Origin: Chitinophagales bacterium
GTDB taxonomy: Bacteria; Bacteroidota; Bacteroidia; Chitinophagales; JADIYW01
Assembly: GCA_023957245.1 (NCBI GenBank)
Contig: JAMLHJ010000001.1
Span: forward strand, 209,273-273,272
Length of the DNA: 64,000 nucleotides
Direction: 5' to 3'
Shown: in pieces, positions 1-64,000 of the stretch
How positions within the stretch are numbered: position 1 is the stretch's first letter
Layout of the letters: every line of letters starts with the position of its first letter
Notes under the pieces: model-generated
The model's input: only the letters and a program-made list of their open reading frames with translations
Told to the model about the DNA's origin: nothing
The model's database searches: none
Position numbers and translations under genes: made by a program

Positions 1-537
1 GAACCAATTAAAAACGAGATAACGATGTCGCCCCCATCTACTACCCACAGGTTCACCTATAGCATCACCAAAGCCAGCAATCAAATAACCAGCTATCGCT
101 GCCATAGAAGGGAAAAATAGATTATTCAACACTCCTCCTATAAAAGTAGCCACATAAGGATAGACAATATACCTGGAAGGATGAGGAGCATCTTTAGCTC
201 TAGCCAATAACCAATAATAAACAGAATATTTCCCTTTCCATAGTAAATAGCCAATAACTAAAGTAACTGCCCAGCCCAAAACAAAAACACCGCTGATTCC
301 AAAAATATATTGATTTACTCCAGCTAAAACAAAAATTGAAAAATGAAAAAACTTGCGTGTATATCCAACTTGCCAATCATACTTCTTTTGAAAATACAAA
401 TCTAATTTCAAGATGAATACAACCATCAATAGCATTAAGGGAAACAACCAAACGATTAAAGATATAGCAGGAAAATTCTCTCCGAAAAAAAAATCTAAAC
501 CAAACTTAAACACTTTATCAATCTCTTTCAAATTCAT
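1..537 (-). CDS. Phytol/dolichol kinase-like membrane protein, C-terminal end cut off by window edge
   Basis: Reading leftwards from the ATG at 537 there are 179 codons without a stop, running off the window. Several hydrophobic segments are visible, the first at about residues 24-43. A basic-aromatic RKFFHF motif follows the second loop (about residue 61), and near the window edge is GDAIGEPVGSRWGRHRY. This GDA(x)EP-G-(x)-GR pattern is that of the membrane CTP-dependent lipid kinases (SEC59/VTE5/DGK1, related to CdsA), which phosphorylate polyprenols, phytol or diacylglycerol. Family membership is inferred from these motifs; the lipid substrate is unknown. It lies downstream of the TauE-like gene on the same strand, after a 468-base gap. 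Confidence 0.6.
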   Translation of the reverse strand, partial: MNLKEIDKVFKFGLDFFFGENFPAISLIVWLFPLMLLMVVFILKLDLYFQKKYDWQVGYTRKFFHFSIFVLAGVNQYIFGISGVFVLGWAVTLVIGYLLWKGKYSVYYWLLARAKDAPHPSRYIVYPYVATFIGGVLNNLFFPSMAAIAGYLIAGFGDAIGEPVGSRWGRHRYLVFNWF

Positions 538-1005
538 CTATCTTCAATATTCTCCAGGCAGATTAATGCCGTTCATCATCAAAAACAAAAATAGCATATT
601 CATGCAGAATTATAATGCAATAGTGTATTCCCAATAAGTCCATTTCAGATCACCAACAAAAAGCTAAATAGAATTTACTAGAAAATAATACTTTCTAAAA
701 TAGAAATAATACAATAAATTAGTTAAACTATAATTGTAGTTAAGGTATTTTAATTAACTTATAATCAGATTCTTATTTTATTTTAATAAAGTAAAATTAT
801 AACTACAAATCTAATATTAAAACTAGAGATTGGCTATCTATATCTTTACAAAAAATGACAAGTATATTATAGCTAAATTCAATTCTTTTTTTCAAAGACT
901 AATGAATACTAAGAAGAAAATGGATAAATTAAATAGATTAGAATGTTCTATTATCCTTCAAATAGAAGAATCAGAAAGTAGAAAAAAGATATTGAAAACT
1001 CTCCT
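538..1005. other. AT-rich intergenic stretch without a supported gene
   Basis: This gap lies between two minus-strand genes and is very AT-rich. It holds a few weak inverted repeats, such as TTTCTA/TAGAAA near 690 and AACTA/TAGTT near 724. A plus-strand reading frame from 830 (or from the ATG at 902) runs to 1075, but it enters the 3' end of the TauE-like gene antisense and has no recognisable motif. No RNA gene or convincing promoter was seen. Confidence 0.5.
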
Positions 1006-1734
1006 CTACCCTATCAAACTTTTGACAACTAATAAAATTCCTGAAATAAAAATCAATACAAAAACACCCTTTTGAAATTTCTCTATAGGTATTTTCTTCT
1101 TAAACTGATGTCCCAAATAGACTGCCAAAAGCAACAAAGGCAAACACCACAGATAGTAAATAAATACCTCTTTATCCAACAATCCACTACCAATATGCCC
1201 AGAAATAACAAATATATCTGTCGGCAGAAAGAAAGCTTGCATCATACCTATAAACATCAGTGGAGACCAGCCACGCATTGAACCATACATGACCACAGGC
1301 GGTGCACTCGTATTAAAAGCACCTCCTAATATTCCACCGATAAATCCAAATATTGGTGCGCTACTATCTTTCTCCAATTTGAATAAAGAAGGTTTGAATA
1401 GATTGTACAATGCAATGAAAGCAATCACAAAACCCACTACTACTTGCATCACTTCTTTATCTGAATGTTTGAGCAACCATACTCCAATAGGAACACCACA
1501 TAAAGACCCCAAAATCAACTTCAATGCTTCTTTCCACTGAATATATTTATACCCCGAGCCCATCAAACATATCGCTAATGTAAAGCCTGAAATAGCCAAT
1601 AAAGGAGTAGCTTTCTGAATACCTATCAGCATGGCTAAAAATGGCAAAGCCAATAACGCATCACCAAAACCAAAAGTGGCAAAAATAGTGCTCGCAACGA
1701 ACACAATGAACATGATGAGCCAAGGAATTTCCAC
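1006..1734 (-). CDS. TauE/SafE (TSUP) family membrane transporter
   Basis: A 242-residue protein made almost entirely of hydrophobic helices (about eight). The N-terminal segment contains FATFGFGDALLALPFLAMLIG, and a similar pattern recurs in the second half around GGILGGAFNTSAPPVVMYGS. This internal duplication and the glycine/proline-rich SAPPVVMYG stretch are typical of the TSUP/TauE/SafE family (PF01925), which exports small organosulfur or sulfite anions across the inner membrane. The length matches the family (about 240-260). The substrate cannot be read from sequence. It is 75 bases downstream of the M1 peptidase on the same strand and may share its transcript. Confidence 0.82.
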   Translation of the reverse strand: MEIPWLIMFIVFVASTIFATFGFGDALLALPFLAMLIGIQKATPLLAISGFTLAICLMGSGYKYIQWKEALKLILGSLCGVPIGVWLLKHSDKEVMQVVVGFVIAFIALYNLFKPSLFKLEKDSSAPIFGFIGGILGGAFNTSAPPVVMYGSMRGWSPLMFIGMMQAFFLPTDIFVISGHIGSGLLDKEVFIYYLWCLPLLLLAVYLGHQFKKKIPIEKFQKGVFVLIFISGILLVVKSLIG

Positions 1735-1809
1735 AGTACAAAAATATTAAATCATCTGATTCTATTATGGATTATCCCAAACAGATTTTGCTATTATCAC
1801 AACGAAATT

Positions 1810-4791
1810 CTAAAACTGCTGTGTCAACATTGAAAAATCTTTTTTGATTCTTCTATGAATATTCAATTGATTCAAGTCCAAAGAGAAGGTAATCTTCTGG
1901 GCAAATTTGGGCATATTCGCTTTGTAATAAGATTTAAAATTATCTGACATCAACAATGGGAAATAAATTTCCAATCCTTCATTGAACAAAGATATATTCA
2001 AACCTAAATCATAATAAAATTCTTTAGAAGGAAGCAAATTATCTGGCAAAATGACTTTATCAATTCGATAACCAAAATCAGTAAAGAATTGAATTGGCAA
2101 CCATTTAACTGGAGCATCTATTTTCAAATTGAGAGCCAACAATCCATTGACTGTCTTCCCTTCCATAGGGCTTTGCATACTCGTCAAAACTTTAAAATTA
2201 CCCTCTCCCATCATTAGCTGTTGACCTGAAAGTCCTTTTTGAGCACTGCGCCCAAAATAATTTCCGTCATACAAATAATCATTTCTACCATTAATACCAC
2301 TCATATTAAATCCTACAACAGCATTTTTTCTAAAACTAACATCTTTATTACGGTAATAAAAAGCACCTGCAAATAATCGCAAATGAAAAAACGCACCCTT
2401 TTTAGTGTATCTAAATTTCTGTTTATATTCTACTGACTGACGAACATAAGTATCATCAAAACGCAATATAGTCGTCAATTCAGATGGAAATAATGAGTGA
2501 TAATATTTCAAATTATACCAAAGTTCATGTGTATTATAACTCCCTTTTGTTTTGAAGAAATCAACTTTTCCAGAAACCGAATCTTTCTTCGATAAATAGC
2601 TCTCATCCCAAATCTGAACATTACGATATCCTAATCTATGGTGCGGTCCAATATCATTTCCTAATGGTCGAAAATAGGCTTCAACATAAGGTTGCAACTT
2701 GATAAATCTCATCTCAATAGGCTTATTATTCATTGAGAAAGACTTTGTATGAATACCAATTTCTATCTGAACTGGTTTTTGGGAGGATGGCGTTATCGTG
2801 TAATTAGCATTTCCTATCCAATTGAACTGCTTAGATTTAAAGGCATATAAAGGAACTAGCTCAAATTCAAAATGTTTTATCGGAAAAATTCTATTATACA
2901 ATGCAGCACCCAGCATAAAACCATCATATTTATTTCCTGCAAGAACTGGAGAAATGAATAATTGATTTTTTGTAGGCGATTCTATTGCACCAAACATTCT
3001 TATTTGAAGTGGTTTCAAAAATTTAAGACCAGAGACTTTCTTAAAATTATTCTTTAGATGACTTTCGGCAATCATCCTTTGTGGATCCACCCATACAGCA
3101 TAAGCATCCGCTACATTGTCAAAAATGACTGTATCATTCTTATCATTCAAAACGACATATTTAGATTGAATAATATCTAAATCCTTATTGACCAATGCTA
3201 TATTTACCGCAATAGGTTGTTCATTTTTGTTATTCAGACCCACTTGTATTGTTCCATTATCAGAAGATATCTTTCCTATAGAAATATTATACAAATCTTT
3301 ATTTATCAATACATTATCAAAAAACCAATCTACATTTTCACCTAAATTATTTTTAAAATGTGCCGATAAATCTTTAATATTAATATGCTGAAATTTATTC
3401 TTTTCAAAGAAAGATTTCATCAGCTGATCAAAATTATCTTTACCCAGATACACTTCTAAATTTTGAATATCTATTGCTCCTTTGGAATAAATCATATCAA
3501 AATAATTCAACTTAGAATACTCTTCTGAACTCAAGTTGAGTGGTTGTTGTAAATTATTTCTATACTGATGCAAAACAAGGTTTTTCTTTAAGGCATCAGT
3601 CGGTCCTTTATCTAAACCTAAATATTTAGACAACCTATCTTTAAAACGAATTAATTGACTTTGACTTTCAAACAATTCATTTACAATTCTATTTTCATAA
3701 TAGGAAGTAAAACTTTCATCCAAAAAAGGTTCTTTTCTTTCATTATTGGCTAATATCCCATACCACCAATTGTGAATCACTTCATGAACTACTTCCCTTA
3801 AAAGATATTTTCCACCTTCTACATTGCAAATAGTTGGATACTCCATTCCGCTCCCCATTCCTCCGCCGCCTTGAACTACAGTACAGACTTCATAAGGATA
3901 CTCACCTAGATGTTCCGACATATACAATAAAGTTTGAGCGGCATATTGTATCATATTTTGAGCCACTGCAAGAGAATCACCATAGGCCTGAACCATTACA
4001 CGCTTGCCAGAAGGTAAATTAATCTCTTTCTGAACTACTTTAAATTTACGAGAAGCATACCATGCAAAATCATGCACATCAGCAATTTGCACCTTATATA
4101 ATACTTGACTTTGAGAAGTATCTTTTACTTGATATTGGTATCCAGTCGCAGCAAATTGATACGCAGACGGCACACTTACACTCACGTCATAATCGGCAAA
4201 GTCACTATAAAACTCACCTTGCTCCTTATAAGACATTGCCTGCCATTCACCATTTTCATAGACTGCAAATTTGGGATACCATTGCGTTGCTGCATAAAAT
4301 GAACCCGCATACCCAGACCTTGAAACCATAAAAGGTAATTTGACTCTGAAAGGTGTTTGAATCGCAACAGCAGTATGAGGTAGCAAAGGTTTATCAAGTA
4401 GAACTACAATGATATCAGGATTATCTTCTGAAGACACAACCGTCAATTTCTTATTATTGCTTATAAAATTTAGGCTATCTATTCTTCCATAATTTTTACC
4501 ATATTGAAAGTCCAATAAATTCAAATTCACCAATTGTTTAGCTAAAGGTGTATTCAAATTACTATAAGCGTTGGGCCATAAATGTATCCACAACTCTTGC
4601 AAAGTATCGTTGGAAGCATTGAAATATTCCATAGAAATATCACCTACTATACTTCTTTGAGTAGGAATCAATTCAGCGTGAATCTGATATTTATTCTTTG
4701 AGAAAAGTGTATAAAACTGAAACAGAAATAAGATGAAAAACAATGATTTACACACAAAATCCCTGATGTTAATATCTTTTACTTTTTTCAT
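1810..4791 (-). CDS. M1-family zinc metallopeptidase with C-terminal predicted beta-barrel
   Basis: A 993-residue protein with an N-terminal hydrophobic export segment (about residues 14-30). The peptidase core shows a GMEYP motif (the GAMEN-type exopeptidase loop), then HEVIH at about 336-340 and the third zinc ligand Glu 19 residues later in FLDESFTSYYE, which is the HEXXH-X18-E signature of M1 aminopeptidases. The M1 part ends near residue 600. The remaining 390 residues are alternating aromatic/aliphatic strands (for example GFMLGAALYN, HFEFELVPLYAF, GLEIYFPLL) like an outer-membrane barrel. The likely role is a cell-surface or periplasmic aminopeptidase anchored to the outer membrane. 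The barrel assignment is inference from the strand pattern; the M1 assignment is firm. Confidence 0.85.
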   Translation of the reverse strand: MKKVKDINIRDFVCKSLFFILFLFQFYTLFSKNKYQIHAELIPTQRSIVGDISMEYFNASNDTLQELWIHLWPNAYSNLNTPLAKQLVNLNLLDFQYGKNYGRIDSLNFISNNKKLTVVSSEDNPDIIVVLLDKPLLPHTAVAIQTPFRVKLPFMVSRSGYAGSFYAATQWYPKFAVYENGEWQAMSYKEQGEFYSDFADYDVSVSVPSAYQFAATGYQYQVKDTSQSQVLYKVQIADVHDFAWYASRKFKVVQKEINLPSGKRVMVQAYGDSLAVAQNMIQYAAQTLLYMSEHLGEYPYEVCTVVQGGGGMGSGMEYPTICNVEGGKYLLREVVHEVIHNWWYGILANNERKEPFLDESFTSYYENRIVNELFESQSQLIRFKDRLSKYLGLDKGPTDALKKNLVLHQYRNNLQQPLNLSSEEYSKLNYFDMIYSKGAIDIQNLEVYLGKDNFDQLMKSFFEKNKFQHINIKDLSAHFKNNLGENVDWFFDNVLINKDLYNISIGKISSDNGTIQVGLNNKNEQPIAVNIALVNKDLDIIQSKYVVLNDKNDTVIFDNVADAYAVWVDPQRMIAESHLKNNFKKVSGLKFLKPLQIRMFGAIESPTKNQLFISPVLAGNKYDGFMLGAALYNRIFPIKHFEFELVPLYAFKSKQFNWIGNANYTITPSSQKPVQIEIGIHTKSFSMNNKPIEMRFIKLQPYVEAYFRPLGNDIGPHHRLGYRNVQIWDESYLSKKDSVSGKVDFFKTKGSYNTHELWYNLKYYHSLFPSELTTILRFDDTYVRQSVEYKQKFRYTKKGAFFHLRLFAGAFYYRNKDVSFRKNAVVGFNMSGINGRNDYLYDGNYFGRSAQKGLSGQQLMMGEGNFKVLTSMQSPMEGKTVNGLLALNLKIDAPVKWLPIQFFTDFGYRIDKVILPDNLLPSKEFYYDLGLNISLFNEGLEIYFPLLMSDNFKSYYKANMPKFAQKITFSLDLNQLNIHRRIKKDFSMLTQQF

Positions 4792-4841
4792 TCAATACCT
4801 TTTAATAACTTACTTTAGGAAAACAATGACAATATAAGTAT

Positions 4842-4859
4842 TAACTTTGTAACTGGAGG
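4842..4859 (+). promoter_or_regulatory. Candidate -7 box and GGAGG before the TPR gene
   Basis: TAACTTTG at 4842-4849 fits the Bacteroidota -7 consensus TAnnTTTG. The upstream -33 match is imperfect (CTTTAG near 4814). GGAGG at 4855-4859 lies five bases before the ATG at 4865, which would be a good Shine-Dalgarno site, although Bacteroidota genes rarely depend on one. If the -7 box is real the leader is only about ten bases long. Confidence 0.4.
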
Positions 4860-4864
4860 TATAG

Positions 4865-6274
4865 ATGGATCCATTTGATTATGAAAACGAAGAGGAAGAA
4901 AGCATTCAAGATATTATTGAAAAATACGAGTATTCGCTAAAGCATAACACTTCGCTTTTTTTAGAACCAGAGTCTTTTGAAATTTTAGTAGATTTTTATA
5001 ATCTACAAGATGGGTATTCTAATGCTTATCGTATTATAGAACAAGCACTAGAACAGCATCCTACTTCATCTTTGCTGCTTATCAAGAAAGCACAGTTACA
5101 GTTTGAAAATAAAGATGTTCAATTTGCACTAAAGACATTAAGCATAGCGGAAGCCATTGACTTTAACGAATTAGGAGTGCATCTCTTAAAAGCTGAAATC
5201 CTTACCTATTTATCTCAACATGAGGAAGCAATAAGCATTCTTCAGTATTGGGAAACACGAGTTGAATATGAAGACTTAGTAGATGTTTTTCTACAAATGG
5301 CTGATGTTTATGAAGATTGGGAAAAATACGATACTGTTTTTGAATATCTAAAAAAATGCCTTTTGCTAGAGCCAACTAATGAAGAAGCTCTCAGTCGCAT
5401 CAACTACTGCATGGAAATCACGCGAGAGTTCAAAAAAAGTAAAGAATTTTACGAGTTGTTGATTGACAAGCATCCATATTCAGCATTGGCATGGTATAAT
5501 CTTGCTACTGCATATAGAGGCATGAATGAGATTGACAAAGCTATTGACACGCTTTATTATGTCATTGCGATTAATGAAGATTTTGCTTTCCCATACCAAG
5601 AACTTGCAGAACTATATTTTCAGAAACAAGATTATAAAAAAGCATTAGAAGCAATCAAAGATTTTGAAAGTAGATTTAATGGTGATGAAGATTCTTATCT
5701 TTTATGTGGCCAATGTCATGAAGCTTTGAAAGAATACAAACTAGCACGTTACTATTTTAAAAAGGCACTACACATTCAACCTAATATTGCAGATGCATAT
5801 TTCAGAATAGGTGAGACATATAAAGCAGAAGACAATTGGGAAAAAGCTCATAATTTTTATCTGAAAGCGGCAGAACTTGATGGCACCGAATATGATTATC
5901 AAATTATTGCAGCTGAGTCGGCACAAGTGATTGGAGACTTAGATAAGGCTGTAGAATTAGCTGAAATAGCTATGGATGTATCTCCTATCAGATTTGAAGC
6001 TTACATTCTTTTAGCACAAATATTTTTACTATCAGATGATTCAGATACTGCAATGGAAATCATTGAAAAGGGAATTGGTATCTGTAAGTCTGTTATTGAA
6101 TTGGAGTATGCTCAAATATCTGTTTTATATTACTCAGGACTTAAACAAGAAGCAAGGCTTTTATTGCGTTTGCTATTAGAAAATCATCCTGGGAAAGAAG
6201 TTTTCATGCTCTATATGTACCCTGAAATTGAAAATGACCCTGAAATCGAATCTTTACTAAGCCATCTTCAATGA
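4865..6274 (+). CDS. TPR-repeat protein upstream of aroE
   Basis: A 469-residue acidic protein with no signal peptide, built of successive 34-residue tetratricopeptide repeats through its whole length. Clear units include SALAWYNLATAYRGMNEIDKA and NIADAYFRIGETYKAEDNWEKA. Cytoplasmic location and a protein-protein scaffold role are inferred from this architecture; the partner is unknown. Its stop codon overlaps the start of aroE by four bases (ATGA), so the two are translationally coupled. I recall TPR-aroE pairing in other Bacteroidota, but the functional reason is not known to me. No enzymatic domain is visible. Confidence 0.8.
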   Translation: MDPFDYENEEEESIQDIIEKYEYSLKHNTSLFLEPESFEILVDFYNLQDGYSNAYRIIEQALEQHPTSSLLLIKKAQLQFENKDVQFALKTLSIAEAIDFNELGVHLLKAEILTYLSQHEEAISILQYWETRVEYEDLVDVFLQMADVYEDWEKYDTVFEYLKKCLLLEPTNEEALSRINYCMEITREFKKSKEFYELLIDKHPYSALAWYNLATAYRGMNEIDKAIDTLYYVIAINEDFAFPYQELAELYFQKQDYKKALEAIKDFESRFNGDEDSYLLCGQCHEALKEYKLARYYFKKALHIQPNIADAYFRIGETYKAEDNWEKAHNFYLKAAELDGTEYDYQIIAAESAQVIGDLDKAVELAEIAMDVSPIRFEAYILLAQIFLLSDDSDTAMEIIEKGIGICKSVIELEYAQISVLYYSGLKQEARLLLRLLLENHPGKEVFMLYMYPEIENDPEIESLLSHLQ

Positions 6275-7011
6275 ACATCAAATTAGGATTGATAGGTTAT
6301 CCATTGAGCCACTCATTTTCTAAAGGGTATTTTACTGAAAAATTTAAGAAAGAAAATATCTCTCATCATCAATATGATATTTACCCTATTGAGAAAATAG
6401 AATATGTTGAAAATCTATTTCAACATGAGCAGCTTTCAGGCTTGAATGTCACTATTCCTTACAAAGAAACTGTCATTCCATTTTTAGATAAACTTGATGA
6501 AACTGCCAAAGAAATAGGTGCAGTCAATACTATCAAAATAGAAAATGGCGAAAAAATAGGTTTCAATACTGACTGCTATGGCTTTGAAATGAGCTTCAAA
6601 CCATTGCTAAAACCCCATCACCATAAAGCATTGGTTTTAGGAACTGGAGGAGCTTCTAAAGCAGTCGTCTATGTCTTAAAGAAATTGGGAATTGAATTTC
6701 AATATGTATCTAGAACACCTTCTAGTGGACAGTGGTCTTATAAAGATATTTCCATCCAAACCCTTCAAGAATACACAATTATCATCAATACTACACCATT
6801 GGGCATGTACCCCAACATTGAAACACTCCCTCCTCTTCCTTATTACGGCATACATGCTGGACACTATTTATATGACCTTGTTTACAATCCAGCAACTACA
6901 GCATTTTTAAACGAAGGAATACTCAAAGGTGCGACTGTAAAAAATGGATTAGATATGCTCTACTTTCAGGCTGAAAAAGCATGGGATATTTGGGATACTG
7001 TTAAAAAATAA
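6271..7011 (+). CDS. aroE: Shikimate dehydrogenase
   Basis: A 246-residue protein that reduces 3-dehydroshikimate to shikimate with NADPH in aromatic amino acid synthesis. The substrate-binding N-terminus GYPLSHSFSK is present, as are the catalytic Lys in NVTIPYKE (K65) and Asp in GFNTDCYGF (D101). They are followed by the Rossmann loop GTGGASKAVVYVLKKLG, the INTTPLGMYP motif, and the C-terminal NGLDMLYFQAEKAW helix. It is slightly shorter than the E. coli enzyme, as usual for Bacteroidota. It is coupled to the upstream TPR gene by a four-base overlap. aroC, from the same pathway, lies separately at about 42-43 kb. Confidence 0.96.
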   Translation: MNIKLGLIGYPLSHSFSKGYFTEKFKKENISHHQYDIYPIEKIEYVENLFQHEQLSGLNVTIPYKETVIPFLDKLDETAKEIGAVNTIKIENGEKIGFNTDCYGFEMSFKPLLKPHHHKALVLGTGGASKAVVYVLKKLGIEFQYVSRTPSSGQWSYKDISIQTLQEYTIIINTTPLGMYPNIETLPPLPYYGIHAGHYLYDLVYNPATTAFLNEGILKGATVKNGLDMLYFQAEKAWDIWDTVKK

Positions 7012-7050
7012 GTTTTTCCATTACACAAAAACATTATTCCATTACTTCAT

Positions 7051-7096
7051 TAAACTTTGTGAGCTTTGCGTAAAACTTAGCAGTCTTTGCGGTTAA
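7051..7096. repeat. REP-like CTTTGCG-type intergenic sequence
   Basis: Between aroE and the convergent phosphodiesterase gene the sequence repeats a short theme four times: CTTTGTGAG, CTTTGCGTA, CTTAGCAG and TCTTTGCGG. Similar CTTTGCG-rich intergenic strings are, from memory, scattered through many Bacteroidota genomes. There is only one copy in this window, so repetitiveness in this genome is inference. Confidence 0.35.
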
Positions 7097-7178
7097 TTTC
7101 GAGAGCCTAAATCTCCACAATTTCCATTTGTACTTCGCACCTCGTAATTTTTAATTTTTACATTTTCAAATTACTTCA

Positions 7179-8426
7179 TTACTGTAATGAAATCATCTTT
7201 TTTATTTGTTGTAAATTTTCATTTTCAATCACTAAGAAATAAGAACCTTTAGATAAATCAGAAATATTGATTTGTAATAAATTAGAATTTCCAGCACTAA
7301 AACTTTTTACTTTCTTTCCACTCAAATCAAATACATCTACCATTTTTAGCTTCTCTTTCCCATGATTTGCTATTGTAAATTTTCCTTGATTGGGATTGGG
7401 GTAAATATCAATAGAAGAAGACAACTCTTCTTTAATTCCTGTTGGAATCTGTTGTTTCAACCAAGATTTTCCATCTAAATCCCATGCTACAACATCTTTC
7501 GGATTGATACCACTGTCATAGATTAAATGATGTAAAGCAGTAACAGCAATATCTGGATGTGTAGGTATTTTTACTAATAGAGAAGTATCAACACAACTTT
7601 CTTCAAATTGAAAATTCATTTTACAGTGATAAGTTCCAGGATCTTCACCATTTACTTCCTTATGTTCAACAGCATCTCCACTTGCTATCCACCACAATCT
7701 CCTTTCTAAAATAGAATTTCCTCCATGCATCAATCCTTGTCCTCCATGGTCTGTTGAAATAAAGATGAGCCAATCTTCATCGGAATATGTCGGGCGATTG
7801 TGCAATGCTTCTAGTATTTTACCAACTGCTGCATCTGCATCTTCTATTGCTTTCACATATCTAGGATTTTGAGGTGAAAAACCTGTTGAGTGTCCAGCCA
7901 AATCTACATTATCAAAGTGAACAAATAACACATCTAAATCAGGATCTTGCAATTGTTCTATTACAGAATCTCTTGCAGGAGTAACTGCTCCATCTTTAGC
8001 TGAAATCATTTTATCCCAGCCTGTCCCTCCAAACTTATTGATTAATGCACTCCATTCAGAAACTTCTACACATTTCAAATTGGGATTAATTTCTTTAGCA
8101 TGTTTAATAAACAAAGGATATTTGTCAAATTTTCTTCCAGTAAAAGAGTTTTCAATGACTCCATGCTTATTCCAATAAACTCCTGTAAGCATTGTGGACC
8201 AGCACTGACCAGAAACCGTTATTCCAGCGTTATAAGTATATAAAGAATAAAGACTATTGGGTAAAACAGCGTCAATATTAGGAGTATTAGCCTGTATTAA
8301 AACATCTGCTCGACAACCATCTATTCCTATCCACAAAACTTTTCTTTTTTGTGAAGCAAAGGAAGATTGAAACAAGAATAGATAAAAAGCAAGAAATAGC
8401 GTTGAATAGGTAAAGATTTTTTTCAT
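7179..8426 (-). CDS. Secreted type I phosphodiesterase/alkaline-phosphatase-superfamily protein with T9SS tail
   Basis: A 415-residue protein with a signal peptide (about residues 1-24, ending SSFAS). The core resembles nucleotide pyrophosphatase/phosphodiesterases. WIGIDGCRADVL carries the first metal Asp (D36). TVSGQCWSTMLTG carries the likely nucleophile Ser72 in place of the usual Thr. VHFDNVDLAGH and STDHGG carry the remaining metal ligands. From about residue 335, IDIYPNPNQGKF starts a T9SS type A sorting domain. It probably hydrolyses phosphodiesters or phosphomonoesters at the cell surface or outside the cell. It is convergent with aroE. The substrate is not predictable. Confidence 0.85.
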   Translation of the reverse strand: MKKIFTYSTLFLAFYLFLFQSSFASQKRKVLWIGIDGCRADVLIQANTPNIDAVLPNSLYSLYTYNAGITVSGQCWSTMLTGVYWNKHGVIENSFTGRKFDKYPLFIKHAKEINPNLKCVEVSEWSALINKFGGTGWDKMISAKDGAVTPARDSVIEQLQDPDLDVLFVHFDNVDLAGHSTGFSPQNPRYVKAIEDADAAVGKILEALHNRPTYSDEDWLIFISTDHGGQGLMHGGNSILERRLWWIASGDAVEHKEVNGEDPGTYHCKMNFQFEESCVDTSLLVKIPTHPDIAVTALHHLIYDSGINPKDVVAWDLDGKSWLKQQIPTGIKEELSSSIDIYPNPNQGKFTIANHGKEKLKMVDVFDLSGKKVKSFSAGNSNLLQINISDLSKGSYFLVIENENLQQIKKMISLQ

Positions 8427-8843
8427 TGTCTTGGATTTATTATAAAATTAAGACATCATGAAAGAAAATTTTGAGATTTCTCCTTCTTTATTACCATCAA
8501 AATACAATTTTAACTTAAAATAATATTTATTACAATTTACAAACTCAATATTTGCTAAATAGCTTAATATCAATGAAATAAATGATATTTATACCTTCAG
8601 AATAACACTTGATAAAAATTGGAACACTTTTTGAGAAGTTCGATATGTAGAAAATTTTACTAAAAAAATATTTTCTTAAAAAAAATACATTATATATTTG
8701 CGTAAGCTTTCTAAGAATTAAGCATAATGACTGAAACAAATCACATATCAATTTTAGCAAAAATGACAGTCATTAATTCTGATAATAGAATGATACACAC
8801 TACTTAGCTACTTTATTAGGAAATGTAATTGAATCGCTCCAAA
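8427..8843. other. Gene-poor AT-rich stretch
   Basis: It lies between the divergent phosphodiesterase gene and the small gene at 8985. A 71-codon minus-strand frame (8545-8760) has no motif and a low-complexity Ile/Lys/Phe composition, so I do not call it. The last part, with the possible RNA, is listed separately. Confidence 0.5.
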
Positions 8844-8941
8844 CATGGGAGGGGTCTGCTTTATTGTCAGGCTACCATTGTGAGGAAGTTCTTTGACATT
8901 TTTTCATTTCGGCATGTTTGACAACAACACGCCCTCCCTTG
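8844..8941 (+). ncRNA. Candidate structured RNA or leader (speculative)
   Basis: In a very AT-rich gap this 98-base stretch is GC-richer. GGGAGGG (8847-8853) can pair with CCCTCCC (8932-8938), flanked by a further C-G and A-T pair. Inside it TTGTCA (8864-8869) can pair with TGACAA (8919-8924), separated from the first helix by an asymmetric internal loop. It lacks the SRP GGAA/AGCAG motif and the tmRNA features I know. It could be a small RNA, or the leader of the gene at 8985. The strand is assumed from that gene. No family was recognised. Confidence 0.25.
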
Positions 8942-8984
8942 TTCTGCGAGATTTCATTTTTACTCACCTATTAATTTAATCTTT

Positions 8985-9338
8985 ATGAAAGCAAATAACA
9001 ATGCTCAGGAACAATTACTATTAGAAATTATCAAAGTAGCAAAAGAACAATATCACATTAGATATTTCCACAAAATTGAATATCGCAATTCTAATTTTCA
9101 ACTTCAATCACTCATCAATAAGTTCAATACCAACTGTGTATATTCGACAAAAGCTTATGAAAAACAGAGAAATCTGTATCAGAAAGACATCATAAGCTTG
9201 GAAGAACTCAAAAACTCAACTTTGACTATTATGAAAGAAATAGCAAAATCTTTTGAGAATGACACTATCAATGACTTTTTCAAGATAATCAATAAAAAGG
9301 AACTACCGAAAATGAAAAAAACTTATTCTTTCAGATAA
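8985..9338 (+). CDS. Small hypothetical protein, unrecognised
   Basis: A 117-residue, lysine- and asparagine-rich, predicted mostly helical protein with no signal peptide or membrane segment. I recognise no family. Coding is supported by an ATG 46 bases after the possible RNA structure, a clean stop, and a strong bidirectional terminator 50 bases downstream. It is isolated from its neighbours: divergent from the phosphodiesterase and convergent with rimO. It could be a recently acquired or lineage-specific gene. Confidence 0.5.
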   Translation: MKANNNAQEQLLLEIIKVAKEQYHIRYFHKIEYRNSNFQLQSLINKFNTNCVYSTKAYEKQRNLYQKDIISLEELKNSTLTIMKEIAKSFENDTINDFFKIINKKELPKMKKTYSFR

Positions 9339-9388
9339 AATAAATAATATCTGTTAGAGAAATTTTAACCTCCTCACTAAATGGCACA

Positions 9389-9425
9389 AAAAGAGGCTGT
9401 TCCAGTATGTCGGACAGCCTCTTTT
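9389..9425. terminator. Bidirectional rho-independent terminator
   Basis: AAAAGAGGCTGT (9389-9400) pairs perfectly with ACAGCCTCTTTT (9414-9425) around a 13-base loop. The A and T runs at the two ends make it act in both directions, for the small gene at 8985 and for rimO, which ends at 9448 on the other strand. Confidence 0.9.
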
Positions 9426-9447
9426 ACTTATGGACTTAAAAATTAAC

Positions 9448-10761
9448 TTAAGCTAATACTCCGAATAAGTCAAATTCAGTTGCATCAACTATTTTAATTT
9501 GAGCAAAACCACCTACTCTCAAATAATTTCCTTTAGCTTCAATTAACACTTCATTATCCACTTCAGGAGAATCAAATTCTGTTCTACCCACATAGTTTCC
9601 ACTTTCTTTTCTGTCAATCAAGACCTTAAAAGTCTGCCCTATTTTATTAGTATTTTTTTGGAAAGAGATTTCTTCTTGGATTTGCATCAATCGTTGCGCT
9701 CTCTCTTGCTTGGTTTCTTCTAGCACATCATCTTCCAACTGGTGCGCCGTAGTGTTTTCTTCATGAGAATAAGTAAATACTCCTAATCTATCAAACTCCA
9801 TATCTTTAACAAAGTCACATAATTCTTGAAAATCTTCCTCTGTCTCACCTGGAAAACCAACAATCATTGTCGTTCTTAAAGTAATATTAGGAATCTTCGC
9901 TCTAATTTTTTGAATCAATTCTACCTGTTCCTCTCTTGTCACTTGCCTATGCATGGCATCCAAAATAGCATTTGCTCCATGCTGGAAAGGAATATCCAAA
10001 TATTTACATACTTTATCGCAAGCGTTGATGGCATCTAAAATTTCCAATGGAAACTTAGACGGATAAGCATAATGGAGACGTATCCATTCAATTCCTTCTA
10101 CTTCATTCAATGCATATAGCAAATCTGCCAATGCTCTTTTCTTATAAATATCTAGCCCATAATAAGTCAATTCCTGAGCAATCAATATTAATTCCTTCAC
10201 TCCAACTTTTGCCAGATTTTTAGCTTCTTGTACCAGAGAATCAATAGTTCTAGAAATATGCCCTCCTCTCATCAATGGGATAGCACAGAAAGAGCAAGTT
10301 CTATTACAACCTTCTGAAATTTTTAAGTAAGCAAAATGTTGAGGCGTACTAATGCTTCTTTCACCAACAAGTTCATGTTTATAATCTACATTAAATCTAG
10401 CTAATAATTGAGGCATCTCCAAAGTGCCAAAATAACCATCAACAGCTGGAATTTCAACTTCTAAATCATCTTTATAACGCTGAGATAAACAGCCAGTTAC
10501 ATATAGCTTATCTATTTGACCTTGCTCTTTTTTGTCAGCATATAATAAAATAGTATTGATAGATTCTTCTTTAGCTCTATCAATAAAGCCACATGTATTA
10601 ATAATAACAATATTAGAATCAGAATTATTGCCATCACTATGTTCAGCTTGAACATCGCCATGCTGCAATTGACTGACCAATACTTCTGAATCCACAAGAT
10701 TCTTAGAACATCCTAAAGTGATGACATCTACTTTATCACGGCGTAAAGTTCTAGTTTTCAA
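9448..10761 (-). CDS. rimO: Ribosomal protein uS12 methylthiotransferase
   Basis: A 437-residue radical-SAM enzyme that adds a methylthio group to Asp88 of ribosomal protein S12. The N-terminal iron-sulfur cluster domain has cysteines C18 (TLGCSKNLVDSE), C57 and C91. The radical-SAM cluster motif EGCNRTCSFC supplies C152, C156 and C159 (CX3CX2C). A C-terminal TRAM domain follows from about residue 375. The LGCSKNLVDSE signature separates RimO from MiaB. It lies 18 bases downstream of ftsY on the same strand, so it is probably co-transcribed with it, and ends at the terminator at 9389-9425. Confidence 0.95.
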   Translation of the reverse strand: MKTRTLRRDKVDVITLGCSKNLVDSEVLVSQLQHGDVQAEHSDGNNSDSNIVIINTCGFIDRAKEESINTILLYADKKEQGQIDKLYVTGCLSQRYKDDLEVEIPAVDGYFGTLEMPQLLARFNVDYKHELVGERSISTPQHFAYLKISEGCNRTCSFCAIPLMRGGHISRTIDSLVQEAKNLAKVGVKELILIAQELTYYGLDIYKKRALADLLYALNEVEGIEWIRLHYAYPSKFPLEILDAINACDKVCKYLDIPFQHGANAILDAMHRQVTREEQVELIQKIRAKIPNITLRTTMIVGFPGETEEDFQELCDFVKDMEFDRLGVFTYSHEENTTAHQLEDDVLEETKQERAQRLMQIQEEISFQKNTNKIGQTFKVLIDRKESGNYVGRTEFDSPEVDNEVLIEAKGNYLRVGGFAQIKIVDATEFDLFGVLA

Positions 10762-10779
10762 AAAATAAGGAATTAAAAA

Positions 10780-11763
10780 TTAATTAAACAATGTTTCAAC
10801 AAAGGCTCTGCGATTAAAGACTTGCAACTGTTCCATTTGCTCACCTAATCCAATATATTTGACAGGAATTTTAAACTCATCTGCAATACTTAAAACTACA
10901 CCACCTTTTGCAGTTCCATCCAATTTGGTAATCGCCAATGCTGTCACTTGAGTGGCAGCAGAGAAATGTTTAGCTTGCTCTAATGCATTCTGCCCTGTAG
11001 TTGCATCTAAAACCAACAACACTTCATGAGGAGCATCAGGAATCACTTTAGACATAACTCTTTTAATTTTAGAAAGCTCATCCATCAGACCTATTTTATT
11101 ATGTAACCTTCCAGCCGTATCAATAATCACCACATCTGCACCTTTTGCTACGGCAGACTGTACAGCGTCAAAAGCAACAGCAGCAGGGTCACTACCCATA
11201 GATTGTTTTACAATTGGGACATTTACTCTTTCAGACCAGATAGTCAATTGATCAACTGCAGCAGCTCTAAAAGTGTCAGATGCACCCAGAATTACATTGT
11301 AACCTTGTTTCTTATATTGGTAAGCTAATTTACCGATAGTAGTAGTTTTACCGACACCATTGACACCGACAACCATTATCACATAAGGCTTTTTAGCTTC
11401 ATTAGGTATGGAAAAGCTATCAATATCTTTGGTATTATTCTCTTCTAATAGTGTAGAAATTTCATTATAGAGAATATTATTCAACTGGTTGGCATTGATA
11501 TATTTATCAACAGCCACTCTAGCTTCAAGTCTATCAATTATTTTGATAGTTGTACTCAAACTGACATCAGAAGTAATTAATATTTCTTCCAATTCATCAA
11601 GAAATTCAATATCAACAGATGATTTCCCTGCGATTGCCTTGGATATTCTAGAGAATATACCTTGTTTGGTTTTCTCCAATCCTTGTTGCAGTTGTTCAAC
11701 TTCTTCTTTTACTTCCTCGTCGGTTTTATCTTTTTTACCGAACCATTTTTTAAAAACACTCAT
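10780..11763 (-). CDS. ftsY: Signal recognition particle receptor FtsY
   Basis: An SRP-type GTPase that docks ribosome-SRP complexes at the inner membrane. It has an acidic/lysine-rich short A region, the N domain, then the G domain: P-loop GVNGVGKTTTIGKL, G2 DTFRAAAVDQL, G3 DTAGRLHN, G4 TKLDGTAKGG, and the closing GLGEQMEQLQVF. I chose the ATG at 11763 (MSVFKKWFGKK), which gives 327 residues and matches the usual N-terminus of Bacteroidota FtsY. An earlier in-frame ATG at 11823 would place the hairpin at 11786-11812 inside the gene. It sits downstream of rpmB-rpmG-DUF4295, a conserved Bacteroidota arrangement. Confidence 0.94.
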   Translation of the reverse strand: MSVFKKWFGKKDKTDEEVKEEVEQLQQGLEKTKQGIFSRISKAIAGKSSVDIEFLDELEEILITSDVSLSTTIKIIDRLEARVAVDKYINANQLNNILYNEISTLLEENNTKDIDSFSIPNEAKKPYVIMVVGVNGVGKTTTIGKLAYQYKKQGYNVILGASDTFRAAAVDQLTIWSERVNVPIVKQSMGSDPAAVAFDAVQSAVAKGADVVIIDTAGRLHNKIGLMDELSKIKRVMSKVIPDAPHEVLLVLDATTGQNALEQAKHFSAATQVTALAITKLDGTAKGGVVLSIADEFKIPVKYIGLGEQMEQLQVFNRRAFVETLFN

Positions 11764-11785
11764 AAATGCTAGTATAAATGCAAAC

Positions 11786-11812
11786 AGCTTCTCTAAGGTA
11801 CTCAGAGAAGCT
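11786..11812 (-). terminator. Hairpin between the DUF4295 gene and ftsY
   Basis: AGCTTCTCT (11786-11794) pairs with AGAGAAGCT (11804-11812), a nine-base-pair stem with a nine-base loop. On the minus strand it is followed by TGTTTGCATTT, only a weak U-tract. It may be an attenuating terminator lowering ftsY expression relative to the ribosomal genes. Confidence 0.5.
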
Positions 11813-11839
11813 ATAGTATGCAATTAAATACAAGAATAA

Positions 11840-12007
11840 TTACGCTTTTTTAAGCTCTTCTTGTACAGTATCTTTGTGAACAAATTTCTCACGGAAAGAA
11901 TAAGCACCAGTCTTATCAGACTTTACAGCTTTAATCACTTTCACCATTGTTTTAGAATCAACTGCTTTACCCCTGTCAATTCTGGAGTTTTTGGAAACTT
12001 TAGCCAT
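11840..12007 (-). CDS. DUF4295 family small basic protein (bL38-type ribosomal protein)
   Basis: A 55-residue basic protein starting MAKVSKNSRIDRGK and ending VQEELKKA, with no membrane segment. Sequence and position directly after rpmG match the Bacteroidota-specific DUF4295 family. From memory, a protein of this family was seen in a Bacteroidota large ribosomal subunit structure and named bL38. It is two bases downstream of rpmG, so it is part of the ribosomal operon. Identification as bL38 rests on recall and synteny rather than on an alignment. Confidence 0.85.
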   Translation of the reverse strand: MAKVSKNSRIDRGKAVDSKTMVKVIKAVKSDKTGAYSFREKFVHKDTVQEELKKA

Positions 12008-12009
12008 GA

Positions 12010-12195
12010 TTATTTAATTTCTTTATGAACAGTATATTTTTTTAATATTGGGTTGAATTTTTTCAACTCAATTCTCTCAGGAGTATTTTTACGATTTTTC
12101 ACTGAAATATAACGAGAAGTTCCAGGAAGACCTGTTGCTTTGTGTTCAGTACACTCTAAAATTACTTGAATTCTATTACCTTTCTTCTTTGCCAT
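12010..12195 (-). CDS. rpmG: 50S ribosomal protein bL33
   Basis: A 61-residue protein of the large ribosomal subunit. It starts [19 protein letters not shown] and contains [21 protein letters not shown], the typical L33 core. Only one cysteine is present, so this is the zinc-free form. It lies 11 bases after rpmB and two before the DUF4295 gene in one operon. Confidence 0.96.
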
Positions 12196-12206
12196 GATTG
12201 TTTAGT

Positions 12207-12452
12207 TTAGAAGTTTAAAACAATTTCACCCTTCTTTTCCAACTCTTTCAAGTAAGCATAGATACCTTTTTTATTGATAGTACGCAATGCTTGAGTAGAA
12301 AGTTTCACTTCCATCCAGCGATCTACTTCAGGGATATAAAAATTCTTCTTTTGTAAATTTGGATTAAATTTACGTTTAGTCTTTCTGTTTGAATGAGAGA
12401 CATAGTGACCTGATTGAGGTCCTTTTCCGGTAAGCTCGCAAAACCTTGCCAT
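12207..12452 (-). CDS. rpmB: 50S ribosomal protein bL28
   Basis: An 81-residue protein of the large ribosomal subunit and first gene of the rpmB-rpmG-DUF4295 operon. It begins [21 protein letters not shown], followed by [15 protein letters not shown], both diagnostic of L28. The C-terminus [20 protein letters not shown] is the longer Bacteroidota form. A -7 box lies about 30 bases upstream. Confidence 0.97.
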
Positions 12453-12480
12453 ACTTTATAGTTTCTTCTTTTTAAGGATG

Positions 12481-12488
12481 CAAAGATA
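12481..12488 (-). promoter_or_regulatory. -7 promoter box of the rpmB operon
   Basis: On the minus strand this reads TATCTTTG, a full match to TAnnTTTG. No clean TTTG -33 element was found at 19-22 bases upstream. It is about 30 bases before the rpmB start. Confidence 0.5.
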
Positions 12489-12551
12489 ATGAATATCTTG
12501 CAGATTAATATTTAGTTTTCAACAATTCGGACTTTTATCCTCATTTTTATG

Positions 12552-12625
12552 TGACCCCGAAGAGATTCGAACTCCTAACCTTCTGATCCGTAGTCAGATG
12601 CTCTATCCAATTAAGCTACGGGGCC
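12552..12625 (-). tRNA. tRNA-Arg(ACG)
   Basis: A complete cloverleaf on the minus strand. The acceptor GGCCCCG pairs with CGGGGTC (one G-U), the anticodon loop CTACGGA lies between CTGA and TCAG, and the T loop is GTTCGAATC. The anticodon is ACG, needing deamination to ICG to read CGU/CGC/CGA. CCA is not encoded. Confidence 0.96.
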
Positions 12626-12662
12626 AATTAAATGCAGACAATAGCCTTTATTTAACGAGGTG

Positions 12663-12695
12663 CAAATATAAGGAATAATTTTTTACAATTTCAAA
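12663..12695 (-). promoter_or_regulatory. Promoter of tRNA-Arg
   Basis: On the minus strand TTTG (12692-12695) is followed after 21 bases by TATATTTG (12663-12670). This is the Bacteroidota primary-sigma promoter pattern, about 38 bases before the mature tRNA. Confidence 0.75.
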
Positions 12696-12936
12696 CTATT
12701 CTTCTTTTTTAATGATTTATTTTTTTCTCAACAGGTATAATTTCAAAATCAATAACAAAATATTACATCTATCTGATTATCTGGTCAATATAATTGTAAT
12801 ATATCAAAATATACAATCATTAAGAATAGTATTTCTATACAAAAGCCCAATAAGACAATATTTAAGTACAAAATAAAATTGGAATCAATATTTAAATATA
12901 AGTTCTATCGCCATCCATCTCACTTAGCTCTAAACA
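12696..12936. other. AT-rich intergenic stretch
   Basis: It lies between the tRNA-Arg promoter and the stop codon of the giant secreted protein gene. No reading frame, hairpin with U-tract or RNA gene was recognised. Confidence 0.5.
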
Positions 12937-15900
12937 TTACTTTTTAACTAGCTTTTTCACATCAGATTTAGCATCCCCTATTAATCGAATAAAATAAACT
13001 CCAGCAGAATAATTAGTAAGATCTATATCTTTCCAATTGTCACTATTTGCAAGTGAAAGACTATATAATACTTTAGAATTTACATCTATCAGTTCTAATT
13101 GACTATAAACACCTTTGCTAAAATAGATATTAACATTTGTACTACTTGGGTTAGGATAAAGCTGTATCTCTCTATTATCTTCTGAAAACTCTAGCATTCT
13201 TATTCCTAGAAATTCAGTAGTTCCATCATAATCCACCTGAGCCAAGCGGTAATAATTATACCCATCAAGAGGCTGCAAGTCATAATAAACATAATCAATA
13301 GGGATATTGGAGTTTCCTGCCCCTCTTACTCTTCCAATTTCCTTGAAATCAATAGCATCTTTTGCTCGAAAAACAATAAATTCTTTATTATTCAATTCAG
13401 ATGCAGTTGCCCACTCTAACTTAGCTTTATCACCATCTTTAGTAGCATAGAAATGTACCAAACTTATAGGAAGAATTGAAGATGAAGAACTTTCAAATGC
13501 ACCTATATCTATTATTCCATTATTTAAAAAATCTGCAACTCTAGAATTTCCCACAAAATCAATAGAATTATTGTTCAGGTTATCAAAAAGTCCATTATTT
13601 CCAGCATCTATGATAGTTGTACCTAATTTAGGTTTATAATTACCAATGGTATCATTTTCAAAGACATCTGCTTTTGTCAAGCCTGATGTATTAAGATTAC
13701 CATTAATTGTATCTACATTCCCTTCAATAAAAGAATATGCAGCATCATAAAGCCCACTAATTGATCCAAACATTATTGAATTATTTACAGTTAACTGTCC
13801 TCCATTTAAGTCAATAGCACTACTCTGTATATTTATCGCATCGTTATTTACTATCGTTGAATTAGTTAAGGTAATAGCTCCGGCTTCATTAAAAATAGCA
13901 CCACCATTATTAGCAACACCCTTATCTATTAAAACATTTATAGCATCAATAGCAGCACCATCATTATATATTGATGCGCCATTTAAAGCCTTATTCCTTG
14001 TAAAATAAACGTTCCTAAGAATAAGGTTTCCAGATGTTGCATTTTTGATATAGAGCCCCCCTCCTGAATTGAAAGGAGCAATAGTGCTATCAGCATTACC
14101 ATCTGCTATAACGACACCTTCTAAAATGACATTATAACTATTTTGAATTGTGACTACATGATAACTATTATCAGTAGCATCATAATCATCATTAATATTA
14201 CCACTTAAAATCGTAGGATATAGGTAAGAATTGTTGGTTGTAGAATCTTCGCCAATGCAACCACCTATTAGATGAAGATTACTTCTTTTTATTACAAAAC
14301 TTTTTGTTCTATCTGTTCCTTCTCTAAAACCGGTTGGGTAATACGTACCTGACGCTATATAAATTGAATCAATCTCATCACAGTAATTTGCTAAATCTAA
14401 GGCTTCCGTTAAAGAGCGGAGTGAATTAGTCCAAGAAAAACCGTCGCCTGCTGTTATCGCATTGACATTTACATAGAGTGCGTGACTATTGAGCTTGGAA
14501 AGACTATCACAATAAGAAATTCCTTCATTTTCATAAGCACCTAAGTCAATAATATTATTTTGGATTCTATTAGCTCCACTTATATCGGTAGCAAGGGAAT
14601 TAGCTAAGGCATTATTTCCTTTATTGATAAAATTCGATTGGAATCCAGCCATCAGACCATCATCAGCAGTAAACCAAAGATTGTCAAAACCGATGGGTTG
14701 TGTTGGGTTGGTAAACTTAGGATCAATATCTATTATGTTTCCTATGCCATTAAGTGGAGATTGCAACATAGAATAAGTTACCATCTTTGACGATGCAGAG
14801 CCTGAACTAAACCACTCATTAGCAGAATTGCCCCAAGAAATGCTATTTCCCATTATTAAGGTGCTTCCATCTTTTTGGGATAACAAAGAGCCATTGAGAG
14901 CATTGTTTTGAAAAAATGTAGCTGACAAAATTTGGGTTGTTGCAGCACTGTCAAATATTGCTCCTCCCTCACCTTGTGCTTCATTTTCATGAAAAATTAT
15001 ATTACTGAAATGGGTATTTGAAAGGAGATTGGCAACTGCTCCGCCTTTTTTAGCTTGATTATTATTAAATACAATATTATTAAAATGGGCTTGGGAATTG
15101 ATATTTAAGATACCGCCCCCTACTGAATCAGAAGTACCAGATTGAATTACAAAACCATCTAAAAGGGCATTGCTATTCACATTTTCATTTATCATAACAC
15201 TGCTACCATTACCACAAAGGATAGTATTGAATCCAGAAGACAAATTTCTTTGAGTTAATTCCGTTTCCGTTCCTTCAAATCCTCCTATAATTTTCACGCC
15301 ACTTTTCATTTTGAAAGCAGTGTGCAACAATGGTGAATAATTCCCACCAGCAACCCAAATAGTATCCCCTATCTTGGCAACAGCGATAGCATCTTCAAAC
15401 TTATCAAAAGCAGTCGCCCAAGAAGATCCATCGGCTTCAATTGTGTCTTGGCTTACATTAACATACCAACGAGTGATTAAGGAATCACTTTCATAAGCTC
15501 CGATATCTACAATTCCTTTTTGAACACGAATAGTGTTCTTTAAATCTGATGAATCAATTACATAGTTGTTATTTCCACCGTTGATTAATGGGCTTGTAGT
15601 TCTCAAACTTAATCCGTCATCTTCAGTGTACCATTGGGCATCGGTTCCCAATAAATTCAGTGTATCCTGAAAGTTAGGATAGATACCTGTACTATTGTTG
15701 GCTATCACATTATTATAATCAGAAACTGAATAATCATCAGGAGCATTAAAAGTATTGGTATTATTCCAAAAACAATTATTGGCAAAAATATTTGAGGTAT
15801 CAGGATTTACAGTTATGGTAACACCACCACCGGTTACAGATTTATTAGCGTAAAATGTATTATTGACCACTTTAAATTTGCCCTCTGACAGATAAAGAGC

Positions 15901-18900
15901 ACCACCACCATATTGCATACCCACAGTATGTACAAAAACATTATTGCTGAGTTCATTATAGCATAAAGTCCAAATATAATTGCCACTGACAGCACCACCG
16001 CCACCGCCTAAAGCCGTATCCCGGATGAAAATATTATGATGCAATAATAAAGAATCTGTAATGCCTCCACCTCTGATAGCACCGCCATTTTGAGCAGCAG
16101 TATTGCCATCATAAATACTATGAGTTGATTTAAAGGTGCCTCCATTAACATAGACGGCTCCTCCTTGTCCACTAAAATTATTCAGGAAGTAACAATTTTT
16201 CACCCATACTTTTGAATTTTTTGAATTAATGGCTGCACCACTTCCTCTTTGAAAAGACTGACCATGAGTAGTATAAATACCAACACCTCCTATGCCAGAA
16301 CCTCCAGTGCCATTGACAAATTTCAATCCATCTATAACTGTAGTACCGAGTGTATCAGCGCCAATTCGCATAATATGCACTGCATTATCATTTCTATCTG
16401 TGGTATTTATATCGCCACTTAATATTACCGGATTAGCATTTATATCTCTAATTCCACCTCCAGACGGATAACCACCAACTAGGGCCATCGGTCGCCAAAG
16501 CTCAAAAGAAGCATCTCTACTAATTGGGGTCAGAGGATCCCCAGGATAATAAGTGCCTTTAGCAATCAAAATACTATCTACAGAAGTGCATAGATTGGCT
16601 ACATTTAAAGCCTCGTTGATAGTTTTAAATGCCTTAGCCCAAGTGCTACCATCACTTACCGTTGTGGTTGTATTTGCATCTACATACAATTTACTTAAGC
16701 CCAGACAACCCCAGCTTTCATAAGCACCGGCATCACTTACTCCTTGCAAAATACGTGGTTGTCCAGTTATATCTTTTTGATTATTATTGTACAACAAACT
16801 ATCATCACCATAATTAATGGCGATGCTATTTGGATTTAATTGAAGTCCATCATCATTAGTCATTATTTTACCATCAGCACCAGCTATATCATTTACATTT
16901 TTAAATACTCCATTGATAGAATCACTGACATAAGTATGAAACAATTGAATATTTCCTGGGTTATTGATATCATTATAATTTTGAGGCGTATTAGCTACCA
17001 ATAAACTATTATATGTTTTTATTCTTGCGGTGAAATTTCCAGAACCTCCTGTACCTCCATCTCCTTCTATAGCACCTGCACCTGCAGCTAATGAAGTATT
17101 ATTGACAGCTGTGACATTATACAATTTCAATTTGTAAAATACCGGCATCATCCCTTTGGCAACATAAGCCACAGCACCTCTGTTTGCGGTATTATTATAA
17201 AATACACAATGGTCAATATCCAATGCCCCAGCACCACTCGAGCCAAAAACATAACCAAATATAGCACCTCCTTTATCGGCAGCACTATTATTTCTAAAAA
17301 CACAATTGGCAATAACATTACTGGGGTCAGCAATTTGTGCAATTTCAAAATATCCGCCACCATTACTTAAATCATTACCTCCATTGGCATTCCCTCCTTC
17401 TATAATAAAACCATCCAATCGGGAACCCTGTCCTTCAGAAGTGATTACATGATAAACATTATCAGATGGCAAACCTATTGTACCGATATCTCCACTTAAC
17501 AAGGTCAGATTTTGACCAATATTTCTCTGATTTAATTGAGTTTCTGTTCCTGCAAATCCACCATATATTTTGGAAGTATTCGGTAGGCGAAAAGTGTTTT
17601 CTCTATTTCCGGGAGTGGGTAAACTGTTTCTATATATTCTATCTGGATAGTAAGTGCCACTTTTAACCCAAATACTTTTTTGAGAAAGTCCATTTCCTGA
17701 ATTGGCAATGGCTTCATTAAGATTGGTATAAGCATTAGCCCATGAAGATCCGTCTCCTGTACCTGTTGCATCCCAAGCCACATACAGCACCGGATTAATT
17801 TCAGCTGCACCCATATCAATTTGGTCTTCATTAATCCGAGTTTTACCATACAAATCGGTAGCATAAGGATTATAATTATTCTTACCGGCATTGCGACAAG
17901 GGCTTTGAGGCATTAATGTATAAGGAGAAGATAGATTAAATTGAGGGTCAGCATCAATATTTCCACCATAATCTATGACAGAAGAAAGTGCCCAAGTAGT
18001 GCTACCGCCACAACCCTGAATATTGCTAAAGTCCACATGGAAGGTTCCAGTATTTGCAATTTGAGCCGAATTAGGGTCGGTATTAAAAAAAAGAATACTA
18101 TTATTAAGAGAAATAAAACCGGCATTTGAAATTGCACCGCCACCAACTAAAGCATCATTATAAACAAAAGTATTATTGATTACTTTAGCATTATTACTTG
18201 AGCTAATATGCAATGCCCCACCCTTTGTTTGCGCAGTATTATTATCAAAAAGGCAGTTTAAAGAATATAATCTTAAAAGGTTATTATTCAAAAATATAGC
18301 CCCTCCATTGGTATTAGAAGTATTATTTTCAAAAGAGGAATTAATAACATCCATATTGCTGTTATAGGTGGATGCAGATGGAGCAGTATATATAGCACCA
18401 CCATTATTACCAAAATTATCTATAAACTTACAGTTTTGAATAGAAGAAGTTGAATATTGCAAGGTGTCGTGAATAACAACTTGAACATTTTTAATAGCAC
18501 CACCTCCATCACTGGCATTAGCATTGGCATAACCTTCTTTAATTGTAAAGCCATCCAATACGCTCTTATTCCCTGCAATAGTAACGACATGATAACTATT
18601 ATCTGTTTCAAAATTGGTTAAGCCGATATTACCCGATAAAATACTTGGGTAAGCAGCAGGATCTCGTTCTGAAAACAAACTGCCTCCGGTAGGGAATCCT
18701 CCATAAACTTTATCGTTATCATGTAGGGTAAAGCTGGCATTTCTATCATCTAATGAAATACCTTGTCCTTGGTCGGGCAAATAAGTGCCTTGAGCTACAT
18801 AAACCTCACGTCCTGTACCACTTTGCGAACAACCAAATCTTAAAGCGTCTTGCAAAGAGTTGAAAGCATCAGTCCAAGAAGTACCATTATTAGCACCAGT

Positions 18901-20832
18901 TGCTGAGGCATCTACATATAATTTGTCTGGGAAATTATAGACTACATTAAAGACTTTGACAAAAGTATCACTTTGGTGATTGTCTAAATCAGTATAGGAA
19001 TAAGCAATAGGTTGGCTACCTACATCAGCACAGGTAAAATTGGTTGGTGGGAAATTGATAGTCACATTACTGCCATTGCAACCATCAAATCCCTGTGGAA
19101 AATTTGCAGCTGTCAGTGTTACTGGCCCATTACTTACATCAATACGAGATGTAAATCCCGGGTCAAAGATATTGGGATTGGATTCCGGAAGACGAGGAAT
19201 AGGTACATAATCATCGACTACCGTAACATGAATAAGTCCATTCGTACTATTTCCTGCTCCATCAGTAAGTGTGAGGTAAACAGGAATGGTTTGTCCTGCC
19301 ATAAAACATTGAAACACCGATTCACTTGTGGTAATATTAACGATGCTGTCATTATCCCAAAGTCCATTAGGCTTCATAAAATAAGGTTGGATAGCCTCAG
19401 AAAAAGGCAGATCCGTTTGGAAAGCTAAATATGGAGCAAAAGGATTCAAAGAAGTATTTTTTAAATATACCGTGATGCTATCCAAATTAATTTGCGGCGG
19501 AACTGTATCGGCAATAGTCCGGTATTTAAAATAGCCACTTTTGGGGTTGTTAGTAGAATTATGTGGAATGATGGAAGTGTTGGTCAATCCGTTGGCAAAC
19601 ATATTCCAACCTGGGTCGGCGGGAGTAATGTAAAAATGACCTTTGGAAAGATCCCCAATAGAACCAGTGCCGCCAGCTCCACCTGTGGACATATCGTATT
19701 CTTCACCTAAATCAAATACCCTAAAGCCTTGATAATAATCAGTAGTTGACGTGCCAGCGCCACCACCACTCAATCCGGCACCGCCGCGGCCACCGTTCTT
19801 TACAATATGCACATCATAAGAAGAACCAAGACTCCATGCCGTTCCCATAGTGGTATTTCCTGCCGAACCTTCCTGATTTGCCCAGATGAGGGTAGGTTTC
19901 CCTCCTTCTTGACCAAAGGTAATACTGGACAATAAATTTGAGCTGTTCAATGCCTTTCTTTGGGAAAAGACATTATGATAATATCCACTGGAGTTTCTTA
20001 TTTTTTCATTATTGGAGCAACAAACACTACCATTCAAAGAAGTGGTAGCTCCTAATAATCTGCTACCACCAGCAGTAAAAATCATAAATGGATTTCCGTC
20101 AACACTAATTGTAAGGTTAGCAATATGCGATCCCAATTGACTATTCAAACCTGGGTTCGGGCCTAAAAACCAAGCAGAAGCACCGTGCAGTGAACGAAAA
20201 ACGGTCGCAAATCCACCACTACCGCCACCGGCAGCAGCAATCAGATGCTTATCAATTAAATTAAAATAATAAGCTGGCGTTGTAGGTTTAAGCCATGCCA
20301 TTCCAGTAGAACCACCACCTCCGGCAGCAACATAGCCGTATTGACCATATTGTACACTTTCTCCTTTCTTGCCATAAGTAACAATGAAAGGTTTGCCATA
20401 ATTGTTGCTATTGTCTAAATTGAGGGTATAATGCAATTCCCCACCTTTACCACCATTAGCAAAGCGATTATCCACTAAGTTTTTGTACCAAGCCGTGCCA
20501 CCATCACCACCAAAGAGTTGAAACTCCACGCCAACAACACCCAAACCTCTTTGGGGCATTTTGAATATTTGGGTTTCTATTAAATCAATATTATTAGACT
20601 GGTCGGGATTAAAAGTTACCCATTGCCCTGCAGTATTTGTAAGTGGAGTAGCAACAACATCATTAAAAGTAGTAACCGTCAATGTCGGGTCATTCACGAC
20701 AACCTGTGCCTGGCTGGCGGAAGCTAATCCTAAAAATAATAGAATTTGAAATATCAATTTCCAATCACTAAATTGAATAGTAAGTCTGCTAATCCTTGTC
20801 CTTTGAAAACAAAAACTTAAAGAATTAGACAT
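12937..20832 (-). CDS. Giant secreted five-module beta-helix surface protein with glycine-rich head and T9SS tail
   Basis: About 2,631 residues from the ATG at 20832, which puts a signal peptide ending ASASQAQ near residue 43; an in-frame ATG at 20886 would add 18 residues. Residues about 80-420 are a glycine-rich domain (GGDGGTAW, AAGGGGSTGMAW, GGRGGAGLSGGGAG) resembling the ALK/LTK-type glycine-rich fold. An HYR-like immunoglobulin unit follows (VTVVDDYVPI). Then five modules of about 330-400 residues each begin LYVDA or similar with GSSWxxAF. They carry GGAI/NNT right-handed beta-helix repeats and end in IDxGAYES. A Bacteroidota adhesin-type linker (LEWATASELNNKEF) and a sorting domain (IQLYPNPSSTNVNIYF) close it. 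It is probably an exported adhesin or polysaccharide-binding protein; no catalytic residue was identified. Confidence 0.85.
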   Translation of the reverse strand: MSNSLSFCFQRTRISRLTIQFSDWKLIFQILLFLGLASASQAQVVVNDPTLTVTTFNDVVATPLTNTAGQWVTFNPDQSNNIDLIETQIFKMPQRGLGVVGVEFQLFGGDGGTAWYKNLVDNRFANGGKGGELHYTLNLDNSNNYGKPFIVTYGKKGESVQYGQYGYVAAGGGGSTGMAWLKPTTPAYYFNLIDKHLIAAAGGGSGGFATVFRSLHGASAWFLGPNPGLNSQLGSHIANLTISVDGNPFMIFTAGGSRLLGATTSLNGSVCCSNNEKIRNSSGYYHNVFSQRKALNSSNLLSSITFGQEGGKPTLIWANQEGSAGNTTMGTAWSLGSSYDVHIVKNGGRGGAGLSGGGAGTSTTDYYQGFRVFDLGEEYDMSTGGAGGTGSIGDLSKGHFYITPADPGWNMFANGLTNTSIIPHNSTNNPKSGYFKYRTIADTVPPQINLDSITVYLKNTSLNPFAPYLAFQTDLPFSEAIQPYFMKPNGLWDNDSIVNITTSESVFQCFMAGQTIPVYLTLTDGAGNSTNGLIHVTVVDDYVPIPRLPESNPNIFDPGFTSRIDVSNGPVTLTAANFPQGFDGCNGSNVTINFPPTNFTCADVGSQPIAYSYTDLDNHQSDTFVKVFNVVYNFPDKLYVDASATGANNGTSWTDAFNSLQDALRFGCSQSGTGREVYVAQGTYLPDQGQGISLDDRNASFTLHDNDKVYGGFPTGGSLFSERDPAAYPSILSGNIGLTNFETDNSYHVVTIAGNKSVLDGFTIKEGYANANASDGGGAIKNVQVVIHDTLQYSTSSIQNCKFIDNFGNNGGAIYTAPSASTYNSNMDVINSSFENNTSNTNGGAIFLNNNLLRLYSLNCLFDNNTAQTKGGALHISSSNNAKVINNTFVYNDALVGGGAISNAGFISLNNSILFFNTDPNSAQIANTGTFHVDFSNIQGCGGSTTWALSSVIDYGGNIDADPQFNLSSPYTLMPQSPCRNAGKNNYNPYATDLYGKTRINEDQIDMGAAEINPVLYVAWDATGTGDGSSWANAYTNLNEAIANSGNGLSQKSIWVKSGTYYPDRIYRNSLPTPGNRENTFRLPNTSKIYGGFAGTETQLNQRNIGQNLTLLSGDIGTIGLPSDNVYHVITSEGQGSRLDGFIIEGGNANGGNDLSNGGGYFEIAQIADPSNVIANCVFRNNSAADKGGAIFGYVFGSSGAGALDIDHCVFYNNTANRGAVAYVAKGMMPVFYKLKLYNVTAVNNTSLAAGAGAIEGDGGTGGSGNFTARIKTYNSLLVANTPQNYNDINNPGNIQLFHTYVSDSINGVFKNVNDIAGADGKIMTNDDGLQLNPNSIAINYGDDSLLYNNNQKDITGQPRILQGVSDAGAYESWGCLGLSKLYVDANTTTTVSDGSTWAKAFKTINEALNVANLCTSVDSILIAKGTYYPGDPLTPISRDASFELWRPMALVGGYPSGGGIRDINANPVILSGDINTTDRNDNAVHIMRIGADTLGTTVIDGLKFVNGTGGSGIGGVGIYTTHGQSFQRGSGAAINSKNSKVWVKNCYFLNNFSGQGGAVYVNGGTFKSTHSIYDGNTAAQNGGAIRGGGITDSLLLHHNIFIRDTALGGGGGAVSGNYIWTLCYNELSNNVFVHTVGMQYGGGALYLSEGKFKVVNNTFYANKSVTGGGVTITVNPDTSNIFANNCFWNNTNTFNAPDDYSVSDYNNVIANNSTGIYPNFQDTLNLLGTDAQWYTEDDGLSLRTTSPLINGGNNNYVIDSSDLKNTIRVQKGIVDIGAYESDSLITRWYVNVSQDTIEADGSSWATAFDKFEDAIAVAKIGDTIWVAGGNYSPLLHTAFKMKSGVKIIGGFEGTETELTQRNLSSGFNTILCGNGSSVMINENVNSNALLDGFVIQSGTSDSVGGGILNINSQAHFNNIVFNNNQAKKGGAVANLLSNTHFSNIIFHENEAQGEGGAIFDSAATTQILSATFFQNNALNGSLLSQKDGSTLIMGNSISWGNSANEWFSSGSASSKMVTYSMLQSPLNGIGNIIDIDPKFTNPTQPIGFDNLWFTADDGLMAGFQSNFINKGNNALANSLATDISGANRIQNNIIDLGAYENEGISYCDSLSKLNSHALYVNVNAITAGDGFSWTNSLRSLTEALDLANYCDEIDSIYIASGTYYPTGFREGTDRTKSFVIKRSNLHLIGGCIGEDSTTNNSYLYPTILSGNINDDYDATDNSYHVVTIQNSYNVILEGVVIADGNADSTIAPFNSGGGLYIKNATSGNLILRNVYFTRNKALNGASIYNDGAAIDAINVLIDKGVANNGGAIFNEAGAITLTNSTIVNNDAINIQSSAIDLNGGQLTVNNSIMFGSISGLYDAAYSFIEGNVDTINGNLNTSGLTKADVFENDTIGNYKPKLGTTIIDAGNNGLFDNLNNNSIDFVGNSRVADFLNNGIIDIGAFESSSSSILPISLVHFYATKDGDKAKLEWATASELNNKEFIVFRAKDAIDFKEIGRVRGAGNSNIPIDYVYYDLQPLDGYNYYRLAQVDYDGTTEFLGIRMLEFSEDNREIQLYPNPSSTNVNIYFSKGVYSQLELIDVNSKVLYSLSLANSDNWKDIDLTNYSAGVYFIRLIGDAKSDVKKLVKK
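13480..18930 (-). repeat. Five homologous beta-helix modules inside the giant protein gene
   Basis: Module starts read in order LYVDASATG (near 18930), LYVAWDATG (17790), LYVDANTTT (16690), WYVNVSQDT (15475) and LYVNVNAIT (14490). Each opens with a D/NGxSW-AF segment and a (Y/S)(I/V)xxGTYYP motif, and closes with a GxxR...DxGA(Y/F)E signature. The modules are diverged at DNA level, so the duplications are old. Confidence 0.75.
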
Positions 20833-21062
20833 CTTAAACAATACTATATTATTCCTTAATAAATAGTTTGTAAAAAAATAATGCATATAGAATAATTGAA
20901 TACTTAAAATTATTCTTTGTCTCCAATTATAGTAAAAAACAAGGAGTCACAAAAAAGTCACAACACCATATATTCATGATATATAATAAATTATAGTGTA
21001 GAAGAAATTAGTAAATAAGCTTACTAAAAATACCTCAATACAATCAAATACAATACTATTAT

Positions 21063-22784
21063 TTAGATGTCGTTAACTAATTCGTCTAAACTAATATCAT
21101 CATTCAGATTCAGTTTCTTTCGAATTCGATACCAATTCGTTCGGATACTTTGGGAAGACACTCCTAAGGTAGCTGCCATTTCTTTATTAGAGAATTTGAG
21201 TTTTGCCAAAGACATAAATCTAATCTCAGCAGGAGAAAATTCAGGATATTTTTCATTTAATCTATACAAATATCCAGAATGAACTTTTTCAAAGAGCGAT
21301 TTAAATTGTAACCAATCATCTTCAGTTAAAATAGTTTTTTGCCGTAGTTCCAATAAAACATTTTGATTATCAGCGTCAACATGTTTAATCTTACTTTCTA
21401 AATCACGTATCAATCTATTCTTTAGTAATATTTGCTCCATAAAAGCATTCAGCTGAAACTTTGATTTTTCTATCACATGAGTAGCATTTTTGATTTCAGC
21501 ATCTTTTTCCAACTGCTTCTTTTTTTGAACATAGTAAACGAGAATAAGAGTGATAATTAATATTAGAACTATTAATACAAGAGTATTTCTTATAGCAATT
21601 CTCCTTTGAACATCTCTTTCTCTTTCCGAACTTTGAATTTTTAAATTCTGCAAATCAATCTTTTGCTGAGCACGTAATACATTCAATGCACTATACTTCT
21701 TGTTATACTCTTCAATAGCCAAAACTGTAGAATCAATATACTTTAGCGACATCTCTTTATCACCATTTACTATACACCATTTACTCATAATAGAGAATAG
21801 GTTTTTATTTCTATCTTTTTGACCAGAGATAAATATATAATGTCTTGCTAAATCAATATACTTTTTAGAAATACTTAAATTACCTTTTAATAAATAAATA
21901 TCAGCTAGACCAATAGCAGCTCCAGCACAACTACCAAAATCATTTGTTTCTATAGAACTTGATAAGTCATCTTCTATTAAAGGTATTGCACTGTCGTAAT
22001 CACCTTGAAAATAAAGATTAGCGCCAATATTGCCTCTAGCTATTTTTTTCCATGCTGTTGCTTCAGGAAAATCAGAAAGCAATATTTCATTAAAACAAGC
22101 AGCTGCACTATCAAATTGATGAAGTTCCTGATAACATAAACCCATTGTATTTCTCGCTGAATTTATCACACCTGAATTAAAATGAGTTTCAGGAATAACT
22201 ATAGCTTTTTTAAAATAAGATAATGCCAAATGATAATCTTGATAATAATAATAAGCTTCCCCTATCTGCATTAAATCCCTAGCTTTTTCAGGATAATCAT
22301 CAGAATTTATTAACTCTATTCTATTATCTAATATTAGATATTGTTCAAAAGCTAATTCATAATTCTGTTCTATCTTCCAATAATACTCTGCTAAAGCTCT
22401 GAGTGATCGTTCATAAAGAAAATCAATATCTTTATGTGAATAATATTCAACTTGCCTTTTCAGCTTTAACAAAGAAACATCTTTAGGTTGGTTTTGGTAA
22501 AAAGTATTCCAAAAATTGAGAAAGAAATCTACATTTAATGCTAAGGTTTGATCATTATTTTGAAGTGCAAATTTTTTAATTTCTTGAGCTTTCTCAGCTC
22601 TTTTTAAAGAATCATTGATATTAATCAAATCTCTATACATAGAATGAATTCCATCAACATTCTGACCATAAGGCTTATGCAATAAAGTCTCATACTGCGC
22701 TATTGAAAGATTTGGATAAAATATAAAAAAAAGGACTATAAAAAAACTCAATCTCGTAAAAACATCTATAGGCTTTATCATCAA
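21063..22784 (-). CDS. Membrane-spanning TPR sensor with LuxR-type HTH
   Basis: A 573-residue protein. An N-terminal signal/anchor (residues about 10-29) is followed by about 350 residues of TPR-like helices (ARDLMQIGEAYYYYQDYHLALSYF). A strong transmembrane segment follows (LVLIVLILIITLILVYYV, near 400), then a coiled coil and a C-terminal helix-turn-helix (SPAEIRFMSLAKLKFSNKEMAATLGVSSQSIR). The HTH resembles the LuxR/GerE class. The topology implies periplasmic TPRs controlling a cytoplasmic DNA-binding domain in one chain. The gene lies 230 bases upstream of the giant surface protein on the same strand, and control of that gene is a reasonable but untested guess. It is divergent from xerD. 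Confidence 0.78.
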   Translation of the reverse strand: MMIKPIDVFTRLSFFIVLFFIFYPNLSIAQYETLLHKPYGQNVDGIHSMYRDLININDSLKRAEKAQEIKKFALQNNDQTLALNVDFFLNFWNTFYQNQPKDVSLLKLKRQVEYYSHKDIDFLYERSLRALAEYYWKIEQNYELAFEQYLILDNRIELINSDDYPEKARDLMQIGEAYYYYQDYHLALSYFKKAIVIPETHFNSGVINSARNTMGLCYQELHQFDSAAACFNEILLSDFPEATAWKKIARGNIGANLYFQGDYDSAIPLIEDDLSSSIETNDFGSCAGAAIGLADIYLLKGNLSISKKYIDLARHYIFISGQKDRNKNLFSIMSKWCIVNGDKEMSLKYIDSTVLAIEEYNKKYSALNVLRAQQKIDLQNLKIQSSERERDVQRRIAIRNTLVLIVLILIITLILVYYVQKKKQLEKDAEIKNATHVIEKSKFQLNAFMEQILLKNRLIRDLESKIKHVDADNQNVLLELRQKTILTEDDWLQFKSLFEKVHSGYLYRLNEKYPEFSPAEIRFMSLAKLKFSNKEMAATLGVSSQSIRTNWYRIRKKLNLNDDISLDELVNDI

Positions 22785-22943
22785 TTCAAGTGCTGTGTTC
22801 CTAAATTTATATTCTTATAAAAATACAATACATCTATAAGAAAATACATTTTATTAAATCTTTTTTCCTATCATAGGTTCAAAAATCAAAAAGCTACTTT
22901 ACAATCTTCCCAAAAGCAGGATAAAATTCCTTATTTTTAATCT

Positions 22944-23846
22944 ATGATGTCTTGGGACTTTGCAATTCAACTGTTTAAAGCCTATTTAATAACAGAAAAA
23001 GGAATGTCCAAGCATTCAGTAGAAGCATATCTGCATGATGTCAATATGCTCAAAGCCAACTCTGACCACTCATCCCCGACTGAATTACAGACAAAAGATA
23101 TAGAATATTTTTTAGCAACGCTTTACGATATAGGTTTAAGTAATAGCAGCCAAGCTAGAATACTTTCAGGAATAAAATCTTTTTACAACTATTTAATTCT
23201 TGAAAAACAAATTTCAGTTTCTCCATTGGAACTCATTGAATCGCCTAAACTGGCTAGAAAACTTCCTGATGTCCTTTCTATCGAGGAAATTGATTTAATA
23301 TTATCAATGCTCGACCTCAGCCGCGCTGATCATGTCAGAAATAAGGCTATGATAGAAACGCTTTATAGCAGTGGTTTGCGTGTATCCGAACTGATAAATT
23401 TAAAAATCTCTCATATTTATCCTGACGATGAAATCATCAAGGTAATAGGAAAAGGCAACAAAGAACGACTGATTCCTATTGGTCAATCAGCATTGGATAG
23501 TATCAAAATATACTTAAAACACATCCGTCCACTATGGCACAAATATCCATTATACGATGATATTCTTTTTTTAAATCGCCGTGGCAAACCATTAAGTAGG
23601 GTGATGGTGTTTACATTTTTAAAAGAATTGGTATCTCTAGCTGGAATACATAAAGATATTAGCCCACACACACTCAGACATTCATTTGCTACTCATTTGG
23701 TAGAAAGAGGTGCAGATCTAAGAGCTGTACAAATGATGTTGGGACATTCATCTATTACTACCACTGAAATATATACTCATCTCAATCAAGAATATCTAAG
23801 AAGCTCACTTCAAAAATATCACCCTAGATTTAAAGGTACTTATTAG
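22944..23846 (+). CDS. xerD: Tyrosine recombinase XerD
   Basis: A 300-residue site-specific recombinase, probably resolving chromosome dimers at dif. The SAM-like N-terminal core-binding domain is followed by the catalytic domain with R146 (YSSGLRVSELI), K170 (GKGNKERLIPI), H242 and R245 (HTLRHSFATHL), H268 (MLGHSSITTT) and Tyr277 (IYTHLN). Full length and all catalytic residues make it active-looking. Close XerC/XerD paralogues exist and the XerD label is by overall resemblance. There are no integrase neighbours or att-like repeats, so it is the housekeeping enzyme. Its stop overlaps the convergent sigma-factor gene by four bases. Confidence 0.9.
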   Translation: MMSWDFAIQLFKAYLITEKGMSKHSVEAYLHDVNMLKANSDHSSPTELQTKDIEYFLATLYDIGLSNSSQARILSGIKSFYNYLILEKQISVSPLELIESPKLARKLPDVLSIEEIDLILSMLDLSRADHVRNKAMIETLYSSGLRVSELINLKISHIYPDDEIIKVIGKGNKERLIPIGQSALDSIKIYLKHIRPLWHKYPLYDDILFLNRRGKPLSRVMVFTFLKELVSLAGIHKDISPHTLRHSFATHLVERGADLRAVQMMLGHSSITTTEIYTHLNQEYLRSSLQKYHPRFKGTY

Positions 23847-24355
23847 ACTAATGACTTATAATGAATGAGTCTGTCTTTTAACTCTTTTCTTGCAAAAAAT
23901 ATTCTACTTTTCACTGTACCAAGCGGCAAGTTTAATTTTTCAGCTATTTCATGATACTTATATCCTTTGTAATGCATCATGAAAGGAACTCTAAATTCAT
24001 TAGACAAATTGAGAATCGCTCTCTCAATATCTTTGTTCACAAATGTCATTTCTGCAACATTTGTAGTCGTATGGGAAACAGAATCAATAAAATATTGATT
24101 ATCACTAGTATCTACAATTGTGTTTCTTTTTACTTTCTTTCTGTAGTTATTGATAAAGATATTTTTCATAATGGTATATAACCAAGCTTTTAATTTGGTT
24201 CCATTTTCAAATTTATCTTCATTAGAAATTGCACGAAACATTGTTTCTTGAATTAAGTCTTCTGCATCATCCATATCTCTTGTCAACTTCAATGCAAATG
24301 GCTTCAAAGATACGTGTAAATCAACTACTCTATTACTAAATTCCATATTCGCCAT
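23843..24355 (-). CDS. ECF-type RNA polymerase sigma factor
   Basis: A 170-residue sigma-70-family factor with only regions 2 and 4. Region 2 contains MDDAEDLIQETMFRAISNEDKF and LKAWLYTIMKNIFINNYRKK. Region 4 contains FRVPFMMHYKGYKYHEIAEKLNLPLGTVKSRIFFARKEL. No anti-sigma gene is adjacent, unlike many Bacteroidota FecI-type systems. It heads no obvious target operon. The nearest upstream gene on the strand is the carboxypeptidase-regulatory-like protein 108 bases away. Confidence 0.92.
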   Translation of the reverse strand: MANMEFSNRVVDLHVSLKPFALKLTRDMDDAEDLIQETMFRAISNEDKFENGTKLKAWLYTIMKNIFINNYRKKVKRNTIVDTSDNQYFIDSVSHTTTNVAEMTFVNKDIERAILNLSNEFRVPFMMHYKGYKYHEIAEKLNLPLGTVKSRIFFARKELKDRLIHYKSLV

Positions 24356-24463
24356 AACTCATTTATTTGATTACAAAATTAACGAATTTAATCCGACAAA
24401 AGGGAATTACAAATGTTAATGAATACGAATGTGGTTAGAGAATATGTATTGTTTTATCAAACA

Positions 24464-25138
24464 TTAAAATTCAGGAAAAACAGATTCGCCATTTTTATCT
24501 GTACCGATAGATTTATTTTTTTTCTTCAATGATTTGATAAATTCTGCCCAACTAAAAGCATCAAACAATCGAATAGGTGCAGGTTGTCCATAATGATAAT
24601 ATGACTGTACTTGATTTTTCAGATATTGATTGAAATTTTCATTGCCATCATATCGGGTTGCCTTGGTCAATTCATCTAACTTCGATTTTTCAATTGTTTT
24701 TTTAGCAAGTGCCACCATATCATCAGGAATATCTAAGTTGGCAATCGCTTGTCTAAGTTGATGTGGTCTAGGTAGAGGATAAATTGTAATCGTATCCAAA
24801 GCATAAGTTTCCCGTTCCATATAGATATCTTTAAAATAGCTATCTCCCATCATTTCCTTAGGCACTTCGAGTTTGTATGGTTTATAACCTATTGATTTGA
24901 ACAGCACTACATCTCCTTGAGCTACTGCAAATGAATAAAAGCCATCAATAGTTGAAACTGTACCTCGCTTCTCTTTGTCCACATAAACAATAGCAAATGG
25001 TATCGGTGCATTACTGATATTATCTTTTATCATACCAGAAAATTGCACAACCATCCTTTTGGGATATACAAAAGGTTGTGCTTTGACTCCTGTAACACCT
25101 AACAACAACGTAGCAACGATTAACAATACTGATTTCAA
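24464..25138 (-). CDS. Exported carboxypeptidase-regulatory-like domain protein
   Basis: A 224-residue protein with a signal peptide (MKSVLLIVATLLLGVTGVKAQ). Residues about 32-108 form a CarboxypepD_reg-like beta-sandwich: SGMIKDNISNAPIPFAIVYV, then GTVSTIDGFYSFAVAQGD and LFKSIGYKPYKLEV, as in the N-terminal plugs of TonB-dependent receptors. The following helical part has no known motif and no barrel follows. Periplasmic or outer-membrane location is inferred. Function is unknown. Confidence 0.75.
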   Translation of the reverse strand: MKSVLLIVATLLLGVTGVKAQPFVYPKRMVVQFSGMIKDNISNAPIPFAIVYVDKEKRGTVSTIDGFYSFAVAQGDVVLFKSIGYKPYKLEVPKEMMGDSYFKDIYMERETYALDTITIYPLPRPHQLRQAIANLDIPDDMVALAKKTIEKSKLDELTKATRYDGNENFNQYLKNQVQSYYHYGQPAPIRLFDAFSWAEFIKSLKKKNKSIGTDKNGESVFPEF

Positions 25139-25225
25139 AACTAATATTCTCTTTTTGTTAAAAACTTTCTAAAAGTTGGAAAACTATTCGATAAAATATA
25201 GCAAACACTAAAAATCTAACATAGT

Positions 25226-25621
25226 TTAAGAATTTTGATACTGTTGTTCTTCCCAAGCCATAAATTTCTGAATCTCGCTATTCAACTTTTTCACCAAGAA
25301 ACCTAATACCAATTTATCGTCCAATCTTCCTATTATCGGAATAAAATCTGGAATAAAATCTAATGGATTAACAATGTATATCAAAGATGCAACCAAACTC
25401 ACGACTGCCTGCTTGGACAAACCTGAATATTCTCTTGCATACCATGCTTTCAACATGCGTCCAATAGCAGATACCTGACTTTCAAAATTCAATGCTTGGC
25501 TTGCTGTTTCTCCCACTTTTTCAAATGCAATATCAATCAACTTACTGACAAGCTGGTGTTCATTAGAAATTCTTTCTGCTTCCTTAATCAGTTTGTCTAT
25601 ATAAATTTCAATTTTAAACAT
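25226..25621 (-). CDS. DUF1232 (YkvA-type) membrane protein
   Basis: A 131-residue protein with a basic helical N-terminal half. The hallmark DUF1232 segment SLIYIVNPLDFIPDFIPIIGRLDD lies at about residues 84-108, a membrane-associated motif. The biochemical role of the family is not known. It starts 36 bases downstream of nspC on the same strand and may be co-transcribed with it. Confidence 0.82.
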   Translation of the reverse strand: MFKIEIYIDKLIKEAERISNEHQLVSKLIDIAFEKVGETASQALNFESQVSAIGRMLKAWYAREYSGLSKQAVVSLVASLIYIVNPLDFIPDFIPIIGRLDDKLVLGFLVKKLNSEIQKFMAWEEQQYQNS

Positions 25622-25657
25622 CTCTATATTATTCTTCTGTCATTAAAAAAATCTATC

Positions 25658-26788
25658 TCAAGATAATCTTGAGGCATAATCTTCATACCCATAAGAATTC
25701 AACAATGAAAACTTTTGAGCAGTGGTCCATATTCCTATACTTGGTAGATTAATCCCATTAAAAGTAGTGGTTTTGACCATAGTATAATGAATCATGTCAT
25801 CAAATATTACTTTATCTCCAACATTTAAAGGCTGATTAAATTTCCATGTACCCATATAATCTCCTGCAAGGCAGCTCAAACCTCCCATATAATATTCATG
25901 CTTCCCATCTTCCATAGTATTTAATATCTTAGGCTGATACGGCATTTCCAAACAATCTGGCATGTGACAAGTAAAAGATACATCGAGCATAGCTATTGGC
26001 AACTTATCATTTTGCACAATATCCAAAACCGTACTCACCAAATAACCTGTCTGCCAACCTACTGCACTACCTGGCTCTAAAATCACTTGTTCAATATTGG
26101 GATATTTTAATCTAAATTCTCTTAACACTTTTATCAAATGTTCGACATCATACCCTTCTCTCGTCATCAAATGACCTCCACCAAAATTCACCCATTTGAT
26201 TTGCTTCAAAAAACTATCATACAAATCTGAAAAAGATTTCAAGACACGTTCTAAAGTATAAGAATCATTTTCGCAAAGTGCATGAAAATGCAACCCTTCT
26301 ATACCATCAGGCAATGTATCTCCCAACAAATGCCTAGCAATTCCTAATCTAGAATTAGGCGCACATGGATTATATAATTCTGTTCCCACTTCACTATATC
26401 CTGGATTGACACGTAAACCACAGCTCACATCTTCTCTTACTTTATCTTTCCACCTTTCGTATTCAGATAAAGAATTAAAAGTCAAGTGGCTTGAATAATT
26501 TTGAATTTCTTCAAAATCTTGAGGAACATATACAGCACAATAGGTATGAGCTTTCACTCCCATTTTTTCATAGACTAAACGTGCTTCATGAAGAGAGCTA
26601 GCAGTAGCACCGTGCAAATATTGAATCAAAGTAGGGAATGTAGCATGTAGAGAATAACCTTTCAATGCGCAGATAATATCTACATCAGCACTACTCTGTA
26701 CATACTTCATTAATTGAAGATTGTTCAACAACCTTTCTTCTTCTAATACATAACAAGGAGAAGGTATCTCCTTCCAATTGATTTTCAT
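25658..26788 (-). CDS. nspC: Carboxynorspermidine decarboxylase
   Basis: A 376-residue PLP enzyme of the alanine racemase/group IV decarboxylase fold that makes norspermidine or spermidine from the carboxy form. The Schiff-base lysine is in ICALKGYS (K43). HFHALCEND, WVNFGGGHLMTREGYD and EPGSAVGWQTGYLV are PLP-binding motifs, and the catalytic-loop cysteine lies in SFTCHMPDCLEMPYQP. These match NspC rather than diaminopimelate decarboxylase. The partner carboxynorspermidine synthase is not in this window. The gene lies between a secreted esterase and a DUF1232 gene on the same strand. Confidence 0.93.
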   Translation of the reverse strand: MKINWKEIPSPCYVLEEERLLNNLQLMKYVQSSADVDIICALKGYSLHATFPTLIQYLHGATASSLHEARLVYEKMGVKAHTYCAVYVPQDFEEIQNYSSHLTFNSLSEYERWKDKVREDVSCGLRVNPGYSEVGTELYNPCAPNSRLGIARHLLGDTLPDGIEGLHFHALCENDSYTLERVLKSFSDLYDSFLKQIKWVNFGGGHLMTREGYDVEHLIKVLREFRLKYPNIEQVILEPGSAVGWQTGYLVSTVLDIVQNDKLPIAMLDVSFTCHMPDCLEMPYQPKILNTMEDGKHEYYMGGLSCLAGDYMGTWKFNQPLNVGDKVIFDDMIHYTMVKTTTFNGINLPSIGIWTTAQKFSLLNSYGYEDYASRLS

Positions 26789-26849
26789 TAATTACAAATT
26801 TACGATTATTCAAGCAATAGCACTTTGCAAATAAGGATAAATTTTAAAA

Positions 26850-28232
26850 TCAAATTTTCCAGACCTTGCCCGATGCATAAATCTTTTTACCATTTACAAA
26901 TTGATAAAGAAAAACTCCCTTTGATAGTAACAATAAGTCCACTTGGGTAGTATGAGCACCAGAGGGAAACTCCAATTCAATTGATTGAACAAGAGAACCA
27001 TTCATATTAAAAATATTCAAAGATAAATTTGTTGACTGCTCAAACTTAGAATAAACATAAGCCGTTGCCACATCATAAAACAAAGAAGGAGAAAGGGAAA
27101 TAAGAGGTTCATCCAACGCAACATTTGATTGACATTCATCATAGAAAGCAATTGAATTACAATCTGAAATTGGCTTAATGTCCAAATTTTCATTTGCAAT
27201 CTTTGTTATTGACAGGCATTGATTACACATCACTGACTGCATAAATTCTATTGACTTCGACAAAACGTCTTCCATCGCCCAAGGAATTGACCGCCTTTCA
27301 TCGCCTACTGCCGATAAATCATGCCCAAAACCACAATAGATATAATTTCTATAACAGAGATTTTTCTTCTTCAATACCTCCGTTAATATTTTAGGCCCAT
27401 AATAGTATGCCATATTACTACATCCAGCCAAATAATATTCTTCATAAGGCACTGCATTATCACAAGTACCATGAAAAAATGCGATAGGTGTATCATATTC
27501 ATTAGAAATTTCTGAGGAGAGATTGGCTCCTGCAAAACTCAATATTCCAGCTATATCTGTAGAGAAATTTTTATTTATTACATCGTCTTCCAATGAACCA
27601 AGCCTCTCACGTCTATTGTCTATATTGCTTATCCACTCATCTTCCATCCTTGAACAAACCAAAGTCGCACCCGAACTGATACCAAATAAAAACACTCTAT
27701 TAGTGTCAAATTTTATATTATTTGATTGGCTTTTAAGATACTTGACAAGAGAGCGCTCATCTTGCATAGCTCTATACTGTGCATCTAAATAATCTATTGT
27801 CGTTCCACCTCCACAAAGCATTGTTTTATCAAAGTCCTTCCACCCTATCCGATAATCTGCGCTGATAGCCACATACCCTCTTTGAGCGAAATACTCAGCA
27901 AATATCTTCATTGCACCTGTATTTCTTGAACCAGATTTAAAACCTCCTCCATGAAAAAGGACAACAATAGGACGCTGACTTAACAGATTGTTGTTCCAAT
28001 TCAATACACTTTGATAAATATCCATCTGCAATTTGATGGTATTTCCTAAATAATCTTGAGTTGTCTTATAAGCCTGAGTTGCTTTAGAAATATTTTGAGA
28101 CAAAATTTTAGTACCAAAATTGCCATTGAGAGAAGGGCAGTCTTGAGCATTCACCTTGAATATCAGCAATAAAATAAACAGTAAAAATATTGAACAGTGT
28201 TTAACACACCTCCCCAAAAAGTATCTACCCAT
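26850..28232 (-). CDS. Secreted alpha/beta hydrolase (esterase-like) with T9SS-type tail
   Basis: A 460-residue protein with an N-terminal signal segment (ending FKVNAQ, near residue 29). The alpha/beta hydrolase core shows the oxyanion loop PIVVLFHGGGFKSGSR, the nucleophile elbow VFLFGISSGAT (Ser), the acid FFHGTCDNAVP (Asp) and the likely histidine in CGFGHDLS. The C-terminal ~85 residues (SLNIFNMNGSLVQSI, LLSKGVFLYQFVNGKK) have the form of a T9SS sorting domain, though the YPNP start is degenerate (ISLSPSLF). It is probably an extracellular carboxylesterase. It is a paralogue of the split hydrolase at 35397-40173, sharing HGTCD and the GISxGA elbow. Confidence 0.8.
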   Translation of the reverse strand: MGRYFLGRCVKHCSIFLLFILLLIFKVNAQDCPSLNGNFGTKILSQNISKATQAYKTTQDYLGNTIKLQMDIYQSVLNWNNNLLSQRPIVVLFHGGGFKSGSRNTGAMKIFAEYFAQRGYVAISADYRIGWKDFDKTMLCGGGTTIDYLDAQYRAMQDERSLVKYLKSQSNNIKFDTNRVFLFGISSGATLVCSRMEDEWISNIDNRRERLGSLEDDVINKNFSTDIAGILSFAGANLSSEISNEYDTPIAFFHGTCDNAVPYEEYYLAGCSNMAYYYGPKILTEVLKKKNLCYRNYIYCGFGHDLSAVGDERRSIPWAMEDVLSKSIEFMQSVMCNQCLSITKIANENLDIKPISDCNSIAFYDECQSNVALDEPLISLSPSLFYDVATAYVYSKFEQSTNLSLNIFNMNGSLVQSIELEFPSGAHTTQVDLLLLSKGVFLYQFVNGKKIYASGKVWKI

Positions 28233-28354
28233 GATGAAAACAAAACTATTTATTCAAAATATTCTATGAACATTTTAAATACCTCTGACAATATAATGAA
28301 AATAGGGAACTATTTTTCAAATTCCCTATCGTTACAATATTATCTAATAACAGT

Positions 28355-30547
28355 TTATTTACTGAATAGCATTTCTCTATATTTTGGAAGTGGCCACAAA
28401 TTATCTTCAACTATCGTTTCTAGCTTATCTGACACCTCTCTGATTTTTTCCATAATAGGTTTGACTTCATAACAATACAACTCAGCTTGTTCTCTGTGAG
28501 ATTCCATTTCATTTCCTTTGACACGCAATGACTTCATTTCACTTTCCAAATTAATCAAAGAAACAATACCTTCTGCAACACTCTTCAATATACCCAATTG
28601 AGGTTCATATAAAGACTTGTCTAGCTTCAACTCTTTCAATCCATCTATGCTTGTTATCAATTTATTTTGATATTCAATACAAGCTGGAATAATCTGATTT
28701 AAAATAATCTCTCCTAAAATTCTAGATTCAATTTGAATATGATTGACATATTCGTGTACCATAACATCATATCGAGCATAACTTTCTTTACGATTCATGA
28801 TATTCAAATCTTCATACAATTTCAATGTATCTTCTTCAATGAATGCATCTAAAGCTTTTGGAGAAGTATTATTATTACTCAATCCTCTTTTCTTCGCTTC
28901 TTCTTTCCACTCATCAGTATAACTATCTCCTTCAAATAATATTCTTCTTGACTCTGCAAGTAATCTTCTTAGAACTTTTAAGATAGCGACATCTTTAAAA
29001 TCTCCTTGCTTAATCAAACCATCAACTTCTTGTTTGAATTTGCGCAATTGTTCAGCTACGATAGCACTAATCACGGTGATAGGCATAGAACAATTGGCTG
29101 AAGAACCCACCATTCTGAATTCAAACTTGTTACCTGTAAAAGCAAATGGAGAAGTACGATTTCTATCTGTATTATCTCCCATGAATTCAGGAATCTTATT
29201 ATGAATTTCTAGACGAAGGCTAAGATTTTCTTGCTCATCAAAGGTTTTCTCATCAACCCTATTTTCAATTAAGTCCAAAACTTCTTTAAGATATGAACCA
29301 ATATAGATAGAGATTATTGCTGGAGGGGCTTCATTTGCACCCAATCTATGCTCATTGCCATGAGTAGCAGTACTTCCTCTCAATAAAGCTTCATGCTTAT
29401 TTACAGCAGCAATCGTATTGATGAAGAAAGTCAAAAATTGCAAATTAGTACGAGGTGTTTTTCCAGGAGATAAAAGATTGACACCAGTATCTGTACTTAA
29501 AGACCAGTTATTGTGCTTTCCACTACCATTCACCCCTGCAAATGGCTTCTCATGAGTCAAAACTTTCAACTTATGCCTTGAAGATACCTTGTCCATAACG
29601 TCAGTCAAAAGCTGGTTATGATCTACTGCAAGATTAGCTTCTTCAAACATTGGTGCGCACTCATATTGAGATGGAGCAACTTCATTGTGTCTTGTGCGAA
29701 TAGGAATTCCAAGTTTTAAACTTTCAATTTCCATATCTCTCATAAATGCATAGACTCTTTCTGGAATGGCTCCAAAATAATGATCTTCAAGCTGCTGACC
29801 TTTAGCCGATCTTTTACCTAATAAGGTACGTCCTGTCATTACTAAATCTGGTCTTGCATAATACATTGCAGAATCTATTAAGAAATATTCTTGCTCCCAA
29901 CCTAAAGTTGTATTGACTTGATTGACATTTCTATCAAAATACTGGCAAACATCAGTAGCTGCTTGATTTACAGCTTGAAGAGATTTCAATAATGGAGTTT
30001 TAAAATCTAAGGTATAACCAGTAAATGAGAAAAATATAGTAGGAATACAAAGTGTTTTTCCATTTCCTACAGTAATGATAAACGCTGGTGAGGTAATATC
30101 CCACGCAGTATATCCCCTTGCTTCAAAAGTAGCTCTAATTCCTCCAGACGGAAATGATGAGCCATCTGTTTCTTGCAAAATCAATGAATCGGCTGAAAAT
30201 TCTTCTATTCCTGCACCATCCATTGGCATAAAAAATGAATCATGTTTTTCAGCAGTAGTTCCTGTCAAAGGTTGAAACCAATGTGTATAATGTGTAGCTC
30301 CTTTCTCTAATGCCCAAGACTTCATTGCAGAAGCAATGGCATCAGCCAACTCCTTATCTACCCTCTTTCCTTCCTTCATATAGGAAGTCAGTTTTTTGTA
30401 TGCCTCTTTAGACATCACCGCTTTCATTGCTTTATCATTAAAAACAGATTCAGCAAAAAAATCAGAAATTCTAGATGAAGGCATTTCTACCTGAACCTTG
30501 GGTCTGGAAGAGAATGCAGCTAAAGCATTAAATCTTGTTGTTGACAT
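28355..30547 (-). CDS. glnN: Type III glutamine synthetase
   Basis: A 730-residue enzyme making glutamine from glutamate, ammonia and ATP. The length and the markers ALEKGATHYTHWFQPLTGTTAEKHD, GWEQEYFLID, RHNEVAPSQYECAPMFEEAN and GSGKHNNWS are those of the GSIII dodecamer common in Bacteroidota. It is monocistronic, with its own promoter upstream. The C-terminal helical domain (about 560-730) is also typical. Confidence 0.96.
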   Translation of the reverse strand: MSTTRFNALAAFSSRPKVQVEMPSSRISDFFAESVFNDKAMKAVMSKEAYKKLTSYMKEGKRVDKELADAIASAMKSWALEKGATHYTHWFQPLTGTTAEKHDSFFMPMDGAGIEEFSADSLILQETDGSSFPSGGIRATFEARGYTAWDITSPAFIITVGNGKTLCIPTIFFSFTGYTLDFKTPLLKSLQAVNQAATDVCQYFDRNVNQVNTTLGWEQEYFLIDSAMYYARPDLVMTGRTLLGKRSAKGQQLEDHYFGAIPERVYAFMRDMEIESLKLGIPIRTRHNEVAPSQYECAPMFEEANLAVDHNQLLTDVMDKVSSRHKLKVLTHEKPFAGVNGSGKHNNWSLSTDTGVNLLSPGKTPRTNLQFLTFFINTIAAVNKHEALLRGSTATHGNEHRLGANEAPPAIISIYIGSYLKEVLDLIENRVDEKTFDEQENLSLRLEIHNKIPEFMGDNTDRNRTSPFAFTGNKFEFRMVGSSANCSMPITVISAIVAEQLRKFKQEVDGLIKQGDFKDVAILKVLRRLLAESRRILFEGDSYTDEWKEEAKKRGLSNNNTSPKALDAFIEEDTLKLYEDLNIMNRKESYARYDVMVHEYVNHIQIESRILGEIILNQIIPACIEYQNKLITSIDGLKELKLDKSLYEPQLGILKSVAEGIVSLINLESEMKSLRVKGNEMESHREQAELYCYEVKPIMEKIREVSDKLETIVEDNLWPLPKYREMLFSK

Positions 30548-30576
30548 GATAATTATTTATATGTGAATTATTAATT

Positions 30577-30610
30577 CAAAATTACACACTTTCAATGAAA
30601 ATATCACAAA
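30577..30610 (-). promoter_or_regulatory. Promoter of glnN
   Basis: On the minus strand TTTG (30607-30610) is followed after 22 bases by TAATTTTG (30577-30584), close to the Bacteroidota promoter consensus and 30 bases before the glnN ATG. Confidence 0.55.
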
Positions 30611-30624
30611 AAACAATAAAAAAA

Positions 30625-31872
30625 TTACTTAAGTTTTGAAGTTTTCTGAAAAGAAATTAAAAATCCAATAAAAATAAACAAAACAGCAACTGACCTGTAT
30701 CTTACAATAGCTCCAGAATTATTCACAACTAAGCCAATAATTGCCATTAAATAAAAACCTAAACTCAATGAAAAAAGTGCAATCGAATTATCAAAAATAT
30801 ATTTGAATTTCACTTTGACAAACCCGAGTATTATAAAAAGACATAGAAGAATAGATTCAACTGATGCCAGTCTGCACCAATCGTTATAACATTGATTATA
30901 CATTGGATAAATGAATGCATTCAGAAAGTTAGAAGGGAACGCTGAAATCATACTCCACCAACTATTTCTAATGGCTTCAATCTCGAAGCTTGTATTTCCA
31001 TCTGCATTCAAGAAGCTTTTTTGGATTATATTGATTTTATTTGCCAAACGATAACCATCAGGTATAATACAATCATATACCAACACTACCGCTATCATTA
31101 CAACCAAAATCGTTACATAAGGTACAACAGCCTTCACGTTTGACTTCTTATCCCAATAATATGCACCTAAGGCTGGCAATACTGCCAAAACTAAATATCC
31201 TCTCACATTAACTAGTAACAAGAAAGCAATCAAAACCCAAAAAAATCTAAACCAAGAAAAATAGGTAGTTACCCTCTCAAAATTATATAGCAAAATCCCT
31301 ATTGCAAAGACCACTAAAGCATCTTTATGCAAGCCTGATGTCCAAAGCAAAGTACCTGGTATCAAGAAAATTCCAAAAACTATCAAATATTCTGACAGTG
31401 TAGTTTCTCTTTCAAAAAATTTGAACAAATAAAAAGCACCTATAAATGATAAAAAAGAAAACAATAAAAAATGAACAGAGATAAATCCTGCTGAGAATAG
31501 TCTAAAAAAAGCATTTACACGAACAATTGTATAACCAGTGAAATCATACCACAACCCTAATTGATCTATATAAGTACATAAATGCTCTGGTTCAGGAAAA
31601 TAATTATTAGGACCTATTAATAATTGTAAATAATAAAACGGATTTTCATTTAATGCACTATAAACAATCTCTCCTTCTCTAAAATAAAAAGAAGAATCAT
31701 AAAAAGTAGGAATCTGAGTATTTAGCCAGCTATATAATAAAGCCGCACAAATCTTAATAAAAGCTAGACTAGTCCAAATTTTATTAGAAATAGAAGGGGT
31801 ATAAAATCGTTTAGAAAAATAAACAAAAGACAAAAACAGAGCACTATATCCAATCAACAGTACATATTCCAT
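30625..31872 (-). CDS. Polytopic membrane protein, possibly polymerase/glycosyltransferase-like
   Basis: A 415-residue protein with about ten to twelve hydrophobic helices and a small extracytoplasmic loop near residues 55-110. The segment LWTSGLHKDALVVFAIGILLY resembles the short conserved loop of some uncharacterised Wzy-like or GT-C-like membrane proteins of Bacteroidota. This is a weak resemblance and the function is unknown. It starts 33 bases downstream of metG on the same strand and could be co-transcribed with it. Confidence 0.65.
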   Translation of the reverse strand: MEYVLLIGYSALFLSFVYFSKRFYTPSISNKIWTSLAFIKICAALLYSWLNTQIPTFYDSSFYFREGEIVYSALNENPFYYLQLLIGPNNYFPEPEHLCTYIDQLGLWYDFTGYTIVRVNAFFRLFSAGFISVHFLLFSFLSFIGAFYLFKFFERETTLSEYLIVFGIFLIPGTLLWTSGLHKDALVVFAIGILLYNFERVTTYFSWFRFFWVLIAFLLLVNVRGYLVLAVLPALGAYYWDKKSNVKAVVPYVTILVVMIAVVLVYDCIIPDGYRLANKINIIQKSFLNADGNTSFEIEAIRNSWWSMISAFPSNFLNAFIYPMYNQCYNDWCRLASVESILLCLFIILGFVKVKFKYIFDNSIALFSLSLGFYLMAIIGLVVNNSGAIVRYRSVAVLFIFIGFLISFQKTSKLK

Positions 31873-31905
31873 AATCTATTTGTTAAATTCTAGACACATA
31901 ATAAC

Positions 31906-34011
31906 CTATCTGATGACCATACCATTTGGAGCTTCAGACTGTACGAAAGATAATTTTCCTTCATTATCTTCTGCCATTAATATCATACCATTAGACTCAA
32001 TTCCTTTCAATTTTCTTGGAGCCAAATTAACGAGTACTGAAACTCTTTTACCAATCACTTCTTCTGTTGAGAAATATTCTGCAATACCAGAAACTATCGT
32101 TCTAGTTTCAAAACCCAAATCTACCGTCAATTTTAAAAGTTTATCTGCTTTAAGTACTTTTTCAGCTTCTACTATCGTGCCTGTACGAATATCAAGTTTT
32201 GAAAAATCATCAAAAGATATTTCATTCTTAACTTGAACATACGCAATATCATTGGATTGACTTTGACTTTTAGATTTTTCCAACTTTTCAATTTGATAGT
32301 TTACTATGGCATCATCAATCTTTTCAAATAACAATTCTGATTGTCCTAACTGATACCCAGAAGGCACAAGCACTTTATCACTTGTCAACCATTGCCCCTT
32401 ATGAACACCAAAAATCCTATTCAATTTATCGACAGTAAATGGCAATAATGGTTGTGCCAATACGGCTAAACTTCCACATAGTTGGGTAGCTATAAACAAT
32501 ACTTTTTCTGTTGCTTTGGGATCATTTTTAATTAATTTCCATGGTTCCAAATCAGCTAAATATTTATTACCTACTGAAGATAGTTCATTCAAAGCCATCA
32601 GTGCATCTCTAAACTTAAACGATTCAATTGCAGCAGAAATTTTATCAGCATAACTATTTATTGAGTCCAACACCTGATTGTCGTATGTGCTAAAAGATGC
32701 TGTTTCTACTTGAGGGACAATACCATTGTAATATTTATGTACGAGAACAACAACTCTATTGACAAAATTACCTAGGTTGGCCACCAATTCATTATTTACT
32801 CTAGATTGGTAATCTTGCCATGTAAATTCACTATCTTTATTTTCAGGCATATTGGCAATCAAAGTGTATCTTAACTCATCTTGTTTTCCAGGAAACTCCT
32901 CCAAATATTCATGCAACCAGACTGCCCAATTTCGAGAAGTTGAAATCTTATCGCCCTGCAAATTCATAAATTCATTAGCAGGCACATTATCTGGAAGAAT
33001 ATATTTTTCAGTTGCTTTTAGAATCGCTGGGAAAGTAATACAGTGAAAAACAATATTATCTTTTCCAATAAAATGAACTAAGGTAGTATCATCACTTTGC
33101 CAATATTTTTCCCAATCATCCTTTGACCTACCCAACAACTGTTCTGATTTAGGTTGTGCAAAATGAAAATCATTTTCTTCAATTTCTTTAAATAATTGAC
33201 GAGTAGCAGAAACATAACCAATCGGCGCATCTAGCCATACGTATAAAACTTTTCCTTCTGCACCATCAATTTCAGGAGGCACAGGAATCCCCCAATTCAA
33301 ATCTCTAGTCATTGCACGTGGCTGTAGTCCAGCATCTATCCAACTCATACACTGACCATAAACATGTGATTTCCATGTACTTTTTTTGGATTCAATCCAT
33401 TTCTGAATATATTCTTGATACTCATCTAATTTCAAATACCAATGCTTGGTTTTCCGAAGTATAGGTGTTCCACCACTGATAGTTGAGCGAGGATGAATCA
33501 ATTCTGTTGGGCTTAATGTAGAACCACATTTTTCGCACTGATCACCATAGGCGTTTTCATTGCTACATTTAGGACAAGTGCCAACAATATATCTATCTGC
33601 TAAAAATTGATGAGCCTCTTCATCATAATATTGCTCACTTTCTCTAATATCAAAAGCATTCTTATCATTCAATATTCTAAAAAACTCTTGTGAAGTTTCA
33701 TAATGAATAGGTTCGGATGTCCTATGATAAATATCGAAAGAAATACCAAATTGTTGAAAACTATCTCTAATGATAGTATGAAATTTATCGACAATCTCTC
33801 TAGGCGTAACTCCTTCTTTTATTGCTTTGATAGTTATTGCAGCACCATGCTCATCACTACCACATACAAATACAATATCTTTCCCTCGTAACCTGAGATA
33901 TCGAGCGTAAATATCTGCTCCAATATATGCTCCTGCTAAATGTCCAATATGCAATGGCCCATTAGCATAAGGTAAGGCTGCCGTAATAGTATATCTCTTT
34001 GATGCGCACAT
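31906..34011 (-). CDS. metG: Methionyl-tRNA synthetase
   Basis: A 701-residue class I aminoacyl-tRNA synthetase charging tRNA-Met. The ATP-binding HIGH motif is in ANGPLHIGHLAGAYIGAD near residue 22. Zinc-knuckle cysteines are in CPKCSNENAYGDQCEKCG. The KMSKS equivalent is KISTSRNWAV. A C-terminal EMAPII-like tRNA-binding domain (from about residue 600, KLDIRTGTIVEAEKV) is present, giving the long dimeric form. Confidence 0.97.
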   Translation of the reverse strand: MCASKRYTITAALPYANGPLHIGHLAGAYIGADIYARYLRLRGKDIVFVCGSDEHGAAITIKAIKEGVTPREIVDKFHTIIRDSFQQFGISFDIYHRTSEPIHYETSQEFFRILNDKNAFDIRESEQYYDEEAHQFLADRYIVGTCPKCSNENAYGDQCEKCGSTLSPTELIHPRSTISGGTPILRKTKHWYLKLDEYQEYIQKWIESKKSTWKSHVYGQCMSWIDAGLQPRAMTRDLNWGIPVPPEIDGAEGKVLYVWLDAPIGYVSATRQLFKEIEENDFHFAQPKSEQLLGRSKDDWEKYWQSDDTTLVHFIGKDNIVFHCITFPAILKATEKYILPDNVPANEFMNLQGDKISTSRNWAVWLHEYLEEFPGKQDELRYTLIANMPENKDSEFTWQDYQSRVNNELVANLGNFVNRVVVLVHKYYNGIVPQVETASFSTYDNQVLDSINSYADKISAAIESFKFRDALMALNELSSVGNKYLADLEPWKLIKNDPKATEKVLFIATQLCGSLAVLAQPLLPFTVDKLNRIFGVHKGQWLTSDKVLVPSGYQLGQSELLFEKIDDAIVNYQIEKLEKSKSQSQSNDIAYVQVKNEISFDDFSKLDIRTGTIVEAEKVLKADKLLKLTVDLGFETRTIVSGIAEYFSTEEVIGKRVSVLVNLAPRKLKGIESNGMILMAEDNEGKLSFVQSEAPNGMVIR

Positions 34012-34079
34012 AAACTCTAAAAAATTGCTAAGATAATTATAATAGAAGTGAACATCTCTAGTTTTGGCAAAATAAACGT

Positions 34080-34475
34080 CTATTCAACTTTATTTTTATC
34101 TCTACTTCTTTCAACACTTGTAATAAAATAAAGAGACTCACCTCTCCAAAAAAACTTAGCATATCTTTTTACATAATGCAAATTGACTCTCTCACCCGAA
34201 AGTGATACTTCTTGCAAGTCTTTGATTGTTTTCGTATCTCTTTTCTCTACAGAAAAATCAAAAACCTCTTGAATAGGAGAAGCTCCTCGAAGTGCGCCAA
34301 AAGATTCCAAATTAATCTTGCCTTCATAAGTTTTAAAGACTAATCCTTTTTCGGATATTCTCATTACACGTCCAGACATTGTCCCTTTCTCATAGTAACC
34401 AAAATAATAAAAACTAAAAATTCCTGCTGCAGCTAATACCAGCAAAATAGTCAAAACCCACAATATATTTTTCAT
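34080..34475 (-). CDS. Conserved single-pass membrane protein of unknown function
   Basis: A 131-residue protein with an N-terminal transmembrane segment (residues about 4-27), then a small beta-rich domain with GRVMRISEKGLVFKTYEGKINL and VNLHYVKRYAKFFWRGESLYFI. From memory, Bacteroidota homologues with this exact pattern are often labelled 6-phosphogluconate dehydrogenase in databases. That is plainly wrong: there is no Rossmann fold and the protein is far too short. Function unknown. It is divergent from the DoxX gene. Confidence 0.7.
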   Translation of the reverse strand: MKNILWVLTILLVLAAAGIFSFYYFGYYEKGTMSGRVMRISEKGLVFKTYEGKINLESFGALRGASPIQEVFDFSVEKRDTKTIKDLQEVSLSGERVNLHYVKRYAKFFWRGESLYFITSVERSRDKNKVE

Positions 34476-34686
34476 ATCAAATTTTATGAAACTGAAAATA
34501 ATAATTTATTTTCTTATCTGCATTAAAGTAGAAAACTAAGTTATGTTATAGCTTGATTTTGTAGCTCATACAATGAAGGTGTTGATATAGCAATTTATAA
34601 AAATGAGTTACAAAACATTCATTGTCATGAAAAAAATAGCAACTACTATTTAAAAACAAATGTCCGAGTTGAATGTTATCAATAAT

Positions 34687-34709
34687 AACTTTTAGTTTAA
34701 ACTAAAGTT
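34687..34709. promoter_or_regulatory. Palindromic operator-like site upstream of DoxX
   Basis: The core TTAGTTTAAACTAA (34692-34705) is a perfect 14-base palindrome. It extends to AACTTT/AAAGTT arms with a single extra T, making a 23-base near-palindrome. It lies 57 bases before the DoxX start in the 291-base divergent gap. Size and symmetry suit a MarR- or PadR-type dimeric repressor. No such regulator gene is in the window. Confidence 0.5.
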
Positions 34710-34766
34710 TATAATAACCTATTAATACAAAAGAATTTAATTGATAATATTTAAAATCGTAACGTT

Positions 34767-35198
34767 ATGAGCATCATTAAATCTTTTTTATTCGGCAACT
34801 GTAAATGCAATACAGATATTGGCTTACTAATTTTCAGATTGACTTTAGGGTTTGTCTTGCTTTATGGACATGGCTTTGGAAAATTATCGGTGATAATGAG
34901 TGGACAAGAGATACAGTTTATGGATCCTATAGGAATCGGGGCAAATTTATCTTTTTATATGGCTGCTTTTGCTGAAGGAGTTTGTGCTATCTTACTAATT
35001 TTAGGTTTGTTTTCTAGATTTGCCTCTCTTGTTCTCACAATTAATTTTATTGTAATTTTTATTTTCCATGCTTTTATTGTGAAAGACGGATTTGAGGTAT
35101 TAGAATTGAGATATTTATACTTGTTGCCATTTGTCGCATTAACTTTTACTGGTGCTGGTAATATCTCTTTAGATTATTTATTCTTTAAAGAGAAATAA
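34767..35198 (+). CDS. DoxX family membrane protein
   Basis: A 143-residue protein with four transmembrane helices. The DoxX pattern is clear: IGLLIFRLTLGFVLLYGHGFGKL in helix 1 and GIGANLSFYMAAFAEGVCAILLILGLFSRFASLVL in helices 2-3. Family members are inner-membrane proteins linked in places to redox or thiol metabolism; the role here is unknown. The palindrome upstream suggests single-gene repression control. Confidence 0.88.
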   Translation: MSIIKSFLFGNCKCNTDIGLLIFRLTLGFVLLYGHGFGKLSVIMSGQEIQFMDPIGIGANLSFYMAAFAEGVCAILLILGLFSRFASLVLTINFIVIFIFHAFIVKDGFEVLELRYLYLLPFVALTFTGAGNISLDYLFFKEK

Positions 35199-35366
35199 TA
35201 GATAGATTCTTATTCGCACTACTCTCCTCTTATTTATTTGATGAATTTTCAAATTCATAGGGAGAGTATTATTCTCATTTTTTTGTACTACTTTATAAAG
35301 GGTCATTTGAATTTGAAGATAAAACCTAAAATTTTCCTAAAAATCTTTAGAGTTTTTAGTTATATA

Positions 35367-35374
35367 TATATTTG
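35367..35374 (+). promoter_or_regulatory. -7 box before the split hydrolase gene
   Basis: TATATTTG matches TAnnTTTG and lies 22 bases before the ATG at 35397. No clear TTTG was found at the -33 distance. It supports the ATG at 35397 rather than the ATG at 35238, which would place this box inside the gene. Confidence 0.45.
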
Positions 35375-35396
35375 CTCTAAAAATCTATTGTTTTAT

Positions 35397-36311
35397 ATGT
35401 TAAGATATTTGAAATATTTATTTATATTAATTGTTTTCTCCTTAGTATTGCCAAATTTAATGTCTGCTCATCAGAGTGATTCAAATATTTTACAAGCTAA
35501 TTCTCCTCAATGGCAACAATCTTCTCATCAAGTGAGTGTTTTTAGTAAAGATAACTTCAATCAAACTACTAATATTCAATGGGCTTCCAACTTGAAAGTT
35601 ACATCTTTCTTGCCATCGAACATGTCAAGCGATTTGAATAGAAGTGCATTACTTGCTTTAAGACCCACTATATTTCTATTATCAGGAGGAGCATTTAAAA
35701 ATCTAGATAACGAAACTGAATTAAATCCTGATAATCATACAATTGCTGATAGCTTAAAGTTAGCCAATAAATTAGCTAGTCTTGGCTTTAATGTCTTTTG
35801 GATTGAGTATGAAACAGCGCCACAAGATACTGCATCAATGATTGACAAGTTATTTGACGTTAAATCAGAAAATTGTTTTTACACAAATGGTAGTGAATCT
35901 AAAGCTTTATTTGAATATAGTTCTTTGGTGGCTTTTAGAGATGTGAGAGTGAAAATTAAGGATATTATTAATAATCCTGAAAATCAAATTGATACAAATA
36001 ATGTTTTCATTTCTGGCATAAGTGCAGGAGCGTTTTTGTCCATTTATTATTTGTTTTTAGACCAAGAAGAAATACCACAAAAAATTTCCTATAAAAAATG
36101 TAATAGTGAGACTGAATATTCCATCCAAGTACCAGACAAAGTGCGTTCTGATGGATTTCCCCTACCTGAAATTAAAGGTATTTTTGCTTTGGCTGGTGGT
36201 AGTTTGTATGAAAATATCTTTTTAAACAATACTGCAAAAACAAGTAAAGTAGCAATCGGATTTATGCATGGCACTTGTGATGAAGTTATCAACCAGAGAG
36301 AGGGTAGATTG
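35397..36311 (+). pseudogene. 5' part of a secreted alpha/beta hydrolase gene split by an IS element
   Basis: 305 codons, starting with a signal peptide (MLRYLKYLFILIVFSLVLPN, then LMSAHQ). The alpha/beta hydrolase features are an oxyanion region PTIFLLSGGAFKN, the nucleophile elbow VFISGISAGAFLS (Ser) and FMHGTCDEV, which supplies the acid. The frame then enters the IS element and stops after QCR at 36323. Removing the IS and one copy of the 10-base duplication joins TTG (36309-36311) directly and in frame to CCC TAT AAA at 37726, restoring a 1,120-residue protein. The insertion lies between the catalytic Asp and the expected His, so the fragment should be inactive. Confidence 0.88.
36302..36311. 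repeat. Left target-site duplication of the IS4-type element
   Basis: GGGTAGATTG directly precedes the left inverted repeat, and the identical ten bases follow the right end at 37716-37725. Confidence 0.95.
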
Positions 36312-37715
36312 CAATGTCGTTAAGTTAAGGAATTAAGCCTTGTATTGCAATGGTTTACGCTTGTATTTGTATCCTTTATTTCTTTTAAATTTCCTATCAG
36401 GTCTGACAATATCATAGCATTGATAGAGTAATTGTAGCATTTTATGTAAAACATCGGTATTATCCTGATTCCAAAATAAATCATAAGCAAATTCTTTGAG
36501 CTTCAACATTACCTGAGTTCTGTTTACTTGTTTTGTATATTTCACCTGTTTTTTATTGTCTAATTCAGGCTGTAATTCTTGTGTTTCAATCATAGCTGAG
36601 ATATTGAGCATAATGATTCTGCTGAAAAAATCCTGCTCAATAGCAATCGGTGTTTTTCCAGAAAAGAATTCTAATTGAGCAACCTGCTTAACCCTCTTAT
36701 AACACTCTTCTACTGTCCATCTCAATCTGTATAGTTCTTCGAACAGTTCTTTGGGAAACTTTTCCTTATCTGAGAGATTGGTCAGCAAGACAACATGTTG
36801 TCCATTAGCTAAAGCAATTTTCACTAAGCGAAAGCCTTGAATTTCTTCTGTTAAATACAACTCTTTGTAGCCATCTTTATATCGTTTTCCTTTAGGTAAA
36901 GCCCACATTAAATCTTCACTACTCTTCAGTAACCTGTTTGCTTCTTTCCATGCACTGCTCAGTCTGAAGCAAAACTTAAAACCTTGTTGGTGGAGTGAAT
37001 TGGCAAAACTCAGACTCGGATACCCTCTGTCAAATACAAGCAGGTCAGTTGTGGAATTCAACCGAGGTATATGAGACTTTGCCATCGTTTGTTCTCCTGT
37101 TTGCATATTGTCAATACAGGCATCTAAGACCAGTTTGTTCATTACATCATAGGCTACCGATACTCTTGCTGTAATACTTTCTGTTCCTGTATGGTTTTTA
37201 CTGACTCCAAATTGTTCTTTCAAACATTTCTCCTGAGGAAGATTGAGTGAACTACCGTCAATGGCTACTAACCGATAGCCATGCCAATGATTCTTATGGA
37301 CTGCATGCTCCTCAAAATAGCTTAAAATTTTATCCATTAGATAAGACAAAGAGGAGACATGCAGTTTCTGCCGATATTGGGTAAAAGCACTTCTAGAGTA
37401 AGTCTGAATATTTTTCTTGCTTTGAGATAGATTTTTGAACATCCTGTCCAATTCGTGTCTTACACCCACCCTCGAACATCCTAATAATAATAAAACTAAA
37501 TCCTGAACGGATAACTTCCTCCGCCGGGTAAAAGCAGACGAAGAAGTCCCTCGGGACTTCCCGATAAAATCTTCATCTGTTAGTATTTTTAATATGTTTT
37601 TAAAAAGTCCATCCAAAAAGTCAACTCCATTACTCTGCTTCCTCTGTGTGGACACATAAATATAGGCATAAATTGCTGATTAACAAATTATTATATTGTT
37701 AACTTAACGACATTG
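36312..37715. mobile_element. Complete IS4-family insertion sequence
   Basis: A 1,404-base element bounded by perfect 17-base inverted repeats: CAATGTCGTTAAGTTAA at 36312-36328 and its reverse complement at 37699-37715. It is flanked by a perfect 10-base target duplication (GGGTAGATTG). The single transposase gene fills it on the minus strand. End sequence, duplication length and the transposase YREK motif all agree with the IS4 family. The intact ends, duplication and gene indicate a recent insertion. Confidence 0.95.
36333..37655 (-). CDS. IS4-family DDE transposase
   Basis: A 440-residue transposase. The catalytic acids are D133 (LVAIDGSSLNLP), D209 (DLLVFDRGYPS) and E316 in the C1 region. 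The IS4 signature Y-(2)-R-(3)-E-(6)-K is exact: Y309, R312, E316, K323 in YRLRWTVEECYKRVK. A basic N-terminal region with SSSAFTRRRKL probably binds the ends. The gene is full length with no frameshift, so the element may still be mobile. The start lies 60 bases inside the right end. Confidence 0.95.
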   Translation of the reverse strand: MSTQRKQSNGVDFLDGLFKNILKILTDEDFIGKSRGTSSSAFTRRRKLSVQDLVLLLLGCSRVGVRHELDRMFKNLSQSKKNIQTYSRSAFTQYRQKLHVSSLSYLMDKILSYFEEHAVHKNHWHGYRLVAIDGSSLNLPQEKCLKEQFGVSKNHTGTESITARVSVAYDVMNKLVLDACIDNMQTGEQTMAKSHIPRLNSTTDLLVFDRGYPSLSFANSLHQQGFKFCFRLSSAWKEANRLLKSSEDLMWALPKGKRYKDGYKELYLTEEIQGFRLVKIALANGQHVVLLTNLSDKEKFPKELFEELYRLRWTVEECYKRVKQVAQLEFFSGKTPIAIEQDFFSRIIMLNISAMIETQELQPELDNKKQVKYTKQVNRTQVMLKLKEFAYDLFWNQDNTDVLHKMLQLLYQCYDIVRPDRKFKRNKGYKYKRKPLQYKA

Positions 37716-37725
37716 GGGTAGATTG
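37716..37725. repeat. Right target-site duplication of the IS4-type element
   Basis: GGGTAGATTG directly follows the right inverted repeat and is identical to 36302-36311. Its last three bases (TTG) restore the leucine codon at the junction. Confidence 0.95.
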
Positions 37726-40173
37726 CCCTATAAATATTTCAGCGTACTTCCATTTTCTATTGAGTATAATCAAAGTGATTTAAATAGATTTCCTTATGCT
37801 TATGGCTCCAACTATATTTTTGATAAAATAAAGAAGACACATAAAAACATAAGCTATGGTCAAGTAGTCAATGGCGGACATATTATTATTTCTCCAACAC
37901 CTATTGCAGTAGATATGACTGGAGGATGGGATCAATATACTACGAATAATTCTACTTCAATTTTAAATCAAAGAGATATTGTTTTTGATGAATTATCTTC
38001 TTTTATAAATATACAAATAGGCACCAAAAGTCAAGGTAATCATAAAGCTGTCAATTATGCTGTTTTCCCTGATAATACAACCAGCTTATGTCTAGAAGAT
38101 GACCTTCTATTGATAAAATCACCTATCCTTATCTCAGATACTTTATGTCCTAATTCTGTAGAGACTGCTATTTTAAATGATAAGTTTCCAAATTTTACTA
38201 AGTCAGTACAATGGGACGTCTCTTCCAATCTGAAAATAATAGGTTCAAGTAATGAAGATGTACTTACATTTGAAGTGGGTAGCAAGAATGCTATTGATAC
38301 AATATTTGTTACAATAGTTTTTAATAATAATGATAAGATTTCAACCTATAAAACGGTGGTGGTTGGGAAGAATAACGCTTCTTATTTGATAAGTTCAAAG
38401 GCTTTTCCTGAAAATGCTGGTCTTGTTTCCAGAGATAACACATATAAGCAATGTCAAACAGCAACAGTAAAAGCCCAACCTTCAGTAGGGTATGAATTTG
38501 CCGGCTGGAAGGAGTATAATCATATAGTGTCTGAAGATAGCATTTATCAATTTTCTGTAACCAAAGAAAGATTTTTAATTGCCAATTTTGAAGCTAAAAT
38601 TTATGAAGTTCAACTTCAAAATTCACCTACAAATGGAGGAGTAGTGAAAGGAGCAGGATCTTATGAATATGGGCAGACAGTTCAGATAAGTGCCCAAGTA
38701 AAAGGTGGATATATATTTAAGAATTGGACTGAAAATGGAATAATTGTTTCGGCAGATAGTATTTATAGCTTTATTGTTAATAGAGATAGGATTTTAATAG
38801 CAAATTATGATACAAGAAAATTTGAAGTAAATCTAACAGTCTTACCTTCAGAAGGCGGCATTCTTTTGGGTGCAGGTCTTTATGAAGCAGGTCAATCTGT
38901 AAGCATAGAAGCTCAGGTAGCAGATGGATTTAGTTTTAAAAACTGGACTGAAGATGGCAAAGTGGTATCCACCAATAAAATTTACAATTTCAAGATATCT
39001 AATGACCGAAACTTAGTAGCCAATTTTGTTGGTAAAGAGTATAAAATTGTATTGAATGCATCACCGACAGAAGGTGGTATTCTTTCAGGTGGTGGCAAGT
39101 ACTATTATGGTGATACAGTTTCTGTCCTTGCCAAGCCAAGGGTAAGATATAGCTTTAAGAATTGGACTTCAAATGGAGTAATTATATCTACAGATAGTGC
39201 TTATAGTTTTAAGGTGACTGGAGATAAAATATTGACAGCCAATTTTGTTACTAGAGAATTCAATATCAATTTATTGGCATCACCTAAAGAAGGTGGAATC
39301 TTGACAGGAGGAGGAATGTATGAAGTAGGTACTTCTGTAAATGTTTCAGCTCAAGCTTCTGAGGGTTATATCTTTAAAAATTGGACTGAAGAAGGGAAAG
39401 TGATATCTACGAATAAAGTGATGAATTTCAAAGCGACTTCTGATAGGACGCTTATTGCCAATTTCACTCCTCAAGCGTTCAATATAGACATTTCAGCATC
39501 TCCTATTGAAGGAGGAACATTATCAGGAGCTGGGAAATATAACTATAATGAATCTGCAACTGTTACTGCATACGCATCTGAAGGTTTTGAATTTAAGAAT
39601 TGGACAGTAAATGGAGTAATTGTTTCTACAGATAGTGCTTATAGTTTTAAGGTGACTGGAGATAAAACTTTGATAGCCAATTTCTCTCCTCAAGCGTTCA
39701 ATATAGACATTTCAGCATCTCCTATTGAAGGAGGAACATTATCAGGAGCTGGAAAATATAACTATAATGAATCTGCAACTGTCACCGCATACGCATCAGC
39801 CGGATTCAGCTTTTTGAACTGGACAGAAAATGGAGTAATTGTTTCGACAGATAGTATTTATCAATTTACGGTAACAGAGAATAAATCTCTAATTGCCAAT
39901 TTTAATTCTATTGCGACTCATCTTCCAGCTGAAAAAATTCAATATATTTCAATTTATCCCAATCCATTTATTGAAGAATTAATAATTGATTCAAAAGATT
40001 TCGAGATGAAGAGAATCAGTATTTATAATGTCATTGGAGAAAAAGTAATTGAGGAAGATATTTCTAATTTAAGCAAGCATATTATTAATACTACAAGTCT
40101 GAGTGCTGGTACTTATATAATTGTTATAGATGGAGAAAAAGAAAGACACATCATCGAAGGAGTAAAATTATAA
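37726..40173 (+). pseudogene. 3' part of the IS-split hydrolase: end of hydrolase domain, seven InlB-type repeats, T9SS tail
   Basis: 815 codons continuing the frame broken at 36311. The first ~55 residues complete the hydrolase fold, with QVVNGGHII giving a probable histidine. An Ig-like stretch follows (about 110-215 residues in), then seven repeats of about 73 residues with GG-(x)-GAG-Y...FKNWTENG...ANF, the divergent InlB B-repeat/Flg_new type. Last comes a T9SS sorting domain (ISIYPNPFIEELIID). A TTG at 37723 could in principle start translation, but no signal peptide would result. The intact protein would have been exported and surface-attached or released. Confidence 0.88.
38380..39915 (+). 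repeat. Seven tandem ~219-bp InlB-type repeats
   Basis: Each unit of about 73 codons has the pattern ASP-EGG-L-GAGKY...W-(x)-G-(x)-STDSxYSF...ANF. Units 6 and 7 start 219 bases apart (AATATAGACATTTCAGCATC at 39481 and 39700) and are almost identical at DNA level over more than 100 bases. Part of unit 4 also resembles unit 6. This indicates recent unequal exchange or slippage. Confidence 0.85.
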
Positions 40174-40244
40174 GATAACAATCCCCTATTGCCCTAAGAT
40201 TGTTATCATACAAAACAGCCTATTATTTGGGGTGAATAATAGGC
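40174..40244. terminator. Two tandem hairpins after the split hydrolase gene
   Basis: GATAACAATC (40174-40183) pairs with GATTGTTATC (40198-40207), beginning immediately after the TAA stop. GCCTATTATT (40218-40227) pairs with AATAATAGGC (40235-40244). Both stems are perfect ten-base pairs but lack a long T-run on either strand. They lie between convergent genes and probably end transcription or stabilise the mRNA 3' ends. Confidence 0.6.
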
Positions 40245-40354
40245 CTAACTAAACAGTATAAAACACACATTTCAAAGTGAGATCAACACTAATTTCTAAA
40301 AAATAAATTGAAATAAAAAATATTTTTTAGGAAAATTTTAACAACTATGAAATT

Positions 40355-41299
40355 CTATTTGATAGCTGCTCTATATAGCCTATCGTTGATTGCTTTTCCT
40401 AAAGATACTTCGGGAAGTCGTTTGACAACAATCTTCAAAAAATCAGAATTATCTAAATATCTTAACAGCGCATACAATTGAGCTGCAGCTTCAAAATAAT
40501 TTTCTGATTGACTCAAGAAAAATTGTCTTTTTTCATCTACAACTATTCTTTCATTAAATAAAATATATGCAGTATTAGCATCATCAATTATTTCAGAAAA
40601 ATCATCAACAAGTAATAATGGTTTTTTCGGAGCATAATGCACCTTAGCCATACCTGGAGATTTGGGATTGGAAGTATAATTTATCTGAACTTCAACTTTT
40701 CCAATTACCTTTTCAATATCATCAACAGACAATCCACCCAATCTATATATGACTGGACGGTCATTTTCAAATCCTACAATAGTGCTTTCTATTCCTACAT
40801 TACAGCTACCACCATCTAAGATATAATCTACTTCATGACCAAGTTGGTCTATCACATGTTGAGCAGTGGTCGGGCTGATATAGCTAAATGGATTAGCACT
40901 AGGAGCAGCTAAAGGGAAATCCAAAGCAGACAATAATTCCAAAGTCATTGAATGACGAGGCACCCTCACTCCTACTGTATCAAGCCCAGAAGTTGTTTCA
41001 AAAGGTACAATATTAGCTTTGGGTAACACTAAAGTCAAAGGTCCAGGCCAGAACTTATCTGCTAACAATTGAGCTTGTTCAGGAACATGGCTTACCCAAT
41101 TAAAAATTTTATCCTTAGAAGAATGGAGAATCAATGGGTCAAAAGAAGGACGTTTTTTAGCCGAAAAAATCTTCAAAACAGCATGAGTATTTAAACCATT
41201 TCCTGCAAGTCCATAAACTGTTTCTGTAGGAATACCTACCAATCCATCATTTCTAAGAATAGAGGCGGCCGTTTCGATTGATGTTCCGATTTTTGACAT
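40355..41299 (-). CDS. L-threonylcarbamoyladenylate synthase (Sua5 type)
   Basis: A protein of about 314 residues making threonylcarbamoyl-AMP for tRNA t6A37. The YrdC domain has GLVGIPTETVYGLAGNG, the KxR motif AKKRPSFDPLILH and HSMTLELLSALDFPLAAPSAN. The linker and C-terminal Sua5 domain (SPGMAKVHYAPKKPLLLVDD) make it the long Sua5/YwlC form. I chose the ATG at 41299 (MSKIGTSIETA), because a -7 box lies at 41308-41315 and an ATG at 41308 would fall at its edge. It is convergent with the split hydrolase. Confidence 0.93.
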   Translation of the reverse strand: MSKIGTSIETAASILRNDGLVGIPTETVYGLAGNGLNTHAVLKIFSAKKRPSFDPLILHSSKDKIFNWVSHVPEQAQLLADKFWPGPLTLVLPKANIVPFETTSGLDTVGVRVPRHSMTLELLSALDFPLAAPSANPFSYISPTTAQHVIDQLGHEVDYILDGGSCNVGIESTIVGFENDRPVIYRLGGLSVDDIEKVIGKVEVQINYTSNPKSPGMAKVHYAPKKPLLLVDDFSEIIDDANTAYILFNERIVVDEKRQFFLSQSENYFEAAAQLYALLRYLDNSDFLKIVVKRLPEVSLGKAINDRLYRAAIK

Positions 41300-41307
41300 T
41301 TGCAGCA

Positions 41308-41315
41308 CAAATTTA
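41308..41315 (-). promoter_or_regulatory. -7 box of the sua5-type gene
   Basis: It reads TAAATTTG on the minus strand, matching TAnnTTTG. It sits only nine bases before the ATG at 41299, predicting a very short or absent leader. Confidence 0.45.
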
Positions 41316-41447
41316 CACTTAAAGGACTATCAAAGAGTAATAAATCTTAATTATCATTTTTATAACCACAGAAAAAGATAATTTATTTACTTTGCTGAAA
41401 AATTAGACAAAATTTTAAATTTTACGTTTTAAAGTTACTCAAAGACC

Positions 41448-42341
41448 ATGTTGACAATTAAAGATATCCAAATCTATTGCACTGATCATACAACTATCAC
41501 TGGTACTATATACAAAACAGATTATATCAAAGGTGCTGTATTAATTGCCCCTGCTACTGGAATAAAAAGGAAATTTTATAAGGAATTTGCCATCTTTTTG
41601 GCAGAACATGGATACGGAGTTTTAACGTATAGTAATCAAGGAATAGGCGAATCTTTAAAAGGAGCAATTCAATCTTGTCCTTCATCTTTAGTAAGTTGGG
41701 GAGAAATTGACCAAACTTCAGCACTTGAGGCTTTAAAACATGAATTCCCTAATCTTCCTATTCATTTAATAGGTCATAGTGCTGGAGGGCAACTAGTAGG
41801 ATTGATGAAAAACTGCAAGGATATAAGCTCAATATTTAATTATGCATGCTCTTCTGGAAGCATTAGAAATATGGAATCTTCCTATAAGTTAAAAGCTCAA
41901 GTTTTTATGAATTTATTCATTCCTTTGAACAATTACTTTTTGGGATATACTAACACCCCTCTTATCAATATGGGAGAACCATTGCCGAAAAAAGTAGCTG
42001 CTCAATGGAGAAAATGGTGCAGAGGCTCGGGATATGTCGCTATGGAATTTGGTCAAGAAGTTCAAGAACATTATTACGACCAACTCAATATTCCATCTCT
42101 TTGGGTCAATGCATCAGATGATGATATTGCAATCGATGCTAATGTTGATGATATGACACGAGTTTACACCCAGCTTCAAGTAGAACGCCTCACTTTACAA
42201 CCCCAAAAAGAAGGATTTGACAATATTGGGCACATGAATTTTTTCAGCAAATCCCATCAAGAACTATGGCATTATGCTTTAAATTGGCTTGATAAGAACA
42301 ATAAAATTGTTTTATCTCACTCTAGAAGCTCTATTTCTTAG
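41448..42341 (+). CDS. Predicted cytoplasmic alpha/beta hydrolase
   Basis: A 297-residue serine hydrolase-like protein without signal peptide. The nucleophile elbow is [13 protein letters not shown] (Ser near 111), the acid is probably in [12 protein letters not shown], and the histidine in [10 protein letters not shown]. The pattern [19 protein letters not shown] followed by NYACSSGS resembles the COG4757 group of uncharacterised hydrolases. The substrate is unknown. Its 3' end overlaps aroC by 30 bases in convergent orientation. Confidence 0.78.
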
Positions 42342-43394
42342 AATATGGTCAGCTAATACCAAAGCTGACATCGCTTCAACAATTGGAACAGCTCTTGGAA
42401 GTACACAAGGATCATGTCGTCCTCGTCCAGTAACTTCCACCTCATCACCTTGTTGATTGATAGATATTTGTGGTTTCATGATGGTAGCAACAGATTTGAA
42501 AGCTACTCTGAAATAGATATCCATACCATTTGAGATACCACCTTGAATACCTCCACTTCTATTAGTTGAAGTTTTCACTTTACCTTCTTCTTGATAAAAA
42601 AGATCATTATGAGCGCTTCCTCTCATTTCTACACCAGCAAATCCACTACCATACTCAAAACCTTTAACAGCATTGATACTCAGCATCGCTTTGCCTAAAT
42701 CAGCATGTAACTTATCAAACACAGGCTCTCCCAATCCCGCAGGCACACCTTTAATCACACAAGTAACCACTCCACCAATAGTATCGCCATCTTTACGCAC
42801 TTCTTTAATCAATTCAATCATCTTCTCAGCAGTGTCATGATCTGGACATCTGACAATATTGCTATCTATTTGAGATAAATCAACTTCTTCATGAGTTAAA
42901 TTCAAATGTATAGACCCTACTTGAGACACATAAGCATGTACAGATATTCCACTCGTAGCTATAAATTGTTTAGCGATAGCACCAGCAGCAACTCGAGCAG
43001 CAGTCTCTCTGGCAGAAGAACGACCTCCACCTCTGTAATCTCTATGACCATATTTGCTATCGAAAGTAAAATCAGCATGAGAAGGACGATATCTATCCTT
43101 GATATGATCGTAGTCTTTAGATTTTTGGTCACCATTATATATCACTATTCCGATAGGAGTACCTTCTGTATGACCTTCAAATACTCCTGATAACAATTCA
43201 AAAGAATCTTCTTCCTTCCGTTGAGTCACAATACTTGATTGACCTGGCTTACGCCTATCCAATTCATATTGAATAGCATCCATATCCAAAGCTAATCCAG
43301 CTGGACAACCATCAATAATTACTCCCAAGCCCTTGCCATGCGATTCTCCAAAAGTCGTAATCCGAAAAACCTGGCCAAAAGTATTTCCTGCCAT
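42312..43394 (-). CDS. aroC: Chorismate synthase
   Basis: A 360-residue FMN-dependent lyase converting EPSP to chorismate, the last shared step of aromatic synthesis. It carries all three family signatures: [38 protein letters not shown] and [18 protein letters not shown]. It is a single gene with a 30-base convergent overlap with the upstream-coordinate hydrolase gene. The next gene (43474) is divergent. Confidence 0.97.
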
Positions 43395-43473
43395 GCTACA
43401 AAGATAATTTTTTAAAAATTACATTTTTTACTTTAATCAGAATTCCAATCATTAAAATCATTACTTTAGTACA

Positions 43474-43995
43474 ATGAAACACAGCGAGCTATTTATTGCA
43501 CCTCCTTATGCTAATAGCTATTTTGACTTAGTTCAAGAAAACACCCTTGACGATGCTATGCAAAATTCTATTCATCATCTTCAGGAAATTGACATCACAT
43601 TATGGGAGAAATTAGATCAAAAATCTTATTTCCCAGGTAAATGGACGCTCAACGAACTATTACAACATCTTATTGATACAGAGAGAATTATAGTATATAG
43701 AGCAACTACTTTTGCTAGACAAGATTTAATAGAATTACCTGGTTTTGATGAAAACTTTTATGCTGCACATAGCTACGCCAATGAAAGATCTATAGAAGAT
43801 CTACTTCAAGAATTGATAGCAGTCAGAATCAGCACTTATTATTTCTTTAAAAGTCTAAATTCTAAAGTTATTCATACTGTAGGAAAAATAAATGGTAACG
43901 ATTTCAGTATTAATAGTCTTGGTTTTTTTATCATTGGACATGAAATTCATCATTTTAATGTGATTAAAAATCAATACTTATCTTTAATAGCTTAA
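43474..43995 (+). CDS. DinB-like four-helix protein
   Basis: A 173-residue protein of the DinB/YfiT superfamily of metal-binding four-helix bundles. Typical elements are PGKWTLNELLQHLIDTERIIVYR, with a metal-ligand His, FARQD...LPGFDENFY, and the C-terminal HxxxH in IIGHEIHHFNVIKNQYL. The superfamily includes thiol transferases and many proteins of unknown role, and none can be assigned here. It is followed closely by the lipoprotein gene on the same strand. Confidence 0.85.
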   Translation: MKHSELFIAPPYANSYFDLVQENTLDDAMQNSIHHLQEIDITLWEKLDQKSYFPGKWTLNELLQHLIDTERIIVYRATTFARQDLIELPGFDENFYAAHSYANERSIEDLLQELIAVRISTYYFFKSLNSKVIHTVGKINGNDFSINSLGFFIIGHEIHHFNVIKNQYLSLIA

Positions 43996-44030
43996 AAACA
44001 AACTCTACAACAATTTATAAACCAATTGAA

Positions 44031-44813
44031 ATGCGCAAAATCTTTAATTTTTTAGCCTTAATTATTTTAAGTTTTAGTCTTACCTCTTGTCTAGATATTT
44101 TAGAAAATATTCAGATTCACAAAAACGGTTCAGGTGAATATGCTTTAAAAATCACCATCAATGAAAATCTCAAAAAAAGCATCAACCAGTCTATGGAAGC
44201 AAATGGTCAAGCTACAAAAATTGATGACGATAATAAAAATGATGACGACGAAAGTTACAAAGCAGCACTTGAACAAATTGTCAATCAATTAAAAACAGTC
44301 AAAGGGTTGAGTGAGATAGAAATGTTTTTCGAAGAAGATAAATTTGAATACGGGTATCAGTTTCACTTTGAAAATGTACAAGCTTTGAACAAAGCAATGG
44401 AAGTAACTGCAGGTACTTACATTCCACAAATACCTGAAAATTACCAAATTGGGAAGAAGAAAAAAACAATCGTTTCACACGCCAACTATATCGAAGAAAA
44501 TAAAAATGCAATCATTCGTCATCAAAGTGCAGAATTGGGGAAAATTTTGGAAATGAAAAAGCCCCAAAAAACCAACTCTGGCATGATGGGCGGATTGGAC
44601 GTTTCATATATCTTACAAGATTTGAATTTCACTACGACCTTCCAATTTGACCAAAATATAAAATCAGTCAGTAATGCCGCAGCTGTAATAGATGAAAACA
44701 ACAAGACAGTTTCAATTCATTGCAAACCGTTTGCTTATAAGGAAACAGATTTACAAAAAATGAAGCAACAAGAATTAGCATGTGAGCAATCAATAATAAT
44801 TGAATTGAAATAA
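44031..44813 (+). CDS. Predicted lipoprotein of unknown function
   Basis: A 260-residue protein with a lipoprotein signal: a hydrophobic stretch, then LTSCLD with Cys21 as the lipidation site. The mature part is an alternating polar beta/helix sequence opening with ENIQIHKNGSGEYALKITIN and has a lysine/aspartate-rich loop near residue 65. I recognise no family. It begins 35 bases after the DinB-like gene and ends just before a strong terminator. Confidence 0.7.
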   Translation: MRKIFNFLALIILSFSLTSCLDILENIQIHKNGSGEYALKITINENLKKSINQSMEANGQATKIDDDNKNDDDESYKAALEQIVNQLKTVKGLSEIEMFFEEDKFEYGYQFHFENVQALNKAMEVTAGTYIPQIPENYQIGKKKKTIVSHANYIEENKNAIIRHQSAELGKILEMKKPQKTNSGMMGGLDVSYILQDLNFTTTFQFDQNIKSVSNAAAVIDENNKTVSIHCKPFAYKETDLQKMKQQELACEQSIIIELK

Positions 44814-44833
44814 TAAAATTGAATTATTTTTAG

Positions 44834-44863
44834 AGGCGCAATTCCATGGAGTTGCGCCTTTTT
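44834..44863 (+). terminator. Rho-independent terminator after the lipoprotein gene
   Basis: AGGCGCAA (44834-44841) pairs with TTGCGCCT (44852-44859), followed by TTTTT. It stops two bases before the first possible ATG of the mltF-like gene. Confidence 0.88.
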
Positions 44864-44865
44864 AT

Positions 44866-46539
44866 ATGGAGATTATGACAAAATCAAAAAGATTTTTTAT
44901 ACTATTTATTGTCATTACTACTGCAATATTAGCTTTTGCTATATATCACAAATTCTTTATGCCATCTGAAATTCAGAAGATTAAAGAACGAGGAACTTTA
45001 AAACTCGTAACAGCCTACAACCCGACAGGTTATTTCCTTTACAAAGAAGAGCCAATGGGATTTGAGCATGACTTCATTCAAAATTATGCCAAAAAACTCG
45101 GAGTCAAATTAGAAGTGGTCGTAGTCAATCAACCAGAAGAAATGCGTAGAAAAATCCTTACTGGAGAGGCAGATATAATGGCTTACAATATTCCCATTGT
45201 TAATCTTCCTATGAGATTTATAGAATTTTCACATCCGTATGTACAAACAGAACTAGTTCTTGTCCAACGTAAAATAAATAAGAAATCGCCTGAATACATC
45301 GGTTCAACAGCTTCATTATCTGGAAAAATTGTCACGATTACCGAACAATCTCCTTATGCACAGACGCTTTCTGATATTAATTTTGAACTCAACAATCAAC
45401 TCCAAATTCAAACAATAGGTGAATCTAAAACACCTGAAGATCTTATCAGAATGGTTGCTGAAAATGAAATTGCTTATACTGTTGCCAATAAAGAAATAGC
45501 GCTGATTAATAAAGAATATTTTGACAATATTGATATTGAAACAACAATAACACCACCTCAAGATATTGCTTTTGCTATTCATCGAAAAAACAAAGATTTA
45601 TTAAATAGTCTTAACCAATTTATCGACAATTCAAGAAAAGATAAAACGCTATATGCTCTTTATGATCAATACTTTAAGACAAGCAGGTTAGTTTTTGCAA
45701 CAGATAACAATGAATTGGAATCTGCATCAAAAAGCAGTAATAATGGTTCTATTTCTATATATGACCCTATTGTACAGCGATATGCCAAAGAAATCAATTG
45801 GGATTGGAGATTAGTCGCATCTTTGATATGGCAAGAGTCAAGATTCAAACCTTCAGCAAGATCATGGGCTGGAGCTACTGGACTGATGCAGCTCATGCCT
45901 GCAACAGCAAGAAGGTTCGGATTGAATACTATGCAGGAAATTTACCATCCAGAATTAAATATTAAAACTGGAACAAAATATATTGCTTGGTTAGAAATTT
46001 TTTGGGAGGAAATAAAAGATGAAACCGAACGCAAAAAATTCATATTAGCATCGTATAACGCAGGAGAAGGACATGTCAAGGATGCACAAAGGCTTGCCAA
46101 AAAATATGGATACGATGCCAACAAATGGGATGGGAATGTAGAATATTTCTTACTCAACAAATCCAAGCCAACGTTCTATAGAGACCCTGTGTGCAAATAC
46201 GGATATTGTAGAGGAAGCGAACCATTTTTCTATGTCCGTTCTATCATCAGAAAGTACGCAGCCTTTAAGTCGCAATACTCCGCAGAACATGTTTCAGGTT
46301 ATGATTTTTCAACTGATTTTTCTCCAGTATATGAAATGGGAATCGAAGAAAATTCTTCAATATTTGGGCTAAAGAAAAAGCAGCTTTTTGAAAAGAGAGA
46401 AATTTTTCAAGAGACAGATACACAAAGAGGAATTAATAATTTGACTCCTAAAAATCCAGAAAGGATACAACTCAAGAAAAACAGTGCTCCTTCCAATCAA
46501 TTATTTAGAAAGAATAAGATTTTTAAATCTTCTGAATAG
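44866..46539 (+). CDS. MltF-type membrane-bound lytic murein transglycosylase
   Basis: A 557-residue protein with an N-terminal signal/anchor (FFILFIVITTAILAFAIY). A periplasmic solute-binding-protein family 3 domain follows (about 35-270; GTLKLVTAYNPTGYFLY, YALYDQYFK). Next is an SLT domain with the catalytic Glu in LIWQESRFKP, ATGLMQLMPATA and LASYNAGEGHV. This two-domain order is that of MltF, which cleaves peptidoglycan with 1,6-anhydro ends. The ATG at 44866 abuts the terminator, and the in-frame ATG at 44875 (MTKSKRFF) is equally likely. The ~80-residue C-terminal tail is charged and unconserved-looking. Confidence 0.9.
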   Translation: MEIMTKSKRFFILFIVITTAILAFAIYHKFFMPSEIQKIKERGTLKLVTAYNPTGYFLYKEEPMGFEHDFIQNYAKKLGVKLEVVVVNQPEEMRRKILTGEADIMAYNIPIVNLPMRFIEFSHPYVQTELVLVQRKINKKSPEYIGSTASLSGKIVTITEQSPYAQTLSDINFELNNQLQIQTIGESKTPEDLIRMVAENEIAYTVANKEIALINKEYFDNIDIETTITPPQDIAFAIHRKNKDLLNSLNQFIDNSRKDKTLYALYDQYFKTSRLVFATDNNELESASKSSNNGSISIYDPIVQRYAKEINWDWRLVASLIWQESRFKPSARSWAGATGLMQLMPATARRFGLNTMQEIYHPELNIKTGTKYIAWLEIFWEEIKDETERKKFILASYNAGEGHVKDAQRLAKKYGYDANKWDGNVEYFLLNKSKPTFYRDPVCKYGYCRGSEPFFYVRSIIRKYAAFKSQYSAEHVSGYDFSTDFSPVYEMGIEENSSIFGLKKKQLFEKREIFQETDTQRGINNLTPKNPERIQLKKNSAPSNQLFRKNKIFKSSE

Positions 46540-46738
46540 ATAATTTACTATAGCTAAGTTCGTTAAATCAGCAAGGCAACAAAACAATCAAGAATAAACT
46601 TTTGCATAGCAGAGAAGGATTTAGCTTCGCATAGTCAAAAACGACAATTATTTCGGCTGAAATAACAACATACAAGTATCTGATTTTGTGCAAGAAATAA
46701 TTAAAATAAAAAAAATTATAAAGAATAATGAAAAATGA

Positions 46739-46769
46739 TTTGCTAGGAAACAAAAACGTTCTATATTTG
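46739..46769 (+). promoter_or_regulatory. Promoter of tRNA-Asp
   Basis: TTTG (46739-46742), 19 bases, then TATATTTG (46762-46769). This is an exact Bacteroidota promoter, 17 bases before the mature tRNA start. Confidence 0.85.
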
Positions 46770-46785
46770 CACTCGCTAATCGCAC

Positions 46786-46859
46786 GGATCGGTAGTTCAG
46801 TTGGTTAGAATGCCGCCCTGTCACGGCGGAGGTCGCGGGTTCGAGTCCCGTCCGGTCCG
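46786..46859 (+). tRNA. tRNA-Asp(GTC)
   Basis: A full cloverleaf. The acceptor GGATCGG pairs with CCGGTCC (one G-U). The anticodon stem CCGCC/GGCGG encloses CTGTCAC, with anticodon GTC. The T loop is GGTTCGAGTC and the discriminator base is G. CCA is not encoded. Confidence 0.97.
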
Positions 46860-46860
46860 C

Positions 46861-46896
46861 AAAAAGGGTTCAAACGAATAAGTTTGGACCCTTTTT
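46861..46896 (+). terminator. Terminator after tRNA-Asp
   Basis: AAAAAGGGTTCAAAC (46861-46875) pairs with GTTTGGACCCTTTTT (46882-46896), with a single G-U pair and a T-run. It begins two bases after the tRNA. Confidence 0.92.
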
Positions 46897-46995
46897 CATT
46901 TTCTAAAAAAGTAATCAATTATTACTAAATCAATTAGAAAGCTAAAAGCATAAAAATCATCCATTTAATTAACGAAGGTTGTGTATTTTTACAGC

Positions 46996-47997
46996 ATGGA
47001 AAAAGTTTTGAGTGGCATCCGTTCAACGGGACAACTTCATTTGGGAAATTATTTTGGAGCAGTACGTAATTTTGTACAATTGCAACATGAGAAAGAATGC
47101 TATTTTTTCATTGCCAATCTTCATGCACTTACTACACATACAGATCCTCTATTATTACAAAAAAGTGTAAAAGATGTATTGGTAGAATATATTGCATGTG
47201 GACTTGACCCTGATATTTCTGCTATTTATATTCAATCTGATGTTCCAGAAATCACAGAGCTTTATACCTTACTGAATATGTTGGCATACAAAGGGGAGTT
47301 GGAAAAAACTGCTTCTTTTAAAGAGAAAATCAAAAAGCATCAGGAAAATATCAATGCAGGGCTACTCACCTATCCAGTATTGATGGCAGCAGATATTTTG
47401 ATACATAGAGCACATAAAGTACCTGTAGGCAAAGACCAAGAACAACATCTTGAAATGGCAAGAAACTTTGCTGTCAGGTTCAACCATAGATATGGAGTTG
47501 ACTTTTTCCCAGAACCTTATGCATATAATTTCACAGGTCAATTAGTAAAAGTTCCTGGATTGGACGGCAATGGGAAAATGGGAAAATCTGAAGGAGAAGG
47601 CAATGCTATATATCTCAGAGATGATGACAAAACTATCTCTAAGAAAATCATGAAAGCCAAAACTGATAGTGGTCCTCAAGCAGAAAATTCTACAAAACCA
47701 GAAGAAATAAAAAATCTTTTCAGTTTAATGGAATTGGTTTCGACAACTGACACCATACAACATTTCGATGATGCATGGAATAATTGCAGTATCAGATATG
47801 GAGATTTCAAAAAACAATTGGCAGCAGATATGATACAATTTGTATCTCCAATAAGAGAAAAAATTGTAGATTTAGATAATGATGAAAAAACGCTAAAAAG
47901 AATTGCTCAACAAGGTGCAGAAAAAGCGAGAATAAGCGCAAAATCTACTTTGGACGGAGTCAAAGAATTGATGGGTTTGACTAGTATTTGGAAATAA
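46996..47997 (+). CDS. trpS: Tryptophanyl-tRNA synthetase
   Basis: A class I synthetase of 333 residues from the ATG at 46996 (MEKVLSGIRSTGQLHLGNYFG). A GTG 15 bases earlier is less likely, as the family starts at this conserved SGI/VRSTG segment. The HIGH equivalent is QLHLGNYFGA, the KMSKS equivalent is GNGKMGKSEG, and the intervening LMAADILIHRAHKVPVGKDQEQH is diagnostic. The next gene, a deoxynucleoside kinase, follows within about 30 bases. Confidence 0.95.
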   Translation: MEKVLSGIRSTGQLHLGNYFGAVRNFVQLQHEKECYFFIANLHALTTHTDPLLLQKSVKDVLVEYIACGLDPDISAIYIQSDVPEITELYTLLNMLAYKGELEKTASFKEKIKKHQENINAGLLTYPVLMAADILIHRAHKVPVGKDQEQHLEMARNFAVRFNHRYGVDFFPEPYAYNFTGQLVKVPGLDGNGKMGKSEGEGNAIYLRDDDKTISKKIMKAKTDSGPQAENSTKPEEIKNLFSLMELVSTTDTIQHFDDAWNNCSIRYGDFKKQLAADMIQFVSPIREKIVDLDNDEKTLKRIAQQGAEKARISAKSTLDGVKELMGLTSIWK

Positions 47998-48029
47998 TTG
48001 ATATACTTTAAAAATTTACAGCCATTAAC

Positions 48030-48653
48030 ACGAATTTTAAACATATCGCAATTGCAGGTAATATTGGAGCAGGTAAGACTACGCTGACAGATTTATTGGC
48101 CAAGCATTATAAATGGGAACCAAGGTTTGAAGATGTAGAAAACAATCCATATCTCAATGATTTTTATCAAGATATGCCTAGATGGTCCTTTAACTTACAA
48201 ATTTACTTTTTGAATAAAAGATTGCAACAGACAATTGAAATTCAAAGTGGGAATAATGTCGTCATCCAAGATCGTACTATCTATGAAGATGCTCATATTT
48301 TTGCTCCAAACCTCCACGAAATGGGATTAATGAGTACTAGAGATTTTGAAAACTATATCAGTTTATTCAAGACAATACGCTCTCAAATTAAAGCACCAGA
48401 TTTATTGATTTATTTAAAATCTTCTCTATCTACCTTAGTCAATCAGATAGAAAAGCGAGGAAGAGATTATGAGGACAATATCAGATTGGATTATCTCAAA
48501 CAACTTAATCAGTACTACGAGAATTGGATAGAAAACTATAAAGATGGAAAATTATTGGTCATTTCAGTTGACAATCTAAATTTTGCTGACAATAAAGAAG
48601 ATTTTGGCAAAGTAGTTCAGAAAATAGATGCTGAACTATTTGGTTTGTTTTAG
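48030..48653 (+). CDS. Deoxynucleoside kinase with non-AUG start
   Basis: The conserved reading frame encodes the whole dNK/dGK fold. KHIAIAGNIGAGKTTLTDLL is the P-loop, VIQDRTIYEDAHIFA is the DRS-type motif, and LIYLKSSLSTLVNQIEKRGRDYE is the lid. Such kinases phosphorylate deoxynucleosides for salvage. No ATG, GTG or TTG lies in frame between the upstream stop (48009) and the P-loop. I place the start at ACG 48030, because homologues would begin M-N-F-K-H right here; ATT at 48024 is the alternative. The TTG at 48096 would delete the P-loop. This gives about 207 residues. A start-codon mutation is possible. Confidence 0.75.
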   Translation, partial: TNFKHIAIAGNIGAGKTTLTDLLAKHYKWEPRFEDVENNPYLNDFYQDMPRWSFNLQIYFLNKRLQQTIEIQSGNNVVIQDRTIYEDAHIFAPNLHEMGLMSTRDFENYISLFKTIRSQIKAPDLLIYLKSSLSTLVNQIEKRGRDYEDNIRLDYLKQLNQYYENWIENYKDGKLLVISVDNLNFADNKEDFGKVVQKIDAELFGLF

Positions 48654-48758
48654 ATTTCACTAAAATCACATTAACCTAGCCATTATTTTATATTTACGAC
48701 TACTTTATCACACAAGATAAAGTAAAATAGAATTGACTATTCGATAAAATTAGATAAC

Positions 48759-48766
48759 TATCTTTG
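48759..48766 (+). promoter_or_regulatory. -7 box before the hemolysin III gene
   Basis: TATCTTTG matches TAnnTTTG and lies 20 bases before the ATG at 48787. A TTG lies 23 bases upstream (48733-48735), slightly far for the -33 element. Confidence 0.45.
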
Positions 48767-48786
48767 CAATATCTAAAAGCAAGAAA

Positions 48787-49413
48787 ATGAGAAAATTGAG
48801 CAAAGGACATGAAATAGCGAATACCTTAACACACTTGGCAGGTATTGTCTTATTTATCTTCCTATTGCCTTCATTGTTCATCAAAATGTTTAGTAATGAA
48901 AACATTGGATACTTGTGGTCTGTCATTGTTTTCGCCTTTGGTTTGATGATGGTTTACGGTTCTTCTACCTTGTACCATTATGCCAAAAGACCACGATTAA
49001 AAGAAACATTAAGAATATGGGATCATGCTTCAATATACTTATTGATAGGAGGCACATACACACCATTAGTTGCTAAATTTTTAGAACATCATCAGGCTAT
49101 TTGGTTTTTAGTAATTATGTGGTCGATTATTGGTATTGGAGTTATTATAAAAATATTTTTCACTGGAAGATTTGAATTTTTCTCTGTATTCAGTTATTTA
49201 TTTTTAGGTTGGATGGCCATCTTTATTTTTAAAGATTTCATTGCTGTCTGTCCTCAAAATATACAATATTTAATTCTCTTCGGAGGGCTATCTTATACAA
49301 TTGGCGTATTATTTTATGTATGGCACAAATTGCCTTACAATCACGCAATTTGGCATGTATTTGTATTAGCGGGAAGTACCTTTCATTTATTAGCGATACA
49401 CCAAAGTTTTTAA
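48787..49413 (+). CDS. Hemolysin III (PAQR/HlyIII) family membrane protein
   Basis: A 208-residue protein with seven hydrophobic helices. The family's metal-site residues are visible: HEIANTLTHLAGIVLF near the N-terminus, MVYGSSTLYHYAKRP, and the C-terminal KLPYNHAIWHVFVLAGSTFHLLAIH. HlyIII proteins are bacterial relatives of adiponectin receptors and may act as membrane hydrolases; the haemolysin name is historical. The stop codon is immediately followed by the ATG of the next gene. Confidence 0.9.
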   Translation: MRKLSKGHEIANTLTHLAGIVLFIFLLPSLFIKMFSNENIGYLWSVIVFAFGLMMVYGSSTLYHYAKRPRLKETLRIWDHASIYLLIGGTYTPLVAKFLEHHQAIWFLVIMWSIIGIGVIIKIFFTGRFEFFSVFSYLFLGWMAIFIFKDFIAVCPQNIQYLILFGGLSYTIGVLFYVWHKLPYNHAIWHVFVLAGSTFHLLAIHQSF

Positions 49414-49974
49414 ATGAGCATAAAGCCTCAAACTCAATTATATTTCATTGCCCTTCTTCCAGAGCCTGAAATTGAAAGAGAACTTTATCAATTCAAAATA
49501 GATTTATTTGAAAAATATGGGTACAAAGTATCTTTAAAATCTCCCGCCCATATCACATTAATACCACCATTTTCATGGTCTATCCAACAAGCTGAAGAGA
49601 TAAGAAAAATATTCCTTCAGTATTCAGTTCAATCTTCCAGCTTTGATATTAACATTCAAGGATTTGATACTTTTGGAGATAAAGTATTTTATGCTAAACC
49701 CATTTGTCCCCAAGAAATATTTGATTTGCAAAAAGATATTTTTCAGTATTTCAAGCCTTATTTGAGTGAAAAGTTGCAAAATCAATTTCATTTCAGACCA
49801 CATATTACGATTGCAAATAGAGATATTGTCAGCAACGAATTACCTCAAATAATAGCTGAATTCAATGCAAAAAGCTACTACCGTCAGACAAAAGTTTCTG
49901 AAATAACAATGTTCAGACATGATGGCTCAAAATGGGTAATCGAATCTCAACTTCCTCTAAAAAGCAGAAGATAA
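49414..49974 (+). CDS. 2'-5' RNA ligase/LigT-like 2H phosphoesterase
   Basis: A 186-residue protein with the two HxT motifs of the 2H phosphoesterase superfamily: PAHITLIPPF (about residue 47) and FRPHITIANR (about residue 130). Such enzymes act on 2'-5' RNA linkages or cyclic phosphates. The true substrate is unknown. It begins directly after the hemolysin III stop codon, so the two are very likely one transcript. Confidence 0.85.
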   Translation: MSIKPQTQLYFIALLPEPEIERELYQFKIDLFEKYGYKVSLKSPAHITLIPPFSWSIQQAEEIRKIFLQYSVQSSSFDINIQGFDTFGDKVFYAKPICPQEIFDLQKDIFQYFKPYLSEKLQNQFHFRPHITIANRDIVSNELPQIIAEFNAKSYYRQTKVSEITMFRHDGSKWVIESQLPLKSRR

Positions 49975-50069
49975 GCATCTATAAGATAATTAATAATCTT
50001 TATTTAATAGCTCTTATCATAATACTGCTCTAAAAGACAATTAACTTTACAAGCCTTTTTTACAGATTT

Positions 50070-51344
50070 ATGGTAGATGTCGTTGTTGTAGGAGCCGGAC
50101 TTTCAGGTTTATCCACTGCTTATCACTTGCAGTCTAAGGGCTGTAGTGTACTCGTATTGGAAGCCAACGGAAAGGTCGGTGGCAGGTGTAGATCTGATTA
50201 CATGAATGGATATATCCTTGACAGAGGATTACATTTTCTCTCTAAAGGATTTTCAGAGTCTAAAGCTTTGTTTAATTATAAAGATTTAAGACTAGAATCT
50301 ATTTACCCTGGTGCGCTATTACACTACAATAACAATTTCCACCTTATCACCAATCCTCTGAAAAAAATTGGCGACTCTCTTTCTTTGGCATTCTCGCCAT
50401 TTATGACCTTCAAAGATAAAATAAAGATGGGCGCTATGCTCTCTTATCTGATGGTGAATTCAGAAGAGCAGTTCAAGAAACTAAAGAATATCAGCACTAA
50501 AGAGTTTTTGGAATCGAGAGGATTTAGTCAAAGATTTATAGATAATTTTTTCAAACCACTTCACCAAGCTATCTTTTATGATAATACACTGAGCACATCT
50601 GCTTATGTATATGCATCCATGTTTAAAAATTTTGCTTTTGAAGAAAGTGCTCTTCCTGCTTATGGAATCGGTAGCCTAGCAGCTCAATTAGCTGAAAGTC
50701 TAGAAAAAGACACCATTAAGCTACATACCCGAGTAAAAGAAATCTATGACAATGGTGTTTTGACGAATGCAGGAGAATTTATTGAAGCCAAAAAAGTAAT
50801 TGTCAGTATTCCTCCTTTTGAAATAAAAAAAATTATGCCTGGGTACGAAAACAAAATTACGTTTTCAAAAAGCAGTGTTATGTATTTTTCAACTCAGACA
50901 CCTCCCGTAAAATCGCCAATTATTCTACTTAGTGGACAAGACAAAGGCATCATCAATCATATTTTTGTACCAACAACTATTCAGCCTACTTATGCTCCTA
51001 CAGGCCACCATCTAGTCTGTGTAAATCTAAAGGGTTATGTAGAAAAGGAAGATGATGAACTCATTGACGAAGTGCTGAAAGAGCTGATTAATTGGTTTGG
51101 AGTAAAGGTCAATAGCTGGGCTCATTTAAAAACTTATCATATCCAACATGGATTGCCACTAACAAATACTCATCATCATTTCAATTTATTTGAAGAAAAG
51201 GATGGTATATACTATTGTGGTGATTATTTTTCTTATGGCACAATAAACAATGCTTTATTAAGTGGTAAAGAAGTTGCCGAAGAAGTTTTACAACATTTGT
51301 CTGATGACAAAAAGACAACTCGAAAGAGAAGTGTTTTTAACTAA
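50070..51344 (+). CDS. FAD-dependent amine oxidase/phytoene desaturase-like oxidoreductase
   Basis: A 424-residue flavoprotein. The N-terminal Rossmann motif is VVVVGAGLSGLSTAYHLQSKG, followed by EANGKVGGRCRSD and a C-terminal FAD-contact segment GIYYCGDYFSYGTINNALLSGKEVAEEVL. This is the architecture of amine oxidases, protoporphyrinogen oxidases and carotenoid desaturases; the substrate cannot be assigned. It is a standalone gene whose 3' end overlaps the convergent YbfF-type gene by four bases. Confidence 0.85.
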   Translation: MVDVVVVGAGLSGLSTAYHLQSKGCSVLVLEANGKVGGRCRSDYMNGYILDRGLHFLSKGFSESKALFNYKDLRLESIYPGALLHYNNNFHLITNPLKKIGDSLSLAFSPFMTFKDKIKMGAMLSYLMVNSEEQFKKLKNISTKEFLESRGFSQRFIDNFFKPLHQAIFYDNTLSTSAYVYASMFKNFAFEESALPAYGIGSLAAQLAESLEKDTIKLHTRVKEIYDNGVLTNAGEFIEAKKVIVSIPPFEIKKIMPGYENKITFSKSSVMYFSTQTPPVKSPIILLSGQDKGIINHIFVPTTIQPTYAPTGHHLVCVNLKGYVEKEDDELIDEVLKELINWFGVKVNSWAHLKTYHIQHGLPLTNTHHHFNLFEEKDGIYYCGDYFSYGTINNALLSGKEVAEEVLQHLSDDKKTTRKRSVFN

Positions 51345-52105
51345 CTTTCTAAGATTTTACAAACTAATTTATAAAAATATTCTGGTTGGTCTGCATGAAC
51401 CCAATGTCCAGCATTTGGAACAATATATAATTGAGCTTCAGGAAAAAAGATTCTGAAACTATCAAAATCCTCTACTTGGATATAATCACTATTTGCACCT
51501 TTAATAAATGAAGTCTTTCCAACAAACTCCCCATGAGTAGGCACTTCATCCATCAAATCTCTATACTTATCATACAAGACTTGCACATTGGGCTTCCAAT
51601 AAAACCCACTGCGATTGCGTCCTAAATTTTTCATCATCAGTTGAACAATACGCTTAGAAGGAATTTTATCAAAGAAATCATTCTCTATCTGCGAACGTTC
51701 AGTGTAGTCATCTGTATGAATAGCCAACATTGCTTCCATGATACTCATGTGATCACCTTCGTAAGCCTTTGGCCCTATATCAACAACTATCAATTGATCA
51801 GTCAAATCAGGATAGTTTAATGCAAAAGTCATAGCTACCTTCCCTCCCATTGAATGGCCAATTAAATGTGCATGACCTATTTGATGTTGGCTCATAAATG
51901 ATTGAATATCTTCAGCCATTACGGTATAACTCATTTCATCAGAATGAGGAGAATGACCATGATTTCTCATATCTATCAACCACACCCGATATGTTTTGGA
52001 AATCTGTTTGCCGAAAGTCTGTAAATTATCCAAAGAACCTAATAGACCATGAATAACAATCACATCTTCACCTACATCACCAAATACCTTATAATTCAAC
52101 TCCAT
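51341..52105 (-). CDS. YbfF-type alpha/beta hydrolase (esterase)
   Basis: A 254-residue cytoplasmic esterase. The oxyanion segment is VIHGLLGSLDNLQTFGKQ, then VWLIDMRNHGHSPHS, the nucleophile elbow AHLIGHSMGGKVAMTFAL and the histidine in PNAGHWVHADQP. All fit the YbfF/acyl-CoA-esterase-like subgroup. It overlaps the ABC ATPase gene upstream by 17 bases, so the two are co-transcribed, although a functional link is not obvious. Confidence 0.88.
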   Translation of the reverse strand: MELNYKVFGDVGEDVIVIHGLLGSLDNLQTFGKQISKTYRVWLIDMRNHGHSPHSDEMSYTVMAEDIQSFMSQHQIGHAHLIGHSMGGKVAMTFALNYPDLTDQLIVVDIGPKAYEGDHMSIMEAMLAIHTDDYTERSQIENDFFDKIPSKRIVQLMMKNLGRNRSGFYWKPNVQVLYDKYRDLMDEVPTHGEFVGKTSFIKGANSDYIQVEDFDSFRIFFPEAQLYIVPNAGHWVHADQPEYFYKLVCKILES

Positions 52106-52736
52106 AGCGAGATTTTCTTTGGTACTTAAAGTCTGGCAAATGCAAAATCCCTCCAGTCACAAAAGTATATTCTTGCAATTGATTGGAACCTAAAATCACC
52201 AATCTCCCATCAATATTTTCAGACAACAATTGTTTATACCAACGGATAGCATTCTCATCTAAATAGGAAGTAGGTTCATCAAGTAATAAGATTTGAGATT
52301 GGGATAAAATCGCCAAACTTAATTTCAATCTTTGCATCATTCCTGATGAAAAATGAGATATTGACTTATCCAAATGCGCCCTTAATCCTAATATTTCTAA
52401 AAAATCTTCTCTTGAAACACACATTTTCTTAAACTGAAAATGAAAATCCAATATCTCTTTCAATGTAAACTCCTCAATCAAAGAAATATATGGAGCAGCA
52501 TAAGACAGATGTTGTGCAATTTCTATCTGTGAATATGCTTTCTGTCCATCTTTAAAAATCACTTTCCCTTCACTAGGAGACAAACCACCTGAAAGAATTT
52601 TAAGCAATGTAGATTTTCCTGAACCATTATGGCCTGTCAAAGCATAAGAATTCCCTGAAGAGAAATCATAATTAACATGTCTAAAAATCCATTCTAAACC
52701 ATATCTTTTTCCTATTGCCGACAGTTGAATCTCCAT
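52089..52736 (-). CDS. ABC transporter ATP-binding protein
   Basis: About 215 residues from the ATG at 52736 (MEIQLSAIGKRYG); an in-frame ATG seven codons earlier is less likely. Walker A is GHNGSGKSTLLKIL, the signature is SSGMMQRLKLSLAIL (SSGM-type), and Walker B is ILLLDEPTSYLD. No permease gene is adjacent. The short length and SSGM signature recall CcmA-type ATPases, but this is weak. It lies 80 bases downstream of lpxA. Confidence 0.85.
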   Translation of the reverse strand: MEIQLSAIGKRYGLEWIFRHVNYDFSSGNSYALTGHNGSGKSTLLKILSGGLSPSEGKVIFKDGQKAYSQIEIAQHLSYAAPYISLIEEFTLKEILDFHFQFKKMCVSREDFLEILGLRAHLDKSISHFSSGMMQRLKLSLAILSQSQILLLDEPTSYLDENAIRWYKQLLSENIDGRLVILGSNQLQEYTFVTGGILHLPDFKYQRKSRYGVEL

Positions 52737-52816
52737 AGTTGTACGCAAAATTAGCAATACTTATCTCAAAAACGATATAAATGCTACCTTGAAATACTTA
52801 TTTAGCTTATGCTTAA

Positions 52817-53593
52817 CTAGCTAATACCTTTGACTATTCCTCTTTCTGACTTAGTAATAAAATCAATAATTTCATCTCTTATTTCAGACGCTTCGAAATC
52901 TTCAAATATCTTATCTATAGCTTGAGTTGTATTTAATCCGCTATTAAATAAGTAACGATAAATATCTTGAATCAAATGAATCTGCTCTAATGAAAAATCA
53001 CGTCTTTTCAATCCCACTGAATTTATACCCGTAAAAACTGCTGGATCTTTTGCTACCAAAACATAAGGAGGCACATCTTTTCTCAGCATTGTACCACCAC
53101 CAATAAAAGCATGTTTCCCAATCTTAATAAATTGATGAGCAGCACACATTCCTCCAAAAACCACATAATCTTCTACAATAATATGCCCAGCAAGATTAGT
53201 AGCATTGGACAAAATACAATGATTGCCAATCACACAATCATGAGCAATATGCACATACGCCATGATAAGATTATGCGAACCAATACGAGTTACTCCCGAT
53301 GCTATTGTTCCTCTATTAATTGTAGAACATTCTCTTATTGTCGTAAAATCTCCTATTTCAACAGTTGAATATTCACCGGCAAATTTTAAATCTTGAGGGA
53401 TAGCTCCTATTACTGCTCCTGGAAAAATATGACAATTTCGACCTATTCTTGTCCCTTTATAAATTGTCACATTAGGTTCAATGATAGTTCCTTCTCCAAT
53501 AGTCACATCTTCATCAATATAACTAAAAGCACCTATTTTTACATTGTCAGCGATAGTGGCTTGGGGGTTTATATAATTAATGGTATTACTCAA
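52817..53593 (-). CDS. lpxA: UDP-N-acetylglucosamine acyltransferase
   Basis: A 258-residue left-handed beta-helix enzyme catalysing the first step of lipid A synthesis. Hexapeptide repeats (IGAFSYIDEDVTIGEGTIIEP) run to about residue 190, with IAHDCVIGNHCILSNATNLAGH carrying the catalytic His. A C-terminal helical domain has GLKRRDFSLEQI. It starts inside the last codons of lpxC/fabZ (four-base overlap). Confidence 0.96.
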   Translation of the reverse strand: MSNTINYINPQATIADNVKIGAFSYIDEDVTIGEGTIIEPNVTIYKGTRIGRNCHIFPGAVIGAIPQDLKFAGEYSTVEIGDFTTIRECSTINRGTIASGVTRIGSHNLIMAYVHIAHDCVIGNHCILSNATNLAGHIIVEDYVVFGGMCAAHQFIKIGKHAFIGGGTMLRKDVPPYVLVAKDPAVFTGINSVGLKRRDFSLEQIHLIQDIYRYLFNSGLNTTQAIDKIFEDFEASEIRDEIIDFITKSERGIVKGIS

Positions 53594-54981
53594 TTCTTAA
53601 AAATTTTAGCAGTAAGTTTAGCTTCAGCAACAATACGTTCACCGACATAAATAATTCCTTTCATTTTCCTAAATCCTCTTTTCAATTCTTCAAGAATTTC
53701 CATTTTTATCACAAGTGTATCTCCAGGTTCTACTGGCGATCTGAATTTACAATTCTCTATCTCCACCAAATATGTTAGATAATCTTTCACCTCTCCTTCT
53801 CTTTTCAATGCCAAGATTCCTCCTGTCTGTGCCATTGCTTCTATCTGTAAGACACCCGGCATAATAGGTTTATTTGGGAAATGCCCTTCAAAAAAAGGTT
53901 CATTAATAGTTACATTTTTAACAGCAACAATATGCGTATCAGACATTTCAATCACCTTATCCAACAACAAAAATGGATTGCGATGAGGTAGAATTTCTTT
54001 GATAGCTGTCAAATCCATTAGTGGTACTGCATTGGGTTGCACCTTTGGAATCTCTCTTAGTCTTTTTTGCTCTTTAATATATTTTTTGAGCTGTTGTGCA
54101 AATGCGACATTTCCAGCATGGCCAGGTTTTGAAGCAATTATTTTCCCTTTTATTCTTGTACCTATCAGACCCAAATCTCCAATCACATCCACTAATTTGT
54201 GCCTAGCCATTTCATTGGTATAGCGCAAATCTATATGGTTGACAATCCCCTTTTGAGGAATACTATGTACATTTTGATTAAAAATCTGTGCTAGATAAGA
54301 TACTTTAGAAGAAGGAATATCTTTTTCAGCAACAACGATAGCATTGTTCAACTCTCCACCTTTTATTAGTCCTTGTTCATACAATACTTCTACTTCATGT
54401 AAAAAGCAAAAAGTTCTGGCTGGAGCAAAATTGTCTTTAAAATCTGAAAGCGATTTTAATTGCGCATATTGTTTACCAATGACTTCAGAATTAAAATCTA
54501 TCATCACTGTGACACTATAATCATGGTGAGGAATAGCTGTCATTTCAACATCTTTCTCTTCATCATAAAAATGAAAAGTCTGATCTAATACAAAATATTC
54601 TCTTGGTAGAGATTGTTCTTTGATCCCTGCTGACAATATTAAATCTACAAAAGGCTGAGCACTACCATCTAAAATCGGTATTTCTTGACCATCTAATTCG
54701 ATAAGAATATTATCTATTCCCAAACCAATTATTGCTGACATCAAATGCTCAATAGTCGCCACTTTATACCCTTGATACTCTATAGTAGTCCCTCTTGAAA
54801 CATCTACTACCAAATCACAATCTGCTGGTATCAACAATTGTTGTTCTATATCAATCCTACTAAACTGAATACCAAAATTATCTTCTGCTGGTTTTAATGT
54901 CACTTGCACCAACTTTCCTGTATGTAAGCCTCTTCCTGAAAAAGAAATTGGTTTTGTTATGGTGCATTGTAATTCTGTCAT
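53590..54981 (-). CDS. lpxC/fabZ: Bifunctional LpxC deacetylase / FabZ 3-hydroxyacyl-ACP dehydratase
   Basis: A 463-residue fusion. The N-terminal LpxC part (1-~305) has TISFSGRGLHTGK-like opening residues, EHLMSAIIGLGIDNILIELD and the zinc site HKLVDVIGDLGLIG...KPGHAGN; it deacetylates UDP-acyl-GlcN(Ac). The C-terminal FabZ part (~320-463) has LPHRNPFLLLDKVIE and FEGHFPNKPIMPGVLQIEAMAQ with the catalytic His and Glu. This fusion is characteristic of Bacteroidota. It couples lipid A precursor flow with supply of 3-hydroxyacyl chains. It lies 23 bases downstream of lpxD. Confidence 0.96.
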   Translation of the reverse strand: MTELQCTITKPISFSGRGLHTGKLVQVTLKPAEDNFGIQFSRIDIEQQLLIPADCDLVVDVSRGTTIEYQGYKVATIEHLMSAIIGLGIDNILIELDGQEIPILDGSAQPFVDLILSAGIKEQSLPREYFVLDQTFHFYDEEKDVEMTAIPHHDYSVTVMIDFNSEVIGKQYAQLKSLSDFKDNFAPARTFCFLHEVEVLYEQGLIKGGELNNAIVVAEKDIPSSKVSYLAQIFNQNVHSIPQKGIVNHIDLRYTNEMARHKLVDVIGDLGLIGTRIKGKIIASKPGHAGNVAFAQQLKKYIKEQKRLREIPKVQPNAVPLMDLTAIKEILPHRNPFLLLDKVIEMSDTHIVAVKNVTINEPFFEGHFPNKPIMPGVLQIEAMAQTGGILALKREGEVKDYLTYLVEIENCKFRSPVEPGDTLVIKMEILEELKRGFRKMKGIIYVGERIVAEAKLTAKIFKN

Positions 54982-55004
54982 GCTCTAAATATAAGCGTAG
55001 TTAT

Positions 55005-56009
55005 TTATTCTTTATCTTTCTTTTGCAAGAAATCTTTTTCTATCTGTTTCCTTAATACCTGAGACCTATTAAAGTCCATATACAACATAGCAGGCGAACC
55101 AGTCATTGTCGCTCCATCATTTATAACAGACTTAGAAAGTCCTGATTGAGCATTAATTTTGACCCCTTTTGCTGTAATTAGGTGAGGTGCAATTCCTACT
55201 TGACCTCCTATCTGATTATATTCACCAATTTGACAACTGCCCGCTATTCCTGTTTGAGCAGCAATAACAGTATTAGTTCCTATCTGAACATTATGACCTA
55301 TCTGTATCAAATTATCCAACTTCACTCCTCTCTTTATAATAGTTGAGCCTAAAACTGCCCTATCAATACAAGTATTAGCTCCAATCTCTACATTATCTTC
55401 AATGACAACATTACCCTTTTGGGGTATTTTTTGATAAGAGCCATCTGGTCTAGGAGCAAACCCAAATCCATCTGAACCAATCACAGCTCCTGCATGTATC
55501 ACACAATTATTTCCAATAATCGTATCATTCAAAATTTTCACTCCTGGATATAAAATAACATTTTCACCAATCTGTACTTTATCTCCAATATACACCTGAG
55601 GATAAAGAATTGAGGAATATCCAATCTTAGAATAATTACCTATATATACTCCTGCTCCTACTTGAACATACTCTGCAAGCTCTGCGCTTTTTTCAATAAA
55701 GTATGAGGTATGATGAGAAAAATCAGGTCTTTGTTGTGGTGAAAAAATATCAACTACGATTGCAAAAGTAAGATAAGGATCTTCTACGACCAACCAAGTA
55801 AATGGCAAACTTGTATCCACAAATTTTGATGTAGTCAAAATTGCAGAAGCATTACATTCTTTTAATAAAGATAGATATTTGGAATGTTGTAAAAAAGTAA
55901 TTTCTTTCTCTTGAGCCAACTCAATTCTATTAGGAGCCAAGAGCAATTGTTGTGAATCGCCAATTACTTCTGCACCAATTTTTTCAGCTAGTTCTCGAAC
56001 AGAAATCAT
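55005..56009 (-). CDS. lpxD: UDP-3-O-(3-hydroxyacyl)glucosamine N-acyltransferase
   Basis: A 334-residue enzyme adding the second acyl chain in lipid A synthesis. The N-terminal uridine-binding domain (1-~95) is followed by a left-handed beta-helix with hexapeptides. GSDGFGFAPRPDGSYQKIPQKGNVVIEDNVEIG is the diagnostic LpxD stretch (listed here as a motif block near 175-210), and IGHNVQIG supplies the catalytic His. It overlaps the HD gene by four bases. Confidence 0.95.
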   Translation of the reverse strand: MISVRELAEKIGAEVIGDSQQLLLAPNRIELAQEKEITFLQHSKYLSLLKECNASAILTTSKFVDTSLPFTWLVVEDPYLTFAIVVDIFSPQQRPDFSHHTSYFIEKSAELAEYVQVGAGVYIGNYSKIGYSSILYPQVYIGDKVQIGENVILYPGVKILNDTIIGNNCVIHAGAVIGSDGFGFAPRPDGSYQKIPQKGNVVIEDNVEIGANTCIDRAVLGSTIIKRGVKLDNLIQIGHNVQIGTNTVIAAQTGIAGSCQIGEYNQIGGQVGIAPHLITAKGVKINAQSGLSKSVINDGATMTGSPAMLYMDFNRSQVLRKQIEKDFLQKKDKE

Positions 56010-57226
56010 AATACTGGGTAAAAAATATAATGTTTCACCATAGGATGAGACATCGACTTAATCGTCATGACCTCTGTCAACTCTTCAAAATCTTTAATCG
56101 TACCGTCTTTCATTTTTATCAAGATACTGTCTTTACCTGGAATATATGCATTATTTACAGCTGTATCTTTCAAAAATAAATATTTATCATATATTTCCAA
56201 TTCAGGATGAATTAAGTAAAACTCAGATTTCTTTTGCTCAAATAAGCTGTCTATATCCTTATCAACATACATTATTTTAAACAATCTCCTATCTATCAAA
56301 CTTTTAGATAGTAGTGAAAGTATGACATCTTTATCATTCATCCACATCTTTATGGAGAATAAAATATCTACATCATCTAAAAGAACAAAATTTTTCAAAT
56401 GGATTTCTTGGCATAAAAAATCATCTAATGAAATATTATTAGCAAAAAAATGTTCCAAATGAGGTGCTAAATAAAGATCCCTTCTTCCCTCATTATACAA
56501 ATCTTTAGCACGATTCAAGACATTGACTAAGGTATGATCTGCAGCAATAGATGCTTTATGCAAATATGCTTGCCAATACATCAATCTTCGAGAGACAATA
56601 AATTTTTCAATTGAATAAATTCCTTTCTCTTCTACTACCAATTGACCATTGTGAACATCTAACATCTTAATGATTCTATCATAACCGATAACTCCCTCAG
56701 CCACACCAGAATAAAAACTATCTCTATTGAGGTAATCCATCCTATCTGTATCCAACTGGCCAGATACCAATTGATGCAAAAAAGGTTTATGATAGCTTCC
56801 TGTAAAAATATCTATAGCTCTACTCAGCTGACCTTCAAACTCCTCATTCAACACTTCGAATATCTTTAAAGACACTTCTTCATGATGAACACCATTCAAT
56901 AATGTAGCTTCCAATGTATGAGAAAATGGTCCATGACCAATATCGTGAAGTAAAATGGCCAATAAAGCAGCTTCTATTTCAGCTTCAGTAATATGATGAC
57001 CTTTATTCAATAGCACTTCCAAAGCTTGATTCATAAGATGCATTGCACCCAATGCATGATGAAATCTCGAATGAGTAGCACCTGGGTAAACCAGCTCTGC
57101 CAATCCCATTTGACGAATCCGTCTCAATCTTTGAAAATAAGGATGTGATAATACATCAAAAACCAGTTCGGAAGGAATCTCTATAAATCCATATACAGGA
57201 TCATTAATTATTTTGTATTTATTCAT
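56006..57226 (-). CDS. HD-domain phosphohydrolase (dGTPase/SAMHD1-like)
   Basis: A 406-residue HD protein. The metal site is formed by SRFHHALGAMHL, the HD pair in AILLHDIGHGPFSHTLE and a later Asp in LDTDRMDYLNRD. The N-terminus DPVYGFIEIP...HPYFQRLRRIRQMG matches the SAMHD1/YdhJ-type group, members of which hydrolyse dNTPs or act on other phosphates. It is the first gene of the lpx cluster and overlaps lpxD by four bases. Confidence 0.88.
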   Translation of the reverse strand: MNKYKIINDPVYGFIEIPSELVFDVLSHPYFQRLRRIRQMGLAELVYPGATHSRFHHALGAMHLMNQALEVLLNKGHHITEAEIEAALLAILLHDIGHGPFSHTLEATLLNGVHHEEVSLKIFEVLNEEFEGQLSRAIDIFTGSYHKPFLHQLVSGQLDTDRMDYLNRDSFYSGVAEGVIGYDRIIKMLDVHNGQLVVEEKGIYSIEKFIVSRRLMYWQAYLHKASIAADHTLVNVLNRAKDLYNEGRRDLYLAPHLEHFFANNISLDDFLCQEIHLKNFVLLDDVDILFSIKMWMNDKDVILSLLSKSLIDRRLFKIMYVDKDIDSLFEQKKSEFYLIHPELEIYDKYLFLKDTAVNNAYIPGKDSILIKMKDGTIKDFEELTEVMTIKSMSHPMVKHYIFYPVL

Positions 57227-57237
57227 CGGTAATCAAA

Positions 57238-57245
57238 CAAATATA
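57238..57245 (-). promoter_or_regulatory. -7 box of the HD-lpx operon
   Basis: It reads TATATTTG on the minus strand, a full match to TAnnTTTG, 12 bases before the HD gene ATG. No clean -33 TTTG was seen. Confidence 0.5.
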
Positions 57246-57368
57246 CCTTTTTAGATACTTTTTTAATAATGTTAAATAATAATTTATACCCTATTCTTCA
57301 TAGAGCATCTTATGATTGAAAACAAAAAGTATTAAAATCTTTCGTATCATTGTGCGAAATCAAATCAA

Positions 57369-59495
57369 ATGTATAAAAGTTTAATTTTTACAGTATTACT
57401 ATCAATTCCTTCAATGCTTTTGGGGCAAAATAAAATGAGTATTGCCGCCAATTTAGATTCAATTGGTGAAAAGATTCATTTTGATGCGATGGGCGTAAAT
57501 ACAGAAAGAATGTTTTATCGTTCTTTAGATGCCAATGGCAAAATACCTGTAGAAATTTTAGATGATATCATCGAAGCAGAAGATTTGATTTATAGATGGC
57601 CAGGAGGTGCAACTGCCAATTTTTATCATTATTTCAATGGCACGTCAAAAGGATATGGACTTTTAAGAACTGAAATTGAATCTGTCGAGCATCCAATGAA
57701 ATGTGACCTTGCTAAAAATAATCCTAATTGTATGTCTTATGAGGAATATGCTCCTCAAAATTATATCTACAATTTAATGGAGTATGCAGATATTTATCAA
57801 GCCAAATTTCATAAAAAGAAAAGAGTTGTCTGGTTGCCTAATATTTTCACATTTTATCTTAATAACAAAAATGAAATCCCTGTATTAGATGAATTATCAA
57901 GCTTGGAAGATGCGGAACAATATAAAAATGAAGGGAAAATCTCTGAAGATTTTTACAAGAGAATTAAAGATGTAATCGATGTTTATGATATTTTGCACAA
58001 TCATCCTTCTATAAATCTTGAAGGTATAGAATATGGAAATGAGCTTTATTATCATATTCCAGCAACAGGTGTCAGATACAATGAGGTCAATAATCCTCTA
58101 TTATGGACATTTAATGAAAAAAAATACCGCAAAGCTATCAATGAGCATATTTCTCTATATCGCTCTATTGTGGAGTTTTTTAACAAAGCCATATTTGCTA
58201 GAGGATCCAAAATTGAAACAGCCGCTCCTGTTGCATTAATTACATTTACTGGGAGCCAACCCAATATGAATAAAGTATGGAACGAAGGTATCAGAGATTC
58301 CATATTACCTTTAGTAGATGGTGTCATTCATCACTTTTATTTCAAAAGTTCTGGTCCCATGATTGATCCTAGAACTGCTGAGGATGCCAATAATGTGGAT
58401 AGTCTATTGAAAATCAAAACGATTGCTGATGAATTTATTCATGTGAGAATCCCCAAAGTAGATACTGAATTTGATAAATTCTTTAAACTCACTGAAACAG
58501 GAAAAAAAATGTGGATGACCGAATTCAATACCGATAATGGTTATTTTGACGGCTATTATTCAATATGGCAAAACACATTTTTTCATAGTTCTTATCAGTT
58601 TGAGGCTTTTATATCATTTATCGACAATACCAACCGTACAGATGTAGTCAAATATGCATTTCCACACTTATGGTTGAGCCATCCTACTGACTACAATTAC
58701 GGAGCTTATGCCTCTCTAGTCAATCCTAATGGAAGTTATAAAAAAATAAAAAGAACTACTTATAGTACTTATTCGATATTAGGAGCTTTGGCTACAAAAG
58801 AAATCAAAAAAATAAATGATTCAATAACTAACGAAAGCAATCTTGCACGATACGACTTATTCAGCAAAGCATATTTCGAACCCAATCCAGATACAACTGA
58901 TTCTAATATTGGCAATTTAATTATTGTTTTTAGTAACAAATCTGGTCAAGATATCCAATTCAATCCTGAAGAGAGCATTAGCCTTTCATTTAAAGATACC
59001 AACTTGCTAAAAATCAGTAATGGATACATCGAATACCTAAGTGCTCCGCATATATATTCTAGCAATGGTTACACATTCTTAGACACTACTGGACAAGATG
59101 ATTATGAAGATGTATTTATTGAGAAATTTGACAATGTAGAAAGTAATTCAACCTTTGTATTACCGGGTTATTCATTGGGATATTTATCTTTCCCAATCAT
59201 TGATGAAGAAAAAGTTCCAACATCAATTGTTTACAAAAATAATAATGACTTATTTACAATCTATCCTAATCCGAGCTCATCAATTATCAATGTCAATTTA
59301 AATAAGAATTCATATACTATTCTTCCATCAAAATGGATGGTAATTGACGCTTTAGGAAAAGAAATTTATACTCCAGTTAAAATGCAGAACCCTAATAGCT
59401 TCCAATTGGATATCAGTCATTTACCTATAGGAAATTACCAATTAATAGTCAGACAAGGGCAAGTTCAGAAAACGAGTCAGTTCATCAAGCAATAA
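57369..59495 (+). CDS. Secreted clan GH-A glycoside hydrolase-like protein with T9SS tail
   Basis: A 708-residue protein with a signal peptide (ending PSMLLGQN). A TIM-barrel domain follows: RWPGGATANFYHYF resembles the R-(Y/W)-PGG segment of alpha-L-arabinofuranosidases (GH51-like). LEGIEYGNELYYHIP gives the acid/base Glu after Asn, and KMWMTEFNTDNG the nucleophile Glu. A beta-sandwich follows from about residue 470, and a T9SS sorting domain (FTIYPNPSSSIINVNL) ends the protein. It is probably an exported polysaccharide-degrading enzyme; the substrate is uncertain. Confidence 0.78.
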   Translation: MYKSLIFTVLLSIPSMLLGQNKMSIAANLDSIGEKIHFDAMGVNTERMFYRSLDANGKIPVEILDDIIEAEDLIYRWPGGATANFYHYFNGTSKGYGLLRTEIESVEHPMKCDLAKNNPNCMSYEEYAPQNYIYNLMEYADIYQAKFHKKKRVVWLPNIFTFYLNNKNEIPVLDELSSLEDAEQYKNEGKISEDFYKRIKDVIDVYDILHNHPSINLEGIEYGNELYYHIPATGVRYNEVNNPLLWTFNEKKYRKAINEHISLYRSIVEFFNKAIFARGSKIETAAPVALITFTGSQPNMNKVWNEGIRDSILPLVDGVIHHFYFKSSGPMIDPRTAEDANNVDSLLKIKTIADEFIHVRIPKVDTEFDKFFKLTETGKKMWMTEFNTDNGYFDGYYSIWQNTFFHSSYQFEAFISFIDNTNRTDVVKYAFPHLWLSHPTDYNYGAYASLVNPNGSYKKIKRTTYSTYSILGALATKEIKKINDSITNESNLARYDLFSKAYFEPNPDTTDSNIGNLIIVFSNKSGQDIQFNPEESISLSFKDTNLLKISNGYIEYLSAPHIYSSNGYTFLDTTGQDDYEDVFIEKFDNVESNSTFVLPGYSLGYLSFPIIDEEKVPTSIVYKNNNDLFTIYPNPSSSIINVNLNKNSYTILPSKWMVIDALGKEIYTPVKMQNPNSFQLDISHLPIGNYQLIVRQGQVQKTSQFIKQ

Positions 59496-59499
59496 TTGT

Positions 59500-60258
59500 C
59501 TAGAAAGTTAAGCCTATTTTATTTTCAAATGAATAAGATAGTCTAGATATTCCTGCTGCTGGATAGGTATCAAAATTTAATTTATACAACATACTTATTG
59601 AAAATCTTTTAGTAATTTTTGCCCTCAAGTCGATAATATTTGACACTCTATAATCTTTCCATTTGTCGATACGAGGTTGGTAATATGTTGTGGAAATGAC
59701 ACTTAAAATATCATTAGGAAAAATGCTAAAAGATAAATATGAACTCATACGATGCTCCTTTTTTATCAAAATATCTTTTTCTTGATTCAGTTCTTGAGTA
59801 TATTCAAACATGTATAAAGTTCCAAGATAAACAGAACCTAACTCTTTACCCAGCAACTTATATCTAGGCCCAGTTCCATTGAGCAACCTCAACCTGATTT
59901 TAGTAATTTCATTGAATTGATATTGTGTAAAAGCTTCCCACCTTATCCAATCCCTTTTCAATTTTCTATTGTAACGCAAGTGCAAATAAAAGTTGTTTGT
60001 AAAAGATTTTTCACTAGCTCGAGACCAATTATATTCACTTAATAATAAATATAGATCCTTGGGTGTTTTGTATTGAATACGCATATCCGAATTGGAAGAA
60101 AAAACCTTTCCAACTTCTTTTACAATTTTAAAACCAGTATTTACTTCACCATACCAACCAGCTGTATCCGTCTTTACACGTCTTGCTTCAATATTAGTAA
60201 CTTGTGAAAACGCATCACTAAAAGCCAAAAGTAAAATCAAAAAAAATAAATTTCTCAT
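59500..60258 (-). CDS. DUF481-like outer-membrane protein
   Basis: A 252-residue protein with a signal peptide (ending SDAFSQ). Many alternating strands suggest a beta-barrel: KSFTNNFYLHLRYNRKL, IRWEAFTQYQFNEITKIRLR, GTGPRYKLL, and a C-terminal FSISMLYKLNFDT...YSFENKIGLTF with terminal Phe. This fits the DUF481 family of putative outer-membrane proteins. Function unknown. It is convergent with the glycosidase (four-base gap), and its start overlaps the YggS gene end by four bases. Confidence 0.72.
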   Translation of the reverse strand: MRNLFFLILLLAFSDAFSQVTNIEARRVKTDTAGWYGEVNTGFKIVKEVGKVFSSNSDMRIQYKTPKDLYLLLSEYNWSRASEKSFTNNFYLHLRYNRKLKRDWIRWEAFTQYQFNEITKIRLRLLNGTGPRYKLLGKELGSVYLGTLYMFEYTQELNQEKDILIKKEHRMSSYLSFSIFPNDILSVISTTYYQPRIDKWKDYRVSNIIDLRAKITKRFSISMLYKLNFDTYPAAGISRLSYSFENKIGLTF

Positions 60259-60914
60259 GAGTAATCGCGCTTCCCAAAAATCAAACTACCTATCCTGACC
60301 ATCGTACTTCCTTCCTCCAAAGCCAATTCAAAGTCACCCGACATTCCCATAGACAAAGTATCAAAGAAATCAGCAGGATATTTACTTTTTACATTGTCAA
60401 AAATTATTTTTAGACGCTTAAACTCTCCCCTCACTACATCCATATCGTCTGAAAAAGAAGCCATACCCATCAGACCTCTCAATCGGATATTTGGAAATTT
60501 TAGATGATTAATTTTATCTAATATCACCCACAATTCATCTTCACTTAACCCGTATTTGCTTTCTTCTGTAGCAATATAAATTTGCAACAAAATATCAATA
60601 GTACGACCCACTCTTTTCGCTTGTTTTTGAATCTCCGAAAGCAATCTATCACTATCCACAGAATGAACCATTGAAATAAATGGCACAATAAATTTGACTT
60701 TATTGGACTGCAAATGTCCTATCATGTGCCATTGAATATCTGAAGGAAGCAAATCTTTTTTCTCTAAAATCTCTTGCACTTTATTCTCCCCAAAAACCCT
60801 CAATCCTCTCTGATACACTTCTAATATTCGTTCAGGTGGATATGTTTTACTGACAACAACCAGCTGGGCATGATTTTCTTCTATTATCTTTGTAATTTTA
60901 GTGATTATATCCAT
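60255..60914 (-). CDS. YggS/PLPBP family PLP homeostasis protein
   Basis: A 219-residue PLP-binding TIM-barrel protein. The Schiff-base lysine is K23 in LVVVSKTYPPE. RVFGENKVQEILEKK, QWHMIGHLQSNKVK and the phosphate site SMGMSGDFELALEEGSTMVRIG match the family. These proteins buffer intracellular pyridoxal phosphate. The four-base overlap with the DUF481 gene suggests co-transcription. Confidence 0.93.
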   Translation of the reverse strand: MDIITKITKIIEENHAQLVVVSKTYPPERILEVYQRGLRVFGENKVQEILEKKDLLPSDIQWHMIGHLQSNKVKFIVPFISMVHSVDSDRLLSEIQKQAKRVGRTIDILLQIYIATEESKYGLSEDELWVILDKINHLKFPNIRLRGLMGMASFSDDMDVVRGEFKRLKIIFDNVKSKYPADFFDTLSMGMSGDFELALEEGSTMVRIGSLIFGKRDYS

Positions 60915-60918
60915 TGAA

Positions 60919-61290
60919 GTGAAATATCTTTTTAGCGTTTACAAATATAGCCTACTTATATTGGCGTTTTATGTTCTAGCACAATGCAAACATAAAAATT
61001 CTATTCCTCCTCCCACTGATTTAATAGATGAAAAAATGATGGGGAGAATAATTGCCGATGCGTTGCTGATAGAAAATAAAGTAGCATCATCAGGCATGAA
61101 GCAATACAATCAACTTCTTCTTACAAGTTACCCTATATTGGATGAAAAGTATCATCTAAAAGATAGCCAGTCATATCATTCTTATCGATATTACGTTCAA
61201 CAGCCTGAAAAATTGGATAGAATAATTAAAATTGCATTGGACACATTGAATATGTTGGCCAAGCAAGTCCCAGAAGAAATTCAGAAGTAA
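60919..61290 (+). CDS. DUF4296 family lipoprotein
   Basis: About 123 residues. The lipoprotein signal is YSLLILAFYVLAQCKHK with the acylated Cys in LAQC. The mature part opens PPPTDLIDEKMMGRIIADALLIEN, the DUF4296 hallmark, followed by a helical SYHSYRYYVQQPEKLDRI segment. The family is Bacteroidota-specific with unknown function. I chose the GTG at 60919 because the other candidate, the GTG at 60901, would overlap the divergent YggS start by 14 bases; no in-frame ATG precedes the signal. Confidence 0.75.
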   Translation: MKYLFSVYKYSLLILAFYVLAQCKHKNSIPPPTDLIDEKMMGRIIADALLIENKVASSGMKQYNQLLLTSYPILDEKYHLKDSQSYHSYRYYVQQPEKLDRIIKIALDTLNMLAKQVPEEIQK

Positions 61291-61459
61291 AAAAAGTTAT
61301 TGTCAAAAACACATCAGATTATCTCCTGATGAATAATAATTATCAATAGCCAATAAAGTATTTAACCCAAATATCACACATTAGAAACCTTCAGATAAAT
61401 CTTATCTCTTAATTTCTCTGTATCTTTCACGTCCTTAATTTTATTAAAATATTTCTATT

Positions 61460-62737
61460 ATGAATTATTCAAATAACACTAAAAAAGTGGCTGTCGTTGG
61501 GTATAACAGAATCCCTTTTGCACGTCAAAATACAGCTTATTCTGAAGTAACTATCCATGAAATGATGGTGGCTGCTTTAAATGGATTGATAGACAAATGC
61601 AATCTTCAAGGAGAACTTTTAGGTGAAGTAGCTGGTGGAGCAGTCCTAAAAAGTAGCGAAGAACCTAATTTGATGAAAGATTCAATCATGAAAACATCTT
61701 TGCATCCAAATACTCCTGCTGTTGATCTTCAACAAGCTTGTGATACAGGAATTGAAGCAGCTGTGTATATCGCTAATAAAATCGCTTTGGGTCAGATTGA
61801 AGTAGGTATCGCTGGTGGTGCAGATTCTACAAGCCAAGTTCCTATCGTATTGAGTGATGACCTGACTCGTGTACTATTAGAAGCCAATAGAGCTAAGACA
61901 AACACTGAAAGACTAAAAGCAATTGCTAAAATTCGTCCTAAGCATTTCATACCTACAATACCTGCAAATCAAGAGCCTTTGACAGGTCTTTCAATGGGTG
62001 GTCATACAGAATACACTGTAAAATATTATAGAATTGGAAGAGCAGAACAAGATCAATTGGCTTTTGAAAGTCATAAAAAAATGGCTGCTGCTTATGAAGA
62101 GGGATTTTTTGACGACATGATTACTCCTTTTAAAGGATTAACAAGAGATAACAACTTGAGACCTGATACAAGATTGGAAAAACTAGCAACACTTAAACCA
62201 GCTTTTGATAAGAATGGAGGTACAATGACTGCTGGAAACTCTACTCCTTTATCAGATGGTGCTTCCGTTGTCCTTTTGGCTTCTGAAGAATGGGCTAAAG
62301 CTCATAACCTCCCTATCCTTGCTTACATTTCATTTGCTCAACTTGCAGCAATTGAGTATGTAGAAAACAAACATAATCTACTGATGGCTCCAGCTATTGC
62401 TGCTCATGATATGTTGAAAAAAGCCAACTTAAAACTACAAGATTTTGATTTCTATGAAATACATGAGGCTTTTGCTGGTCAAGTTTTAGCAACATTGAAA
62501 ATCTGGGAAAGTGAAGAATTATCTGCAAAATTAGGTATTGAAGCCCTCGGTTCTATTGACAGAAGCAAACTCAATGTCAAAGGTAGTAGCCTTGCAGCGG
62601 CTCACCCATTTGCAGCTACTGGAGGAAGAATTATTGCTACACTAGCCAAACTTTTAAACGAAAAAGGTTCTGGTAGAGGATTTATTTCTATCTGTGCAGC
62701 TAGAGGTCAAGGATTGACAATGATATTGGAAAAATAA
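61460..62737 (+). CDS. FadI-like acetyl-CoA acyltransferase (thiolase)
   Basis: A 425-residue thiolase. The nucleophilic Cys is C94 in VDLQQACDTGIEAA. The other conserved elements are EIHEAFAGQVLATL, LNVKGSSLAAAHPFAATGGR (catalytic His) and the second Cys in ISICAARGQG. The QACDTG variant and the length resemble FadI of anaerobic-type beta-oxidation more than acetoacetyl-CoA thiolase. It could degrade fatty acids or run in the biosynthetic direction; no partner genes are in view. Confidence 0.88.
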   Translation: MNYSNNTKKVAVVGYNRIPFARQNTAYSEVTIHEMMVAALNGLIDKCNLQGELLGEVAGGAVLKSSEEPNLMKDSIMKTSLHPNTPAVDLQQACDTGIEAAVYIANKIALGQIEVGIAGGADSTSQVPIVLSDDLTRVLLEANRAKTNTERLKAIAKIRPKHFIPTIPANQEPLTGLSMGGHTEYTVKYYRIGRAEQDQLAFESHKKMAAAYEEGFFDDMITPFKGLTRDNNLRPDTRLEKLATLKPAFDKNGGTMTAGNSTPLSDGASVVLLASEEWAKAHNLPILAYISFAQLAAIEYVENKHNLLMAPAIAAHDMLKKANLKLQDFDFYEIHEAFAGQVLATLKIWESEELSAKLGIEALGSIDRSKLNVKGSSLAAAHPFAATGGRIIATLAKLLNEKGSGRGFISICAARGQGLTMILEK

Positions 62738-62762
62738 TTTTTTATTATCTACAATACTTTTC

Positions 62763-62790
62763 AAAGGTCGCATTCATTGCGGCCTTTTTT
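62763..62790 (+). terminator. Rho-independent terminator after the thiolase gene
   Basis: AAAGGTCGCA (62763-62772) pairs with TGCGGCCTTT (62778-62787) with one G-U pair, in front of a run of six Ts (62785-62790). Confidence 0.88.
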
Positions 62791-62880
62791 ATTTTCAATA
62801 GTTCAATGATAAGTTGCATATTGAGAAACTCTATTACCCAATTTTCATAATTTCACATCTAATACATTTATATTCGCAAT

Positions 62881-64000
62881 ATGCAATCTGAAAGACAGAT
62901 ATTTCTTCAACATATCGCACAGACAAGTGATTCCCCTCTCCTTTTAGAGATTGAAAGTGCATCAGGAATGTGGCTTTATGGAAGAAATAACAAAAAATGG
63001 ATGGACTTAATCGCAGGAATAAGTGTGAGCAATCTTGGTCATTGTCATCCTGAAATCGTAAAAGCTGTCCAAATACAGGCTCAAACATTTATGCATACTT
63101 TGGTCTATGGCGAACTAGTCATGTCTCCACAAGTACAGCTTGCTCAATTACTTACAAGCATTTTACCACCTCAACTTCAACAAGTTTATTATGTCAATTC
63201 TGGAGCAGAAGCAGTTGAAGGGGCAATGAAATTGGCAAAAAAATATACAGGAAGACCAGAAATTATAGGGTTTCACAAAGCGTATCATGGAAGTACTCAA
63301 GGTGCTTTAAGTTTACTAGGAGATGAATATTGGAGAAACAAATTCAGACCTCTATTACCGGGAATTCAACGACTGCAATATAATCAGCTTGAAGATTTAA
63401 ATCTTATCAGCTCACAGACAGCGGCAGTCTTCATCGATCCAGTACAAGCCGAAAGTGGTGTTACAGTTCCTAGCAGGGAATATATGCAAGCATTACGCCA
63501 TAAATGTACTGAAACAGGAACCTTGTTGGTCATGGATGAAATTCAAACTGGCATGGGCCGAACAGGCTCCATGTTTGCCTTTGAACAATTGGGTATTATA
63601 CCAGATATTTTATTACTAGCAAAAGGATTTGGAGGAGGAATGCCTATTGGGGCATTTATATCTTCTAAAAAAATCATGTCTTCCTTATCTGAAAATCCAA
63701 TGCTAGGGCACATTACTACATTTGGAGGACATCCCGTAAGTTGTGCTGCAGCGTTGGCAAATCTTCAGGTGCTTCTCAAAGAAAATTACATTCAACAAGT
63801 TGCAGAAAAAGAAGATTTATTTATCAGCAAATTAAAACATCCTGCTATTCAAAGGATTACTCATAAAGGGTTAATGATAGCAGTCCATTTAGATAATTTT
63901 GACAATCTGAAAAAAGTCATTCAATCTTGTATTCAAAAAGGGCTTTTGACTGATTGGTTTTTATTTGAATCGAGTGCTATGCGTATAGCTCCACCTTTAA
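62881..64000 (+). CDS. Class III PLP aminotransferase (acetylornithine-like), cut by window end
   Basis: It starts at the ATG at 62881 and runs 373 codons to the window edge without a stop. Markers include DLIAGISVSNLGHCHPEIV, the PLP phosphate site NSGAEAVEGAMKLAKKYTG, the Asp in VMDEIQTGMGRTG and the Schiff-base lysine in LLLAKGFGGGMPIGAF. This is the fold-type I omega/acetylornithine/ornithine aminotransferase family. The exact substrate cannot be fixed from the sequence seen. It is a single gene behind a terminator, with its own upstream gap. Confidence 0.88.
   Translation, partial: MQSERQIFLQHIAQTSDSPLLLEIESASGMWLYGRNNKKWMDLIAGISVSNLGHCHPEIVKAVQIQAQTFMHTLVYGELVMSPQVQLAQLLTSILPPQLQQVYYVNSGAEAVEGAMKLAKKYTGRPEIIGFHKAYHGSTQGALSLLGDEYWRNKFRPLLPGIQRLQYNQLEDLNLISSQTAAVFIDPVQAESGVTVPSREYMQALRHKCTETGTLLVMDEIQTGMGRTGSMFAFEQLGIIPDILLLAKGFGGGMPIGAFISSKKIMSSLSENPMLGHITTFGGHPVSCAAALANLQVLLKENYIQQVAEKEDLFISKLKHPAIQRITHKGLMIAVHLDNFDNLKKVIQSCIQKGLLTDWFLFESSAMRIAPPL

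Follow-up and report, generated by a model that had tools for sequence, protein, structure and literature searches.

The closest described counterparts of the protein reported here are the TG regions of the animal receptor tyrosine kinases ALK and LTK, which combine a TNF-like and a glycine-rich part (PF12810; PDB entries 7nx1, 7lir, and 7mzy), and two phage tips, Pam3 gp24 (7ypx) and the Bxb1 tail tip (9d93). ALK, LTK, and S16 gp38 have been grouped as glycine-rich bundles (PMC13243192). The DNA stretch analysed here (64,000 nucleotides, referred to as the window) carries the gene for a giant substrate of the type IX secretion system (T9SS), the N-terminal head of which very likely adopts the same fold, namely a TNF-like sandwich with a glycine-rich bundle. 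The predicted fold of the head resembles the ALK/LTK region over 200–218 residues (Z ~16), with the order of the TNF-like strands, the glycine segments, and the closing strand in common, although the sequences are ~20% identical and PF12810 does not detect the head. Unlike ALK and LTK, the giant protein is bacterial and secreted, and it lacks an EGF-like domain, a transmembrane helix, and a kinase. The phage tips resemble the predicted head with Z values of 9.5–9.6. Both Pam3 gp24 and the head show a conserved glycine core and variable loops, but gp24 is a short trimeric fibre, whereas the domain described here would tip a T9SS-exported stalk of ~1800 residues.

The giant protein shares its modules and its type-A tail with the choice-of-anchor-Q/PMP proteins that have T9SS tails. 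Other choice-of-anchor-Q proteins, e.g. one of 5942 aa in the same genome, begin directly with the modules and have no head. The open frame of the latter (G000, contig C19, ~202000–220000; L018, L019) is larger than the giant gene and has 13 choice_anch_Q matches; a 384-aa ORF that resembles a membrane protein precedes it on the same strand. A literature search for papers on choice-of-anchor Q proteins found none. The same ingredients are present in another giant protein of the order (L062, genome G066), an example of the giant Bacteroidota surface proteins that carry PF12810 domains, where about a dozen choice_anch_Q stretches are followed by GRD and HYR-like domains, so that the combination recurs; its GRD is canonical and internal, with the order reversed, while that of the giant protein is N-terminal and diverged. 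The L062 frame (L062:407-15982), which carries the PF12810 domain, exceeds 5192 aa and is open at both contig ends; a further open frame, at L066:3-19901, is longer than 6633 aa and holds six or more glycine-rich GRD domains. Elsewhere in the order, PF12810 (now ALK_LTK_GRD) occurs in 38 of 396 genomes. SprB and RemA are also giant T9SS-exported surface proteins (PMC10202324), but the scans made found no family relation between them and the giant protein. The chlamydial Pmps have a C-terminal autotransporter barrel, whereas the giant protein ends in a T9SS sorting domain and no barrel model matches its C-terminus. Bacterial PF12810 domains, choice-of-anchor-Q proteins, T9SS cargo, and the resemblance of the ALK and phage folds were thus already known; new are the diverged head at the N-terminal tip, invisible to the domain libraries, the conserved five-module family, and a linked regulator.

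The giant gene is one ORF with an ATG start (Table 1). Its product consists of a signal peptide, the glycine-rich head, an Ig/HYR-like stretch, five choice-of-anchor-Q/PMP modules, an Fn3-like linker, and a type-A T9SS sorting domain; the signal-peptide-like segment ends ...LLFLGLASASQAQ. The initial annotation had placed the giant T9SS substrate at 12937–20832; this upper bound is an in-frame internal ATG (M19, an alternative start), and the ORF reaches 20886. The HYR-like unit proposed next to the head is only partly recovered, since HYR_4C matches two of the five family members (best E 0.0018) and Bact_surface_Ig-like one of the five, which makes the stretch at aa 460–655 a weak assignment, and neither HYR nor HYR_4C matches the protein of the window. 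The five repeated modules, with their PMP likeness, and the T9SS tail are confirmed by the curated models described below. A tRNA-Arg (acg) gene is located directly downstream, on the same strand (window 12551–12625).

Table 1. Features of the giant gene and of its linked regulator, in window coordinates.
Feature	Coordinates	Strand	Basis or remark
Whole giant gene, 2649 aa	12937..20886	(-)	Co-linear orthologues; alternative ATG at 20832
N-terminal extension and signal-peptide-like segment, aa 1-61	20704..20886	(-)	Sequence; fast-evolving, nearest orthologue 52% identical
Head, aa 62-460; TNF-like/glycine-rich domain, predicted ALK/LTK fold, below Pfam detection	19507..20703	(-)	Profile-profile comparison and predicted models
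Ig/HYR-like stretch, aa 460-655	18922..19509	(-)	Weak matches, in orthologues only
Module 1, aa 656-1033; choice-of-anchor-Q with PMP repeats	17788..18921	(-)	Curated models
Module 2, aa 1034-1399	16690..17787	(-)	choice_anch_Q and inter-module identity
Module 3, aa 1400-1806	15469..16689	(-)	choice_anch_Q and inter-module identity
Module 4, aa 1807-2136	14479..15468	(-)	choice_anch_Q and inter-module identity
Module 5, aa 2137-2470	13477..14478	(-)	choice_anch_Q and inter-module identity
Fn3-like linker, aa 2471-2572	13171..13476	(-)	Sequence; fold by inspection only
T9SS type-A C-terminal sorting domain, aa 2573-2649	12940..13170	(-)	PF18962 and TIGR04183
Linked TPR-HTH regulator, 573 aa	21063..22784	(-)	Counterpart adjoins 5/5 orthologues

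The sorting domain matches PF18962 (E 1.4e-10, 41.8 bits, cut-off 27) and TIGR04183 (E 7.6e-10, 38.6 bits, cut-off 23) at the extreme C-terminus (aa 2576–2649). The presence of a T9SS in the genome was judged by the translocon gene SprA (SprA_N, E 2.2e-154). The giant protein is probably best explained as a T9SS-exported, rod-like fibrous surface adhesin, with a recognition tip of the ALK/phage-fibre type on a beta-helix stalk and with a regulator of its own. It would pass first through Sec and then through the T9SS, and its C-terminal end would hold it at the outer membrane, which places the head distally. The five modules would form the stalk, the Ig/HYR-like stretch a hinge, and the head the distal tip, in which a TNF-like beta-sandwich carries the glycine-rich bundle and the variable loops may contact the ligand. 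Probable ligands are glycans and the surfaces of other cells or particles. Type-A cargo is cleaved and then either anchored on the cell surface or set free (PMC10202324), and its possible release into the medium counts against a surface adhesin.

The five modules are 32–38% identical to one another in pairwise comparison (z 10–18 vs shuffled sequence). The choice-of-anchor-Q model NF041518 matches the protein five times, with an E value of 1.4e-32 in sum (111.7 bits vs the curated cut-off of 25 bits), and it recognizes all 25 modules of the five family proteins (E ≤ 0.1); Chlam_PMP repeats are found in 20 of these 25. For the whole protein of the window, PF02415 (Chlam_PMP) gives 21.6 bits, above the gathering score of 20.6, and for module 1 alone 37.3 bits. 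No tandem repeat is seen at the DNA level within the giant gene, and the modules are thus old. The only PDB match of the module profile is to 7w5z_U2, a 3634-aa Tetrahymena transmembrane protein (residues 3030–3176, E 8.7e-12). The family assignment points to a beta-helix fold for the modules. A beta-helix coil comprises roughly 22 residues with a rise of 0.48 nm, and by these general values a stalk of ~1800 residues would span an estimated ~40 nm. Beta-helix modules are also common in polysaccharide lyases, and the giant protein could instead be a secreted or surface protein that acts on polysaccharides or belongs to the matrix, with catalytic or carbohydrate-binding modules and with a head that merely caps the protein or mediates its oligomerisation. 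TNF-like domains do trimerise, and in Pam3 gp24 the TNF-like/glycine-rich domain is part of a trimer, but this explanation is considered unlikely, as no lyase or glycosidase family matches the modules and the columns that never vary across the 25 modules consist mainly of Gly, Asn, or aromatic residues and do not look catalytic.

Four further genes are co-linear with the giant gene over the full length, giving a family of five genes in four Chitinophagales genomes from two families. The same-genus orthologue shows 86% identity overall and 92% in the head, while for the orthologues from the other family (two in G019, one in G072) the identity of the head is 34–49%. A search with the head profile finds the gene in 4 of the 396 genomes of the order and in no other genome of the class sample (395, own genome included); it is also absent from a genome of the same genus (G002). 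Such a distribution is unlike that of a core motility part, and makes it quite improbable that the giant protein serves in gliding motility like SprB and RemA, as an adhesin that the T9SS motor carries along the surface. In favour of such a role, SprA is present, and gliding in Bacteroidota is driven by large adhesins that the T9SS exports (PMC10202324).

Corresponding modules of different proteins have a mean identity of 46%, compared with 31% for different modules of one protein, from which it follows that the five modules predate the divergence of these genes. The dN/dS ratio between the window gene and its nearest orthologue is ~0.1 across the head and the modules, which indicates that the giant protein is maintained by purifying selection. 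In the other family, the Fn3-like linker is replaced by an unrelated sequence. The synonymous divergence from the nearest orthologue is 0.40–0.53 from the head to module 3 and 1.0–1.2 in modules 4–5 (window 13477–15468), with identities of 91–93% and 75–79%, respectively. This pattern suggests that the 3' part of the gene was replaced by recombination near the boundary of modules 3 and 4.

The head (aa 62–460) contains 16% glycine and is therefore glycine-rich rather than poly-glycine, as the initial annotation had it. PF12810 does not match the head: Pfam hmmscan of the head, alone and with its orthologues (five heads), gave no match at E ≤ 10, and in the search of the genome with PF12810 the head was likewise not matched at E ≤ 10 and is short of the gathering score for membership. 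The head is thus a diverged relative of PF12810 and not a Pfam member, and its homology becomes detectable in profile-profile comparison. When the head family was aligned by hhalign to five bacterial PF12810 domains, a score of 41.1 (E 5.6e-5) was obtained over head positions 43–171, and none of 300 randomised controls (full, glycine-preserving, and local column shuffles) reached this score, the best giving 30.8. Against 37 GRD domains the score is 34.2 (full shuffles at most 20.6), and against another alignment of four GRD domains it falls to 25.3 (E 0.014), so the strength of the match depends on the alignment used. A profile of four bacterial PF12810 domains in turn finds the crystal structures of ALK and LTK (E ~1e-7), providing a bridge from the head to the receptors. 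In the joint alignment QIFKMP, GVEFQLFGGDGG, GGKGGEL, FIVTYGKKG, the GGGGST segment, and LIAAAGGG face matching GRD motifs in order. HMMER comparison of the head with the 37-domain GRD model gives high raw scores, most of which are removed by composition correction, and the null is considerably higher when the glycine positions are kept fixed and the rest is shuffled; the case for the fold is therefore built mainly on other comparisons. A search of PDB sequences using the profile of the head gave a single weak hit (4gnx_C, E 7e-4). No sequence relatives of the head were detected in 50,697 phage records, in PHROGs, or among viral contigs.

Two models of the head were calculated with AlphaFold2. 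Model 1, based on the five head orthologues only, has a pLDDT of 34.8; with this low-confidence model Foldseek returned nothing significant, and ALK was seen only by VIA-align, where ALK/LTK entries take ranks 1–10 (Z 5.6–7.8), the Bxb1 tail tip reaches 5.3, and unrelated folds do not exceed 4.1. Model 2, for which 37 PF12810 rows were added to the alignment, has a pLDDT of 60.8 and a pTM of 0.69. Foldseek places ALK at ranks 1–9 for this model (best E 6.1e-6) and the Bxb1 tip at ranks 10–11, while VIA-align gives twelve ALK/LTK entries (Z 15.3–16.2), followed by the Pam3 fibre (9.6), the Bxb1 tail tip (9.5), and the next fold at 2.4. The added rows bias model 2 towards the ALK/LTK fold; model 1 and the sequence controls, made without such rows, are free of this bias. 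The overall confidence is moderate, and residues 179–259, 274–300, and 352–374 mostly have pLDDT values below 50. With ALK/LTK ranked first for both models, and together with the randomised controls and the bacterial bridge, the ALK-like glycine-rich head proposed in the initial annotation is well founded. It is very unlikely that the resemblance is convergent or compositional and that the head has another fold, a view to which the silence of PF12810 and the HMMER composition effects lend some weight, because controls that keep the glycine positions still lose in hhalign, the model without PF12810 rows ranks ALK/LTK first, and the non-glycine motifs QIFKMP, GVEFQLFG, and LIAAAGGG follow the GRD order.

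Between diverged orthologues, the confidently modeled core of the head is 46–61% identical and the low-confidence loops 12–32%, with most of the indels falling in the loops. As pLDDT tracks conservation, this contrast is partly circular and is taken as supportive only. The head, read as the recognition tip of an adhesin, would mean that environmental Bacteroidota export giant proteins tipped with a fold that binds ligands in animal receptor tyrosine kinases and that phages use for gripping the host. Its form is missed by the current domain libraries, which points to further glycine-rich heads that have gone unnoticed in giant T9SS cargo. Such heads may offer intermediates for the origin of the ALK/LTK ligand-binding region, and the present one gives a concrete place to seek the partners of the adhesin.

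Next to the giant gene, at five of five loci, lies the gene of a TPR protein whose HTH is LuxR/GerE-like, a neighbour absent from the initial annotation. The association is strong: in the four genomes, full-length matches to the regulator profile (1, 1, 2, and 1) equal the giant genes in number and occur only at these loci, and the next-best match has 66.8 bits compared with more than 700 bits for the linked copies, from which the profile itself was built. The regulator lies upstream on the same strand in the genus of the window and is divergently oriented in the other family, and the other neighbours of the giant gene differ between the two families. The window regulator has an N-terminal signal/anchor, TPRs, a transmembrane segment, and a LuxR/sigma-region-4-like HTH. 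Regulators of the two families are only 17–20% identical and differ in architecture, with the N-terminal anchor and the central transmembrane segment found in the genus of the window and an apparently cytoplasmic form in the other family. The regulator may control the expression of the adhesin, and the linkage makes the question of expression testable. It is a distinctly doubtful proposition that the giant gene, together with the TPR-HTH gene beside it, forms a self-contained recognition cassette moving between lineages, in which the tip would bind a partner and the regulator, seemingly membrane-spanning in the genus of the window and with the TPRs located outside the cytoplasm, would read the envelope or binding state and set the amount of adhesin. 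A promoter scan of the region returned 70 sites, compared with 57 expected. Elsewhere in the window, a 219-bp unit is repeated 2.1 times (39454–39902) inside the ORF at 37723–40173.

Follow-up and report, generated by a model that had tools for sequence, protein, structure and literature searches.

An insertion sequence (IS) of the IS4 family lies within a gene for a predicted secreted alpha/beta hydrolase in the stretch of Chitinophagales DNA analysed here (64,000 nucleotides, referred to as the window), and would have arrived by a single cut-and-paste insertion into a functional gene, with duplication of 10 bp of the target. The shortened 5' product would keep Ser209 and Asp295 and lack His357, the repeats and the type IX secretion system (T9SS) tail, leading to a predicted loss of the enzyme. 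The element appears to belong to an IS4-type group in the order of its host, the members of which carry near-alike 17-bp ends on transposases that are about one-third identical, and the short elements resident in the same genome presumably owe their movement to a member of this group, which need not be the copy in the window. To judge from the sequence, this account as a whole, from the single insertion with its 10-bp duplication and predicted enzyme loss to the end-sharing group and the short elements, is very likely correct.

The inserted element and the gene it interrupts

The IS occupies positions 36312..37715 (1,404 bp) and is bounded by inverted repeats that are identical at 17 of 17 positions, CAATGTCGTTAAGTTAA being present at 36312..36328 on the plus strand and at 37699..37715 on the minus strand, with the first mismatch at base 18. 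It is flanked by two copies of GGGTAGATTG (36302..36311 and 37716..37725) that are alike at 10 of 10 bases, in keeping with the perfect ends and target duplication reported in an initial annotation of this DNA. As a yardstick for such flanks, the spacings of ten examined elements were slid along their whole loci, whereby at least 9 of 10 bases were alike in 35 of 80,058 placements, the true sites being among the 35. A search for further copies, which that annotation had proposed, showed that the element is present once in the 3.085-Mb assembly of 23 contigs, inside a contig of 464,583 bases. Its transposase (36333..37655, minus strand, 440 aa, GTG start) scores above the cut-off of the IS4-family model NF033592 (2.8e-54, 184.4 bits, cut-off 115) and contains an intact and complete Y-(2)-R-(3)-E-(6)-K motif, YRLRWTVEECYKRVK, from residue 309 on. 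In Table 1 of PMC2266710, subgroup IS4 is listed with ends of the form -AATR--------WTW, a length of 1400-1650 bp and repeats of 10-13 bp; CAATGTCGTTAAGTTAA fits this end pattern, and the 1,404 bp and the 10-bp duplication fall within these ranges. By its ends, length, duplication and YREK motif, the element would fit subgroup IS4 of the IS4 family, and its earlier description as IS4-type is upheld by these features and by the NF033592 match.

The interrupted gene consists of a 5' piece (35397..36311, plus strand), which encodes residues 1-305, comprising a hydrophobic leader at the N-terminus and the larger part of the catalytic domain, and a 3' piece (37726..40173, plus strand), which encodes the remaining catalytic domain, a linking unit, seven InlB B-repeats and a T9SS type A tail. 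When 35397-36311 and 37726-40173 are joined, a single frame of 1,120 residues with one terminal stop is obtained, as had been predicted for the empty site. Pfam matches support the alpha/beta hydrolase, the seven InlB-type repeats and the T9SS tail that had been read from the sequence: the 5' piece scores above the cut-off for Abhydrolase_2, the 3' piece contains Por_Secre_tail and seven stretches of InlB B-repeat, and the C-terminal sorting domain of the latter is over the cut-off for both PF18962 (5.6e-10) and TIGR04183 (2e-07). The signal peptide of the initial annotation corresponds to a hydrophobic leader recognized by eye, while of the proposed 'Ig-like unit' the stretch itself exists (about 110 residues, also found in several paralogues) and the name finds no Pfam support, the best stretch of a PKD_3 match falling within the repeats. 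The repeat region (window 38489-39910) comprises seven units here as compared to four in the protein of the sister genome (G001), and its fifth and sixth units, of 219 bp each, are 79% alike in DNA, a likeness that suggests duplication or conversion.

The putative catalytic Ser, Asp and His are invariant in eight of eight aligned catalytic domains, an alignment that omits the window gene as well as L034, L037 and L039 (without a whole start). In the window gene, the invariant positions correspond to Ser209 (codon 36021-36023) and Asp295 (36279-36281) in the 5' piece and to His357 (37879-37881) in the 3' piece. Ser, within GxSxG, Asp and His occur in this order, paralogue L031 reading GISAR and not GISAG, and a Ser-Asp-His triad is predicted from this conservation. 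The catalytic-domain profile had no match among PDB chains at E 0.01, AlphaFold modelling of the sister domain and the two window pieces was poor (mean pLDDT 44.3), and Abhydrolase_2 reached 20.2 bits on the intact sister protein, under the cut-off of 23.

Directly upstream of the hydrolase is a gene (34767..35198, plus strand) that, from its sequence, we take to be DoxX-like. The same arrangement exists in the sister genome, where an intact hydrolase gene (920 aa) adjoins a DoxX-like gene 91% identical to that of the window; in the other congener (G002) no hydrolase match was obtained at E 1e-3. The DoxX-like and hydrolase block of the window has on one side a 131-residue gene that adjoins metG and on the other a Sua5-like gene, whereas in the sister the same neighbours are collinear without the block, at a gap of 193 bp, and the pair sits elsewhere, behind gltD, a gene that in the window genome is followed by other genes (metG, Sua5-like and gltD being names that we presume from the sequence). 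The region of the block is window 34517-40208, the matching sister place is L067 6868-7062 and the sister block is at locus L038. A 17-bp inverted pair around the gene (35327-35343 and 40324-40340) was considered as a set of mobile ends and is not accepted as such, chance not being proved either. A counterpart of the right copy, differing at one base, is present in the sister in the same intergenic place, where no hydrolase gene lies, and the right copy occurs nowhere else at up to one mismatch in the loci searched; at two mismatches the repeat has three matches in the window, a count that 1 of 100 shuffles also attained.

The host genome contains nine hydrolase members at E <1e-20, window gene included, and 12 matches at E 1e-3. 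Three further members look broken: in L034 an in-frame TGA stands at a position that is Trp in several relatives, in L037 the frame shifts within a run of eight T, and in L032 no single frame spans the leader, which contains C5 and G5 runs. The remaining five have uninterrupted frames. The sister member L039 likewise carries a nonsense codon or frame shifts. The breaks in L032, L034, L037 and L039 could reflect decay, phase variation or sequencing error, although, as regards the last of these, the genes beside the window gene that are collinear with the sister each align to it as a single piece, one being truncated where the stretch ends. The three broken paralogues may indicate a hydrolase family in rapid turnover. 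Downstream of seven of the nine members (L030, L031, L032, L033, L034, L036 and L037) lies a gene that is lipoprotein-like by eye, separated from the hydrolase by one gene in L033, and missing downstream of the window gene and L035. It is also seen in the G001 and G005 examples (L039, L040), its product often ending in AGLKIWYE or similar, and one of ten such proteins scanned passed a Pfam cut-off, with a Fib_succ_major domain. It is possible that this gene is a functional partner of the hydrolase.

Relatives of the element and short elements with near-identical ends

Relatives of the transposase in the genomes searched are distant, at 27-36% identity. Across three overlapping genome samples, matches were found in 5 of 60 relatives at E 1e-3 and in 11 of 396 genomes of the order at E 1e-30, own genome included in both cases, and in 1 of 395 genomes of the phylum at E 1e-60, this being the own genome, which leaves no other phylum match at that threshold as an origin of the IS. 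The two congeners, G001 and G002, gave no match at E 1e-3, and viral contigs no confirmed one. Plasmids yielded 346 matching records, all below 60% identity and 26 of them covering 80% of the query; the 15 matches listed are 28.7-32.7% identical, and named matches are ISPa1635-like, at about 31% identity. Other transposases of the same Pfam family are present in the own genome, as indicated by four further DDE_Tnp_1 matches.

Among eleven relatives in the order (own genome aside), five have ends close to CAATGTCGTTTAGTTAA (L023, L069, L070, L071 and L072), L074 has a looser version, and the remaining five differ or gave none, in a scan that drew some boundaries too wide; a 10/10 duplication was found only for L073, whose ends differ. 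The transposases with similar ends are just 30-34% identical to that of the window, and shared ends alone therefore do not name a partner. Within the six elements with CAATGTCGTTTAGTTAA-like ends, the window IS is alone in having A at position 11. G047, a genome that belongs to a different family, contains an element of 1,451 bp whose ends are exact in the CAATGTCGTTWAGTTA scan and whose transposase shares 33% identity with that of the window; its one full-length copy examined (L157) shows no duplication. At L162, L164, L167 and L168 of that genome, 134-140 bp of the ends of this element are matched at 100% up to the ends of contigs, as would be expected of a multi-copy element. Short elements of 93-105 bp in G047 share these ends, and seven that were tested had duplications of 10/10 in four cases and 9/10 in one, with two failing.

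At up to three mismatches, the own genome shows no excess of matches to the IS end over those to its reversed control (29 versus 30), and the case for short elements is made by exact CAATGTCGTTWAGTTA matches, by the pairing of ends and by duplications. Exact CAATGTCGTTWAGTTA occurs seven times in the own genome, two of these being the IS itself, against none for the control; in 99 genomes scanned it was present in three, namely the own genome (7), G047 (19) and G045 (1), and the reversed control matched once in each of two other genomes. Most of the end matches at one or two mismatches in the own genome share CAATGTCGTTTAGTTAA or a near form, and many are in inverted pairs. The short elements (L102-L107, L111 and L112 in the own genome; L157-L168 in G047) measure 134 to 673 bp in the own genome. 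Nine two-ended copies there, with inverted ends and no transposase, include seven with duplications of 9-10 bp (10/10 in four, 9/9 in one and 9/10 in two); the two failures, L105 (6/10) and L107 (right end misplaced), are counted as misses, and the one-ended or cut copies L108, L109, L110, L113 and L114 are left out of the nine. Their longest stop-free stretch is 53-78 codons in four tested, and a stretch of L103 (647-860, query 98-311) recurs alone in the own genome in many of at least 51 matches (a lower bound, 40 of 80 candidates having been scored), has weaker relatives in G001 and G002, and is perhaps a separate nested repeat.

It is conceivable, if doubtful, that the window IS is itself the autonomous driver of these resident short elements. 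No other full-length element with such ends was found in the assembly, none of the four further DDE_Tnp_1 matches is near a listed end match, and the correctly placed short-element ends are alike to those of the IS at 13-16 of 17 positions, in a set where seven of nine copies show duplications of 9-10 bp. However, all 17 ends that were placed correctly in the nine copies have T and not A at position 11, as in the G047 element and three of four other close relatives, and the short elements have no similarity to the interior of the IS at E 1e-5. We regard as rather unlikely the further suggestion that, within an IS4-subgroup clade of the Chitinophagales with conserved ends, the IS is the copy that recently founded the clade's presence in this lineage, and that its transposase can act in trans on short elements left by a lost cousin; if true, an entire family of dispersed repeats would be set in motion again once a single copy had arrived. 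Movement by some member of the end-sharing group remains the reading that we prefer.

Age and consequences of the insertion

Compared with the sister gene, dS of the window gene is about 1.2-1.45, near saturation, and dN/dS is about 0.17 on the 5' side of the insertion point and 0.15 on the 3' side (about 0.16 overall), and the gene was therefore constrained before the insertion. Depending on transition bias, a stop would result from about 3.4-5% of all substitutions in the two pieces, and neutral divergence has a 95% bound of about 0.3-0.6% when 10-20% of mutations are indels and 1.7-2.6% with no indels, a bound that presumes pieces under no selection and has as its basis that no disabling change is seen in the frames. 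The insertion had been called recent, which holds only on an evolutionary scale, up to about 0.3-2.6% neutral divergence; the added proposal of an origin possibly in culture is unsupported, the intact frames setting no more than this same bound. At ordinary mutation rates, such a divergence corresponds to very many generations. A very recent laboratory or culture event is accordingly given a low probability: undamaged ends, duplication and frames, and the lack of a transposase match in either congener, would agree with it, but the data fit any age up to the bound and the sister genome is a metagenome-assembled genome (MAG). Two findings that had been named as contrary to a recent insertion, a decayed copy shared by relatives and an empty site out of frame, were not made: the transposase has no match in the two congeners, the gene is intact in one of the two, and the reconstructed empty site keeps the reading frame.

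The insertion follows residue 305, placing the break between Asp295 and His357 as had been claimed, and parts the leader, Ser209 and Asp295 from His357, the repeats and the sorting tail. The 5' piece runs three codons into the element, giving a product of at most 308 residues. The enzyme is almost certainly lost, as the earlier reading also held, a prediction made because the break lies between these two residues and separates the leader from the T9SS tail; the phenotype of this loss could be masked by other family members. That the split gene still functions, its 3' piece being read from the element or from a reinitiated frame, or the element being occasionally excised with precision, seems very improbable. 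The 3' piece retains an open frame of 816 codons and the target duplication would permit precise loss of the element, but the 3' piece is without a signal peptide by eye, the transposase reads in the opposite direction, and no TAnnTTTG-type box, which we assume to be the consensus here, is present on the plus strand of 37560-37760, one being found at 35367 before the intact start. A chimeric assembly join in place of a real insertion can be practically dismissed, since, draft of 23 contigs though the assembly is, a mis-join would not yield a 10/10 duplication together with an in-frame empty site, and there is no second IS copy in it to confuse the assembler.

Significance and relation to known systems

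The event is a routine and ordinary inactivation of a gene by an IS, and weight is added by its target, one of nine paralogous secreted hydrolases of which three others are seemingly broken. What is new here is a single-copy IS with distant relatives and companion short elements with near-identical ends. The near-alike ends, the transposases about one-third identical and the short companions in two genomes of different families form a natural test system, which would show to what extent one IS4-type transposase can act on the ends of another.

In comparison with secreted Bacteroidota enzymes of T9SS type A, the window gene has the same catalytic domain, repeats and Por_Secre_tail and a putative leader, while its catalytic family is matched just loosely by Abhydrolase_2 and BD-FAE; a literature search for the InlB B-repeat in combination with type IX secretion and a hydrolase found no paper. 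MIC231 is a short non-autonomous element with IS4-family ends, and the short elements described here are likewise short and bear IS4-family ends, as do other IS4-family non-autonomous elements. They differ from the MIC231 type in their subgroup IS4-like ends, their occurrence in Chitinophagales, their 9-10 bp duplications and their stop-free stretches of at most 78 codons (four tested). The MITEs of Porphyromonas gingivalis (PMC4596501) are likewise non-autonomous repeats in Bacteroidota, but in the available part of that paper, which names the IS4 family once elsewhere, they are not tied to an IS4-subgroup element. As regards subgroup IS4 itself, the identity of the window transposase to its plasmid (<60%) and genome (27-36%) matches is low, whereas in its ends, its length, its 10-bp duplication, its YREK motif and its one-frame transposase the element matches this subgroup as set out in the available part of De Palmenaer et al. 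2008 (PMC2266710).
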